64,000 bases of DNA, taken from positions 62,001 to 126,000 of the forward strand of contig JAIVFJ010000116.1 in NCBI GenBank assembly GCA_025765615.1, in the 5' to 3' direction. The notes under the pieces are model-generated. The model was not told the origin of the DNA. It saw only the letters and a list, made by a program, of their open reading frames with translations, and ran no database searches. Every line of letters starts with the position of its first letter. Within the stretch, counting starts at the first letter, position 1. Shown one piece after another: positions 1 to 64,000 of the stretch. Made by a program: the position numbers and the translations under genes. This DNA comes from Zopfochytrium polystomum. Its lineage: Eukaryota > Chytridiomycota > Chytridiomycetes > Chytridiales > Chytridiaceae.

Positions 1-1788
1 TTTCAAATGTACTGCCACCACGTGCAGGTGTGTGGCAAACATCCTGCATTCTGCCATCATCCACAAAGCAGGGGAAACACTGCTTGGCCATGAAATCTTC
101 TCTGGCGTTTGTGAAAATCTTCTCAAGGGGCTGTCAGGCTATGCCAACATCAGCAACTCTGGGCTTTTCCTCTACCGCAACGTCACCTACTGCCGCATCT
201 ACAAGACTGCGCTGATGGCAAGACTTGCTGGCAGCAACCCACACCAGGTCATCCTTGACTCTGGGGCTTCCAGGACGATGTCGCCTTGTGAAGAGCATTT
301 CACAAACTTGCGGCCCACCTCCCAGCAGATCAAAATAGCTGACGGCTTTGCAACTGCCACTGGAGTGGGCGACTTCACCCTGTTTGTTAATGGAAAAGCT
401 CTCGTCATGAGGAACTCACTCTATGTGCCAGAGTTCTCAGACACTATACTTTCGGTTCTGCTAATCGTGTGGCACGTCACAACATGACTTTTACAGCAGA
501 TAAAGCCCTATTGCATCCTCGGGTACATGGTTCAGACTTTACCATTGCTCATAGGGACACAGGGAATGTCTACGTTGTGGACCCTTCTCTTCTGACAGGA
601 CATACTGGTCTCGACTGGGCAGAACTTGGAAGGGACGCGCCGACTCCTTCGGGGGACACCCCCGGTGAGTCGCAACAGCAAACTGCTTCTTTGCAAACTG
701 CAACACCAACGTTAAATGAAACTGACCCAGACCCTTTACCAAACCCTCAGAACATTGAAGCAGCCCTAGCTCGTCACAAGAAATTTGGTCACCTGTCTTT
801 ATCTTCTTTGAGCGTACTTGGTCAAATCTGAATAAAGTTGGTCATTCATTTTTCCTCATTCATGACATTCCCTGTGTGACATGTGATGTTGGTAAATTAA
901 AAGCTTCACCTATCCACCCCACTTCCAGGCCAAACACCACACTGCTTGGTCGTTTACACACTGATGCTGTCCCACTGCCCGCATGTGGACATCATGGTGA
1001 AAAACATTGGCAACTGGTTGTGGAAGAGTCAACTCGTTGGCTTGACATTGAGTTCCTCAACTCTTTGTCTGACGTGCCCACAAGATTCCAGAACAAGATT
1101 AAAAGGTTTGAACAACAACATGGCAAACATATCACATCTGTCTGCTGTGACAGGAGGGAAATCTTCAAAGATGGAGAATTCAAAACTTGGGCCAATACTC
1201 GGCATCCTCCTATTGTTTAGAACCTAGTCCTGCATTCACCAAGGAATTCAATGGAAGAACGTCAGGTCAACACTCTCAAGGACATGGCACACTGCACGCT
1301 CTTAGAGTCACAATTGTCCCACTCTTTCTTTGTGTATGCAGTCCGCTACACAGCGTACATCAAGAACAGGGTTTACCACTTTTTCACTAAGAAAATACCT
1401 TACAATGCTTGGTACAGTGAACAGCCAAATGTTGATCACATCTGCGCCTTTGGCTGTTTGATTATCCACTGTATCCCACACTTAAACATCCTGACAAAGG
1501 GGCACCAGGCGTATTCTTAGGGTACAAAGGAAACACTCTCCCAATAGTCTACGACTTGAAAACCTAGAGGATATCGGAACACTTCCATGTCTCCTTTCAC
1601 GAAAATTTTTTTCCTGGCATTGTGCAGAACTGGAGACAGTTTCTTCATGACTCCCGCTTGAAGGAATGGGGACCAATCCAGCCCACAGCTCAGGATTTCC
1701 AATCCCTTTCCACCCTCCTCGTTGCATACCCCCGCTACGTCCACTGATCCAGATGTGGCACATCCTGACGCTCTCTCTGTTTGACCCT
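1..1788 (+). pseudogene. Ty1/copia polyprotein remnant (protease to integrase)
   Basis: Broken copia reading frames run along the + strand in several frames. A protease-like segment near 250-460 shows LDSGASRTMS, the retropepsin D-S/T-G signature, followed by a GAG-pre-integrase-like stretch (ARHKKFGHLS near 765-800), an integrase-like piece near 940-1220 (LHTDAVPL, CDRREIFKDGEF) and a later integrase/linker piece near 1250-1560. Stops and frameshifts separate these pieces, so it is a dead copy. No 5' LTR is seen because the element runs off the window. It ends where dispersed repeat D begins (about 1789). Family assignment rests on domain order and motifs. Confidence 0.75.
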
Positions 1789-2185
1789 GTTGTGATTCGA
1801 CCCACAGGGAACACTACGCCCGTTACTCATGATTGCTTTGAGTATTCCATCCAATCACATTGGGCGGTGTTTTGAAGGGCTCAGTACATTCAATACTTGA
1901 ATGGGGTGCTCAGAAGGGCTAATCTGTTCTCAATAAAAAGAGATAGGCAAAGGTGGCTGTTGTTCTAGCCTTGCACATCCTACTGGTAGGAACAATGCAA
2001 TTAGAGCATGCACAAAAATGCTCAAACTACGCACTTTGCACATGTAACACAGCACAGCAAGCATGCAGAAGCAGTGTGCCTCTGCCCCTTGCTCCGGAAT
2101 TACACTCTCTGCATCGGAATTCCGCTCCCTGATCTGGAATTCCGCTCACTGCTTCGGAATTCCGCTCTCCGATCTGGAATTCCAG
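1789..2185 (+). repeat. Dispersed repeat D, copy 1
   Basis: This segment is alignable by eye with 15779-16104. Both begin CTGTT..GATTC.ACCCACAGGG, share an AATCTGTTCTCA.TAAA.AGAGATAGGCAAA block and a GGAACAATGCAATTAGA block, and end in short units ending GATCTGGAATTCC. The second copy interrupts a LINE, so the repeat is mobile or was mobile. It has no coding capacity. It may be a solo LTR plus leader or a SINE/MITE; the boundaries are approximate. Confidence 0.6.
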
Positions 2186-2190
2186 CTTCC
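2091..2190 (+). repeat. EcoRI-site tandem repeat
   Basis: Four to five imperfect units of about 22 bp, each with GGAATTCCGCTC and a CTG.(T)TC(T/G)GG tail, lie head to tail at the end of repeat D. The 15779 copy has fewer units, so the number varies between copies. Confidence 0.65.
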
Positions 2191-2220
2191 CAGCTGTGCT
2201 GTGCAATCTGAGCAATGCAA

Positions 2221-2330
2221 CAGGCATTTAGGAATCAGGGATTGCACCAATCACTGCATTTCTAAAAGTGAGATAAATACTGAGCTCACCAGAGATTGCA
2301 CCAATCATTGGATTTCTAAAAACAAGGAAA
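2221..2330 (+). repeat. Pair of direct repeats of about 40 bp
   Basis: A unit reading GATTGCACCAATCA followed by TGGATTTCTAAAA or TGCATTTCTAAAA occurs twice, near 2240 and near 2296, separated by a unique spacer. It adjoins the minisatellite at 2405 and is non-coding. Confidence 0.5.
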
Positions 2331-2404
2331 AAAGCGGCTTGTTCCCCAAACAAGCTTCCTGGTTAGGAAACAACCAAACCAATTTACAAGCAACTGTTTC
2401 TCAA

Positions 2405-2612
2405 ACAAGCTGTAAATTGGTTCTTGGTGGTACTCAGCCAGATAAAGTACTCAGCCCAAAGGTGGTACTCAACCCTTGCTGGTACTTAGCCCTGGGTGGT
2501 GCACAGCCCAGGATGGTACTCAGCCCTGGTTCGTACTCAGCCCTGGGTGGTACTCAGCCCTGAATGGGTACTTAGCCCAGGCTGGGGGTTGGTGCTCAGC
2601 CTTTTTTATCTC
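2405..2612 (+). repeat. Minisatellite, unit about 20 bp (GGTACTCAGCCC core)
   Basis: Roughly ten degenerate units share a core (T)GGTACT(C/T)AGCCC with a short CTGGGTGG/CAGGATGG linker. They lie 80-280 bp upstream of a TATA-like motif at 2690. There are no coding signs: the frames translate to the same peptide in any register. Confidence 0.75.
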
Positions 2613-3318
2613 ATTTCTGTGGCCTGCTCTGTGCAGCCCACTGCTCCCTCTGTTTTCTGATGGCTCCAACCTGCAGGAGTATAAAAGCAGCAACCTCTCA
2701 CAGAGATCAAAAAAAGGAATCCAACTCCCTCCTTGCTGCTTTGACAGAATCCAGTGCAAAACAAGCCAATCTCTCTTCCCTCTCTGCCCACTCACTTCTC
2801 CATCCTCTCACTTCCCTCCCTTTTCCATCATCACAGCTCTCTCTCTCTCTCTTTTCCTCTCCACACAGACCAAGTCCCTCCAGTCCTGGGTGGGATTTCA
2901 ACAGAGACAATGATAGTTCCAATCAGATTGGGATCTTCCTTGAAAAACAACAGTCCCTACACTGTGCAGAGAGACAGGTTCGATTATTACTAGCCCCCAT
3001 CCCATTAATTGCAGGGTTTAGCCACCATTTGTCTTTTCAATGACTCTTACCAAATGTCCTTTCCTGGGCGAGGAGATGCTGCTGACAGGAGTCCTGCTAC
3101 TGCTGCAGGCTGCCACTATCGAACAGCAGCGTCTTTGCTCTGTGATGGCTGCAGCGGCAGCAGCGGTGCAGGCGATGGGGGGGGTTATGGGGGCAGTGGG
3201 TGGGGGCAGCGGTGGCTGCATGAGCGGTACTGCCATCTTTGCTGGATAATTGAAACGTGGACTAGATCCAACACTCAATGAATTGGGGCAAGAAATAATG
3301 AAACCCATAATTTAATCA
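2613..3318 (+). promoter_or_regulatory. TATA-like motif and pyrimidine-rich leader; no gene seen
   Basis: TATAAAAG stands at 2690-2697, followed by a pyrimidine-rich region (2780-2870) that could be a leader. No credible ORF follows; the short frames around 3040-3280 are GC/GCA-rich shadows. It may be the promoter of a degraded transposon. The TATA match is direct; function is inferred. Confidence 0.35.
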
Positions 3319-3427
3319 TGACAGAGTTTTTCTCTTTCTCTCCAAGTTGAGGAGAAGGGCCACTCACAAACGCACATCTCCATTTCATTCACTCCTTCCA
3401 CTTCCTCGCCCAGAGTAGACTTTTTAC
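3319..3427 (+). mobile_element. Copia LTR family C, 3' end fragment
   Basis: The stretch from GAGTTTTTCTCTTTCTCTCC through the CATTCACTCCTTCCACT block to CAGAGTAGACT matches, with divergence, the last ~110 bp of the LTR at 54391-54804. It is an old truncated copy. Confidence 0.6.
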
Positions 3428-4297
3428 GCTCTACATCATTCACCCACCAGATCGGGCTTTATTTTTCATCTGCCTGCACTACGAGCGAGGGTAAATTCCA
3501 TCTTTCTTCCACACATGGAATTTGTTATAAGCACACATGTAGGGCTGTAATCTGGCAATAACAAAACTTTGATTTTCCTGTAAAACGCTGCCAAATAAAT
3601 TCACTAAAATTCGCTGAAGTTGCGCAAAAAATCGAGGCAAATTTTTTTTTTTTAATTTTTACAATTGAAAATCAGGAATCATTCGGCTTGCTGGAGGCTG
3701 GTATGATATAGTAACCAATATTCCAATGGAAGGGAAAGTCAGTTGGCATTGAGTTTGATGTTTGAACCATATTGGTGAATGCTTTCCTGATGGCACTTTA
3801 AGGAGTGTTTTATTGGTTGAGTCCAAGATAAAGGCGAAAGGCTCAGTTGGAAAAAAGCTGTCTAGAAGAGCAACATAATTGGGAGACAACAGGGCTGTTC
3901 TCTATGGGGCCAGGATACAGGAAAATGGTGTAAAAAGAGTGAATCTCAAGCTGAAAATTAGCCCTTTTGAAAATGGGAGGAAGTCCACAGTGGTTCGCTT
4001 AAAACAAAAGAAATTTTTTGCTTTCAGGGCAGAGTTTTTGCAGGGGAAGTATCATTTGCGGTGAGTTTACATATGCTATTTGTTTCTGGCATATAGCAGA
4101 GAATCACAATACTGATCTCTGAGACTATAGTTCAAAGACTAATAGGCGGCGGGGGGTGGAGCCGGACACCAAAATTCAATCATCGACCCACATGGAGAGA
4201 CAAAACGCCGCACCGCGGCCAGCTTTGGAAAGCCGCAAAGGAGTAAGAAAAAGGAAAAAAATTTTTTCTGAAAAAAGCCCTCAAACTCGCTGCTGAC
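3428..4297. other. Intergenic, no gene seen
   Basis: A/T-rich sequence with a short T run near 3642. Two short frames (3659-3889 minus, 3879-4064 plus) show no family resemblance. The last ~150 bp form the presumed promoter and leader of the gene starting at 4298. Confidence 0.5.
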
Positions 4298-5548
4298 ATG
4301 GACACTGCCTTGTTGCGGGTGAGCTCGCCACCGCCACCGCCACCACCAAAGGCACCACTGCTGCCCGAGCCGTCATTGGTGTCGTCGCCGTCATCGTCGA
4401 CGGACAGCCCCTGCGCCGCCTCTTTCACCCGCACCTCCGCCGCCACCACCACCACCACTACCGACCTTCCTCCTCCTCCTGCACCCATCTTTGGTGTGGC
4501 GGGCGGGGGAAGTGCTCTTTGCCTGTCCTGCAACGGCTCCGGCTACCTCTCCGCTGGGGACCGCCCTTGCTTCCAATGTCCTGGCCCGTCACTGTTCGCC
4601 GGCGTGGGTCGCACCGACAGGGGTGGTGACGCCGTCGAAGGCGATGGAGATGTGACCGCCGTTGCTGCAGCTTTGGCAGGGTTGCAAGCAAACCCCAGCG
4701 TCCGTCGGAAAAAACGGGGAGGCCCTCGCCTGCGCTCCGCCTCCCTCCAAACCTACATCCTATCGCCTAGCGCTGCAGCCGCAGCCGCCGACGCTGCAGT
4801 CGCTCTACAAGCCAGTTCTTTGCAGCCTTTGAACTCTCGGATACCATCCTCATCCCCGCCACCGTTGCCTTTGCTGCTGAAGTGTGAATCTTATTCGCCC
4901 AGCGGACCACAACAACAAACACCTCCGCCTGGATTGGTGTCGGAGGTTCTTGGCGGAGCCGCAACTTCCGTGCCACCACACGCCGTTGCAGTTTCCGTTG
5001 GCAGAACACAGACCTCGGAAACAGTAATGCCCCAGACGTGCGCAGTGAAGGCTCAGTTCGACATTTCCACGAAGGGAAGGCTACGGAGTGATCTGGCTTC
5101 ACCTCAAGAGCTGCGCACGGGTTCGTTCGTTCGCTGTGCTCAATCCTCGGATGGGTTTGCAGTTTCCAAAAGGCCGGAACGTGGCCGCAGGCACTCAACC
5201 CCTCTCTTTTTCTCGCCGACATTGCTGCTTGACGCACCAGACCGTGGCGCAGAAGGTGACGACGAGCTGGAAGATGAAGACGCTGATGTGAATTCAACGG
5301 CGCTCTCTAGCCGTTCGGCCCGCCTTTTTAGCGCTCCGTCTCTCCGCGACCTGCCGAACCGCCACAGGCGACAGTCCACCAGACAACTGCGCACACCTCC
5401 GTCCATCGCAGAGGTGCCTGTCCCCGCCGCACCACCCGCGTCATCGCTCCGCTTTGACCTAGCAAGTCCTGCCCGACCGCTGGCTGGCCTCGTAGCCCAC
5501 ACTCGGCGGCACAGTGACTCACAGTTCTTCGTAACCTCAACTTTGTGA
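4298..5548 (+). CDS. Low-complexity protein with a DnaJ-like Cys motif
   Basis: A single 416-residue open frame from an ATG at 4298. The N-terminus (1-75) is Pro/Ser/Thr-rich. Around residues 76-95 a CLSCNGSGYLSAGDRPCFQC motif has the spacing CxxCxGxG...CxxC, like half of a DnaJ zinc-binding region. The rest is disordered-looking: an Ala-rich run near 160-170, an acidic stretch near 325-335 (GDDELEDEDAD), and three RRHS/RRQST-type motifs resembling basophilic-kinase or 14-3-3 sites. There is no J domain, so it is not a DnaJ chaperone. Its stop is 50 bp from the end of the convergent GTPase gene. I do not recognise the family; high GC3 and the long open frame support a real gene. Confidence 0.7.
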   Translation: MDTALLRVSSPPPPPPPKAPLLPEPSLVSSPSSSTDSPCAASFTRTSAATTTTTTDLPPPPAPIFGVAGGGSALCLSCNGSGYLSAGDRPCFQCPGPSLFAGVGRTDRGGDAVEGDGDVTAVAAALAGLQANPSVRRKKRGGPRLRSASLQTYILSPSAAAAAADAAVALQASSLQPLNSRIPSSSPPPLPLLLKCESYSPSGPQQQTPPPGLVSEVLGGAATSVPPHAVAVSVGRTQTSETVMPQTCAVKAQFDISTKGRLRSDLASPQELRTGSFVRCAQSSDGFAVSKRPERGRRHSTPLFFSPTLLLDAPDRGAEGDDELEDEDADVNSTALSSRSARLFSAPSLRDLPNRHRRQSTRQLRTPPSIAEVPVPAAPPASSLRFDLASPARPLAGLVAHTRRHSDSQFFVTSTL

Positions 5549-5598
5549 AAGCTTTTTATGTTGTTCTCAATCATGCCCAATACATTATACGCATTTCA

Positions 5599-7510
5599 TC
5601 AAACATCTCTTAACGAAATAAAGGACGGACGGATTGTCACACCGGATCCCCCAACAGCTGATATCTTCACCCTTATGTCGTCGTCGTCCCTCCGGCATTC
5701 CTTCGCCTTGGTCAAAAGTGTTATCCAGCCAATTCCAGAAACAACCACGTCGACGGGCGAAATCTCGCGGCTGACGCGATCTCTCTTCAAAACAAGCTCG
5801 TCAGCCACTTTAAGAGGAGGAAATAAGGCAGCACGTTCGAATCCCAGCGGTGGAAACAGGATAACACCACTCTTTGCGGATTCGCTAGTTCGCCTCTCCT
5901 CAAAATGGGCATCGGTGGTTGATCGTTTTCCGTACAAGCCGAACAAATGCTCGTCAGCCTTCGCATGTCGGCACAAGTGAACAGGCAGTGCGTGATTAAA
6001 GTTGGTGATGACCTCAAACTTACCCCCGCCCATCGCGTCCATTCGGACGAGACCGCCCAGAAGAAGACTGCGACCGCCATACATCACGTGCCGCTGCATG
6101 GCGACTCGCTTTGACGGAACCGCAATTCTCAACTCCATTGGATTCAGTAGCTCGGTGAGAGTGGCAACATCACCATAGATTCCAGGCGTATCCACTAAGT
6201 TTCCGCTCACTACGACTGGTGGCGGCGGCATGATCTCTTCTCCTTCCCCATGTCCCACTGCGTCTGAGCCACATTCCCCAAATAAGTGGCCAAACCCCGC
6301 CAGCGGCATCCTGATAAAACCAACTGTCGTTCCAGGATAGGCTGACACCGTTGGCGACAACCCGCGGCCGATCTCGCCGCCCGCGGCCCGGATGAGCGCG
6401 TTTATAAGCATGGATTTTCCTACATTGGGTCGACCAACTAGATACACATCGCCACCGCCCGAGGCGCGCCGAAGTCTCGTGATAGCATCGACCGCTTCCA
6501 TCAGGCCCTGTCCAGTGACGGCGGACACCATCATTACCGGCCAGGCACCAATTTCAGACCGACGCACAGCGCCTTCTAGCCATGCTTTCAGGACAGCAGC
6601 CGAGTATGGTTGGCGCAAAGCGTCGACTTTCGCCGCGAGAATAATGCCGTGACGCCGCCCGTGCCCAATGAAGGTTTCAAGGGATGGTATGAGCGATGAG
6701 GGAAGATCCAGTGAATCGACAATATGAACCACGACGGGTGGCCGTCCTAACGTCCTGTTCGGCTCGGGAATCGGCGGGTCGACTACTGCTCGAGATCTTT
6801 GGGCGTGTGTCACCGACTCTGTCGGAAGTAGCCGCAATGGTGCGAACACCGCCGTAAAGTCTGGCGGTCGGGGGTTGAGTCGAAGCGCCGAATCGTTATT
6901 GGACATGCGATGGCAGTATTCGCACACAAGGCTCGAGGCCCGTGAATTTGCAGCTTCCACTGGGTTGCCGCTTGCAGAGTAGTAGCTCGATTTTTTCATT
7001 CTTCTCAGCATTTCCTTCAGCTGGCGAGGGTTAATGGCGTCTAGTGGATCCCTTGCCTCTTCCGGAACAAGCTCCGAATTCCAAGAAGCAAGGCTGTGTA
7101 CCGACTTCGGAGGTGAGCCGGACCCCGGCCCCTCCAAGACCCTGTCGGGTAGGAATCCAGGCTTATTCGGCGCGGTCCGCTGGAAACGTGAGCCACACCC
7201 TGAGGTGGAGTTAGTCTGCAGTTCACCGGAGAGTTGAGTCGATCAACGCGATGGGCGACGCTGCACCTGGGCAATGGGAGGGTCGCGGCAAAGTGGAGCG
7301 TGGGCTTGTTGCCACGAATCGAAAAAGGACACGCGGGTACAGCTTGACGAGCGTTGACGACGCCCTCGTGGCAGTGCGTCGCGTCGTTGCTGAAGTGGCG
7401 ATGGCGGTAGTAGCACCAGCAGCAGCAGCACAAGGAGAGGGAGCAGCAGCGGACGTTGGAGCGCTGACTAGAACAATAAGGCGGCGGCGGACGGCGGCGC
7501 CGTGGACCAT
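5599..7510 (-). CDS. NOA1: NOA1/YqeH-type circularly permuted GTPase
   Basis: The main exon (5599 to about 7141) encodes a permuted GTPase with motif order G4 (AAKVDAL), G5-like SAVTG, G1 P-loop (GRPNVGKS), G2-like Thr (PGTTVG) and G3 (DTPG). That is the permuted order of YqeH/NOA1 proteins, which act in mitochondrial or bacterial small-subunit ribosome assembly. A CEYC motif precedes the domain, as part of a zinc ribbon. The frame has no upstream ATG before a stop near 7250. The only good ATG is at 7510 in another frame, followed by an Arg/Ser/Ala-rich segment typical of a mitochondrial presequence. A GT at 7226 and an AG at 7142 join the two in phase, an 85-bp intron with an internal CTAAC. 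That exon join is inference; the GTPase call is firm. Confidence 0.85.
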
Positions 7511-8593
7511 CTTTCAATCAGTGAGACAAAAAGAGAAATATTTGTCAAAAAAATCAACAAAGAAAATTGACTTGTCACCCTCCTTCTCGCAAAAAAACAG
7601 ATGAGAAGCGTTCAGAACTGATACGCTGAAGCATGGATATGTGATATTGCCTCTGCCTTGAGAAGAAGCAAATCAATCAGAATTCAATTGAAGTAAAACA
7701 TAGATGTATTCTTATTTATTTGGCAGGCTAACGAAAGAAATCTGTGGTCACCATTTCTGACACCCACATCTCACCACTACCGCACTGCAAGCTGCCATCT
7801 TCTTCTCGCTCCTCCTCCTCCTGCACCATGCAATTGACCTATTAATTCTCTGAACCACAGCACTCCACTACAAAGAACTAATGAATCACTGAATGTATTC
7901 ATTATAGTAATGGTTCTTCTTCACTGGATCAGACATCTTTTCCACATGCCAACACCCACAGAATGGAAGAGGAGGCGGAAAAACTATAAAGAGAGAATAA
8001 GATTGAGAAGGGAAAGGAAACTTGCCCGTTTGCACTTCATGCATGACTGACTGCCTCAATGAAGAAAACTCAAGAGACATACTGTAACAGGAAAGGGGAG
8101 GAAATAGGGGGAAAACTACCACCACTTGCTTGCTGCTACTTACCTGCTAAGTGGGCATGTGGATGTGGCCTTCGGCCACTTGGCCGCACGTCTGCTGAGA
8201 CAGAGAGAGAGAGGAGATAGTGTACCACTTGGGTCGAATCTCAACAGCGACAGAACTGAACAGCAGAGTTGAAGATCATAAGATGACACTCCACCACTGC
8301 TTGAAGAACTTTGCAACACTGATTACAAAGAAGATAACCCTGTCATTGAAAAATCTCCCTCACACCATAAAGAGAACAAGCCTGTCATCAACACTGAGAC
8401 CGAAAATAGGGACAACACACCAGTTATCCAAGCACTCTAGAAGAAAACATGGAGAACAAGGATAACAAGTCTGTTACCAAAATGAACCGTAAAGTAAACA
8501 TGGTGAACCTACCAGTAAGACACCTCAAAAATAAGAAAATAAGTGCGTTTTAGTGATGAAATAAGGTTTTATGATGAACCATGGTATCCTGAG
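7511..8593. other. Intergenic, no gene seen
   Basis: A/T-rich sequence upstream of the GTPase gene. Short frames (7886-8125 minus, 8220-8465 plus) have no recognisable content. Near 8170-8195 there is a small palindromic GGCCTTCGGCC-type hairpin. It ends at a gypsy LTR. Confidence 0.5.
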
Positions 8594-8892
8594 TGTTATG
8601 AATCACCCTCTGGAAACCTCTGGAACCTTCTAGGACATTCCTTCATGGAACCTTGTGGAACCTTCTGGAACCTACTTTGCTTTCCTGACTTGTCATTGGT
8701 ATCATTGGTATCATTGTATTACTAATTGCTCTTTCTGGAACTTCTTTGAGTCTTGACAAGGAAGACTCTCAAAAGGTATAAAAGGGGGATGGGGGACCTG
8801 TCCCATTCCTCAAGTGAATTATTGTTTTCAATACAATCATCACTCCTCTCAGTTCCTTGTCTGCCTTGTCCTGTCCTGCCCTGTTCCTGACA
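8594..8892 (+). mobile_element. Gypsy LTR (older copy, 299 bp)
   Basis: Starts TGTTATGAATCACCC and ends CCTGTTCCTGACA like the LTRs of the 50338 element. It has a TATAAAAG box at 8778-8785, the AAGTGAATTAT segment at 8812-8822, and seven perfect nGAAn/nTTCn pentamers. It is followed by the same leader, including the 11-nt complementary primer site at 8895-8905. The left flank CTGAG has no partner because the element is truncated on the right. Confidence 0.9.
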
Positions 8893-10439
8893 TCATAATT
8901 CACTTTCACCCTCTCCTACTACTCTCTGCCATCATGTCTGACCCAAACAACACCTTCCCTGATGCAACTGCCTTCCAAGCCTTGATGGACCAATTACAAG
9001 CCCTTTCAAGACAGACACACCAATTTCAAGAACAAGTCCTTCACCAGCAGCACCAGCTTCAACAACAACTTCACCAACAAGAACATCAAGCTCTTCCCCT
9101 GCCCCAAGCCAACCAAGCAAGAGAGCCCAAGGTTCCCAGCCCTGACAAGTTCACTAGGCTGGCCAAAGACCTTAGGAACTTTATGGCCACTGTGGAGAAT
9201 GTCATCCTTCTCCAACCTTCAAGATTTCCCAGTGAGCAAGTCAAGGTTCTTTTCACAAGCACCCTCCTGTCTGGTCAAGCTCAATCATGGTACAGATCTC
9301 TCCAAAGCACACCCACCACCCTGCAAGAGCTCTGGGAGGGGCTGGAAGCTACCTTTGGTGACCCCTACACATCTTGGACAGCAAGATCCAAGCTCAAGCA
9401 TATCAAGCAAGGAAAGCAATCTTGTGTGGCCTACACCAACCAATTCAAGCAACTAGCCAGAGACTCTGCATACAATGATGCATAGTTGAGACACTTCCTA
9501 AGGGTCCTCTGAGCCAAGAGGAGAAAACAAGGTGGGCCCAGCAGGGACTGTGTTTCTACTGTGGCTCCAAGGAACACGCTGTCAAGGACTGCCCAAGGAA
9601 GAAGCACCCAAAATCCCAGGTCCAGGCTCACTGAGGGGCAATTCCCTGGACCCTCCTCCTCCAAGCTGCCCCTGTTTCATCACCACCACCAGCACCACAA
9701 ACACCTCAGATTCCAAGCCCCACCAACCCACCATGGATGTCAAGATTCAACTCTCACCCAAGTCAACCATCACAACCAAGGCCCGTATTGGATCATCCTG
9801 CAACATCATTGATGCCACCCTTGTCAAGTCTTGTGCCATTCCCACCATCAAGAAATCCACACCCCTCAAGATCCACTTTGCCAATCATGCTCTGTTCAAG
9901 GAAATCAGCCATGAAACCAAGCTAAACCTCCACATCCAAGACTTTCCACCATCCATGGTCAACCTGGTAGTATTGGATCTTGGCTCACCCGCATTCTCTG
10001 TCATCCTGGGATTACCATGGCTGCAAGCCCAGAACCCTGCCATTGATTGGGTCACTCACTGGTCAAGTCCAACCTCCACCAATTGGAACTGTCACCCAAA
10101 ACTCAAGTCAAGCCTCCAAGTCTCATGCTCGCAAGTCCTTGATTCAAAGTTCAGAGCCAGGTATTAAAGGTCAACCACCAAAGACAACTCCAGTGTCACC
10201 CTGCAGTTCACAAATCCCAGCCAAGTTTCAAGTTCCACAGTTCACAGTCAAGATTCAAGTAGAGCTCATAGAGCTCACAGTCATGGCCAAGACTCTAGTT
10301 CACAGAACCCACAGTCAAAGATTCAAGAACCACAGTTCACAGTCCACATTCAAGATTCAAGTTCCACAGCTCACAGTCTTTGCCAAGAACAGAACTTTCA
10401 GTCAAAGATACAAGAATCACAGTTCCCAGTCAAGAATTC
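8893..10439 (+). pseudogene. Gypsy gag/protease remnant, 3'-truncated
   Basis: Closely related to 50736-52506. The gag ATG is at 8934 and the frame stops at 9485, where about 230 bp are missing relative to the young copy. The deletion is bounded by a GATGCA direct repeat, then the frame resumes before the CCHC knuckle (CFYCGSKEHAVKDC). In the protease the catalytic LIDSGSS becomes RIGSS through a 6-bp loss, removing the Asp. The copy ends abruptly at AAGAATTC (10439), where copia LTR C sequence begins. It cannot encode active proteins. Confidence 0.85.
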
Positions 10440-10537
10440 TGTTAGGCGGAGCTGACTGGTTAGCAGCAAGAGGCACAAGACGGACCCAACCTATTGTGAC
10501 TGTCAGTTATCGTTCTCACGATGCCCATGGGAGAGCA
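10440..10537 (+). mobile_element. Copia LTR family C, 5' fragment
   Basis: Begins TGTTAGGCGGAGCTGACTGG and matches the first ~98 bp of the LTR at 54391. It breaks after GGGAGAGCA and is fused directly to a copia polyprotein fragment. Confidence 0.75.
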
Positions 10538-10772
10538 CATTTGCTGTCGTCCTGGACGAAGATGAAGACGAACCTGAAGAGAGCCTATCTCCAACAGCAG
10601 ACTGCGTAGCAGCATCCATCAACACTGAACCGGAACCTATCATTGAGTCACCACTTGCACCATCTGTCATTGTCAACATCAAAGATGCACCAACTGGACT
10701 TCGCAAGCTACTTGCAAATCGAACAATCAGACGCCATCTCTTGCGACTCTACCTTGCAACAGCTAAACTGAA
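10538..10772 (+). pseudogene. Copia polyprotein fragment (linker before RT)
   Basis: Encodes a stretch (FAVVLDEDEDEPEESLSPTAD... IVNIKDAPTGLRKLLANRTI) that is nearly the same as the region encoded at 55887-56120. It ends at about 10772 and is followed by a GTGGATGGTGGTGAACTACT segment also present near 13975. Confidence 0.75.
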
Positions 10773-10856
10773 AGAAATGACCGCTGTTGCGTGTGGATGG
10801 TGGTGAACTACTCTGGTGGACTACTCTCTTGTGATGGTGAAGCTGAGGCGGGAGAC

Positions 10857-11005
10857 TGTTGTATAATGTATGCTGTTTGGCTTTATACAAAATTGTGACA
10901 AAGACCAGGTGACACCAAATCCTCATCACAGTTGGTGCTCCCATGCACCACAGTGTCAGGTGTTGCTCCTGTACACTGCTTAGTGCAAAAACTCAAAATC
11001 TAACA
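10857..11005 (-). mobile_element. Copia LTR family A (3' LTR, 149 bp)
   Basis: On the minus strand it runs from TGTTAGATTTTGAG to ATTATACAACA (TG...CA ends). It is preceded there by a G-rich polypurine tract (CTTTGGGGGGAG, 11006-11017), the minus-strand position of a 3' LTR downstream of the pol frame at 11293-12736. Confidence 0.75.
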
Positions 11006-11292
11006 CTCCCCCCAAAGCTGTGGGCAGGAGCAAAAGGGCCAGCACGGAGGAAAACCTTACACCATAGGCAACGTAAGGAAACTGTACACTGGCTAAGGAA
11101 AATCAATAAACAGATATGACTGGCCATCAGGTGGCAGAACAATGAGAAAAGAATGCCCACATGAAATATGCAGATGGAAAGCAAAGAAACTTGAATGCAG
11201 GAATATAAGAAGCAATGCAGAAGAAGAAGAAGAAGGACAAAAAAGAGAAAGGAGAAAGAGAATGCAATACAAATAAAGAAAGGGGACAGAAA

Positions 11293-12736
11293 CTAACGCG
11301 CACGACAAAGACCAATATGACTAAGATAATAAGCACCTAAAGCAGCTGGTAATGATTTTGTAAGATAATCTGCTGGTTGCTCGCCACCAGGAATCCATTC
11401 CAGTCGAATCACTTGTCGATCAACCAGTTCCCTGATATAGTGATACTTAACCAGAATATGTTTTGACCTATTAGTGTAGAGATCATTTGAGCTCAAATTG
11501 ATAACGCCTTGGTTGTCAGTATAGATTGGAATAGGAGTCGGGGACAGGAGCATAAGTGCTGTGTGCTGTTGTGAGATGGTCTCCAGTTCTCGTCCTAGTT
11601 CTGAGACTGCAACGTATTCTGCTTGCTGAGGTGAAAGCATAACTGTAGGACTGCGAGTTGATGCCCAGCTGAGAGCGGTATTTCCAAACAAAACGAAGTA
11701 GCCAAGTTGTGATTTTCCATCAGCATGAACTCATGAGCAGCATCCGAGTAGCCGAAAATTCCAGACCCTGTGTTGCAATAAAACAAACCATACTCACGTG
11801 TACCATTGATGTATTGAAGCACACGAATGAGGATCTGCAAGTGGTGTTTGCTTGGGTCCTTGCTGAAGGCGCCAAGATATGAGACTGCTGGTGCCAAGTC
11901 TGGTCGGGTGTGTGTTGCCAAATAGTTGATGCCACCAAGGATTGCTTGGTAGAGCTGTTGATTTGCTGTGGGTTCATCATTTTCTCGAGGTTGAAGAGTG
12001 AGAGGACTGGGGAGAGCAGTTACTGCTGTCTTCTTTCCATTGATTAGGTCTGCATGGCGTTGGAGTAACTCTTTGGTGTAAGCTTGTTGATGCAAGTAGA
12101 TGCCAGTCGGCGTTCGATGAACTTCCATATTCTGTATGGTCTTGATATGACCTAGTTCACAGAGCTTATAGAACGATTTTAGCAAGGTGATGGCAGAGGT
12201 GATTTCCTCTGTGTGCCCAAAGAAACAAATATCATCGACATAGATAGCAATGAAAATAATACGTTCCTTTGTGTGCTTGAAGAGGTTGCACGGATCTGCT
12301 GCGCTTTGTTGGTAGCCGGCAGACTTGAGACGACCGATGAGTTCCTGGCACCAACAACGCCCTGCTTGCTTGATACCGTTGACAGCTTTGTGCAAAAGCC
12401 AGACTTTGCCATCAGAACAGTAGCCATCCAGTTGCTCCATGTAGATGGGGACATCAGGTTTGCTGTTAAGGTGGGCATTGCTAATATCGACCATGCCTGT
12501 GTCCCAACCGTTTGAGGCTGTCATAGCAAGGAGCCATTGTAGGCTATTGATGCGAACAACAGGAGAGTGAGTATTCCAGAAATCAATGCCACGACACTGT
12601 GTAAAGCCCTTAGCCACTAGACGGGCGCGAAAGCGCTCAATGCTGCCATCTGGTCGGAGCTTGACCTTGTAAACCCACTTGTTCTGCACGACATTGACAT
12701 TCTTGGGTCGATCGGCGATTTTTAGCATAGTGGTAG
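11293..12736 (-). pseudogene. Copia reverse transcriptase-RNase H, frameshifted
   Basis: The upstream part (about 11700-12728) reads as copia RT: KWVYKVKLRPDGSIERFRARLVAKGFTQ, then IAIYVDDICFFG (YVDD catalytic motif), then the LGYLATHTRPDL-type connection. RNase H follows in another frame (11293-11691) with the SPQQAEYVAVSELGRELE and IPIYTDNQGVINLS motifs. The two parts are separated by a frameshift near 11690. The N-terminal polyprotein is missing: an LTR of family B abuts the RT start. A 149-bp LTR follows downstream. Non-functional. Confidence 0.85.
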
Positions 12737-12970
12737 TGAAAGAATTAGTTGGATTCTCTATGGGTTATGCTGCTGTGGAGATGGGGGTAGTACACTACTG
12801 AAGGTGGTGGTGGTGGGAGGTTGATCTTGGCTTCTGTCAGTCTTGTGTTTGTCTTTGCACAAAACTGTTACAAGGACCATCACTTGCAAAATGCTGCAAG
12901 TCATCCTTGCAGAGCAGTATCAGGTCAAAGCTCCTGCACACTGCTTACACCAAAAGACCCAAAACTAACA
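12737..12970 (-). mobile_element. Copia LTR family B, copy 1 (234 bp)
   Basis: The minus strand reads TGTTAGTTTTGGG ... AATTCTTTCA, the same length as and nearly identical to 37781-38014. The flanking pentamers differ (GGTAG left, GCAGA right), so this copy is not a simple solo LTR; the junction was rearranged. Confidence 0.8.
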
Positions 12971-13906
12971 GCAGAATCATCTGAGTCATTTGCAATGCGC
13001 TTCATTACGGCTTACCACAAAGTCGAAAGTTTTGCAGAGAGTTCATCAGTGGAAATTCGCAGTCGCATCACACCATTTTCCAAAGTTGTGCGAGTCTTCG
13101 TATCTGCCCTGAACAACACGCTAATCGATATGGGTGTTGCCAATACGTTCATGTTTGCAGGGAATCCTATTACTTCTGTTTCATCATTGACTAAACTAAT
13201 CACCTTATTTAAATCTACCGCCCGCCAAAATACATATGATGAGTGGCGGGATCGACTTCCAGCACAACATGAGCAGGATCTGACCACAGCTGTTCCAGAA
13301 GTCACTACACCAACAGCAAATGTAATTATTCAGCCAAAAGTACGTTATAGTCAACTCCGTGGTTGTGGCAGTTATCATAAACCTCAGCAGTACCAGCCAT
13401 ATCCTAATATCCGCCCAACAACCTTGCAGTACCAAACCCCTCAGTCCCAACAGTACACACTGCGCCCATATGCTGGTTTTGGCTGAGGCCAAGGATTATG
13501 GCGAGGACAAAGTTCACGTGGAACAGCAACTGGTGGTACTGCAGTGGGATGTGGCTCTGGGGGGAGTTGGTACCCTGCACAGCAACAGTCTTTTGGAGCC
13601 AATGTCATGCATGTGGAGGCTATGGTCATGTTGCTTGACAGTGTGCCAACAAATTCCCTTCAGCAATTGCAGGAACAGCAACAGCATCGACCACCAGCAA
13701 ATCCAAATGCGCTCTTACTCCAGCAACCAAACCCTCCACAACAGCAGATACCTGAAAACCAAGCACTCCTACTACAGAACGGTGATTGGGATGACCAGCA
13801 AAGTGAGCAGTATGCTGCAGAACAGCAATTGTGGATGGAAACGCAACTCCAATCAGAGACCAAACAAGATGAAATTCAACAGGATTTTTGGATGGCCTGG
13901 GAGTAA
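12971..13906 (+). pseudogene. Retroelement gag-like frame with CCHC knuckle
   Basis: A frame at 12971-13486 (SESFAMRFITAYHKVESFAESS... then Gln/Tyr-rich) continues in other frames to 13906. Around 13586-13640 the DNA reads through a CHACGGYGHVA-stop-QCAN zinc-knuckle pattern: C-x2-C-x4-H-x4-C with one in-frame TGA replacing a residue. The C-terminal part is Gln-rich. The family of this Gag is unclear (copia or a tyrosine-recombinase retroelement). It abuts LTR B. Confidence 0.5.
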
Positions 13907-14221
13907 TCTGGGCATTTGCAGTTAACGTCCCTTCCCTGCCTATTTCTTTTTGGCCAATTGGCTGCTGCTGTTTGTGGATGGTGGTGAACTACTCTGGTGG
14001 CAAGTACGTGATCAACATAAAATTGAAATTCTTAGCAGTTTTCTTGGATATGTGCATCTTCCAGTCTGGGAGACTGTTTGGAAGACAGACTTTGTGAGTG
14101 CATCGCCGAACAGCTCCTCTTGTCAGATTGTTCAGCCGGATTGGCAGTTATACACCCACAGTGTGAGTGAGGTGTTGCTCCTGCACACTGCTTACTGCAA
14201 AAACCCAAAATCTAACAGCTG
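13907..14221. other. Retroelement remnant ending in an LTR A-like edge
   Basis: Short frames resembling WW..VRDQHKIEILSSFLGYV lie near 13990-14060; the family is not identified. The end (about 14157-14216) on the minus strand starts TGTTAGATTTTGGG.TTTTTGC and matches the beginning of LTR A (10857-11005), so it is a partial LTR A copy. Confidence 0.45.
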
Positions 14222-14585
14222 CTAGATTGACGTCAAATCGTTGTCAGATCGCCAGATCGTCGTCAGATTGACTCCAGATTGTTCGTTGCCAGACCACCAG
14301 ATCACCGCCAGATAGTCTCCAGATTTTCGGATCGTTGCCAGAACGCCAGATTGCTACCAAATTGTCGTCAGATCGTCGTCAGATCGTCAGATCATCGTCA
14401 AATTGACTCCAGATCGTGGCCAGACCGTCAGATCGTCGTCAGAACGCCAGATTGCTGCCATGTTGTCGTCAGATTGTCATCTGATTGTCAGATCATCGTC
14501 AGATTGACTCCAGATTGCCGCTAGATTGACTCCAGTTTGCTGCTGGATTGACTCCAGATTGCTGCCAGATCGCCTCCAGCAATTG
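14222..14585 (+). repeat. Minisatellite of CAGATTGACTCCAGATTG-type units
   Basis: About 360 bp built from interleaved short words (GTCGTCAGAT, CGCCAGAT, TTGACTCCAGATTG) repeated head to tail with variation. It sits between the LTR A fragment and the LINE ORF1-like frame, which begins inside its end. Confidence 0.8.
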
Positions 14586-16440
14586 CTGGCCTCTTCTTCC
14601 AAACCAGACTGCAATCATCCCCTTCACCACCGCAACCACATTGCAACCACATCACAACCTTTGTGCTGAATTGGGATTGGTACCCCCCCTTTTCATGAGC
14701 AGCCCACCTCCCTCCATGTTCTTCGGCACCCACACTGGTCAACACATATTGACAATCACCACTCAACCAGACCCCACTGTTGTCCCACTCACTGAGCTTG
14801 ACATCCTACGCTTCACCTCCACTTGCAACCTCACCATCCGACAGCAGCCCTCGCTCTCAAAGGACCAGACTTCTTACTCACTCCGCCTTCTGCATCCTTT
14901 GTCAGACGAACAGGCTGCCTATCTTCAGACCACACCCCCACACATTAAATTTTCTTACACCTGTCAACTACCAGCTGCCGCCACAGAATTCATCAACGAA
15001 CCTGCCAACCAACTCGTCCTCCAACACCTGGCTCCTGGAACTACTGGAAAAAACTTTGATGAACTGAAGGACTCCCTGTGTCATGCAATCACCTCTGCTT
15101 TATCTTCCTGTGGCTCCATAATGGCTATTCATTTTTCACACCACCAGCTTTCCGCCTCCACATCTGCCACAGTTCTTTTTGACAGCCCTCCTCACAATCC
15201 CCCTCAGTTCATAACTATTATGGGCGCCAGCGTCACTATTCGACCACTGGAACCTTCTGCAGAGAACCCGTGGCGAATCAGTGATGAAAAGCAACGCACA
15301 GGTGTCCTTTATAACATTCGTCACTCCACAAGTATCTATGACTTTGAGCCCATCCAATATGAGTTTGGGTGCACGTCAGTTCGCATTCCAGGATTCTTCA
15401 ACTCAGCAAAGGGCACCGCTGGCCTTCTGTCATCTACCCATTTTTGTTTTTACAACCCGTGCATTGATGTTGCAAAAAACTAACCAATCAGTTGTCTTCA
15501 ATGGCTGTGCCCTCCCATTTCACCCACTCTAAAAGGAAGATTTCACTCCCTTCCCCTGCCTGCTGTTGCTGTTGTGGAAACTCCAACCATACCCCAATCT
15601 TGCAAAACTGGTCGCCCCTCTGGCTCCCTCCTTAACCAAGCCGCTTCAGCAGATTCCAAAGACAACAGCCAGCCAGCTCTGGCCCCACCTGACACCGCCT
15701 GCCCCCCCCTTCTGTCCCTCCTCCAGTGCTGCAGTCAATTTTGAAAGTCCTTGAAAACATCCAGCAAGAGCTCCACGCTGTTAAGATTCAACCCACAGGG
15801 TACACTATGCCCGTTACTGATGAATGGGGTGTTTGAAGGGCTCAGTAGATTCAATACTTGAATGGGGCACTCGGAAGGGCTAATCTGTTCTCATTAAAGA
15901 GAGATAGGCAAAAGCAGCTGTTGTTCTAGCTTTGTTCATCCCACCAGTAGGAACAATGCAATTAGAACATGCACAAAACGCTCAAACTACGCACTCTGCA
16001 CATGTAACACAGCACAGCAAGCATGCAGAAGCAGTGTACCAATGCCCCATGCTCTGGAATTCCGCTCTCTGCATCAGAATTCTTCTCCCTGATCTGGAAT
16101 TCCTCTGAACAGCTGCCTCAATGCAGTGGACACAACCACCCAGCTCCTCAGCTCCCACCTCTGAACAATTGAAGGATGGTTGAAATATAATGACCCAATT
16201 GACGACGACCTTGACAACTGTTTCTCCGCTGAACCTTCTTCTACTACTGTTCCACCTCGATCATCTGTCACCACACGCTCAACTCACACTGCTCTTGCCC
16301 TGGCCAACGACCTCCAGTTCCTCTTCCACTCCCCCAACAAAACCGCCCCAAAACCTGCCCCCAAACCTGCCCCAAAACTGCCTCAAAAACCCAGGACTGC
16401 TGCCTCAACTTGGCCAATATCCTTATTCATTCTTTTGTGA
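14548..16440 (+). pseudogene. LINE ORF1-like frame, interrupted by repeat D
   Basis: A 311-residue frame (14548-15483, start codon ATG) is Pro/Ser/Thr-rich with no zinc knuckle that I can see. Frames continue with shifts to 15754, and a Pro-rich acidic segment resumes after repeat D at 16110-16440. It precedes a clear LINE endonuclease frame on the same strand, so it most likely encodes the LINE's first protein. No specific domain supports the label beyond context. Confidence 0.45.
15779..16104 (+). repeat. Dispersed repeat D, copy 2
   Basis: The same repeat as 1789-2185, about 70 bp shorter because it has fewer EcoRI units. It splits a LINE frame: the peptide LKVLENIQQELHAV before it and the NSCLNAVDTTTQLL-like peptide after it look like one amphipathic helix. 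I could not fix a target duplication with certainty. Confidence 0.6.
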
Positions 16441-16754
16441 GAGCCCCTTTGCTATTGATATCACTCTTATTTCTCAAAAAAAAAAAAGAACAGAGACATT
16501 ATTAGCAGGCCTGCCTGCACCCCTTAGTCAGCTATGTCAACTAGCCCTGTGTCCAGCAGACCACCTCCAACACCACCACCTCTCCCTCGCTTCGCGACTT
16601 GGAACATCTGCCATGCCTTCTCCACCAAGGCAGCATCTATCTCCCACTGGCTCGATCACACCAAAACCACCATCCTTGCCATTCAAGAAACTGGCTGCTC
16701 TGACACAGAGGCCACCCACTCCATTCGTCGTATCACTAAGAATTACAAAGGTTT

Positions 16755-16985
16755 TGAAAGAATTTGCTATGTTGGCTGATTGATGGATTAGGCTGCTGTG
16801 GGTGGAGTACAACTGAAGGTGGTGGTGGTGGGAGGTTGATCTTGGCTTCTGTCAGTCTTGTGTCTGTCTTTATACAAAACCGTTCCAAGGACCATCACTT
16901 GCAAAATGCTGCAAGTCATCCTTGCAGAGCAGTATCAGGTCAAAGCTCCTGCACACTGCTCACACCAAAAGACCCAAAACTAACA
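16755..16985 (-). mobile_element. Solo copia LTR B inserted in the LINE
   Basis: The minus strand reads TGTTAGTTTTGGG ... AATTCTTTCA. It is flanked by a perfect 5-bp direct repeat GGTTT (16750-16754 and 16986-16990), so it is an insertion reduced to a solo LTR. This copy fixes the true LTR B ends. Confidence 0.9.
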
Positions 16986-17003
16986 GGTTTCTTCATATCC
17001 TTC

Positions 17004-17004
<1 letters not shown>

Positions 17005-17035
<31 letters not shown>
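17005..17035 (+). repeat. Poly-C tract, 31 bp
   Basis: An uninterrupted run of 31 C residues 20 bp after the LTR B insertion, inside the LINE endonuclease frame, where it would encode polyproline. It could form a G-quadruplex or i-motif. The exact length may be an assembly estimate. Confidence 0.9.
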
Positions 17036-17036
<1 letters not shown>

Positions 17037-18570
17037 TCATGCTGGCATTGGTTTCATCATCTCATCTTCCTGGCACCACACATCACTGACGTCTCCCAAT
17101 TTGGAACTCGTGCCATTGCCCTCACCTTATCTTTTGCTCAACGCTCCATCCTCCTGCAAAATTTACTGGCCTGCTGACCTCCAATCTGAGGAACTCCCTG
17201 ACTTGCAAAATGGTGCAACTCTCTGCCCTCATCTGACTCCACCTCACCCCAACCAAGCCTACTGGTTTGGTGACTGGAATGCCATCACTGACCCCGTTGA
17301 CCACTCCACCAGAGCCCCCACACCTACTTCCCACCACAGGTTCCTCCCCACCCTCTCCCTGAAAGGCTTTGTTGATTCCTTTCGACACCCAGACTTACCC
17401 TCTTACACACACACTGCTGGCTCCTACTCCTCTCGTTTGGACAGCATTTGGCTCTCACCACCCGCTCTTGACTACGTCACTGAAGCTAACATTTCTTCTC
17501 CACTTGAAGAGCTCCATCTCACTGACACTTCAGACCACCTTCCCTTCAACATAATCCTTGCTTCCTCCCCCTTCCACACTTTTCCCTTCTCCCCTCTGCG
17601 CCAGCAGGTCATCAAATCCCTGGAAGCTTCAGAAGAGCAACAGGACAATTACACATCAGCTGTCTCACTTGAGCTTGCCCAACTCTCAGCAGCCCTTGCA
17701 GCCTTGGACAGCATTCTTCTCCCCTCTGAGCTTGAGCTCCTCCATTCTCCATCCCTATCCTTTCAATACCCCTCCCCAGAATGTGCATCACTCCTTGTCA
17801 GCCACCTTGACACACTCTCCACATCATTTCACGAGTTGCTGCTTCGGCTTGGTAAAAAGTTCCTTCCTCACAAGGGAGCCTCCTCAGCAGCGCCAAAGAT
17901 AGATTGCCCATTTCTCGTTGCACATTGGAAAGTTGAGAAACTGTGGGCGCTTGCCAACGAGCCTGTGCATGCTCTGGCTAACATCTTCCCTTGCATTCCT
18001 TTGACCCCATCTGAGTGGGGCACAGATCAGTCTTACTCCTTTTTGTCCCACATCCACTCTCAGTACGAAGCCTGATTTTTCGACACAACTGACTATTGTG
18101 ATGTTTTGCTCCCTGCCTTCAACCACCATTGCCAGGCCATCTCCATCTACCGTGCCCAACTCCAGGCAGCAGAAAGGCACAAAATGGAGGACATTGCCAC
18201 AGCTCTCACACATAGACACGACCTTTTCTCTTCTGGCAAGACAAAGACTGTCCTCAACAACATCCTCAACCGCACACACAGCAACTCCAGCATCAACCAC
18301 ATTTGCTACACTACTGACAAAGGTCCCTCAATCACCCACAATCCCAACCTTGTCCCTGGCATCTGCCAACAACAGGTTGAACGCTGGTTTCGCCCTCATA
18401 CCCTCACTCCCTTCCCACCATCCTCATCATTCCACTCTGAGATGCAATCCCAGCCCCACATCCCCCCAGATCTTTTCTCAAAGTTTATGCTGCCCTCTTC
18501 TGCCAACGACGTTGAAAACGCCCTCAAATCTCTTGCCGCAAACAAAGCCCCTGTGAGATTACACCAAGGT

Positions 18571-18775
18571 CTCAGTGATAAAGTCTATGGATTTTATTCG
18601 CAAAAACAAGCGTACCTGTCATAAAACCACAAGGATCAGGACCCCTATTATTGTTCCTGGTTCTTTAGTTTCCAAGGCATTATCAAAGTGTGTTTGCAGC
18701 TAACCCAAATTTATTATTGGGCCTGCTTTTACTACTTTTGTCTAAACAGTTTTTGTTGCGCCAGGGTTTTCTCAA
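18571..18775 (+). repeat. Direct repeat E, left copy
   Basis: Shares with 20968-21150 a block starting GTGATAA.GTCTA.GGATTTTATTCGC and containing GGTTCTTTAGTTTCCAAGGC and TTGTTGCGCCA.GGTTTTC. Identity is roughly 80% by eye. It follows the broken LINE end. Confidence 0.6.
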
Positions 18776-20967
18776 CACATTTTCTTTTTCAGTGGCTAAC
18801 AGAGACTGCTTGACTGCCTGTGGATGGGGTGCCTGACAGGCTGTACCCCACACCAGCCTAATTTATTATTTATTTTTGGCACTTGTACATACATGCATAG
18901 GGTTGGGGGACTTAGAGCATTTGTGGTGGATGCTCCAAGTCAGGGGGAAGTTGACTTGTCATTTTCTCTCTCTCTGTTTTTGGGCCATTTCTCTTTTTCC
19001 TTTTTTTTCTTTCTTCAATCTGACTTCTGTCCTTTGGCACCAATACAGAATCCCTTCAAATCCATCTGGCTCACGTGATGAGGGTAATGAGAGGTGGTAC
19101 ACACCCAGGTGAGTACATGGTCCCTTCAGGGGGCTCCTTTAAGGGGCCGCAGGTGGGGAACGCAGCTGGCCCCACCACTGACTGTGTGACACTGCTGGCT
19201 CTGTGTTGGAGTGAGGATCATAGGCACTCGCCTGCTGCAGAGGCGACGGCGGTGGCATCATCAACCCTGCGAGGGTGTTGGTGTCTGTGCTCTGCACAAC
19301 AGCCCCAACACCTGAGAGTTTGATCTACAAGTGCCTGCCTCGGTCCTATTGCTGTGAGAGTGAGATGTGTGAGTACGAGTGCGATGCGATAAAGCCTGTT
19401 GGTCGAGTGATTGTGCCAACGCAGCCTGGTGGGTGTGTGTACGATTGTTGGTGTTTCTGCATGCAAGTTCCCAACTGGCAACCTTCCGACCCTACATAGT
19501 CGATTCCCTTCTCTCTCTCGCCCTCATTGCTGGCAACAACCTCCTGCAGCACCATCTGCGACGAGGGCGCCAGGTCGTGCCCTGTCTGTGTCATTGCTAT
19601 TAACTGCTCCAGTTGCATTTGAGATTAGGTTCCTGTGGTAAAACCCCCCGTTTCCCTCTTCTCTCTCTTTAGTCTGCAGTTGTGTTGCGCCCTCAGGAGC
19701 GCCCTTCTGTTTCCCCTCGCACCAGCCCACAGCCACTCAAGTAATCAGTGCTCCCACACCAATCCTTCAGAGGATTGTCCCCCTGAATGTTCATTCTTTG
19801 TGTTTGAGGCCCCTGTTAGACAGATCAGTAGGGATACTTCGTGGACTAGGCAAGTAGTAGGGTTGAAACACCCCCAAGACAACAACCCAATAAAGTTAGT
19901 TTCAGCCTATTATTTGCTTTCCCTCACTCTGGGGCAGGATCAAAGGAGTGAGTGTAGTCTCACAAATATTGATATTGATTTTCCGAATCATGCCAAAATC
20001 TTGCCCAGCCATCTGGTTGCCTTGCTCTTTTGCACAAATATGCATCAACATTTTATCCATGCAGAATAAATCAGCTTGCACGAGTTTTGCTTACAAGGCA
20101 CAGAGGATTTTCCTTTTCGGATTGGTCATTTTAGGATTTGGCCAAGTGGGGTTGGAAACTTTTACTCATACCTTTTTTGGCTCCCCAACTGCTCAAGCAG
20201 GCCACAAAAGCAATTGTTAAGACAGAAGCTGCCAATAGGACTTGACGTAGCATGTACTGCACCAAGTTTTCCTGCGTTTGGGCAATGACGCCTGCTGAAG
20301 TGAAGCTGTGAAAGCAGCAGCAACAGCAAAAGCACAAACAACAGTAGCAGTAGTAGATGTTCTTGTAATTGCAATAGCTAAATGACCGAAATTATACTCT
20401 CAGATCAGCGCTTCAATTAAAGGACGGCTGGAGAGGGGGCCTACCCTTGCAATCACTAGTGACAGAGCTGCAATTGCCATGTTGTTTTTGTATCTTGTTG
20501 AAAAAAAGCTGATTTTGGGCTTACCAAACTGTTTATGGCAGGGTTGCATCCGTGGTGGTTTCTGTTTGTTGCTCAATTTTGTGGTTGTTCTTCTTTGCGG
20601 GTTGTTTTCTGCATGAAAAATGAGAGATCTTTCATAAAATCAAGATGAGGAGAAAGCACATCTGTTGAAGAAGCTGCTTGCAAAATTTCAGATCATGACC
20701 TGCTTTTTTAGATGAATGACGGGGTGTCAAAGTCACGATATCATAAGTGACATCGCAATTTTTCGATATCACATTTGCTATCTTTTGCATGTATGACTTT
20801 TTTTCTTCCAAAGGCCGCACTACGGTCTGAATTTACATAACATATAGAAAATTGACCCAAGATCACTATGTGCTTGTGGGATTGGATCGGGAAGATCCAG
20901 ATCGCCGGAGGCAGCACGACAACTGCCGATGAGTGCGGATGAGCCGATGGATTCCTTTTTTGCTGAT
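18776..20967. other. No gene seen between two direct repeats
   Basis: About 2.2 kb without a convincing ORF or RNA gene. Pyrimidine-rich stretches lie at 18965-19020 and 19650-19690. Short frames on both strands are shadows. The flanking direct repeats E suggest a degenerate non-coding transposon, but no terminal TG/CA or target duplication could be fixed. Confidence 0.4.
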
Positions 20968-21150
20968 GTGATAAGTCTAGGGATTTTATTCGCAAATAAA
21001 CAAGCGTAAACCGCAAGGATTGGGACCGTTTTTCTGGTTCTTTAGTTTCCAAGGCATTATGAAAGTGTATTTGAAGCAAACCCCATCTGTATTATTGGGA
21101 CCACTTTTACTTTCGTCTTAACAATTTGTTGCGCCATGGTTTTCTTTTCC
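20968..21150 (+). repeat. Direct repeat E, right copy
   Basis: The partner of 18571-18775 in the same orientation. It ends about 85 bp before the 3' end of the Snt2-like gene (minus strand, stop at 21235). Confidence 0.6.
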
Positions 21151-21234
21151 ATTTTTTGGAAAATGGAGGCTCGCTCTCTCCCTTTGAATATCTCTTACAC
21201 AGAACATATTGATGTCACTTGAAATTACCCCTCT

Positions 21235-24200
21235 CTAATTGTCGATCGTTTCGGCTCCTCGCTCAAGCGGCACAAAAGATCTCCTTTTTGAAAAGAAACA
21301 GAAATGACACACTCGAACAGATGGCTCGTCGGCAGTCTCGATGCTGAGCCCAGTCGCTGTGGAAGAAGAATCACCATCATAGGCAATGACGCTCAAATCG
21401 ACAAAGCTTTGATTAGCTGAGGTGAGGCAAACGTGCTCGCCCGTGCGAGACAAGACCAGTTCGGCCCCCACCAGCCCATTTCCTTCTTTTACACGCCTAG
21501 CCAGCCACCACGCTGGGCTGTTTCGACTCGAGCACAAGAAGCATTGGCGATATTGAAAATATTGTAAAGTGCCTGCTGTTGTACCAGGAAAGGCCTTTCT
21601 CGTCGAACAGGCTCCACTATCAGTACCAGAGTCAGTCTTATCTAGGTGGCAAGCACAGGAAGCATTAAGGCCCATCGATTTGGCAAAGTTCTCGGATGGT
21701 GTCAGCCGCTCATCTCCTCGTTGAAGGGATCGAGACAATTTGCGCTCCAGGACGAACTTGCGAAGTATTTCAGCCTTGCCCCACTGAGTGGCCCGGTTTG
21801 CTGTTTCGCTTGGGTTTGAATAGCTATTTCTCTTTGTAATCCCAGGTGCCTTCGTGGATACCGGCGACCGCGATGATGCGGGAGAAGAAGCGTTCGATGA
21901 AGTAGTACTGATTGAAGCACTGGTAGACGCGGTGCTGGGTGCGTGAGAGTCAAGGCTTTGTGCACTACTGATCTCCCCAAAGGATATTCTTAAAGCTTTT
22001 CCCAAAATGTTCGAAGTCGTCGTCGACGTCAGGTGAGTTTGAGAAAGGCATTCGAAATCTGCTGCAAGTTCCTTCGAGTCTTCAACAGGTACAACCGCTT
22101 TGCCCAAAGGCTTCTCCTGCTCGGATGAAGACGATCTTAGAGGGAAATGTTTGTGCTTGCTGCAAAAAGCATAAGCCTCCAAGACAAGGCCAGCAGTCGA
22201 CGGCACTTCTGCAATGATCATATCGAACTTCTCCTCAAAGCCGCAAGTTACATGAAATGATGCTGAACATTTTTCGTGCGCACAAAAAATAGTTGCGCCC
22301 TTTCGATTTCGACAAACTGCACAAGTCTTCTGTGTGTATCAGAGGAAGAATGTTCTTGAACGAGGCTTACCGATGACCACCGCCGTTTATCAATTGATCC
22401 AATTCCAACAATAGGCTCCATAGCTTCACTTGCAAAGTGCACTTCAGGAATCCAAAGGCTGCACGAAATATGCGCCCAATTTCCGCCAATTGTCTGCTTC
22501 ATTCCACTACCGCTGAATTCGTTTGCCTGCGCAGACTTAGCGCACAGTACACAAGCATAGTCAAGCGACGAGATGCCATCCCGCACGTTTCTACAACGAG
22601 AACATAAGTGAACAAAGGAGTCAACAGGCAAACCAAAGCAGCCTTTTGTTGGGAATGATTGGTAAATGCAACGCCGAGCAAGCCATTCTCACCTGGATGC
22701 ACATGAGAGCCGCAGGAAGTGCACTGGGAAAATTGACCATCCAATTCCAAACAAACGGCACAGATAGGTATCCTCGGAGGTTCTATTACTTCATCTCGCA
22801 AGGCTTTCTGAAGTAGATTTTAGGGTGACCGACCACGCCAAAATGACATTCGAATCTACCGGCTTTGGTCCTCTCTTTTTGTGTTCCTTTGCCGTGACTT
22901 CTCCCACTGGTTGAGTAGAAGCTATGGAGCTAGCTGTGTCGCCACGTTTTCGCTTCATGCCACCTAATATTGTGTTAAGCAGGGTGAAGACAATGACTTG
23001 TTACCTGTTGGCTTCTCTTTCATTGGTAACTTCTTCTGGGCCACTACTGGCCTGGCGTCGCCATACCTAAGCCAATACCACGAACACTCTTGGCAGAAGC
23101 ACATACGCTTTCTACGGTCCATGCCGACGGAGATCGAACAAGTTAAAAGAACGCCAGTCCCTGCCAAAGCACTCCTGGAGCCATCTGACTGTCTTTCAAA
23201 AATCCATCGCCATCGGGAAGACTCGGTCACACCGCAGTTTTGACACTCCCGGTTCAGTGGATTCCCGTCGCCAGGGTGATGTTCGAAGTCGGCATCTCGT
23301 ACTTCCAGATCAGACACCTCACTTTCATCGTCATTATCGGCATCTTGTGGAGCTGGAGGACGGATAAAAGTGAGCGGGTCTTTCAGCCGCTTGCTTTTTT
23401 TGCAGTTAGAACGAGTCTTTAGTCAGAACTGAACAGACTTTTGGCGGTAAAGCTTGCAATACTCGGAATACACTGGAACGTATCTTTTCGTCTTTTTCCA
23501 TTTGTAAAAGAAGGAGACTACCTCGCTGGGCGATCTAGTCTTCACCTGAATACGTTCGGGCACTCCGTTACGTTACATGGCCACAAGAAATTACTCTTAC
23601 CGCCCGATGGGCCATGTGCAAGTCATGTCCATGCTTTCGTATGCTGTTTTCAAAGTCGTCCACTTCCTTCTCGCTCCAAAACGAAGCGCGATGATGCGAT
23701 TTTAGCCACTCAGAAAATGAGTTAAGTGCTTCGTCAGCAACAAAGCGTTTCTCTCGAAGGAAATGTAGAGCTTTATCCATAAGATCGTAGACGCCAATAG
23801 ATGGTTCTACTTCTAAGGCTCTCACTTCAGACAAAAAATCATCGACTGGAGCTGATGAGTGATGCACGGTTACGTCAACTGCTTTCTTACCAACGGTCGT
23901 GTTCATTTGACTCGGGAGCACAAACGTCAATTCCCCCCCGTTCCTGATGCGAGCTGAGCAGAAATGGCATCAGAGCGTGTGATCGAGTGCACCACGTCCT
24001 ACCAGATCCAGACGGTTGCTGTGAACGTTTTCTTCGCGGTGGACGACCGACCTTACCGACACGATCATCGATTGGTGGAGGAGATGAAGGTTTTGAAAAT
24101 CCGGGCAAGACGGGAGGAAACATGCCCTTGAGAGTGTCAGGTAGCTCCGGGACGTCGGCCTGAAATTGCTTCCCGATTCTTGTATCGCTTCTTAAATCCC

Positions 24201-25700
24201 TGATCTCCCTAATTTGATGCACTCACCTGCTTGAAGCTCGTGGACAGCCTTCATCTAGAGGATCTGCAATTCCGTGATTCAGTATGAAGTAGCAGCGATG
24301 GATTCGAATATCCACCTCGAAGGTCCGACAGAGTGACCTTGTCGTCGTAGTATCGGAATGGCCAAAGTCGCTTTTGGCCCAGGGGCACTGAAAACATTGT
24401 TGAATCCACAACCAATGGTACTTTTTGGAGTTTGTACCTGGAACATGCTCTGGAGTTGATGGACGTGCACGCTGTGTGGGGCTTACTGATACTGATGACA
24501 TCAAGGAGGATGGAGTGGATGACCGCAGATTTGGAGTTGCCAATCCTGTTGATTGCTGAAGAGCTTTGCGCTGACAGTCGATACACTCCCACACGTAGCC
24601 TTTGGTAGGTTTTCGCGACAAATAAACACATGGCAAATGGAAGATGCTTTCACAGCCTCCACACCTATTAAGAGAGATGAGCAGCCAACGCTTTGAAAGT
24701 CGTGCACACAGAGTGCAGAGTTTACTTGATAGACTCATCAGAGGCGCATAAACCCTCGCAGATGGAGCAATTTCGTGCATCAGTGTAGTCCGCCGCTCTT
24801 CCCGCCTCCACGACAATAAAATCGTGACCCGAAAGGGCTTCAAGGACAGGTTTTGGCAGGTTGCGGGCGATTTCAATTGGAACAACATCGAAAAGGCGGT
24901 GGGTATAACGATCAAACACTGAATGAAATATGTATATTACTGGTTCTGAGCATATAAAAACAATGCACTCACACTGGTTATAGTAAAAATGATCTTCATG
25001 GGATTTGTACCCAACTAGATCCGGAATCTGATGAGAATGGCGGACATGACACTTTCCTCGGATGCAAGACGAGCTTGAATGTAAATCAGCGATTGGGCGA
25101 ACAACTGCCTGCGGACTCACGAGTTGACATCTGAGTGCATGGAAGCAAGCAGTAAACGAAGGTCGTAGTGTTTTCGTCTGCCCCCAAGAACGTCTCTGGG
25201 TCGATCTTTATTTTGATTATTCGGTGGCTTCCGCAAGAAACCAGTAATCAGGGGTATAGTCAAGTTGTTGCTTACAAAACCATCCGACTCTGACTTGCTC
25301 GGGGTATCCAGGTTTCGCCGGCGGAAGAAACGCCATAACGCGCCCAATGAAGAAACTGCAGAGATGTTGAACAATGTGGCCATTCTTCGACTGGTACTTA
25401 CGGCTCCGTCGGATCATCCGGGGTCATATAAACATAATCTAATTTTTGGCACAAGGATATTCGCCGAATCGGGCGTGCACAAGCGGATAGGTAATCAAAG
25501 GTTACAAAAGTCACTGGTTGTGCGCAAAAGGAGGCATGCGAGACGTTGATAATAAAATAAACGGACTTATAGATTTTACCGTCAAGAGACACAGATAGCC
25601 CATCCTTCGTAATGATGGATTGAAGAGGATCGGCCGCTGAAGTGCCGGTGATAGCAACTGACCCAGTCGAAATGGCCGGGCCAACAGACTGCGCTGCCAT
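21235..25700 (-). CDS. SNT2: Snt2-like chromatin protein (BAH-PHD-SANT-ePHD)
   Basis: A multi-exon gene (at least ten exons by frame switching) from ATG at 25700 to TAG at 21235. In order: a BAH domain (YVYMTPDDPTEP... GRVMAFLPPAKPGYPEQVRVGWF, ASMHSDVNS, CIRGKCHVRH, VFDRYTHRLFDVVP); PHD finger 1 (CSICEGLCASDESIKC...HLPCVYLSRKP...WECIDC); an ELM2-like piece (RIGKQFQADVPELPD); a SANT domain (WSEKEVDDFENSIRKHG); a GATA-like finger (CQNCGVTESSRWRW...CQECSWYWLRYG); PHD 2 (CAVCLELDGQFSQCTSCGSHVHP); an extended PHD (CVLCAKS...WAHISCSLW...CAVCRNRKGATIFC...SFHVTCG); and a C-terminal CFLCSSRNSPAWW...CHFC finger. Fungal Snt2 proteins with this order act in a nuclear complex that recognises H3 tails and recruits Rpd3-type deacetylase. 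Exon edges were not all resolved. Confidence 0.85.
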
Positions 25701-26290
25701 TGAGGTGTTGGGAGAGGGCGACCCAGTACGAGGCCCTCCGCAACTCGAAAATGGAGAAGGAAAACGAAAACACAATAAAAACGTAAAAAGGAAACCCCCT
25801 TTCCTTTCAACCTCCACCGTGAAGGATTTCTAAATGATCAGATTCGCTCAGTAGAGCATCAATCACATTAGCTTGGCCGATTGAAGCCATTTCTGGTTGC
25901 TTCGATGGGTTAAGCGATCACAGCATGCCGAAGCTATTATCATTGAACCCGAAAGATAATTGCTTCTATTAGTTAGTTGAGAGACTCTGAGGCTCAAGCG
26001 TGCTCGTTTCCGGCGAGGCCTTTCGATTACGCTTGCCAGTGGACTAAGACTCTGCGAGATGTGGGTGTTCTTGACGAGTCATTGTATACAGGGCCACAGA
26101 AAAGTGTTGTCACAAAAAACGAGTGTGTGCTTCCGGCTTCCGTGGGTGTTGTGAGTAATAATTGAAAGGTTTTGGTTTTTAATACTCATCGGATATCTTG
26201 GTACTCTGCCCTGTTGCCTCCCCGAGAGCCATCAAGTCAAGACTGGGAACCGTTGAGAAAAAAGACATGTATTTTGAATCTCTTTTGCTA
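25701..26290. other. Intergenic between two minus-strand genes
   Basis: Holds the promoter of the Snt2-like gene and the 3' end region of the transporter. No further gene is visible. Confidence 0.5.
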
Positions 26291-27606
26291 TCAACGCTTC
26301 GAGAAACTGTAGAGCACAATTCCAGTGAGCGTGACGGTGATTCCAAACCACATCCGCGCATCGCTCGCTGCCGCTGATGGGAAGAAGAAGGCCCCCACTG
26401 TGACGGTTAAGACGGTTTTGAAATGGCCGACCACTTGGTAGGTGATTGCGGACGTCTTCCAAAATGGGGAAAAGAAAGAGCTTCATTAATATTTGATGTG
26501 TACAACGGCCTTTGCTTCGTAAGGTAGACAGTTTTCGCACGAAGAACCCTCGTACCCGCTGAATTAGAACAAAGCCGAAAAGATTTGTGACAACCGAAAG
26601 CGCGCAGGATGTCAAAACGGCCACTAGAGGAATATTAGAGGGGATCTCAAAGAGCCACTTGGTTATTTGAGTCCACATTTCCTGCCAATGGGCTGCCTCA
26701 GATACAGCTCGAAAGCTCACAGTACTCCAGTCCAGATCCGCGATTAGCGCAGAAGCAGCACAAACGGCAAATGCGTACGGCGAAATCACTGCGATGGTCT
26801 GAAGCCCTGAAAGGCTTCGAATAGTCGGTCTCGTTTGCATCCAAACTTGTCCTGCCGAGGTTGCGAGCACGCCAAGAAAACCATAGAGAAGCCCTAGGAG
26901 TGAGACATCGACAGACTTTCCCACGGTTCCACCGGAAGATCCCTTTGGAAGAAATGTACTGACGGACACCCCGAGGAGGATGAGGCCAAGGGAGAAAACA
27001 GATAACCTTGAAAGGCGCACGCCGTAATAGGATTGAATGATTGCAATGGTAGGTATACAGGCCATCTGAAAAGCGCAAAATGTTTTCAGTCCACTCGTAG
27101 CTTTAAACAATTCTTCTGAGGATACCTTTAGAAGTTGATAAACAGCGACAGGATTAATAAGAAGTGACTGGTTCATTAGGACCAGGCCGCCAGCATATGC
27201 AACGCCAACTTTCAAGCCTTCACTTGCACGAAGTGCGGTTGCTTCACTGGGGTTACTTGTACTCAAGATTCCCGCGACGGAGAACGATGTTGTGAACATC
27301 CAGCCAGACAGCTTTAGATACGCCAGAAAGATGTGATTCGTATGGTCAGAGGGGGGCTGACAAAAATGCGATCATCGAGTACCTGATGAAGAGCTGTAAG
27401 AGTTGACGCATAGGGAAACCCGTGAGTCAGGACATACTTGTTCACCTAAAATCAGCGGGGAACATTAAGGAGCGCGAAGTTAAGGGCATTGGTTACCATT
27501 ATTATAGCAACTGATGAGCCTATATTCGCCAGCACCGTCGCCAGCGTGGTGATCGTGCCTTGGTTGGAGGAGGCATTACCAGTTGATTTGCTGGGCCGTG
27601 TCGCCA
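26291..27606 (-). CDS. TPT/SLC35-family sugar-phosphate or nucleotide-sugar transporter
   Basis: A four-exon membrane protein from ATG at 27606 to TGA at 26291. Exon 1 ends IGSSVAIIMV; exon 2 (27375-27440) gives NKYVLTHGFPYASTLTALHQ, the family's 'nK..l...fpy...lTalH' signature. Exon 3 carries most transmembrane helices (GVAYAGGLVLMNQSLLINPVAVYQLLK; GLLYGFLGVLATSAGQVW). The last exon gives TSAITYQVVGHFKTVLTVTVG...TLTGIVLYSFSKR, the conserved Golgi/plastid-type exchanger end (S.v.y.v.Gh.Kt). The basic C-terminus fits an ER/Golgi export signal. The substrate cannot be told from sequence; SLC35E3-like is the closest I can offer. Its start is 66 bp from that of topoisomerase I. Confidence 0.85.
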
Positions 27607-27672
27607 TTGCCAAGGGCAAAATTCGAGGCTGAGCCTGTCTGAACCACAAATCGATCCAACATTTCGAGCGAC
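27607..27672. promoter_or_regulatory. Bidirectional promoter, transporter/TOP1
   Basis: Only 66 bp separate the two divergent ATG codons (27606 minus, 27673 plus). Regulatory sites must lie here or in the first exons. No TATA box is seen. Confidence 0.6.
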
Positions 27673-30600
27673 ATGGACAAAGCGGTGAAGAGCGAGAGAA
27701 GAGAACACGAAAGAATCAAAATGCCAACTTCGGCTCTGCCTCGGGACGGCGCCGTCGCGACGGAAAATGGTGCTCAAGGAGAGCAGTTGGTTGGCGTCAG
27801 TGCTCGCAGAGCAAGCATGGACGAAGGCGAGGATGACGATCTTCCTCTTGCAAAGAAAGCCGCTGTCCTGGCCAACGCTCCATCCGTCGGCTCGCGAGGG
27901 AAAAAGAACGCCCCTCCCTCACCGTCCTCAGACAAATCCAGCAATCCTCACACCACTGCAACCAACAACGACCCCTCTGCAAAGCCAATCACATCCGAAC
28001 GGAAAACAAGATCTTCGCAGAAGCCTTCGGGAAAGCGGTCGGGAAAGGAGAGTGATGAGGAGTCGTCGGACTCTGATGCTCCACTAGCATCGAAAGGTGA
28101 GTGTGGAAAAGATAGCGGCTGCGTTGAGTCGGTATTTCGCAGCTGGGTCTCCGGTGATATTGAATCTGGATCCGATTTTAAACTCAGATTGCAGCCAACT
28201 TCTCACGCGCCTCTAATTTCCACACAGCGAAACGGAAATCTGCGGGGGCTCCAAAACAACCGGTTGGTTATGGTGTGAGCAACATTCTTTTGCTGAAAAG
28301 AACTTTTCCAGGCGAAGAAGATTAAAACGGAATCCGCTGAAAAGGTTCGCTTGCGATCTGATTGTAAACCAATCGTCTTCTAATCTTCAAATCGTTTGAC
28401 AACTGAAGAAAGCGAAAGAGGAAAAGGTGATCGCCTGAGAGCTCCGAGTTGCTCACAGCTGTCTGACATGAAGTGCACCAACAGGCCACGCCAGTGAAAC
28501 GGAAAAATGACGCAGAGAAAGGTGACAAAAGCGATGAAGACACCCCGCTTAAAACTCGACGGAAGCGAGCGAAGGGCGGATCAGAGCAAAGCCCGCCAAA
28601 AACCGGCAAAGAAAATGGCAAAGTGGAATCATCTCAAAAGTCTAAGAAGACCTCTGAGCGCGGCGATGAAAGCGAAGCAGAAGATGACGAAAGCGATGGA
28701 GAGCTGGAGTGGTGGAAAAAAGAGAACAACGACGATTCAGTTAAGTGGACCACTTTACAGCACAGTGGACCAGTTTTCCCGCCACCTTATGTGCCTCACG
28801 GCGTCAAAATGAAGTACGATGGTAGGCAAATCTACGAATCCGTTCATTGCGTTCCACCAACCATGGTGCAGGGAAAGAAGTGTCGCTTGAGCCTGATGCA
28901 GAGGAGGTCGCGACCTTCTTCGCTGCCATACTTGAGACGGATTACGCATCGAATCAAACTTTTATAAATAATTTCTTCCGGGACTTCCTAGGCGTATTAA
29001 AAAAGCAAAAGAAGGTAAATTTTCTGAACGCTCCTCGTCTTTACTCACAGTGTTCATTTACTGCCACAGCCTTGCCCAATCAAGGAGTTTTCGAAATGTG
29101 ACTTCACGCCAATTCACGCTCATCTTATGGAACTCAAAGAGCAAAGGAAGAAAATGACGAAAGAGGAAAAGCAGGTTCGGTGCCATTACCACCCGAGTAA
29201 GTAAGGCTCACCTTTGCCACCAGCTTTTAAAGGAAGAGAAGTTGAAGCTGGAGGAAAAGTACGGCATCGCAATATTGGATGGAAGGAAAGAGAAAGTCGG
29301 AAACTTCAGGATCGAGCCACCAGGATTGTTTCGTGGACGAGGGAACCACCCCAAGACGGGCACACTGAAACTTCGCGTTAAACCTGAGCAAGTGACGATC
29401 AACATTGGAAAGGATGCAGACATACCGAAACCTCCCGCCGGCCATAAGTGGGCCGATGTAACACATGACAACACTGTTACCTGGCTTGCGATGTGGAAAG
29501 AAAACGTGAACGATAACATCAAGTACATCTTCCTTGCGGCTACTTCGTCATTGAAAGGACAGAGCGACCTAAAGAAATTCGAAAAGGCGAGGGGTCTCAA
29601 AGTACGAAATCTGCGTAAAGCCGTTTTACTATAATTCTAACTGCTCGTTCGGTCCAGCAACACGTGGACCGCATTCGAAAAGACTACACTGCTGGCTGGA
29701 AAGACCGAGAAATGGCCGTTCGCCAGCGATCAACCGCTATGTATTTAATCGACCGATTCGCGCTAAGGGCGGGAAACGAGAAGGGTGACGACGAAGCGGA
29801 CACCGTGGGTTGCTGTTCCCTCCGATTTGAGCACATCACGCTTGAGCCGCCAAACAAGGTTATCTTTGATTTTCTTGGTAAAGATTCCATCCGATACTAC
29901 AACGAAGTTTTGGTGGATGAGCAAGTCTTCAAGAATTTGAAGATATTTAAGCGCGAGCCAAAGAAGGAGGGCGACTTACTCTTCGACAGAATGAGCGTGA
30001 GTTGGATAACGGTGAACGGAGGGGTGTCTAATTTCTTTAAAACAGACAGCGCTGTTAAACAAAGAACTCGGAAAGTACATGGAGGGACTCACCGCAAAAG
30101 TTTTCCGTACATTCAACGCCTCGTACACATTCCAGGAAGAGCTGAAGAGAACTCCTGAGAACGCTACCATCCAAGAAAAGATTTTGGCGTACAATCGAGC
30201 AAATCGTCAGGTTGCGATCCTTTGCAACCACCAGCGGACTGTGTCAAAAGGTCACTCCGCCCAGATGGGGAAAATTCAGGACAAAGTAGGAGGTTTCTTC
30301 CGTAAACTTATTAATAACTAACCGCGAAAAAGGTTCTTGGCTTGCAGTACGAACGGTTGTTAGTGAAGCGGCAGTTACTGGAACTTGATCCGAAACTCGG
30401 AAAGAAGATGCCTGAACTGAAGGAGGAAGAAGACGGTGTGGACGAGGCTTTCATTGCTCGATATCTTGAGCAGCAAGAACAAAAGGAAGCTGAAAAGCAA
30501 GCGAAGGCTCTGGAGAAGGAGAATGAGAAACGCGCAGCGGAGGGGCTTAAGGCTCTGTCCGAACTTGAGAGCCCAAAGAAGCGGACGCAGTCGACGCCAA

Positions 30601-30958
30601 CGGTCGAAAAGCTGACAAAGAAATACAGCGACCTGTGCAAGCGGATTGAAACTACGCGATTACAAATGATTGATAAAGTTCGGACGCGTGTCCTTCACGA
30701 TTGCAAGACTGACGGTTCGTTTTATAGGACGAGAACAAGACGACCGCTCTCAGTACCTCGAAGATAAACTACATTGATCCTCGCATATCAGCTGCGTGGT
30801 GCAAAAAGCACGGGGTCGAAATCGACAAGATCTTCAATCGGAGCTTGAGAGAGAAATTCAAATGGGCTTTGGAGGTTGACGCGGTGAGGACTTGCAACGT
30901 TCGCCAAGTTTTTTTTTCCGGTTCTAAACTCGTGCGACGCCAGGACTGGGTTTTTTGA
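27673..30958 (+). CDS. TOP1: DNA topoisomerase I (type IB)
   Basis: About twelve exons from ATG at 27673 to TGA at 30956-30958; exon 1 is 27673-28096. The N-terminal ~250 residues are charged and disordered (Lys/Ser/Asp-rich, nuclear-localisation-like KRKSAGAPK). The core starts [20 protein letters not shown] and includes [17 protein letters not shown], then [21 protein letters not shown] with the catalytic Arg/Lys region, [29 protein letters not shown] and [16 protein letters not shown] with the catalytic His. A coiled-coil linker (30350-30670) follows. The C-terminal exon pair gives [19 protein letters not shown] with the active-site Tyr, and a short last exon adds DWVF. It relaxes supercoils in the nucleus through a 3'-phosphotyrosyl nick. 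All catalytic motifs are present. Some donors are unusual GTTCG. Confidence 0.93.
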
Positions 30959-30984
30959 GCGGTGTTTTGTTCTTGGTTGTAGGT

Positions 30985-31415
30985 TTTGGCCAATTTCCCC
31001 AGTGTTGGTTACTTTCACGATGATCAAATGGAACAAGGACTTCAATGACAGAAACACACAGAGTTCCTTGATTCGCCCTGATCTTCGTGACAGAATCGCA
31101 AACTGCTATGGCTTGTTCACTTGCCACCTCTAGGAAAAAACTTCGAACCAATTTGCAGCGAAACATCGAAATATGACGAGCGACCTTCCCACTTTTTGCA
31201 GGGGCGGTTTCGGCGAACTTTGGCTGTAATGACCCGGCATCCAGTCGGTTAATGGAACAATTATTGTACAGGGTTATCCAGACAATAGGATTAAGAACAG
31301 ATCTACCTGTTTTGAGGAGGGTAGGCAAGTTCAAATTTTTCTTGCTGTCGTGAGGGGCACCTGCAATTTCATGGAAAGTGTTTGAGATGGAAAGAACCAG
31401 CGAATCAAAGGCCAT
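30985..31415 (-). CDS. Possible small hypothetical protein, antisense tail of TOP1
   Basis: From ATG at 31415 a frame begins MAFDSLVLSISNTFHEIAG. A GT near 31310 and a TTACAG near 31227 could remove a short intron and keep the frame open through a plausible globular segment (HISMFRCKLVRSFFLEVASEQAIAVCDSVTKIRANQGTLCVSVIEVLVPF). I recognise no family, and the 3' end is not fixed. It could be a real gene converging on TOP1 or a chance frame. Confidence 0.3.
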
Positions 31416-31853
31416 CGTAAAGGCTTTTCACTATAGGGGGAAACCTGAATGGTCAGAGGATGCGGTTCGAGGGGGGTAGCCAGATTTTCGTTTCTACCAA
31501 ACAGTCATGGTTAAAGCGTGAGTTAGGAGACACCCAGAACGGAATGAGAAGGAAACTACGGTGGCCTGGAACTTGCCCCTGGTGATCTGGTGGCCAAGAA
31601 ACAAAAGGGAGTTACAGCGTCTGGCTCTTGAGAGGATGGTGTAAAGCTCGTGAAATAGGGTGGGCCGGAACAAACTCTAGTTTTGAAAGGTGGTTTGAAC
31701 TTTGGAACGATTTTTTCTTGCGGTGAGCCATTTAAACGCAGCAAATCAACTTGTGTTGTTGAAAATTGACTGAACATAACATCTGCGTATCGACACAGGC
31801 TCAGCAGAATCACCATTCAACCAGATCAGGCTGATATGTCTAAGATTGCATTG
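31416..31853. other. Intergenic, nothing convincing
   Basis: One minus-strand frame at 31556-31816 starts with ATG but shows no recognisable motif and no splice context. Confidence 0.45.
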
Positions 31854-32161
31854 TGTCAGGAACAGGGCAGGACAGGACAAGGCAGACAAGGAACTGAGAG
31901 GAGTGATGATTGTATTGAAAACAATAATTCACTTGAGGGATGGGACAGGTCCCCCATCCCCCTTTCATACCTTCTGAGAGTCTTCCTTGTCAAGACTCAA
32001 AGAAAGTTCCAGAAAGAGCAATTAGTAATACAATGATACCAATGATACCAATGACAACAAGACAAGTCAGGAATGCAAAGAAGGTTCCAGAAGGTTCCAC
32101 AAGGTTCCATGAAGGAGTGTTCTAGAAGGTTCCAGAGGTTTCCAGAGGGTGATTCATAACA
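31854..32161 (-). mobile_element. Solo gypsy LTR (308 bp) with target duplication
   Basis: Plus strand TGTCAGGAACAGGG ... GTGATTCATAACA, the reverse of the LTR at 50338. It is flanked by CATTG on both sides (31849-31853 and 32162-32166). It holds eight perfect nGAAn/nTTCn pentamers and the AAGTGAATTAT start-site segment. It lies about 0.9 kb after the TOP1 stop. Confidence 0.95.
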
Positions 32162-32166
32162 CATTG

Positions 32167-32929
32167 CTGAATGAGGTGCCGTATGTATTAAGGAACTGTG
32201 AGTGTCAAACAACTCTCACACCCACCATCAGCCCACAAAAAAAAAGAGCTCCTCAACATGCAGCAGCGAAATATTGACAGCTTTCCTTTGTTTTCAAAAG
32301 AAAACACATCCAGCGGGCATTCCTGAACAGAGAAGACCACCTCCGGATACGGGATTATCTCCAAATTCCCACCGTTGCCCAGGGAACGTATACGGCCACC
32401 TGGGACGTTGTGGTCAGTGTCATAGCCTGTTGCGTACACATTACAGTCATGGGGAACTTTGCGCTGGCGTTTGGCTGTGAGGATTCGCTTGCCGACATTT
32501 AGTTTGGCTGTAGAGACCGTAGTTGACGCTCGCCAAACAGCCAATCACTTACCTTTGCATAAACTGCAGGTTGATGTGGACCTCCATCCGGTTCTTGTCC
32601 TCCTGTGTGTTGTCTGCATCCACCTCACTGTCCTCACTCTCTGGCTTGGTCTCCCCACCGTCTGCAACGCCCGAACCCAGCTCCTCATCACTGTCCAAAT
32701 ACCCCCAGCCCAAACCTTCGTCCGTTGGCAGCTTTTCCTCACTCTCTACAAACCCCAAGTCCTCCTCCTACTGCTCCTCTTCCTCGAATTTTTCCCCTTG
32801 GCCTAAGTCCCCAGAGCGACATTTTGTCTTTCTCCGTTTCCTGCTGCGGCGGTTGCATCGGAGTTGCATAGTTGATCATATTGATGCTTGACCACGCCTT
32901 CGTTGTTTTTGGGAGTTTTCAAATGTGGT

Positions 32930-32972
<43 letters not shown>

Positions 32973-33279
32973 CTTCTGATTCCCACACTACTTGTCCCAT
33001 GAGTCACGTGATAACGACCCACGCACCCGCCTGTGTGCTGAACATGAACCCAGTACCACTGAATCGTTACCTTTTTGCATTGGGTCCCAGGACAACCCCC
33101 AGTGTCCAGAGCAGTAAGCCAGCATCCCAATTGGCTCAGTAACACTCCAGCCAAAGTGCTTTACCTTGGTCCTGACAATCCTTCCTTCGCTGACATTCTC
33201 CCTCAATTTGGAGAGGAACAATCCCTGTACCCCTGAAACACCTGCACATGCAGCATCCACCATATTGAAGTAACGATCC
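32167..33279. other. Unassigned region with two minus-strand ORF pieces and a poly-T run
   Basis: A minus-strand frame at 32188-32544 (RQRKVPHDCNVYATGYDTDHNVPGG..., FSVQECPLDVFSFENKGKL) and an acidic minus-strand frame at 32549-32758 (SDEELGSGVADGGETKPESEDSEVDADN) look protein-like and could be exons of one degraded gene or transposase; I recognise neither. A T run of about 37 bp lies at 32934-32971. The rest shows nothing. Confidence 0.35.
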
Positions 33280-34495
33280 CTTGTGTGTTAGAAGCGAAGA
33301 GAAAAATTCCAAACCTGGGAACAAACACTCTCCTATCAGAATCAGAACTGAGCTCATTCCATTACCTCAACAGGGCTTCTTTAAGTCATCGAGCCACGCT
33401 AACCACAGCTAAGAACATAGCCGCTCGCTGCTTCTGCGGTAACGCCTTGGTTAGGATGTCTGCAACCATGTCTTTTGTCCTGCAAAATTCCTACTGGATA
33501 CTCTGCTCCTTGAGCTCCTGGTGTAAATATGCTAATCAAATGCTCATGTTCAGATTCATGACAAGTGCAATGGTCCACATTTTATCCTCCTTGATCTTTT
33601 TTGGATTCAAGGCCATCCCTAATTCAAACAGTAAACTGGTTCCCAGCTTGCTTCTTGTACTGCCTCGGTAAGAGCATTTGTTTCCACCTCAGTCTAGGAC
33701 AGAGCAACTGTACTCTGCGTTTGCTCGACCAGTTCACCATAGCCCCAGCCAGGAGGAATACATTACCAGAATGGCTTCAATGCTCCTCCTCCTCGGCCGC
33801 TTGCCTTCCTAGGCTCAAATCTCAACACATACTACGTCTCGTCATGCGATCTTATTTTGAATCGCTCTGTGACTTGCGACTGGACAGCCCTCACACCATG
33901 CCTTTTCTTGTGAAAGACAATTACATGATCTGTTGGCATAACCTTGGTCGTTCTGCCTGACCAGCACACAACTGTCTGACGCAAGCAGAGTGAACTCCAT
34001 GGAGCCTAAATTCTCCAAAAAGCACTCATGCACCTCCTAGCTGACTGGTGAGTCCATATAAGCTTTCTCCAGCTGGATTACCAGTGGTGTATCGTCTTCC
34101 GCACACTGCTCGTAGCCTTCTATGGGCACCATAAACGTTGGAACATCAATGTCAGCATTCAAAAAAGCTGTCTCAACATTGAGTTGTCCCATCACCGAGC
34201 CACTAATGCCGCATGATATTGCTATGGTGATAAGACTTGCCACGCTCACCACAGGGGAGTACGTTTCCTTATAGTTGATCCTGCACCATTGCGCATAAAC
34301 CTTGACTATTGCTCTCCCCTCACACCTAGCCAGAAAATCATCCAGCGTAAGTTTGTACGCCCACACCCAACCTGAGAGAAGGATATTCATACCCGGCATT
34401 CTCAGGACTTGTTTGATTACCCCCTTCTGCACCAGAGACTGATACTCTTTATCAGTGGCTGCCTTCCAATGTAGCTCATGATCCAGCAGACCCAC
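33280..34495 (-). pseudogene. Copia RT-RNase H remnant (second copia lineage)
   Basis: The minus strand encodes KAATDKEYQSLVQKGV, GWVWAYKLTLDD, YKETYSPVVSVASLITIAI, GQLNVETAFLNADIDVPTFM and IQLEKAYMDS (34037-34495), the start of a copia RT. A further RT piece (LASDSCVLVRQND) lies at 33842-34033, and RNase H traces (VALS-TEVETNALTEAV) near 33650-33720. Many stops. The sequence is clearly different from the copia copies at 11293 and 36090. Confidence 0.75.
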
Positions 34496-34699
34496 ACTTT
34501 TCAGAGCCAGTGGCAGGTCTATAGCTCAGATTCGGCATGATGGATATGTGCCATACTCTTCTGTTGCCAACTGGAGGTCGGCCTCAGCTACATTCCCAAT
34601 CTCATCTTTTCTCATCATAATTGAGTATGCTGCTCTTACTTTGTGCAAACCAAAGTTGCTATTCCCAATCTCCTCCTGGACTTTTCGCCAAGCGCCTTG

Positions 34700-35112
34700 T
34701 GTAAACAGTCTACTCTGAGTGAGTGAGTGGAAGGAGTGAATGAAGTGGAGATGTGTGTTTGTGGGTGGTCCTTCTCCCCAACTTGGAGAAAAAGAGAAAA
34801 ACTCCGTTATGAATAAATGATACATAATGATGATATGCACGCTGTAATAGTTGCTGGGCAAGCGTGACTGGCACAGGGTAAAAACCTCTCCTATATTATC
34901 TGCGTGAGCAGAGGAGGAGGAAAACTGTTGAAACTGGGTTTCCATTCCCCTTAATACTTGGAGTATTTGTCATCAGCGCAAGCCAGTGCCCAGGTCTGCA
35001 TTGGCAGTGGCTCGCTCTCCCATGGGCATTGTGAGAATGATAACTGACAGTCACAATAGGTTCAGGTCCACCTTGTGCCTCTTGCTGCTAACCAGTCAGT
35101 TCCACCCAACAC
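34700..35112 (-). mobile_element. Solo copia LTR family C with target duplication
   Basis: The minus strand starts TGTTGGGTGGAACTGACTGG and ends CTACTCTGTTTACA-like (plus strand TGTAAACAG at 34700). It is flanked by CCTTG at 34695-34699 and 35113-35117. It is 413 bp, matching 49810-50222. It was inserted next to the copia RT remnant at 34495. Confidence 0.9.
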
Positions 35113-35117
35113 CTTGT

Positions 35118-35659
35118 TCACAAACAATTTTGGCACACATACTTGTTCAGTCCGAATAACCGCGAGCCTTAAATTGGCTTGGCCACAGGTGTCAAAAGTG
35201 AATCAGATAAGGGTGCACAGGTCTGGTGTTGGAGGTGACGGCACAATGGGTTGGATTCTGTGCTACTGCAATTAACGTCATCTCCAGTGGGCCTTATTGG
35301 GAGCACTATAGGCGTGACTGAGGGAGACTGGATCAGGGGGTAGACTGGCAATGTGAATGAAGCAACCCAAGGCCCACAACAACCAAAGCCCCAGCTTGTA
35401 GGCTAGTGTGACCCAGACCTGTGTCAGAGGAGGTGGAGTCCTGAGCAGGGAGCCCAATCGGTGAGTAGTGCCAGCCAACCAGGAGACAGTTATTCCCCTG
35501 ATGTGCCCAGGCGAGATGTGGGGGGTAGCGTTGAGGGCAAGCTGTGTGTGGGGGAGTGATTGCCTCACCTCATAGGGTACTGGGAGGTGCTCAGACCAGC
35601 ATCGTGCAGAAGGCTCACCTCATCACCAACATTCACATTCACCATCACCTGACAACTCA
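35118..35659. other. Probable upstream copia remnant, undefined
   Basis: No clear frame. A short copia-like peptide just before 35660 (RVLGKPTSQAQPNS region) suggests decayed polyprotein linker sequence. Confidence 0.3.
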
Positions 35660-37520
35660 GCCAAGCGTACGCGTTCTGGGAAAACCTACCTCACAAGCAC
35701 AACCAAACTCATGCAGAAGCCATGTTGGGTAAATGGTCCAAGGAGTGGATTGCAGCAGAGCAGACTGAGATCAATGCCCTTTGTGTTATGAATCACCCTC
35801 TGGAAACCTCTGGAACCTTCTGGAACATTCCTTCATGGAACCTTCTGGAACCTTCTTTGCATTCCTGACTTGTCTTGTTGTCATTGGTATCATTGGTATC
35901 ATTGTATTACTAATTGCTCTTTCTGGAACTTTCTTTGAGTCTTGACAAGGAAGACTCTCAAAAGGTATAAAAGGGGGATGGGGGACCTGTCCCATCCCTG
36001 AAGTGAATTTTTGTTTCCAATACAATCATCACTCCTCTCAGTTCCTTGTCTGCCTTGCCCTATCCTGCCATGTTCCTGACACTTTGCACTTTAGCAGCCT
36101 TTGAAGTTGTGAAATGGCCCACCAACATCAACTTCATGCAGAACAAATGGGTCTTCAAGGTCAAACTTCGACCAGACAGCAGCATTGAGCACTTCTGTGC
36201 ACGACCTGTGGCTAAGGGCTTCACTCAACGTCATGGCATTGATTTTTGGAATACTCACTCTCCTGTTGTCTGAATCAACAGTCTTCGTTGGCTCATTGCC
36301 ATGGCGGCTGCAAACAACTATTGTTGACAACAGCAACACGTACCTAAACAGCATGCTCGATGTGCCCATTTATGTGGAACAGCCAGACGGCTACCACAGT
36401 GATGGCAAAGTCTGGCTACTGAAGAGAGCTGTTAATGGTATCAAGCAAGCTGGCCAGTGTTGGTGCCAAGAACTGATTGGCCACCTGAAGTCGAATGAAT
36501 ATCAGCAAAGCACAGCAGACCCTGTATCCTCTTCCGTCAAGTGGATGGAAAAGTCATTTTCATTGCCATCTATGTTGATGATATTTGTTTCTTTGGGGAT
36601 TCTGGGGAGATCACCTCTGCCATCCCACTGCTATAATCTTGTTACAAGCTCTGCTAAATAGGAACAATCAAAACCATCCTCAATATGCAACTGGAACACC
36701 ACCACAATGGAATCTTCTTGCACCAGAAAGCCTATATCAAGGAGTTACTTCAATGCCATGCCAACATTATCAACAACTGCACTGCAGTAACTGCCCTTCC
36801 CAGTAGTCTCAATCTTCAGCCACATGGGATCGACGAAGCAGCTGCAGACCAGAGACTGTACCAGGCAATCCTTGACGGCATCAACTACCTTGCAACACAC
36901 ACGCAACCAGACCTTGCCCCAGCAGTTTCATACCTTGGTGCCTTCAGCAAGGATCCCAGTGAGCAACATATGAAGATCCTTATTCGGGTTCTCAAATATC
37001 TCAGTGGTAAGAGTGAGGATGGTTTTTCTATTCTCACAACTGCACAGATATAGCTGGTTACTCTGACGCTGCCCAAGGTGTCCACTGAGATGGGAAATCA
37101 CAGCTTGGCTACTATGTTCTATTTGGAGGAACAGCTATTAGTTGGACATCTGTTCAGAGCAGCACTCTCATGCTGTCACCGCAGGAAGCTGAATATGTTG
37201 TCTGAACTGGGACGAGAATTTAAGGCACTATCCCAAATCTACTCAGCACTTCAACTTCTGTCTCCAACTCCTCTTGTCATCTACACTGACAACAGTGGTG
37301 TGATCAACCTCCGTTCAAATGATCTTTACACCAATTGGTCAAAGCATTTCATGGTAAAGTATCATTTTATTCAAGAACTTGTGGAACAAAAAGTAGCACA
37401 GCTTGAATGGAATGCTGGAGGAGAACAGCCTGCGGACTATATGACGAAATCTCTCTCAGCTGCTCTCAGTGAATACCATTTGAGTCGCATTGGCCTTTGT
37501 TTCTTTTCTTACCTCTGATT
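35660..37520 (+). pseudogene. Copia RT-RNase H, split by a gypsy solo LTR
   Basis: Frames read LGKWSKEWIAAEQTEINAL up to 35783, then resume after the solo LTR with CTLAAFEVVKWPTNINFMQNKWVFKVKLRPDSSIEHF (36082 on), GYHSDGKVWLLKRAVNGIKQAG, HQKAYIKELLQCHANII, DGINYLATHTQPDLAPAVSYLGAFSKDPS, and RNase H LVIYTDNSGVINLRSNDLYTNWSKHF to 37518. Frameshifts and stops interrupt it; the YVDD-region frame is shifted. It is related to the 11293-12736 copy. A polypurine tract (37771-37780) and LTR B follow. Confidence 0.85.
35784..36081 (+). mobile_element. Solo gypsy LTR (298 bp) nested in copia RT
   Basis: TGTTATGAATCACCC ... CCTGACA flanked by CTTTG at 35779-35783 and 36082-36086. It has eight perfect nGAAn/nTTCn pentamers in two runs of four separated by TTCAT, plus a TATAAAAG box. 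The start-site segment reads AAGTGAATTTT, one change from the young copy. Confidence 0.95.
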
Positions 37521-37770
37521 CATTTTTTCTTATCTGTGAAGCTGTTTTCTTATTTGTTCCTTTTCATTACTTTGACTCATTTTCCTTCACCTCTGAAGTT
37601 CAATATGTGCCCCCATCCATTTTTGTTAGTGTGGTCTGTCCTTCCTGTTCTGCCATCTGATGGCCAGCCATACATGTTTGTGATTCTTCTTTCTCTGGTG
37701 TAAGGTTCCTTTAAGTTGACTATGGCTTAAGGTTTTCCTCTGTGCTGACCTTTGCTCCTGCCCACAGCTT

Positions 37771-38014
37771 AGGGGGGGAGTGTTAGTTTTGGGTCTTTTG
37801 GTGTAAGCAGTGTGCAGGAGCTTTGACCTGATACTGCTCTGCAAGGATGACTTGCAGCATTTTGCAAGTGATGGTCCTTGTAACAGTTTTGTGTAAAGAC
37901 AAACACAAGACTGACAGAAGCCAAGATCAACCTCCCACCACCACCACCTTCAGTAGTGTACTACCCCCATCTCTACAGCAGCACAACCCATAGAGAATCC
38001 AACTAATTCTTTCA
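37771..38014 (+). mobile_element. Polypurine tract and copia 3' LTR family B
   Basis: AGGGGGGGAG at 37771-37780 is directly followed by TGTTAGTTTTGGG (37781) and the LTR ends AATTCTTTCA at 38014 (234 bp). This is the 3' end of the copia copy starting near 35660. Confidence 0.85.
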
Positions 38015-38362
38015 CTACCTCTATGCTAAAAATCGCGATTGGGAATCACGGCGATGTTGCAGGATTGCTCTTTTTGTGACACACGGATGTGGTGAGCAGG
38101 CAGGTTGTGATCAGTGGCACTGTGCCGTATGTGGCGTGATGTTTCGTTGGTTTGACACATTTTTTTTCACTAACAAAAGGAGCAAGCTAATTTGGACCGC
38201 ATTTGCAGAATTGGTAGGACTACAACATATTAAAGTTTCACGAGGATTTGTTCCGTTGGTGAAGTTTTTCTGATTGTAATGGCAGAAAAGTCAGTCATCA
38301 TGCCACTGGCGGTACAATGACTGTTAAAGGGTTAAAGTACATCACTACCTCACCTGTGTCTT

Positions 38363-38404
<42 letters not shown>

Positions 38405-39459
38405 ACTCTTTCTCGATGTCTCCAGGGGGCCAGGCCTTGGAAGTTGCCCCAACTTTTTGCGTCCCCAACGCACCGCATAGCAAAAAGTGTAAAAGAAGAG
38501 CTTGTTGGAGAGAAAAAAATGAAACATTGAAAAAACGTGCAAGAAATTTGACAAGGCGTGCTCTCAAAAACTGCGACCCACCCCCTGCCGCCCGACTTCG
38601 ATCGCAGCCATTGCCGTTGATCCTGTCAGCATCATCATCCAGCATCAAGTTCGTCGTCATTTCTGCCGTACTAATTGCCGTCAGCCACATCGTCCACAAC
38701 AGAAGCCATCGTCTCTGTCAGAACTCACCACCGCCACCGCCTTCGCAACACTGCAGAAATTGTGCTCAGGGCCCTGGTATAACGCAGATAGAATCCTCTC
38801 TGGTTGCTAATTTGCCGTCTTCAGGTCTCATTGTTCACCTGTTCAGTCAGTTGCCTCACTACGCAGGAAGGAACGGCTCTGCTCATAAACCTACCATCCC
38901 ACCTGTTCACTCTGCCCAAAGTTTTGCTTTTCTGCTAACCCCTCCCCTCTCAGTTACGCAGTGAGAGACTGTCGATATTTACAGCAGTGTCTGTTAGCGC
39001 TCTTGTTGCGCTAGCTGGGATTGCTTGTGCTATCACAGATCTGTCCTGTTGTCCCTGAGTGTCGGTTCTACCCCACGCTCACGAATAAGCAGGACTATCA
39101 GCCACTCAACTGCTTATTCGGTATATGCCTACTTTTCCTTTCGATTTTTATTCTCTCCGCACTTTTACCTTCTGAAGGAGCAGGTTGCTGTTAGGGTCTG
39201 ACACACACTTACTGCTGAACGGCCGTAGGTGGGAGTGCTGTTGTCACCTTGCAGAACCAGTGTTGGGGAGGCCAGCACGCTCTAGGGATTTTCTTCTGGT
39301 GGATTCTGCAGCGCATCATTGCACCTTTGAGCATCTGTGACCTCTCCCACAAGCGGAACAGGCAACTGAGAACAATAGAACAAAGGACCTCGCTTCTTTA
39401 AGTGAAGCAGGCTGAGCCACACACATTTCAGCCACAAAGATTTCATCATACCAGCTGCG
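38015..39459. other. Unassigned region with (CT)n and an inverted repeat
   Basis: A (CT)n microsatellite spans about 38365-38398. A perfect 11-bp inverted repeat, CGAATAAGCAG (39082-39092) and CTGCTTATTCG (39110-39120), could form a hairpin with a 17-nt loop. No convincing ORF. It may hold the 5' end of the transposon whose transposase starts at 39460. Confidence 0.45.
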
Positions 39460-42400
39460 ATGAGGAAAGAACGCAAAACGCGACTCTTCCTGAGAAATGA
39501 GAAGAATGCAGTTTGGGTTCGCATCAAGGGATATCTCTCAGATCCTGGAGGTGCAACTCTACAGCACGAAGAAGTCAATCTCCTTCCAGAAATCGAGATT
39601 GATGTTAGCTAGGATGAAAAATACAGGCGGAACCAACCTAACTGGGGCACCTCACAGTACTTCCTCCTTAATGGACTCACTGCGATTTTCAAGGGCAAGG
39701 ACCCTCGTCTGCAAATAACTGTAGAAATGACTGCCCATGCTGATGTTACAGTTGCCCACCAGCCCCAGTGTCCTTTAGTCTTTACCGAGGACAGTTTCTT
39801 CATGCTGCAGACGTTTCAAGCAACACCAATAAATGGAGGAAATTCAAGGAAACAAAGACATGTGAGATGGTAAGTTTGTTTTTTTGGAAAGCCTTTGACA
39901 AGAATGGTGCTAATTGTTTCCCAGTCGCTCCGAAGAGCACTTCGAGCTTCCTTGATAAGAATGAATTGCCTCAATAAGCCAGACGACGGATTTCTTGCAT
40001 GTGGCTGGAGAGATATTCTTGAGTATACACTGGATTTGTCTAAGGAACTCCTGAGAGCTCACACAAGATTGCAGCTTGCATACAACCATGAGTTGCAAGC
40101 TTTTGAAAAGACAAGGCAGAACATTGAAAGATGTGTTTCTCGTCGACGTCAACAGAATCAGCATGCAGAGCCAACACCAGGTCAAAGTAAGACACTTAAT
40201 GTTCGCAGCCACTGCTTGAGCAAATTGGGCGGCCTCATGCAAAAAAAGTACCCAGCAGTGCTTGGCCTTTGCGTATACTACTGGCTTTACAATCAATGCC
40301 GAAACCAGGAAGCTCGGCTTGGCCTGACTGGTCCAGAAGACCATCGTTATGCCCACATTCAATATGACTCAACAGATTTCCTTCCCCAAGGATTCAAATT
40401 GCTGTTGAGACAGCTTATTTCAGGTATGGCAAAATCTATGTGTGCAGTTGAGGCAGCCCTTGTGGATCAGGCTCATTATGTGACAGCCTTGACTGTGACA
40501 GACACACAGAATTCTCAGACTTCTGTCTACAAAACATATATGACTTCAAGCTCCAGCATTGATCAAACTCGAAAGCACTTTCTTGATGCCTCTCAATCTA
40601 TGGCAGAACTTGGGATTCCAATAACTAGCTGGACAACAGATGGAGCAACCACACAGGTTGCTCACTTTCCTTACAACAATTCAACCCCAAGCTCATTTCT
40701 TGCAGTCTCCCAACTTGCACATGCAGCATATGCCAAACATACAAAGCTTCATTCAGGGAAAGACAAAACTTCACGCATTCTTGCTGCTGCAGACCACATC
40801 ATTGAGAAGGCGTCTGATTACATAAAGGCTCCTGAGGGTAGATGCCCTGAAGCCCATCTGTCACTTTCTGCATTCCTTGTGAAGGACTTGATACTAAAAC
40901 ACCCTTCGCTGAAGCGAAAACGAGAATCAGACTGCCATGATATGCAAACGCAATCTTCTCAATGTCGCAAACTGCTTGATGCAAAAAAGCTGGAGGCTTT
41001 GAACAAGGCAGTGACTGAAGACATTGTGTCAGATTTAGGAGAGCTGGGGGGTCCTTCTACTCAAGCAGACTTAAGGGAAGTGGATGATGATATGGAAATG
41101 GAGCTGATACAGGAGCAGTCGAAAGGACACAACAATACCTCAAGCTTCCCAACCCACCAGCTGCATGTGGAGATTGAAGAGAACAACTTTGTTCGAAAAT
41201 GCAGCTCTTTGGGGTGGCAACTGGATGGGCCTTCCTGCAATATTGATGATGATCACCTGCAAAAAGTATGGAAGAAGGTCATGTTTTCTGCTCTTTACTA
41301 CCAGATCTTAATGGATTGTGGCAGCTACTGTCTTACTTTCAAAAGATTGAGCACCAGTGCTTGGTCTGGTGGCAACTCAAATCCCACTGCTGAAATTAGA
41401 CCACTTCTCAGCGTCTGTGCAAGCATTCATCCAGGCTGCTCAAACCTAACAACTGCTGATATTGAGCCAACACTCCTACTGCCTGCACAGAATCTTTTTG
41501 AAACAACAAGGAATCTCCATTCTGCCAAAACTCAGGAGGGTCTTGCAGAACAGGAGGTGAGAGAAGCACTCCATGGCTTCAAAACAGCCAAGAAAGATAT
41601 ATGGAAGAACGCCAAGAAAGTAGCAGCAGGCTTAATTCAGCAGCACAAAAAGACTCTTCAGTCCGTTACATCAATCATATTGTCTGGCAAGGATTGTCTG
41701 AAAATGAATGACAGTGGCTCTGCAGAGATGAGGAAATGGATTCAAGTTAGTGAGCACGCTGCAGCAGTTGGCCAAAGAATGGAGTATGAAAAGCTTCGCA
41801 GAACCAGCTTTGCTTCTGTTGTGGAAGGGTTATGTCAAATGGAAGGACTTGAAGACATTTGTAACAAGCTTGCCAATGATTGCTGTGAGACTGTGCTCTC
41901 TAACTCCTCACCTAGGGCTATAGGTGGAAACTAGAGCATGGACCTAAATACCAATCCTGACTAATGAAAAGGGGCAAAAGGAGGGTGTCTAGGGGCACTA
42001 GACAGGAAAGTGTATTTGGAGTCTTAAAAAGCCCAAGAAAAACACAAATAAATCTCTAACACAAAAGAGGGGTTTCTCACACCAAAGCATGAAACAGACA
42101 CAATCACAAAAGAAAGCATAATCCTCTGGTGCAAGACACAGAAGGGTTTCATCTGGGGCACAAGGCCAAAGCCAAGTTAGACCAGAGACAGAACCGACTG
42201 GATCGGTAAGACTGACTGAATCGGTAAGGGGAGTGACAAGCCACTACAACCCATCAAAAGAAACAACAAAGAAATAAACAACAAGTCAAACCCTGAGTTG
42301 GAGGGGGTTGGAGAGACAAAGGGCAGACACAAGGAACAGTTAGTGTGCAGAGGTGCCTGTTGAACCAAAATCAGAACTGTTTTCCACTTAACAGAACCAG

Positions 42401-42885
42401 ACACAACTTGTCTCACTCCAAGGAGAGTGTTCCAACTCAATCCAAGGGAGAGGGTGCAACCAGGGTGGGAGACAGTGGGACTCTTCTTGCTTCATCCTAC
42501 CAGGAGACAGACCTCTGCCTCACCAAGCCAGAGAGAATAACCTGTCTTAGAAGCAAGGAAGGTCAATACCCACTCCCACACAAAAGGAAGACACCAAAGA
42601 CAACCACAGGTATTAGCATGAAAGGAAGAGGGTCTGAACCCAGCGAACCAGGCCCACCAAAGGCCAAAGGAACCATCACCAGGGACAGGGAGGAATACCA
42701 GAGAGACCATACCACCACATAATACCTGACCAGCCAACTCATTCATATCACCTTGAGAGACCTGGATTTGAAGTGATGTATTGACAGGAACCGGTGAGGC
42801 ACTACCACAGTTTTACCCTCCCACCATCCATCATCAAGTAGCTCCTACCCCAGACCAGCCTAAACAGTATGTGCAGAATGGTGAG

Positions 42886-42957
42886 GTGCACTGGGACTTG
42901 AACCCAGCACACTGCCATAAATGGCCAAGAGAACCAATTCTCCTGTCACACACCAGG
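42886..42957 (-). tRNA. tRNA-like (degenerate; probable SINE head)
   Basis: The minus strand contains a perfect T-arm, stem CTGGG/CCCAG with loop TTCAAGT, matching a Pol III B box (GGTTCAAGTCC). Upstream are a GAGAA..TTCTC stem in the D-arm position and partial acceptor-stem pairing of GGTG.G with CACC. The anticodon arm is irregular, so it is a pseudo-tRNA or SINE rather than a working gene. Confidence 0.4.
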
Positions 42958-43639
42958 GGACTGCCACCCCCAGCTCATACACACAGTCAGAGAAGGAATA
43001 AGGGCAGGCAAGAAGACTTCAGGTACAGGTTCTAAGGGGCAACAAGAATGGGGGGTGGGCTGCTTAAATAGGAGAGGGTTGGAATCAGCAGGGTGAAGGA
43101 AGAAGGGAGGGAAAAGAGGGGAAAACATATACAAAAGAACAAAACAATAAATAAAACAACAAAGAAGAAAGAGGAGGAGTGAGTCACCAAACAATGGGGC
43201 TGAGCCATCAAACAAGGAAGACAGCTCAGAAAATCATGGAGCATTTCTTGGCATCAGCTGCCAAGAAAGATGGAGGAGATGGAGAGAGCTGGTTGGTGCA
43301 AAGAGAAGACAGTCACTCACAGCCACAAAAGAGAGACACACACAGAGACAACAAACAAACAAATAAATAAAAGATAAAACAGTAAAAACAGGAAAAACAG
43401 GATAAACTACTAATTGAAAAAATAAGTAAAAATCACCAATAAAGAAAGGAGAAAAAACCCTATGATCTCATACCCTTTCATGAGGCCTTTCATCATGGTA
43501 GCTTATGCAGCAGCTCTGTGTTAGCTCTGTGTACACCTGGACTCTGTACTTCTACCCACTGAACCTAATCCATTTCCAAAAGTGAGGGGGGCAAGGCTTA
43601 GTCATTGTGCAGAACTTAGCATTTCTGCATCATTCAGTC

Positions 43640-43735
43640 AGTGACTGCCAGCATGTCTCGAACTTAGCACCTTTCCCAATGAAGGGAGCGCTCTACACCA
43701 CTGAGCTAGAGGGCCTCTGGCCAATAGTGCAGAGC
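43640..43735 (-). tRNA. tRNA-like with intact A box (probable SINE head)
   Basis: The minus strand reads TAGCTCAGTGGTGTAGAGCGC, a textbook D-arm/A box, then a CTCCC-TTCATT-GGGA hairpin in the anticodon position and a decayed GTTCGAGAC T-loop. The T stem no longer pairs. It is flanked by A-rich sequence. A tRNA-derived SINE is more likely than a functional tRNA. Confidence 0.45.
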
Positions 43736-45084
43736 AGCCTGAGCCATTCGGCCTGCAACTTAGTGCGTAATAATAACATGAATAATATACATGGCCGCGG
43801 CTAAGAGACAGTCCAAATCTCAGTGGTTCGGCTTGCAGGGACAATAATAACCCATGAAAATAATAAGAAATGGGGTCCAGCCATGTTACGTCACTTTTGT
43901 GAAACGTTGTTTGGTCGAGTCAAATTGATAATCCTCACAAGTTATCAGTTAAAAAAGCGGGGTATACTCTTTTTATTTGAGGTCGCAGGCTCAACAGCCT
44001 GTCGTCCTCACATTGCACACTGCGAGACCGTCTATGGCACCTCACAGACTATAAAATACTTAAACTGCAACTTCTGCAGTCAGGAAGTAGGGCAAACCTA
44101 TCAAAGGAGCTTTTTCTGCTCAAAGACATGAAGAATGACTTTCTTGATGTGGAGGCGACGAGCCTTGAAGTGAAACACTTTCCTGGACAGGACATTCGGA
44201 AAGCCCTTCACATTCCACCAAAGAACCAGCATGATCCATCTGGAAAGCACTTGCTGACCTTTTTTGAGGACCCAGCTCACCTAAAGTGCAAACGACTGGT
44301 CCGAAACTTTCTCAAGCTCAAAGAATTTGCAGATCTCAGCCCCAGTGAAGCGTGGAAACAAGTAACAGAATCAGATTCAGACTCAAAAATTCTTCCAAGA
44401 AAGTGGTGGGATCATGATGCAATGGATGTTGAGCAAGGACGGCTGGCCTTTAGCAAACCAGTCATCAAACAGCTTACTGATCTCGGCTATCACAAGGAGG
44501 CAGAATTTGCAGGCATGATTGCTCGCTTTTATGATGCATTTGACACTCGAGGACTTCCTGAAAGCGAAAGAATGGCAGTATGTGATGAAGTCATGCAATA
44601 CTTCCAAGCAAAGCTTGGAAGCGAATTATCATCCCCTCTAACTGCAACAAAGTCACATTTCTCTGGTCTGAACAGAGAAGTTGTGTGGGGCATCCTAATG
44701 AATGCAGCAGCTTTGAAAGCTCTTCTCAAGAATTTGCTGAGCCTACCTGAGAATGTTCAGGATGCAGAAGATGCAAAGAAAAAGGATGAAGTTCCTTTCC
44801 CAGTCTTGAATACTCGCAGCCTTGGAACAAACCCAGTTGAACAAACCTTCAATCATGTGCGGGAAAAGGATAGGTCTGGCAGATGTGGAAGGAATGATAA
44901 ATCAAATGCAGAAGAACTCAAGTCATCAGTCAATGCTATTCTGGTTGCGGAAAAGTATGTCAACATACCCAATGAAAAGCGTGGATTTTCTATTGGAAGA
45001 GTATCATCAGGAAAAACCTATATTGATAAGACTGCAGAGGAAGATTTGAGGTCATGGAACAATCCTGCCTGCCAAAAAGATTAA

Positions 45085-45629
45085 GCCATCGGCAGGAGAA
45101 AAAACAAACAAAATCTATTCGCACAGACCCATGCGAAATGCCAATCCCAACTCCTCGGAGCTTCAGCAAGATGAAAGCTAAAGCTGCAGATTTCTCTCTC
45201 TTTCCAGATGATAAGGAGAACACCCTGCCATCTTCAAGCAGCCTGGTCCACTTTGATGCCTCACCGCCTTCACAGCGAACTAGGAGTCCCTTTTCAGTTG
45301 TGACAAATCCATGAAACCTTTAAACATTTTATATGTTCTATCTTTATCCAACTATCTGTTTGGTTCTGGGATGTGTGCTCGGCAAAAGCCTGTGAAGATC
45401 GTGTCTTTCACAAAATTTTTTTTTGTCCTTTTCCTTTTCTTTCTCATTTTATTGAGAAATAAAAGTAGCCAATCACTGGCCTGGCGTTGGGCAGTCTTTG
45501 AAACTTCCGAGGCCTGCCAGGGTGCTGCAAAAACAAGTGAAAATGGGAGCGATGAAGCTGCTGAGAGTGACACGGAGAGCTCTTATTCGCTTCCCAACGG
45601 AGCACGATGGACAGAGAGTGCATCACAGT
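45085..45629. other. Intergenic; possible transposase C-terminal tail
   Basis: A frame at 45054-45314 (TPRSFSKMKAKAADFSLFPDDKENTLPSSSS) overlaps the end of the transposase frame in another register and may be its shifted C-terminus. Nothing else is clear before the membrane-protein gene. Confidence 0.35.
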
Positions 45630-46253
45630 TTATTCACTTTTCTTGGGAAAGGAAGGATATCCTCGGGCGTTACTCCGACGCGCTGCGAGCAACAGCCAGA
45701 GGCCCAAACCAATGTGAACAATCAGGCCACCAACACCTGCGACGTGAACCTTCCACGGCTCGTCAGCTTTGGAAGTCGCAATAATGTAGTAAGTGGCAGT
45801 GCCGCCGGACGGCTCGCTTGTTGTGGCAAAGCCGTAGTAATTAACTGCCGCGAGGAACGTAACAAGAATGTGGTAAGTCGCGCCACCGAGTGCCATTGGA
45901 AGCTGAAGGGCAGATAGATTGGAAGGAGACGCTGGCGCAGACGACTGGGGAAGGAACCAGGCCAGGATGTAAGGTATACCACCCAACGTGGTGAGAACAA
46001 TCGCGATGAACTCCGCACAAAGCAGCAGAGAGTGCTGTTGATTTTGAAGAAGTTCTTGCACAACCGTGTTCGACGAAGCAGGCGACCGCGACGACCACGG
46101 CAATGGGGAGACGACGGATCCGTTGGGGTGGAAGGCGGGGCAGTCCGGGAATAGAAACGAGGCGCCGCCACGCGAAACAGTGCTGTGGAGGAGCTTCGCA
46201 CCAGTGATGCCCTCGACGAGGCCGTGGACGAACAGCGGAAGAGCAACCGCCAT
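45630..46253 (-). CDS. Predicted four-pass membrane protein, unrecognised
   Basis: From ATG at 46253, 207 residues. Hydrophobic segments near residues 1-25 (VALPLFVHGLVEGITGAKLL), 70-97 (LLLCAEFIAIVLTTLGGIPYILAWFL), 115-145 (MALGGATYHILVTFLAAVNYYGFA) and 170-195 (VAGVGGLIVHIGLGLWLLLAA), then a basic tail (RRSNARGYPSFPKK). The frame stays open upstream to 46580, but the ATG at 46253 gives a sensible membrane-protein start. I do not recognise the family. It is divergent from RNase H1, with 119 bp between the starts. Confidence 0.65.
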   Translation of the reverse strand: MAVALPLFVHGLVEGITGAKLLHSTVSRGGASFLFPDCPAFHPNGSVVSPLPWSSRSPASSNTVVQELLQNQQHSLLLCAEFIAIVLTTLGGIPYILAWFLPQSSAPASPSNLSALQLPMALGGATYHILVTFLAAVNYYGFATTSEPSGGTATYYIIATSKADEPWKVHVAGVGGLIVHIGLGLWLLLAARRSNARGYPSFPKKSE

Positions 46254-46372
46254 TGTTTGTTGGAGAGACCCCGTGAAGTGGCGGCTCCGAAATTGAATTT
46301 CTTTTTTTCGTACCCTGTCTGTCTCTATCCCTTTCTTTCGCACTGCACTGTCGACCCGCACCCGGCTGTGCG

Positions 46373-47587
46373 ATGCCCTTTGGCGCCGAGAGCAGGCTCG
46401 GTAAAGCCCCACAGCGAGTGGCAGCCCGGGCCAGCGGTGTGGGACGGCTGGGTCGCAGCCCATCGCCAGCCTTAGGCAGAAGTGGCAATGGTGGTGGGAT
46501 CGCGAAACGAGGATACTACGCCGTGCGGGTTGGCCGTCGTCCTGGCATCTTTCGTACCTGGTAAGTTTGTCGATTTTCACATCGAGTTTTATGTTTTTAA
46601 CCGAAGATGCCCCACTGCCACTCCTGGATCGTCACGTTCGTCATCAAACGCGTTGCAATTTCGAAGGGACGAGTGCAAGGACTTGGTGGTCAAGTACCCA
46701 CGCGCAGAGTTCAAGAGGTTCGCTTCCCTGAACGAAGCGGCTGATTTTCTTCGCGCGCCGGCCTTGGCTGGTTCTTCATTAAGCGAGGCACAAGTGCAGT
46801 CCTTTTTGCTCGATGCCGATGGATCGAATGGTTTTGAAAGCTCTCAGCAGCCATGCCCCTCTCACGATGCGGGGCGAAACTCGTCACTGGCGCGAATTGC
46901 GACCGAAACAGCTTCACCGATGCAGAGGGACGTTTGCGCAGACCCCATCTCTCCAGCATTTTCCGCAATGATGGGAGAAGCACCAGAGGCGGAAACGATA
47001 GTCGTCTACACCGACGGCAGCTGCTTGGGCAATGGCGGCCGACGTGCGAAAGCAGGTATCGGTGTTTACTTTGGCCCCGACGACAGAAGGTTTGCCAATT
47101 AGGTAAAAGCTCTGTGCGTAACCATGTGTTGGTCAGGAATTTATCTGAGCGACTGCCGGGAGAAAAGCAGACAAACAACCGAGCAGAGCTACTGGTTTGC
47201 AAATTTCCATGAAGGCTGCGTTCACTGATTCAACGCCTTAGGCAGCAATTCGGGCTCTCGATGTCACACCACCGCACCAGCGTCTGGTCATTTACACTGA
47301 CAGCACATATGTTCGCAAAGGCATCACGGAGTGGATTCGTGGATGGCGTGCCAAAGGCTGGAGGACAAGCCAAGGAGGCGATGTTCTCAATCGAGATCTG
47401 TGGGAACGGCTGGACGCTTATATGTCGAAGCGGGTAGTGGAATTCGTGCGTATTGCTGTTGTCTTCAAGCTTCTGCCGCTCTCCTCACTGGGTATTTGTC
47501 CAGGTATATTGCAAGGCGCACTGCGGGATTGTCGGGAATGAAATGGCGGACGAGCTGGCGAACAAAGGGGCCCTGTTACCTTCCTAA
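46373..47587 (+). CDS. RNASEH1: Ribonuclease H1 with N-terminal hybrid-binding domain
   Basis: Five exons from ATG 46373 to TAA 47587; exon 1 is 46373-46560, followed by GTAAGT, and exon 2 starts 46667. Exons 1-2 give the hybrid-binding domain YYAVRVGRRPGIFRTWDECKDLVVKYPRAEFKRFASLNEAADFL, interrupted by the first intron at its Trp. A Ser-rich linker leads to the RNase H fold with all four carboxylates: VVYTDGS (Asp), NRAELLAAIRAL (Glu, across an intron), VIYTDSTYV (Asp) and GNEMADELA (Asp). The usual catalytic-loop H-S-G is H-C-G here. It cleaves RNA in RNA:DNA hybrids in nucleus and mitochondria. The first ~45 residues are basic and could be a mitochondrial targeting signal. It converges on MRPS11. 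Confidence 0.93.
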
Positions 47588-47654
47588 GAGGAATGGGAGC
47601 TACCACTCAACATGATGTTATCCTTCGGAAATGCCGAACTTTATTTCAAGGTGA

Positions 47655-48506
47655 TCAAAGTCTTCGAGCTTTTGGCGGTCTGCAGCCAGCATGTCGAATT
47701 GGGGTCACGTCGCTAATGCGCTTGATTTGCCAGCCAAGAGCTCGGATGGCGCGAAATGCCATCTCCCGTCCGGGTCCGAATCCCTTGAATCTGACCTCAA
47801 CTCCTTTTGAGTCTCTGTCTGACGAGGTAGAGCTAGTGGTGGCAACGAGTACGTTTTTCTTCGCAGCCTTCTCGGCGAGCTGAGAAACAGCTTGGTACCC
47901 GACGTCGGATGTGTTTCTCTGGGATTTTTTGAACCCCAAAGTACCCCCACTCGCCCAACAAAGAATGTTGCCCGCATGATCTGTTAAAGTGACGCAGGTG
48001 TTGTTTCGAGAGGACCGAATGTGGACAACAAGGTGCTGTCCCTTAATGTTGGCATCCAGAGACATGTGACGACCGAGAGGAGAGGTTGGAGGATTGTTTC
48101 GCAGCGATCGCCCTGGCTCGTCCACTCCGCCCACGAAGGAGGCAAGTCCTTGCACGGCCGGTTCGCGCTTCTCGGTGGAGCTGGGGGCACTGGCTGGATT
48201 CTTGAGAGCGGTCATGACACGGCCCAGAACTTCGACAGGACGATCCCGTGGCCGTGCTAATTGACCAAACATGTTGGTGATCACTTGGGTCATGCTCGGG
48301 TCTTGAGGGCTTGATTTTGGCTTAACGACGGGGGACTGCTGATCTCCCCCCGATGCGCGTGAGGCCATCCTCCTGAACGAGCCAGCTTTCAACAAGCCGA
48401 ACGAGAGAGGGGGTGACGACGCGGTGGTTGCGGATGTGTGGGAGAAACCTGGTCGCGCAGCGACGAGAGCGGCCCGCCAGCCCGAGACTGCCACCCGACG
48501 ATACAT
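47655..48506 (-). CDS. MRPS11: Mitochondrial small-subunit ribosomal protein uS11m
   Basis: A single-exon frame from ATG at 48506, 283 residues. The first ~150 residues are Arg/Ser/Ala-rich, a long presequence and extension. The last ~130 are the uS11 fold: GQHLVVHIRSSRNNTCVTLTDHAGNILCWASGGTLGFKKSQRNTSDVGYQAVSQLAEKA, VEVRFKGFGPGREMAFRAIRALGWQIKRISDVTPIRHAGCRPPKARRL. The ending D-x-T-P-x-x-H-x-G-C-R-x-P-K is diagnostic. It binds 16S-type rRNA on the platform of the mitoribosomal small subunit. The stop lies 67 bp from the RNase H1 stop. Confidence 0.93.
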   Translation of the reverse strand: MYRRVAVSGWRAALVAARPGFSHTSATTASSPPLSFGLLKAGSFRRMASRASGGDQQSPVVKPKSSPQDPSMTQVITNMFGQLARPRDRPVEVLGRVMTALKNPASAPSSTEKREPAVQGLASFVGGVDEPGRSLRNNPPTSPLGRHMSLDANIKGQHLVVHIRSSRNNTCVTLTDHAGNILCWASGGTLGFKKSQRNTSDVGYQAVSQLAEKAAKKNVLVATTSSTSSDRDSKGVEVRFKGFGPGREMAFRAIRALGWQIKRISDVTPIRHAGCRPPKARRL

Positions 48507-48964
48507 GACTGGCTTGTGTCGTTCGGCGGGGATGGATTGTTCCCCCTTCCCTTTGTTTGACGTGTCTGATGGAAGAGACCAATAGCGACCAGGTGGAAAT
48601 GGAAAAGCCAAAAAGACAAGAGAGAAAAAAAAAACAAAAAAAAAAAAAAAAAAAACAAAAACGAACATAGTGGTTGCGGGGGATGTAACTTGCCTTTCCG
48701 CTTCCCAGTTAGTACATGTATGTATGTATGTAAGTGCATGCAAAGCCGGATTCTCCGAACGTTGTTGAAGTGTTGTCCAGATTCGAACAAATATTTGCGG
48801 GAGTTGCGCTCTAGACTCGTGAAATGTTTCAAACTGATCTGGCCAAGATGAAGCAAGTTACAATGGCACATTTATTGAGCAAAGAGCACCACAATCACTA
48901 TTCACTTTTACGTTCCAGCTTGCTACTGCCTGCGCAGCCGAAAGCCGCGGCCGCACGCCGTCCC

Positions 48965-49011
<47 letters not shown>

Positions 49012-49699
49012 GCTGCAGGAACGGCCAAAGCAAGCGTAGCGTATGTCTAGCGCAAGTGTCGACATTCCAGGGGCGGCCGACGGTCACGGGCGCAGCGTCT
49101 CGCAAAGTTGAAGGCTGTTTTGCGGCTGAATGGCGCGGTATCTCGATGGCAGTGGCTCCCGCCGGCCGGAAACTGGAAAGTCGCTCAGCTGCGCCAGCGG
49201 GGTCATCAATCCTTGGTCCGTTGGCGGCCCATCGCCGCGACAGCCCCAGGCGCCACCGGCCTTCTGATTGATGGTGATGCCGGAAAGTTGTTTTCACAGC
49301 CGAAGTCCGAGCCAACTGTGATAGTGGAGTTGGTTACTCGTTTCTCGGCGCTCTCGGCGAAGCTCAATATGTGTCCTTTTAGATCGCTAACAAATATCCA
49401 ACAAAAACGCAACAAGAAGCGTTGGGCCATGTTGTTGCTTTCAATCATCCAACAGAAGTTAGCATTGAAAAAAAGAAAGTACCAAGAGGATACGCTCACA
49501 GATGGATCCTCAAACCATCTTTCAGTTGCTTGATGGTACTTCATTGCTATTTTTATTATTATTTATTTTAGCTTTTGAGAACACACACACAACTTCAATC
49601 ACAATTGAAAGCTTTCCCAGGTGAATTACTGAAAACACTCAATCCAACACCTTTCCAAGCGTCCATGAACCATTTGCAAACCAACTTTCTCTTGGGACA
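48507..49699. other. Intergenic with microsatellites
   Basis: Contains an A-rich run (48626-48660), a GTAT repeat near 48717-48733 and a (GA)n tract at about 48969-49008. A plus-strand frame at 49108-49533 lacks an ATG start and has no recognised domain; it may be chance or a decayed exon. Confidence 0.45.
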
Positions 49700-49809
49700 C
49701 TTTGGATGCCCTTCCTAAGTAAACACCTGACTCTCGGGAGGCAAGATCCACTCACACCAAAACCTCCTCATCCTCTCCTTGAACAGCTTGATGATTCCAA
49801 CGTCCAATG
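49700..49809 (-). pseudogene. Possible pogo/Tigger transposase fragment
   Basis: The minus strand encodes LDVGIIKLFKERMRRFWCEWI just outside the LTR. This resembles the 'LD.GvI..fK..yr' motif downstream of the second catalytic Asp in pogo/Tigger DDE transposases. The stretch is short and ends in a stop. Confidence 0.35.
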
Positions 49810-50222
49810 TGCAAACAGTCCACTCTGAGTGAGTGAGTGGAAGGAGTGAATGAAGTGGAGATGTGTGTTTGTGGGTGGTCCTTCTCCGCAACTTGGAGAA
49901 AAAGAGAAAAAACTCCGTTATGAATAAATGATACATAATGATGATATGCACGCTGTAATAGTTGCTGGGCAAGCGTGACTGGCACAGGGCAAAAACCTCT
50001 CCTTTATTATCTGCTTGAGCAGAGGAGGAGGAAAACTGTTGACACTGGGTTTCTGTTCCACTTAATACTCGGAGTATTTGTCATCAGCGCAAGCCAGCGC
50101 CCAGGTCTGCATTGGCAGTGGCTCGCTCTCCCATGGGCATTGTGAGAACGATAACTGGCAGTCACAATAGGTTTGGGTCCGTCTCATGCCTCTTGCTGCT
50201 AACCAGTCAGTTCTGCCTAACA
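49810..50222 (-). mobile_element. Copia LTR family C, inverted partner
   Basis: The minus strand begins TGTTAGGCAGAACTGACTGG (ending at 50222) and ends TGTTTGCA (49810). It is nearly identical to 54391-54804 but in opposite orientation. Flanks CAATG and TCGAC do not match, so it is not a simple solo insertion. Confidence 0.85.
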
Positions 50223-50370
50223 TCGACCATGTTCTGGATTTCCTTTTGGTCACCCCCGCAAACAAGGAAATCCAAAAAGGATGAAACTTTGTGGTCCAAG
50301 GAAGAAGTTTTAAACTCAGCAACATCCAAAGCCCTTGTGTTATGATTCACCCTCTGGAAACCTCTGAAAC

Positions 50371-50510
50371 CTTCTAGAACATTCCTTCATGGAACCTTCT
50401 GGAACCTTCTGGAACATTCCAGAACATTCCTTCATGGAACCTTCTGGAACCTTCTGGAACCTTCTAGAACATTCCTTCATGGAACCTTGTGGAACCTTCT
50501 GGAACCTTCT
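50371..50510 (+). promoter_or_regulatory. Heat shock element array (24 perfect pentamers)
   Basis: On a strict 5-bp grid the sequence alternates nGAAn and nTTCn. Runs are three units (50371-50385), eight (50391-50430), eight (50436-50475), then GGAAC-CTTGT-GGAAC-CTTCT-GGAAC-CTTCT to 50510 with one mismatch. TTCAT spacers keep the register. Three or more alternating pentamers make a canonical HSF trimer site, so this is an exceptionally long one. The motif match is direct; heat induction is inferred. Confidence 0.9.
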
Positions 50511-50534
50511 TTGCTTTCCTGACTTGTCTTGTTG

Positions 50535-50627
50535 TCATTGGTATCATTGGTATCATTGTATTACTAATTGCTCTTTCTGGAACATTCTTTGAGTCTTGAC
50601 AAGGAACATTCTCAAAAGGTATAAAAG
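50535..50627 (+). promoter_or_regulatory. CCAAT-like motifs, proximal HSE pairs and TATA box
   Basis: Two ATTGG motifs (reverse CCAAT) lie near 50537 and 50546. GGAACATTCT occurs at 50579-50588 and again at 50603-50612, each one inverted pentamer pair. TATAAAAG is at 50620-50627. In older LTRs the second pair reads GGAAGACTCT, so only the young copy has it intact. Confidence 0.8.
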
Positions 50628-50654
50628 GGGGATGGGGAACCTGTCCCATCCCTC

Positions 50655-50665
50655 AAGTGAATTAT
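50655..50665 (+). promoter_or_regulatory. Predicted transcript 5' end / self-primer
   Basis: AAGTGAATTAT lies 35 bp after the first base of the TATA box, the expected start-site distance. It is exactly complementary to 50738-50748. In Tf1/sushi-type elements the first 11 nt of the transcript anneal to the primer-binding site and prime reverse transcription. Confidence 0.75.
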
Positions 50666-50737
50666 TGTTTCCAATACAATCATCACTCCTCTCAGTTCCT
50701 TGTCTGCCTTGTCCTGTCCTGCCCTGTTCCTGACATC

Positions 50738-50748
50738 ATAATTCACTT
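50738..50748 (+). other. Primer-binding site, self-priming type
   Basis: ATAATTCACTT starts two bases after the 5' LTR. It does not begin TGG as tRNA-primed sites do. The complement matches 50655-50665 over exactly 11 nt and no further on either side. The older copy has the same pair (8812-8822 and 8895-8905). Confidence 0.75.
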
Positions 50749-50775
50749 CACCCTCTCCTACTACTCTCTGCCATC

Positions 50776-51699
50776 ATGTCTGACCCAAACAACACCTTCC
50801 CTGATGCAACTGCCTTCCAAGCCTTGATGGACCAATTACAAGCCCTTTCAAGACAGACACACCAACTTCAAGAACAAGTCCTTCACCAGCAGCACCAGCT
50901 TCAACAACAACTTCACCAACAAGAACATCAAGCTCTTCCCCTGCCCCAAGCCAACCAAGCAAGAGAGCCCAAGGTTCCCAGCCCTGACAAGTTCACTGGG
51001 CTGGCCAAAGACCTTAGGAACTTTATGGCCACTGTGGAGAATGTCATCCTTCTCCAACCTTCAAGATTTCCCAGTGAGCAAGTCAAGGTTCTTTTCACAA
51101 GCACCCTCCAGTCTGGTCAAGCTCAATCATGGTACAGATCTCTCCCAAGCACACCCACCACCCTGCAAGAACTCTGGGAGGGGCTGGAGGCTACCTTTGG
51201 TGACCCCTACGCATCTTGGACAGCAAGATCCAAGCTCAAGCATATCAAGCAAGGAAAGCAATCTTGTGTGGCCTACACCAACCAATTCAAGCAACTAGCC
51301 AGAGACTCTGGATACAATGATGCAGCTCTGATGGAGCTGTACCATGATTGTCTCCATGAGTCCATCCAAGACATGCTCTCCCAGTCTCTGCACATCCCTG
51401 AGACCTTGGAAGAGTACATTCTCCTTGCCATCAAGATTGACAACAGACTCTACTCCAAGAGGCTGAAGCAAAGACAAGTAGGAACTACATCAAGACCTAC
51501 CCCAGTCCCTCAAGCTCTTACAGTTCCTGAACCCATGCAAGTGGATGCAGTTGAGACACTTCCTAAGGGTCCTCTGAGCCAAGAGGAGAAAACAAGGAGG
51601 GCCCAGCAGGGACTGTGTTTTTACTGTGGCTCCAAGGAGCATGCTGTCAAGGACTGCCCAAGGAAGAAGCACCCAAACTCCCAGGTCCAGGCTCACTGA
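50776..51699 (+). CDS. Gypsy Gag with CCHC zinc knuckle
   Basis: ATG at 50776, 307 residues, stop TGA at 51697. Gln/His-rich N-terminus (residues 20-60), then a retrotransposon Gag domain (PDKFTGLAKDLRNFMATVENVILLQPSRFPSEQVKVLFTSTLQSGQAQSWYRSL... LEATFGDPYASWTARSKLKHIKQGKQSCVAYTNQFKQLARDSGYNDAALMELYHDCLHESIQDML). Near the C-terminus is CFYCGSKEHAVKDC, a CCHC knuckle. It forms the virus-like particle in the cytoplasm and binds the element RNA. The pol-like frame overlaps its end by about 85 bp in the -1 register. Confidence 0.95.
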   Translation: MSDPNNTFPDATAFQALMDQLQALSRQTHQLQEQVLHQQHQLQQQLHQQEHQALPLPQANQAREPKVPSPDKFTGLAKDLRNFMATVENVILLQPSRFPSEQVKVLFTSTLQSGQAQSWYRSLPSTPTTLQELWEGLEATFGDPYASWTARSKLKHIKQGKQSCVAYTNQFKQLARDSGYNDAALMELYHDCLHESIQDMLSQSLHIPETLEEYILLAIKIDNRLYSKRLKQRQVGTTSRPTPVPQALTVPEPMQVDAVETLPKGPLSQEEKTRRAQQGLCFYCGSKEHAVKDCPRKKHPNSQVQAH

Positions 51700-54023
51700 G
51701 GGGCAATTCCCTGGACCCTCCTCCAAGCTGCCCCTGTTTCATCACCACCACCAGCACCACAAACACCTCAGATTCCAAGCCCCACCAACTCACCATGGAT
51801 GTCAAGATTCAACTCTCACCCAAGTCAACCATCACAACCAAGGCCCTTATAGACTCTGGATCATCCTGCAACATCATTGATGCCACCCTTGCCAAGTCTT
51901 GTGCCATTCCCACCATCAAGAAATCCACACCCCTCAAGGTCCACTTTGCCAATCATGCTCTGTTCAAGGAAATCAGCCATGAAACCAAGCTAAACCTCCA
52001 CATCCAAGACTTTCCACCATCCATGGTCAACCTGGTAGTATTGGATCTTGGCTCACCCGCATTCTCTGTCATCCTGGGATTACCATGGCTGCAAGCCCAG
52101 AACCCTGACATTGATTGGGTCACTGGTCAAGTCCAACCTCCACCAATTGGAACAGTCACCCAAAACTCAAGTCAAGCCTCCAAGTCTCATGCTCTCAAGT
52201 CCCTGATTCAAGGTTCTCAGCCTAGTATCCAAGGTCAACCACAAATGACAGCTCCAGTATCAGCCTGCAGCTCACAGATCCCAGCCAAGATTCAAATTTC
52301 ACAGTTCACAGTTCATAGTCAAGATTCCAGTACAGCTCATAGAGCTCACAGTCATGGCCAAGTCTGTAGTTCACAGAACCCACAGTCAAAGATTCAAGTA
52401 CCACAGTTCACAGTCCAAATTCAAGATTCAAGCTCCACAGCTCACAGTCTTTGCCAAGAACAGAACCCTCAGTCAAAGATTCAAGAATCGCAGTTCCCAG
52501 TCAAGAATTCAAGCCCCCCCACTGATGAGCACAGAAGGACAGACCTTGCACCTGAAGGGGGAGATGGTTTCACCCCACCATCCAAGACACACCTTTCACT
52601 GTTTCCTGACAGTGTGTGGGCCCATGCTATTTCCAAGGACCCCAAGCCTCACAAGATTCAAATCAGCCAAGAGGAGGAAAAACTTGAGATACTCAAGACA
52701 AGGCATGATGCAGCAACAGCTGGACACCCAGGAGAGCACAAGACATATGAGCTTGTTTCCAGAGACTTCTACTGGCCGGGCATGAGGAAGTACATCAAGA
52801 ACTATGTCAGCAGCTGTGAAACCTGTCAAAGAAACAAATCCAGCAGACACAAGCCCTATGGACTTCTGGAGCCCCTCCCAATCGCCATCAGCCCTTGGTC
52901 ATCAATATCCATGGACTTCATTGTGAAACTTCCCCCATCCCATGGATTTGACTCTATCCTTGTTGTCATCTGCAGAAGGACAAAGTTGGCCCATTTTATC
53001 CCCTGCACTGAGAATATAGATGCACAAGGAACAGCAGACCTGTTTTTGCAGCACATATTCAGGCTCCATGGGCTGCCTCAGTCAATCATCAGTGACAGAG
53101 GACCTCAGTTCAGATCTCAATTTTGGAAAGCACTCACAGCAGCCCTTGGAATCAAGTCTCAACTGTCAACTGCTTATCACCCTCAGACTGATGGACAAAC
53201 AGAAAGAACAAACCAGACTCTGGAGCAGTATTTGAGGTGCTATGTCAGCTATCAACAGGATGATTGGCCCACCCTCCTTCCGCTGGCAGAATTTGCTCTC
53301 AACAATTCTCTCCACTCAAGCACCCAGCTATCTCCTTTCTTTGCAACCTATGGCTTCAATCCAAGAGGAGATCTTCTGGGACAAGAGACCCTATCCAATG
53401 TCCAAGCTCCTGCTGTGACTTCACACTTGCATAAGCTCAAGATCATCAGCACCTTCCTGGACTCCACCCTGAAGCAAGCCCAAGAAGATGCCTCAAGATT
53501 CGCCAACACTCACAGAATGGACCATGACCTTGCTGTGGGTCAGCAAGTTTGGCTTCTGAGGAAGAACTTGCAGACCAAAAGACCAAGTCCCAAGCTAGAC
53601 AACCTCAAGTTGGGACCTTTCAAGATCTTGGAGCAAATCAATCCAGTCACCTTCAAGCTGGATCTCCCTGCATCCATGAAGATCCACCCAGTTTTCCATG
53701 TCAGCCTTTTGGAGAAGTTTGTGGCCAATTCCATTCCAGGCAGAGTTGTTCCTCCTCCTCCTCCAGTTGAGGTAGAAGGTGAAGAGGAATTTGAGGTTGA
53801 ACAAATCTTGGATGCCAAGTGGTTTGGAAGGACACTCAAGTTCCTTGTTAAGTGGAAAGGTTACTCAGATGCTGACAACACCTGGGAACCTGAGTCAAAC
53901 CTCACTCGCTGCCAAGACCTTCTGCTCAAGTTCAAGACCAGGTACCCCACCAAGTTGCAGAAGAGGCCTAAAAGGGGAGATGATGTTATGAATCACCCTC
54001 TGGAAACCTCTGAAACCTTCTAG
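51615..54023 (+). CDS. Gypsy protease-integrase-chromodomain polyprotein, no RT
   Basis: Open frame of 802 codons; the first codon here is GTG, so it is probably translated by -1 frameshifting from gag. Protease ALIDSGSSCNIID is near residue 80. Residues about 190-340 are a Gln/Ser-rich linker of repeated SQ..SKIQ-type motifs. Integrase follows: zinc H-H-C-C (RHDAATAGHPGEHKTYELVSRDFYWPG...SCETCQRNK, near 365-405) and DDE residues in SMDFIVK, ISDRGPQFRSQFW and HPQTDGQTERTNQTLEQYL. A chromodomain (EVEQILDAKWFGRTLKFLVKWKGYSDADNTWEPE, about 726-766) probably targets integration to modified histones. The RT and RNase H expected between protease and integrase are missing without a break in frame. 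The last 13 codons lie in the 3' LTR. Confidence 0.92.
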   Translation: MFLLWLQGACCQGLPKEEAPKLPGPGSLRGNSLDPPPSCPCFITTTSTTNTSDSKPHQLTMDVKIQLSPKSTITTKALIDSGSSCNIIDATLAKSCAIPTIKKSTPLKVHFANHALFKEISHETKLNLHIQDFPPSMVNLVVLDLGSPAFSVILGLPWLQAQNPDIDWVTGQVQPPPIGTVTQNSSQASKSHALKSLIQGSQPSIQGQPQMTAPVSACSSQIPAKIQISQFTVHSQDSSTAHRAHSHGQVCSSQNPQSKIQVPQFTVQIQDSSSTAHSLCQEQNPQSKIQESQFPVKNSSPPTDEHRRTDLAPEGGDGFTPPSKTHLSLFPDSVWAHAISKDPKPHKIQISQEEEKLEILKTRHDAATAGHPGEHKTYELVSRDFYWPGMRKYIKNYVSSCETCQRNKSSRHKPYGLLEPLPIAISPWSSISMDFIVKLPPSHGFDSILVVICRRTKLAHFIPCTENIDAQGTADLFLQHIFRLHGLPQSIISDRGPQFRSQFWKALTAALGIKSQLSTAYHPQTDGQTERTNQTLEQYLRCYVSYQQDDWPTLLPLAEFALNNSLHSSTQLSPFFATYGFNPRGDLLGQETLSNVQAPAVTSHLHKLKIISTFLDSTLKQAQEDASRFANTHRMDHDLAVGQQVWLLRKNLQTKRPSPKLDNLKLGPFKILEQINPVTFKLDLPASMKIHPVFHVSLLEKFVANSIPGRVVPPPPPVEVEGEEEFEVEQILDAKWFGRTLKFLVKWKGYSDADNTWEPESNLTRCQDLLLKFKTRYPTKLQKRPKRGDDVMNHPLETSETF

Positions 54024-54381
54024 AACATTCCTTCATGGAACCTTCTGGAACCTTCTGGAACATTCCAGAACATTCCTTCATGGAACCTTCTGGAACCTTC
54101 TGGAACCTTCTAGAACATTCCTTCATGGAACCTTGTGGAACCTTCTGGAACCTTCTTTGCTTTCCTGACTTGTCTTGTTGTCATTGGTATCATTGGTATC
54201 ATTGTATTACTAATTGCTCTTTCTGGAACATTCTTTGAGTCTTGACAAGGAACATTCTCAAAAGGTATAAAAGGGGGATGGGGAACCTGTCCCATCCCTC
54301 AAGTGAATTATTGTTTCCAATACAATCATCACTCCTCTCAGTTCCTTGTCTGCCTTGTCCTGTCCTGCCCTGTTCCTGACA
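53984..54381 (+). repeat. 3' LTR of the young gypsy element
   Basis: Identical to the 5' LTR except at position 9 (53992 A versus 50346 T). The heat-shock array occupies 54017-54156 and the TATA box 54266-54273, so it could drive transcription outward towards the FET-like gene. Confidence 0.97.
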
Positions 54382-54390
54382 CCTTGCCAG

Positions 54391-54804
54391 TGTTAGGTGG
54401 AACTGACTGGTTAGCAGCAAGAGACACGAGACGGACCCAAACCTATTGTGACTGCCAGTTATCGTTCTCACAATGCCCATGGGAGAGCAAGCCACTGCCA
54501 ATGCAGACCTGGGCGCTGGCTTGCGCTGATGACAAATACTCCGAGTATTAAGTGGAACAGAAACCCAGTGTCAACAGTTTTCCTCCTCCTCTGCTCAAGC
54601 AGATAATAAAGGAGAGGTTTTTGCCCTGTGCCAGTCACGCTTGCCCAGCAACTATTACAGCGTGCATATCATCATTATGTATCATTTATTCATAACGGAG
54701 TTTTTTTCTCTTTTTCTCCAAGTTGCGGAGAAGGACCACCCACAAACACACATCCCCACTTCATTCACTCCTTCCACTCACTCACTCAGAGTAGACTGTT
54801 TACA
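54391..54804 (+). mobile_element. Copia LTR family C, plus orientation
   Basis: TGTTAGGTGGAACTGACTGG ... AGTAGACTGTTTACA, 414 bp, the inverted partner of 49810-50222. Flanks GCCAG and CATCA do not match. It may be the 5' LTR of the copia fragment downstream. Confidence 0.85.
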
Positions 54805-55665
54805 CATCAGCGTGCCAGCTATCTGGCTGCATCAACCACAGATTGTAGCTCCGAAAAACACTCTCTACCACCAACAAACAGAATCAGCATAGCTCAAATT
54901 TAGAAACCATTTTGTTTGGGGGGCCCAAAATTTTCGACGCCCTCTCCCGGCCGACCCCGTCATTCAATCCGGGCTTGCTATAGTGCATTCAAAAGCCCTG
55001 AATCTCTTCTTTCCAACGAATTATCACAGAGCTCTCTACGTTGTCTCTACGGAATTTGATTAATCGCCAAAGTTAAAAAATGCCTCCTCAACTTTGAGTG
55101 ACATTGTCGCAACGGGGAGACGAGATCAGAGGACGCCCTTGCATACCCGTATTCTCCTGCTTCTGCTCTTTCCATTGATACCTAACGTGCCCCTCTACAA
55201 CGCCCACAGTAGGAGCTACAAGAGATTTTGATAAGGGGGTCCAAAAAGTCGAACTACCACTACCTCCACCATTTTTGTCCTTTCTTGTGTGACAAGTCAC
55301 CCCTGCTGGACACCAAATTGCTCTAAGTTCTCTCTATTCCGCTCTCCTACACTCTCCAAAGGAAAACACCACCAAAACTTTGATCCTCAGCCTGAAATTC
55401 GGCGCATGGTCACTATTCAACAGTGCCAACCTGCTATTCCGATTTCAGAATTTTCTGTCCATCAATCAGCTTGCAAAAAGCATTGTGTGCAATACACATC
55501 TTCTATTATGGACCATTTCTCCATCAACTACTGGTTTTCTCCTGCAACAGAGTCATCACTACGTGCAACCCAATACCATACTATAACCTGATACCTTTCC
55601 TGGCCTTGTCTGCAGCAACGCTAAGTTTCAATCTCTTAATTCTGATTTCTTAACTTCTCTCTCTG
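54805..55665. other. Unassigned region after LTR C
   Basis: No convincing frame. Short plus-strand frames at 55289-55653 may be decayed copia sequence. Nothing identifies a gene. Confidence 0.4.
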
Positions 55666-56870
55666 ATGATTTTACAGATTTTCCTGAAACTGACAACCCT
55701 CCCTCTTTCGAGCCTGTTGAGCCACCACTTGACTCTTACCGTCGATTATCCAACTCTCCTCCGCCAGGCTTCCAGGGGGGGACAGCCGCCATCATCTTCA
55801 ACAAACTCCTCAGATCAACCTCCAACTCTTCCCCAAGATATGGAAGACCATAATGACGATGACGACTATGGTTGGAACCCTGACACATTCGCTGTCGTCC
55901 TGGGCGAAGAGGAAGACGAACCTGAAGAGTGCCTAGCTCCAACAGCAGACCGCATAGCAGCATCCATCAACACTGAACTGGAGCCTGTCATTGAATCACC
56001 ACTTCCACCATCTGTCATTGTCAACATCAAAGATGCACCAAGTGGACTTTGCAAACCACTTGCAAATCGAACAATCACTCGCCATCTCTTGCGACTCTAC
56101 CTTGCATCAGCTAAACCAGAACCACGCTTTCCAAAGCGCTTCCCTCAAGAACCAATCCACCAATCACAACTCCCACCAGTGCCACGTTCCCACAAGGAAG
56201 CCCACGCATCAGACTATAACGAAGAATGGACTGCATCTGAGCTTGGGGAGCTTCACTCTCTCATGGATGAGCACAAGGTCTGGGAATGGGCAGTTCTTCC
56301 TCCTGGCAAACGCGCAATGTTCTGCAAATGGGTTTATGCCTATAAGCTCAACCCCTTTGGCTGGCTGAAGCGATGGAAAGCTCGCCTTGTTGCATGTGGA
56401 AACACCCAATGCGAAGGCATCAACTGCACAGACACCTTTTCTCCTGTCGTCCGGATCCAGGCCATCCAACTGCTCATTGCAATCAGCCTTGCTTTTGACG
56501 TCGAGTACCATAGCATGGATGTCAACACAGCCTACCTGTACACTTTTCTCAAAGAAGTCATCTACATGCATCCACCAAAAGGCCACAAGCAATTCACTCC
56601 AGATGGAAAGAAACTATTCTGCAAACTCCTCAAGAGCCTCTATGGACTCCATCATCTGGATGAAACTGGTTCCTGACCCTACGCAAGTTCATTGTTGAGA
56701 AACTCAGCTTCAATCAATCTCTTGCTGAGCCCTGCCTCTTCTTTCGAGTAGACTCTCAGCAACAAACGTTTGAAATCATCTTTGTCTTTGTCGATGACAT
56801 CAATGTCATGGCCAACACCCCAGCTCTTGTCGCAAAATTGAGGATGTTTTTTGTGCTGAGTACAGCGGAG
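55666..56870 (+). pseudogene. Copia linker and RT N-terminal half, truncated
   Basis: A frame of 336 codons contains an acidic linker (WNPDTFAVVLGEEEDEPEE), VIVNIKDAPSGLCKPLANRTI, then RT: WTASELGELHSLMDEHKVWEW, FCKWVYAYKLNPFGWLKRWKARLVACGNTQ, DTFSPVVRIQAIQLLIAI and HSMDVNTAYLYTFLKEVIYMHPP. After a frameshift at about 56676 it continues to FIFVFVDDINVMANTPALVAKLRMFF and ends at about 56870. The rest of RT and RNase H are gone. Host FET gene sequence begins almost at once. Confidence 0.85.
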
Positions 56871-57010
56871 TCTAGTTTTTTTTTTTTTCTCCAGATCATT
56901 TGTTCGTTTTGGCTCACTTTCTGGTTGGTCCTTCTCCTCCGTCACTCACAGTAATTTTCCGAAGCCGAAAATCACAGAACGACCAACACCTGGATCTGAG
57001 TTTTGCAAAA

Positions 57011-57046
<36 letters not shown>

Positions 57047-57072
57047 AAGGCGACGATCCTTTGCCAAGGGAA
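56871..57072 (+). promoter_or_regulatory. Promoter/leader of the FET-like gene with poly-A tract
   Basis: About 200 bp between the copia break and the ATG at 57073. It contains a T run (56876-56889) and an A run of about 35 bp (57010-57044) directly before the start region. No TATA box is seen. Confidence 0.5.
57010..57044 (+). repeat. Poly-A tract, about 35 bp
   Basis: A near-uninterrupted A run 29 bp before the FET-like start codon. Confidence 0.9.
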
Positions 57073-58927
57073 ATGGGCGATCATTACCGGCAGGGCGACA
57101 CAAACCGCGACGATGGCTACCACCGCGACGCTGGTGCCAAATCGGACGCTAGCTCCGCGAATCCAACTGCCACTTCGGACTCAGCTGCAGGATATGATGC
57201 TGCAGCCTACGCGGCTTACTACCAAGCGTACTACGCCAACGCAGACCCATCGTCGTACGGATCAAATCCGCAGTCGAGTGGAGCGAACGCATACGCCAAC
57301 TGTAAGAAACTAGTTGCTTCCCCCTGTGTACTGCGGCTGGGAGCTTTTCTCGTTCCTCGACTCCCTGGACGCGTTTCCGGCCCGATCGGGTCTCTTGGTT
57401 ACTTCGCACTTAGAGTATCGAGATTTTCCCCGCTGTGACCCCAATCTCCGATTGAGCCCCTGGGCACGTGGGCCACAGATTACCAAAGGAGTGACCTATT
57501 CTTCCTCTCACCCCCTGTCTGAGTGCTTCCGACTGGTGGGTATTCCCAACCACCCTGACCTCCTCAACAACATCTGTAGCAGTTCGATGCTTTGACCCTG
57601 TGCTTATTTGCTTGAACGCCATATTAGATGATTCAAACTACAGATCTTACGAAAGTTACGACAAAAGCGGCAACTCAGATTCCTACGGCAATTCTTACGG
57701 CGATTCGAAGCAAGATTTCGGAGACGGGCGCGGAGATAGCTACCGCCGCTACGATCGCGGAGGGGATGGTGCGGATCGTCGCGACTCTGGTCGGGACTCT
57801 GGCCGCGACACTGGCCGTGGATACAGTAGCGGACGGGGCGGTGGATACTCAGACGCAGGAGCCAGCAGCGGAGCGGGAAGCGGTGACCCGACAAAAAGCG
57901 AGGACACTGTCTACATTTCTGGACTACCGACGTCTGTGACGGAAGAGGAACTTATTGACCATTTCAAGACCATTGGCATCATCAAAACGGATAAAAAACA
58001 GCGGCCCCCCGGTCCGAAAGTCTGGATTTACCGAGACAAACAGTCGAGACTGCCAAAGGGAGATGCGACGGTCACCTACGAAGATCCCGCCGCCGCTCTG
58101 GCTGCTACGAAGATATTTAATGGTTAATTGTTATGGTTTCCGAATTGATTGCTTATCACCAGACGCAGGCAAAAACTTCCCAGGTGGTGGGACAATTACT
58201 GTCGTTTTTGCAGACTCTCCAGCGACTAAATTTGCAGCCCGAGGTGGCTTCGAAGGGAGGGGCGGCCGTGGCGGCGGTCGCGGAGGCCGGGGAGGTGGCG
58301 GCGGAGGGAGGGGCGGCCCTGCGGCGTCAGAAGGAGACTGGCCGTGCCCATCGTAGGTATCGTTGCAGGTTTATGCAAGGCTAACGCAGATACAATTAGC
58401 TGCCAAAACAACAATTTTGCCCGTCGAACCGAATGCAATCGCTGTGGAACCCCTCGCCCTGACTCCGTGGGTGGAGGTGGAGGTGGTGGAGGCGGTGGCT
58501 ATGGTGGTCAAGATACCTACCGAGGTGGCGGCCGCGGAGGTGGAGGTGGAGGCGGTGGTGGCAATACTCGCGCGGGCGACTGGCCTTGTCCGTCGTAAGT
58601 TCTGGTTCTCCTCCAGATATTTTCGCCTTCATCTCACTGCCATTTGCAAAACACAGTTGCGGAAATAATAACTTCAGTCATCGGGCCAGCTGCAACAGGT
58701 GCCAGACTCCAAAGCCGTCTGACGGCGGTGGCGGTGGCGGTGGCGGTAGTGGTGCTGGCGGTCAAGGTCAAGGTCAAGGTTATGGCCGGGATGGCGGCTA
58801 TGGAGGCGGAGGGGGTAGTGGAGGCGGATCGTATGGTGGGCGGTCTTTCGGCTCTGGCGGTGACGGTGGCGCGAGCCGTCGTCGCGACGACGGAGGCGCG
58901 GAGGAGCGGCGATACAAGCCTTACTGA
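57073..58927 (+). CDS. FET-like RNA-binding protein (RRM, two RanBP2 fingers, RGG)
   Basis: Five exons: 57073-57301, 57628-58122, 58169-58352, 58400-58594, 58657-58927. The N-terminus is Tyr/Ser/Gly/Ala-rich (AAYAAYYQAYYANADPSSYG), like the low-complexity region of FUS/EWS/TAF15. An Arg-Gly-Asp segment is followed by one RRM (TVYISGLPTSVTEEELIDHFKTIG... KVWIYRDKQSRLPKGDATVTYEDPAAALAATKIFNG...GGTITVVFAD). Then come an RGG box, a RanBP2 finger (DWPCPSCQNNNFARRTECNRCGTPRP), a Gly-rich spacer, a second finger (DWPCPSCGNNNFSHRASCNRCQTPKP) and a Gly-rich tail ending RRYKPY. Both finger introns cut the same Ser codon. Likely a nuclear splicing/transcription factor prone to phase separation; the exact orthologue is not assigned. 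Confidence 0.9.
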
Positions 58928-59613
58928 AATGTGCTTTTTGCGGGGGGTGGTCCTTCTCGGCCAGCTCCGGTCCTTTTTTTTTCCTTTTGCGCAAATACTT
59001 TTTTTGGCCCCGCCTCCCACATTCCCAAAAAGCACGACGATCCTGCGACGCTCACTGACTCGCCGCGGACATCCGGCTGTTAACGTCCAAACGCCTCGAA
59101 CTTCGTGCAACGACGGGCACCGTACTTGCGAACCGATACGGCTCACCTTTCCCGACGACGGACGTCACTGTTCCTCTCGGATTGATAAAATATAACGCCC
59201 ATCGTGCCAATTTTGGCCCAGAACCGAAGTGGAACGCAAGGTGTGAGACCCAAGCCCCTCAGCGATAGCCGCACACACCCCTGCCATTTTCCGTATTCCA
59301 TCGTCTTTCTACATTTTGCCCGACCCGCCTTGCTTGATCCACTCGACACTGTTCGGAGGACTCTGGAACCGAGTCTGAACTCCGCCGATTTATATCGCCC
59401 ACAGTACAAAAACTCTTGCTTCACTCTCTTTCCCGCCTGCTTCTACCCCTTATCCCTCTCTCACTACTTGCCCGCCCTTCTTCTCTGTCGTCCTGGATCT
59501 CATGGAGTGCTTCATGCACCATGTTGGAAAACGGGGTGTTTGTGTCGTGCGTTTTGGTGGACAATCGGGTCTGAACGTCTTTCCTGACAAGTCTGTGAGA
59601 GTTAGTCGACGAG
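58928..59613. other. Intergenic between two plus-strand genes
   Basis: 3' region of the FET-like gene and promoter of the next gene. A T run lies at 58973-58985. No separate gene is supported. Confidence 0.5.
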
Positions 59614-61506
59614 GATGAAGCGACAGGCACAGCATGACGCTCCGGACGACGATTCTGCGATTTCGGCCTCCGGCTCCGGTGAAATCGAACCGGGAGCATT
59701 TAATGGAGAATTCGGAGGTGAGACCTTTGGTGCGACTTACTGAAGAGTGACGAATAACTGACTTTGGTTCGTGAAGATGCTGAGCCTGGTAAACTTCACG
59801 TTGATTTTCGGCTATCTTAGCCAGTAACTCTGACGCTGCGAACAGGGTCGGTTGACGATTACAAGAGCCGAATCCTGAATGAGACGAAAAATGTTAGCTC
59901 GTTCGTGGTGATTGGCCAGACGCTACACAAATTGTATTACGGTTGTAACAAAAGTTTGCGCATACCAACCCCCTAACTTCATTCAGAGGACAAACTGATG
60001 AAGACTCAGAGAGAGTTTCTGGAATGGACGAAAGCTAACTTAGGATTTTCAAAGTCAACAACGTATGAGTACATCATATCATATCGAGTCTATTCGGAGA
60101 TAGCCAGCAAGATATCGAAGGAGTTCAGGCCACCCATGTACCAGTCGCACTGCCAGCTTCTTTCTAAAGTTCCACACAACAAATTAGTGGAAACTTGGAT
60201 GGACGTCTGTCGCCAGGCTGCAAACGGGGTGATCACGACCGCATTTTTGGAGGGGTACCTAGATCGGCACAATCTTCGAGCAAAGACGGGTCGCCTCCAG
60301 TCCTCCCATCCGGACCCAATGCCAAGCTTACAACATACCCGTTCAGACATAACCTTACCATCCCAACCAGATGGCGAGGAGGTTTGCAACGAGGAAGATG
60401 AAGGACTGATGGAACCTGTGGAAGATGCTGCTACTCCTGTCGAGTCCTCACTTGGCGGGGCGGTCTCTTCAGGAAATGGGCAGTCAGCGTGTGCTTTATC
60501 AGCATCCAATTCCGATCAAGTAATATGGTCACTTCCGATCAATGAAAATGCCATATTTGAAGTTAGCAAGAAGGTTGTGCTGGGCGGTGACTTTGACCTG
60601 GTTCTCCACACCGTTCAGAGCTTCCAGTCACATGAGCATGTGAAGTGGGGTGGCCGCATCTGGATGAATTTGACCCCTGTGCGCGCAATGACTACTTCAC
60701 TGGTCTACTCCACCCCTTCAAGCCGCCTCGGCCAATCAAACTACAGCAACGGTTTGGAGCATCTTCTTCGTGTAATATTCACGAAGTTCGCAAGTGGCGA
60801 GTTTACAGAGGGTCTGTTTCTTCTTCGTGCTGAGTTTGGAGCGGATTGGTTCACTCCAATTCTTCAACACCCTCACTGCGTCCTACGGCATACACAACCA
60901 CCTGTGGCATCAGGCGAGACTTCTTCACAGTCGGGAGCAGGACCGATATCTTTAGCTCGAAGAAATTCGTCAGTGTCAACTGGGGGTGGAGGCCTGGCGG
61001 GGGCCGCTTCAAACGCGTCGAGGAGTACGACCAAGCGGCTCAAGCGCTCAGGAGGCTCCCCCGCGGCGCCGTCACCACCAGCAGGAAATTCTAGTCCTCC
61101 ACCGTTTGAGTCCTATGTTATGTTTTACTTGGGCCCACGGATCAAGGAATTTTGCCACGTCTTCAGATCTGTCGGTCTTGTCCCCGGGATCAACAGCTGG
61201 TTTGTACCCCTTCTTTCTGTTGCCACCAACTAATCATTCCTCTTCAGGTCCGCAATAACAATTGGACATCCTTCATCGTCAGCACCGCCAGTGAGGAAGC
61301 AAGACTCAATGCAACAGACTTCAACCACACGGGCAGCTGATCGGATCCCGACAAGACCGACACCATCTGCCCCAAGTGCAGACAATTGCGATGAGGACGA
61401 CAGGGGAATGGCAGGTGCTGGTATGGTTCGGTCAGCATCTAATTCAAGCAGCATAGATATGGCTAGAATCGATGGGCACGAAGGGGCTGACCCCGACGCA
61501 TATTAA
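59614..61506 (+). CDS. Conserved-looking hypothetical protein, multi-exon
   Basis: ATG at 59614 (MKRQAQHDAPDDDSAIS). A GTGAGA donor at about 59719 leads to a short exon (GSVDDYKSRILNETKNVSSFVVIGQTLHKLYY), and an exon from 59988 continues without stops to 61200. A 48-bp intron (GTTTGT...CTAAT...TTCAG) joins a last exon ending DPDAY at 61506. The N-terminal ~130 residues look helical and globular (REFLEWTKANLGFSKSTTYEYIISYRVYSEIASKIS... VETWMDVCRQAANGVITTAFLEGYLDRHNL). A second globular part is EHVKWGGRIWMNLTPV...GLEHLLRVIFTKFASGEFTEGLFLLRAEFGADWFTPILQHPHCVLRH and FYLGPRIKEFCHVFRSVGLVPGINSW. The linkers are Ser/Gly-rich. I do not recognise a named domain and assign no function. Confidence 0.75.
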
Positions 61507-61708
61507 TATTTGTACACTGTGCATTTGGCGGATGGTTTACAATGGTCGGGCCTGCTGGGAAACTGCTTGATTGAGGGTTTTCGCAGACGCGTACGCTTCA
61601 TCGGCACGGTTCACATTCAAAACGGCATTTACTTGATTGAGGGCTATGTTCAGCACGCAAGAGAGAAAAAGTAAAAATTTGTAACAGATATAGTAGTAGT
61701 GACCTGAA

Positions 61709-64000
61709 ATGTCTCTTCGTGACCGTTCAATTTTCACCCCCGAGGAACTAGTGGAGCAGAAATTCCTCGAGTTAGCAATCTCCCGTGCCGAACACACTCA
61801 CGCAGTTCGCCTACAGCTACGTGCTGGTGGCGGTGGCGGTGGCGGAGGAATCAGTGCCAGTTTCAGCGATGGAGACAGCAAGCCAATCGCGCAGAAGCAG
61901 CTCTTCGCAGCTGGGCTGCCTGGGGGACTGAAAAGGCGGGGCCGCGCAGGCAATGTTGGATATGACCAACTAGTGCTTCGTCCTCTTTCCAAAATCGAGG
62001 TCTGTGAGGCCGTACGGGTGACGGCGCTCTTAATCAACTGAGCGTTTATTGACTGGCAGGTCGGCGATCGTCGATCGTCGGCGAACCAAGACATGCTAGA
62101 ATCCATCTCTCGTAAGAGGATCCTCGACTAAAACCGTAATTTTGATGCTTGTTCAAGACGTTGTGAAGAAGTCCGTGCCAAGCATAACATCCGTGCTCAA
62201 GTCTATCGTCGGTGACATTGAATCTGTTGCTTGGCTCAACCCAGAGGAGAGGGAACAACTAGTATTGTCATCGCTGCCTGCCTCATCCGGCGATATTACT
62301 CACAAGGACATAGGTTAACACATTTATCTCGGACCTTGCGTATCGGTGAGAAGTAAGAGTGATAAAATCCCATGTTCTGAGGTAGACGGCTCATCGCTCA
62401 GATACAACCGCCTTCAAGACTTGATCATCACGCACTTGACACCCGACCAAAATCGTACTTTCATAATTAAGCTCTTCGAGAGAATTGGTGTTATTAAAAA
62501 CATCATCTTGGAAAAGTGCAGGCAGAAAAAAGCCAGTCAGTGCTTAACGCCCAGATACCATTTGAACTGTACGACCCTAAAGGCACCCTTCATCAACTTA
62601 GGTATGGATAAGGTGGGCGTTTTCGCAGAAGACGCAAACAGTGCTCGCGTCATTTCTTTCTTTCGAACGGAGCTGCACAAAAGGTAACTACTCCTCATCT
62701 AATGCCCTCAAATTTTGAGCGTGCGCAGGATAAATAGCACGGATCTCACGAAAAATGTTATGCGAGAAGTAGAGGGTGGTGCGGCTACAAAGGGAATGAC
62801 GGGATTCACTGAGCAAGACATTTTCCAGTTGGAACTGCAGGAGGTGAGAGCCAGTCACCCCAACCAACCCTTACACAATTTTTGAAACTGAATGAAACAT
62901 CCCCAGTTCAAAGATGCGCTTGACAGTGTTACCCACCCCGTGCCCAAAGTCGAAATGCCTGATCTCCCCCGCAGCTACCATCAGTCTTCTATGCGAAACA
63001 AACTTCTGTCCGACGCAGCCGGTGGTGGCGGCGCACCGGAAACTTCGCCGCACCGGTTCGCCAACACGACAGGGCCGCTGCCGATTCACTCGCACCTCCA
63101 AGCAAAGTCCAGACTCTCGCCGTGGCGGCGGACGTCCCGACCGTCAACGGAGAGCGCCATACCAGACTACCGGGCAGCTTATAGAGACATGTTGACGATT
63201 TTGGCGAAGAACCAAGAGAAAGAGGTCGATGAGGACGGTGTCAGTGTGCAGCAAACAGAGATTGCGGGCGACGAGAACCCGACTTCGAAGGGAGACGAAG
63301 AGGAGGAGAGGAGACGTCGAGGAGATGTCTTGGATAGGCGCGACGATCCGATATTGGCCGCCCATTCTGTGTCGACTCTCTTCACTCGGAGAACTGGAAA
63401 CCCCGCTCCGGTAAGGTTTGATTCGAAAGTTCTCCAGGATCTGACAGGCCGAACGCGATGCTTGATAAGATAAACACGAAGCCGAGGACACGCTATCTCT
63501 TTCCTCAAAAGAAAATTATTCCGTACCTTTCCAATTTCGACTACAGCTTCTTCGACAAAGCGGTATTTTTGAAGCGATTTCCAACGGTCCTTTCAATCGA
63601 TTTTACACTTTGTTTAGGCAACACCAAGTCCAGATGGAGAAATTGAAAACCAAAGAATACTTCCAGATAATGTGCGTTTGCGCAAGATTGCTGGATGAAA
63701 GGAACTTAACTGATGTCGCGTTTGCAGTCTGTCATTCGAACGATGGGTTCCAAGATTTCCCAACGCATTCCCAAAGGATTCATCAGTCTATCAGCGGAGC
63801 CAGCGTCTGCTGTAAGTGAATTTGGAAGTGAAGTCGACTCGAAAGTGCTGGACACCTTAGGTTTGGATTGGAGCCTGGCGTGTCTATGACTGATGACACA
63901 ACCAACGAAAAGATGAGCGGCTATCCAGACATAAGGAGGTGGAAGAATTGTATGACGAAATCATGAAGACTATTGTTGGAAATCACTTGGACACGGATGA
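61709..64000 (+). CDS. Unrecognised multi-exon gene, runs off the window
   Basis: ATG at 61709 (MSLRDRSIFTPEELVEQKFLELAISRAEHTHAVRLQL, then a Gly run). Plausible short introns join several segments: VKKSVPSMTSVLKSIVGDIESVAWLNPEEREQLVLSSLP, RYNRLQDLIITHLTPDQNRTFIIKLFERIGVIKNIILEK, AQIPFELYDPKGTLHQL, EDANSARVISFFRTELHKR, INSTDLTKNVMREVEGGAATKGMTGFTEQDIFQLELQE and FKDALDSVTHPVPKVEMPDLPRSY. A long exon follows (62900-63473) with an acidic/Arg-rich stretch, then further exons to the window end. Splice sites fit GT-AG, and one intron near 62605 would be only about 27 bp. No known domain was identified. The protein looks mostly helical. Confidence 0.65.

Follow-up and report, generated by a model that had tools for sequence, protein, structure and literature searches.

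A large phased heat shock element array in the LTR of an abundant chytrid chromovirus, a likely target of the host heat shock factor

The window, by which we mean the whole stretch of 64,000 nucleotides analysed here (G000:C116:62001-126000), comes from the Zopfochytrium polystomum genome (80.16 Mb in 761 contigs). It contains a retroelement with two long terminal repeats (LTRs), an array of heat shock elements (HSEs) in each of them, and three related one-block LTRs. The features are as follows.

50333..50337, + strand: target-site duplication CCTTG, left copy (sequence)
50338..50735, + strand: 5' LTR, 398 bp, TG...CA, 1 difference to the 3' LTR
50371..50510, + strand: main HSE array, 24 on-grid GAA/TTC pentamers in runs of 3, 8, 8 and 4 plus one single (sequence scan, shuffles)
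50575..50587, + strand: proximal HSE trimer TTCtgGAAcaTTC (sequence, shuffles; all three cores perfect in 47 of 48 LTR copies)
50604..50611, + strand: proximal HSE dimer GAAcaTTC (sequence; 13 of 48 copies have it in full, namely the subfamily of the window copy)
50620..50627, + strand: TATA box TATAAAAG (sequence)
50655..50665, + strand: AAGTGAATTAT, predicted mRNA 5' end and self-primer (complementary to 50738-50748)
50738..50748, + strand: predicted primer-binding site (PBS) ATAATTCACTT (complement of 50655-50665)
50776..51699, + strand: gag ORF, 307 aa (Retrotrans_gag, domain match)
51615..54023, + strand: protease, integrase and chromodomain ORF, 802 aa (domain matches)
52223..52533, + strand: stretch where the RT/RNase H part of a full-length relative is missing (alignment to C140 pieces)
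53984..54381, + strand: 3' LTR, in which the array recurs at 54017-54156 (LTR comparison)
54382..54386, + strand: target-site duplication CCTTG, right copy (sequence)
8594..8892, + strand: related one-block LTR; the same PBS letters and a gag ORF come after it
31854..32161, - strand: related one-block LTR
35784..36081, + strand: related one-block LTR

The 802-aa ORF matches a protease, an integrase, the Pfam domain SH3_Tf2-1 and a C-terminal chromodomain. Together with gag, these are features of a Tf1-like Ty3/gypsy chromovirus, while a search of the window copy for RT and RNase H domains gave no match. A relative on contig C140, which has the same kind of LTR and an array of 26 on-grid pentamers, shows RT and RNase H matches in the segment absent from the window copy. 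RT or RNase H domains are annotated in most of the protein relatives among the matches listed (120 of 1020). Because the C140-type relative has an RT, the family qualifies, by its domain content, as a Ty3/gypsy chromovirus and the window copy as a deletion derivative, which is non-autonomous. The first-pass annotation had placed HSE units inside a gypsy-type LTR, and this structural reading was right: the LTR is that of a chromovirus, with the array upstream of the TATA box.

The retroelement is itself nested in a long inverted-repeat element (49807-50222 and 54391-54807) with arms of 316 nt (98%) and 106 nt (97%), which is probably a DNA transposon or a foldback element. Elsewhere in the window, ORFs for a copia-type RT (RVT_2) are found at 11595-12728 (-) and 55666-56676 (+), and positions 14308-14579 hold tandem repeats of CGTCAGATC-like units with several overlapping periods.

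We found that all 24 GAA/TTC cores of the array, whose starts lie between 50372 and 50507, fall into a single residue modulo 5; counting the core at 50357 as well, 25 cores share this grid. The re-count bears out the earlier claim of 24 perfect nGAAn/nTTCn pentamers on a single 5-bp grid, and the two unbroken runs of eight that had been described were recovered at 50392-50429 and 50437-50474. They are flanked by strictly alternating runs of three (50372-50384) and four (50492-50509), with a lone on-grid GAA at 50482 between the second run of eight and the run of four. That the TTCAT spacers are one pentamer long holds for the first two gaps, which are exactly one TTCAT each; the third consists of TTCAT, the single GAA and TTGT. 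All 24 cores stay on one grid. Counting as a canonical HSE any series of at least three touching, alternating nGAAn/nTTCn pentamers, the LTR has such series of 3, 8, 8 and 4 in the array and a further one of 3 in its proximal part. In 2000 dinucleotide shuffles of the array, the longest run never exceeded 4 (8 in the array) and the on-grid cores never exceeded 8 (24 in the array). The array is not due to chance. Since tandem duplication is outside the model of these shuffles, they demonstrate non-randomness and not function.

Further pentamers had been noted just before the TATA box, and these are indeed present as the trimer at 50575-50587 and the dimer at 50604-50611. Within the 225-bp remainder of the LTR, the trimer was equalled by 7 of 2000 dinucleotide shuffles. 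Downstream of the TATA box, AAGTGAATTAT at 50655 is the exact reverse complement, over 11 nt, of ATAATTCACTT at 50738, two bases past the 5' LTR. Because of this 11-nt match to the PBS, in the manner of Tf1, we infer a transcription start at 50655, which is 35 bases downstream of the first TATA-box base. With this start, the array would extend from about -284 to -145, and positions -80 and -51 would correspond to the trimer and the dimer, respectively. The HSEs of the LTR are thus located upstream of the predicted start site, which is the ONSEN-like arrangement. The letters that follow the older LTR at 8594-8892 begin like the PBS of the window copy.

The family is abundant. A 35-base marker from the LTR, chosen so that it contains the trimer, was found with up to 3 mismatches at 1070 + 1107 = 2177 places in the genome, and its backwards control at 0. 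Similarly, a 6-pentamer pattern matched 2188 sites (backwards control 0), and a 7-pentamer pattern matched 994 and 993 sites on the two strands of the 80-Mb genome (controls 0 and 0); the first pattern with another letter spacing had 0 matches in the same genome. By comparison, the 7-pentamer pattern matched 41 stretches in a 257-Gb collection of prokaryotic contigs, and the 6-pentamer pattern 15 stretches in viral contigs. Since a three-block LTR has two long runs and a two-block LTR has one, we estimate the number of LTRs with a long run at roughly 500 to 990. On contig C1, the 6-pentamer places form 8 clusters, each of them an LTR of the window element's family, and of the 12 LTRs listed for this contig with an exact marker match, 6 have a run of at least seven pentamers. 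One HSP70-family gene occurs in four nearly alike copies (C171, C285, C191, C66), and there are other allele-like pairs as well; this suggests several haplotypes in the assembly, in which case the copy counts may be inflated.

Six elements (C116, two on C149, C210, C58, C110), of which the two on C149 are oppositely oriented and possibly reflect one duplication, share an LTR spacing of 3646-3647 bp and align with the window copy on both sides of the RT gap. The common spacing and alignment indicate that the RT-less derivative was copied, presumably by the enzymes of full-length relatives. A second, shorter form with an LTR spacing of 2872-2873 was seen in three copies (C142, C13, C59). The two recurring shortened forms, with the LTR pairs compared being 0-1 substitutions apart, suggest recent mobilisation in trans. 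Overall, when the two LTRs of an element were compared for nine elements, 0 substitutions were counted in seven cases and 1 in two, with the C58 pair compared untrimmed, so the family has been active recently. Judged by these sequences, the array-bearing chromovirus is young. Regularly spaced LTR markers were also observed on contig C6, with five places at an exact spacing of 3171 bp (C6:359962-372680) and four at 1725 bp (C6:235330-240539), representing either tandem arrays of the element or a feature of the assembly.

For the comparison of arrays, 48 distinct copies were used, including the best matches to a three-block LTR (L001-L030) and the first places on contig C1 (L031-L045), so the sample is biased by this choice. 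The region before the constant part of the LTR measures 80/81, 91, 136, 146 or 180/181 bp, apart from a truncated copy (63), an over-long cut (201) and a divergent copy with unrecognised boundary (190 or 80). Leaving aside copies that are truncated, untrimmed or have lost a single base, the length classes differ by 10 or 45 bp, steps that keep the grid. The number of on-grid cores ranges from 8 to 26, with values of 8-10, 18-19 or 25-26 per copy; copies whose grid is shifted by a one-base deletion have 18 or 23, and the truncated copy has 5. Identical LTR tails were found with one, two or three blocks, from which it follows that blocks are gained and lost. On a tree of the array-free part of the LTR, which is poorly resolved (13 of its 17 inner branches are open), array size requires at least 10 changes and shows no clear clustering, since shuffling gave an equally low number in 32 of 200 trials. 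The 13 copies with a complete dimer form the sole starred clade. We also considered that arrays might ratchet up in size, so that younger copies have bigger ones, and rejected this idea, as the tree, although poorly resolved and built on the biased sample, suggests repeated gain and loss.

No preferential conservation of the cores was detected. Variation affects 6 of 39 core sites and 40 of 254 others (p = 1.0; few changes and low power), based on 46 of the 48 copies for the array ends, with one truncated and one very divergent copy left out, and on all 48 for the tail. When the comparison was restricted to the 30 closest copies, variation was seen at 3 of 72 core sites, at 6 of 56 spacer sites (cores against spacers, p = 0.18) and at 13 of 258 sites elsewhere in the LTR (cores against these, p = 1.0). 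Nine of these 30 copies, including the window copy, have a broken pentamer at 50367. The case for a function therefore relies on the identity of the motif, its position, the independent trimer and the control with host promoters, and not on selection.

The host has heat shock factors (HSFs) that might bind such sites. Of 14 HSF-domain matches in the genome, four are nearly full length and without stops. The DNA-binding domain is open and matches the solved domains of HSF1, HSF2 and HSF4; the alignments with HSF2 and HSF4 have SFVRQLNMYGF in common with the host domain, which we take to be the recognition helix. The nearest proteins to the HSF L048 are from Zopfochytrium polystomum (85%, covering 60% of the query) and Cladochytrium tenue (71%, covering 69%).

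As a control, we searched the upstream regions of heat shock protein (HSP) genes for sites made of four alternating pentamers, allowing one mismatch. The regions were those of 15 of 58 HSP70 matches, the first 12 of 33 HSP20 matches and 2 of 3 HSP90 matches; some are alike and probably allelic, and the HSP90 pieces may stop short of the promoter. The four-pentamer site was present in 14 of the 29 regions, each time upstream of a TATA box, namely in 4/15 HSP70-family regions (C106, C215, and the alike and probably allelic C174 and C709), 10/12 small-HSP (HSP20) regions and 0/2 HSP90 regions. It was absent from the other 15 (11 HSP70-family, 2 HSP20 and both HSP90 regions). The same scan found no site in the 62,285 bases of the window outside the five LTRs, where one perfect trimer occurs, and none across HSF-gene loci totalling 44,544 bases, some of which overlap. 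GAAnnnTCnnGAAnnTTC is present in 13 of the 29 HSP regions, and the C106 HSP70 promoter has CTGGAACATTCT in common with the LTR trimer. The small-HSP promoters (L077, L079-L087) have in common a site of four pentamers, the second of which contains a mismatch. It begins 49-93 bp ahead of the first base of the TATA box and is a candidate for the host HSE consensus. Three perfect pentamers in a row were found in none of the 29 HSP regions. Hence, the same grid serves in the host heat shock genes; in perfect sites, the LTR surpasses them. Given the second-pentamer mismatch typical of the host sites, the LTR is not a plain copy of them.

Taken together, we consider it likely that the array is an HSF-driven enhancer of the LTR, which would respond to heat or to protein-damage stress. 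Trimers of the host HSF would bind side by side on the 24-pentamer array upstream of the TATA box, and the bound HSF would turn on the element RNA, with its predicted 5' end at 50655. HSF occupancy, induction by heat and a resulting rise in transposition are all expected on this model. The RT for the window copy would be supplied in trans by full-length relatives such as C140. With up to 26 phased motifs, runs of eight and an abundant element, heat would likely activate many array-bearing elements together.

An unlikely alternative is that the array is an LTR minisatellite, which grew as a 10-bp/45-bp repeat slipped or recombined and resembles HSEs without a present role. The labile array length, with one to three blocks on identical tails, and the lack of detectable constraint on the cores would fit this view, and slippage in any 10-bp periodic repeat would also give steps that keep the grid. 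However, the trimer and dimer near the TATA box are outside the repeat, a run of four and the trimer are already present in most one-block copies, and the repeat unit matches the motif of the host HSP promoters. HSF might also bind the array with development, such as zoospore formation or encystment, or another stress as the main natural trigger. This idea overlaps with the HSF-driven enhancer, since heat may work as well. HSFs serve other programmes in many eukaryotes and several HSF-domain genes are present in the genome, but the promoters that served as positive control are those of small HSPs and HSP70, which are classic heat targets, and we regard a mainly non-heat trigger as possible but doubtful. 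That the array acts mainly as a decoy, soaking up HSF across many copies without raising transcription of the element, seems very improbable to us. The high copy number and run count would suit a decoy, as would the overlapping NGAANNTTCNNGAAN-type sites (16 in the 5' LTR of the window copy compared with 1 in the window outside the LTRs), yet the sites are placed like promoter-driving sites, upstream of the TATA box and the predicted start, and chromatin may hide most copies.

Transposons with HSEs are already known. ONSEN is a copia element from a plant, whereas the family described here is a gypsy chromovirus from a chytrid, with 24-26 pentamers, known from its sequence; HSEs in the LTR are shared by both. 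MAGGY is a gypsy element, and Tf1 has a chromodomain; our ORF matches SH3_Tf2-1 and a chromodomain. ONSEN/ATCOPIA78 of Arabidopsis has been reported to be activated under heat by HSFA2 through HSEs in its LTR (PMC8376061). In Cryptococcus, the LTR elements TCN3 and TCN12 mobilise exclusively or almost exclusively at 37 C and have two and one putative HSEs, respectively, compared with the 24-26 pentamers found here; the available text of this 2026 paper describes heat shock activation of transposable elements via host machinery as undescribed in fungi (PMC12810828). The first-pass annotation knew of no fungal-type gypsy element with an array of this size. None was found by us either, in that the open-access literature, to which our search was mostly confined, gave no report of an LTR array of comparable size, but putative HSEs in fungal LTRs had already been described with TCN3 and TCN12. 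For Tf1 of fission yeast, the first 11 bases of the RNA are complementary to the PBS and serve in self-priming, and the RNA is induced by brief heat (PMC7175516). An 11-nt complementarity at the corresponding place can be read from the sequence of the window element, a candidate for such self-priming, while a large array like that in the window LTR is not mentioned for Tf1 in the available part of that paper. MAGGY of Magnaporthe is a fungal LTR element that has been linked to instability after heat shock, and the term "heat shock element" is absent from the available text on it (PMC3978060). Dense, overlapping HSEs are also present in Helitrons of Caenorhabditis, which hold many of the genome's sites and are bound by HSF-1 (PMC6927752), but these are DNA transposons and our element is an LTR retrotransposon.

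What sets the chytrid family apart is therefore the scale of its array, with heat activation as the expected consequence. The phased array, the predicted start, about 2000 LTRs and the HSP promoters as a reference make it an unusually clean candidate for heat activation of a fungal transposable element. If this holds true, dense HSE clusters are not peculiar to the Helitrons of nematodes, and a link between warming, HSF and transposition could be tested directly in a chytrid, a member of an early-branching fungal lineage.
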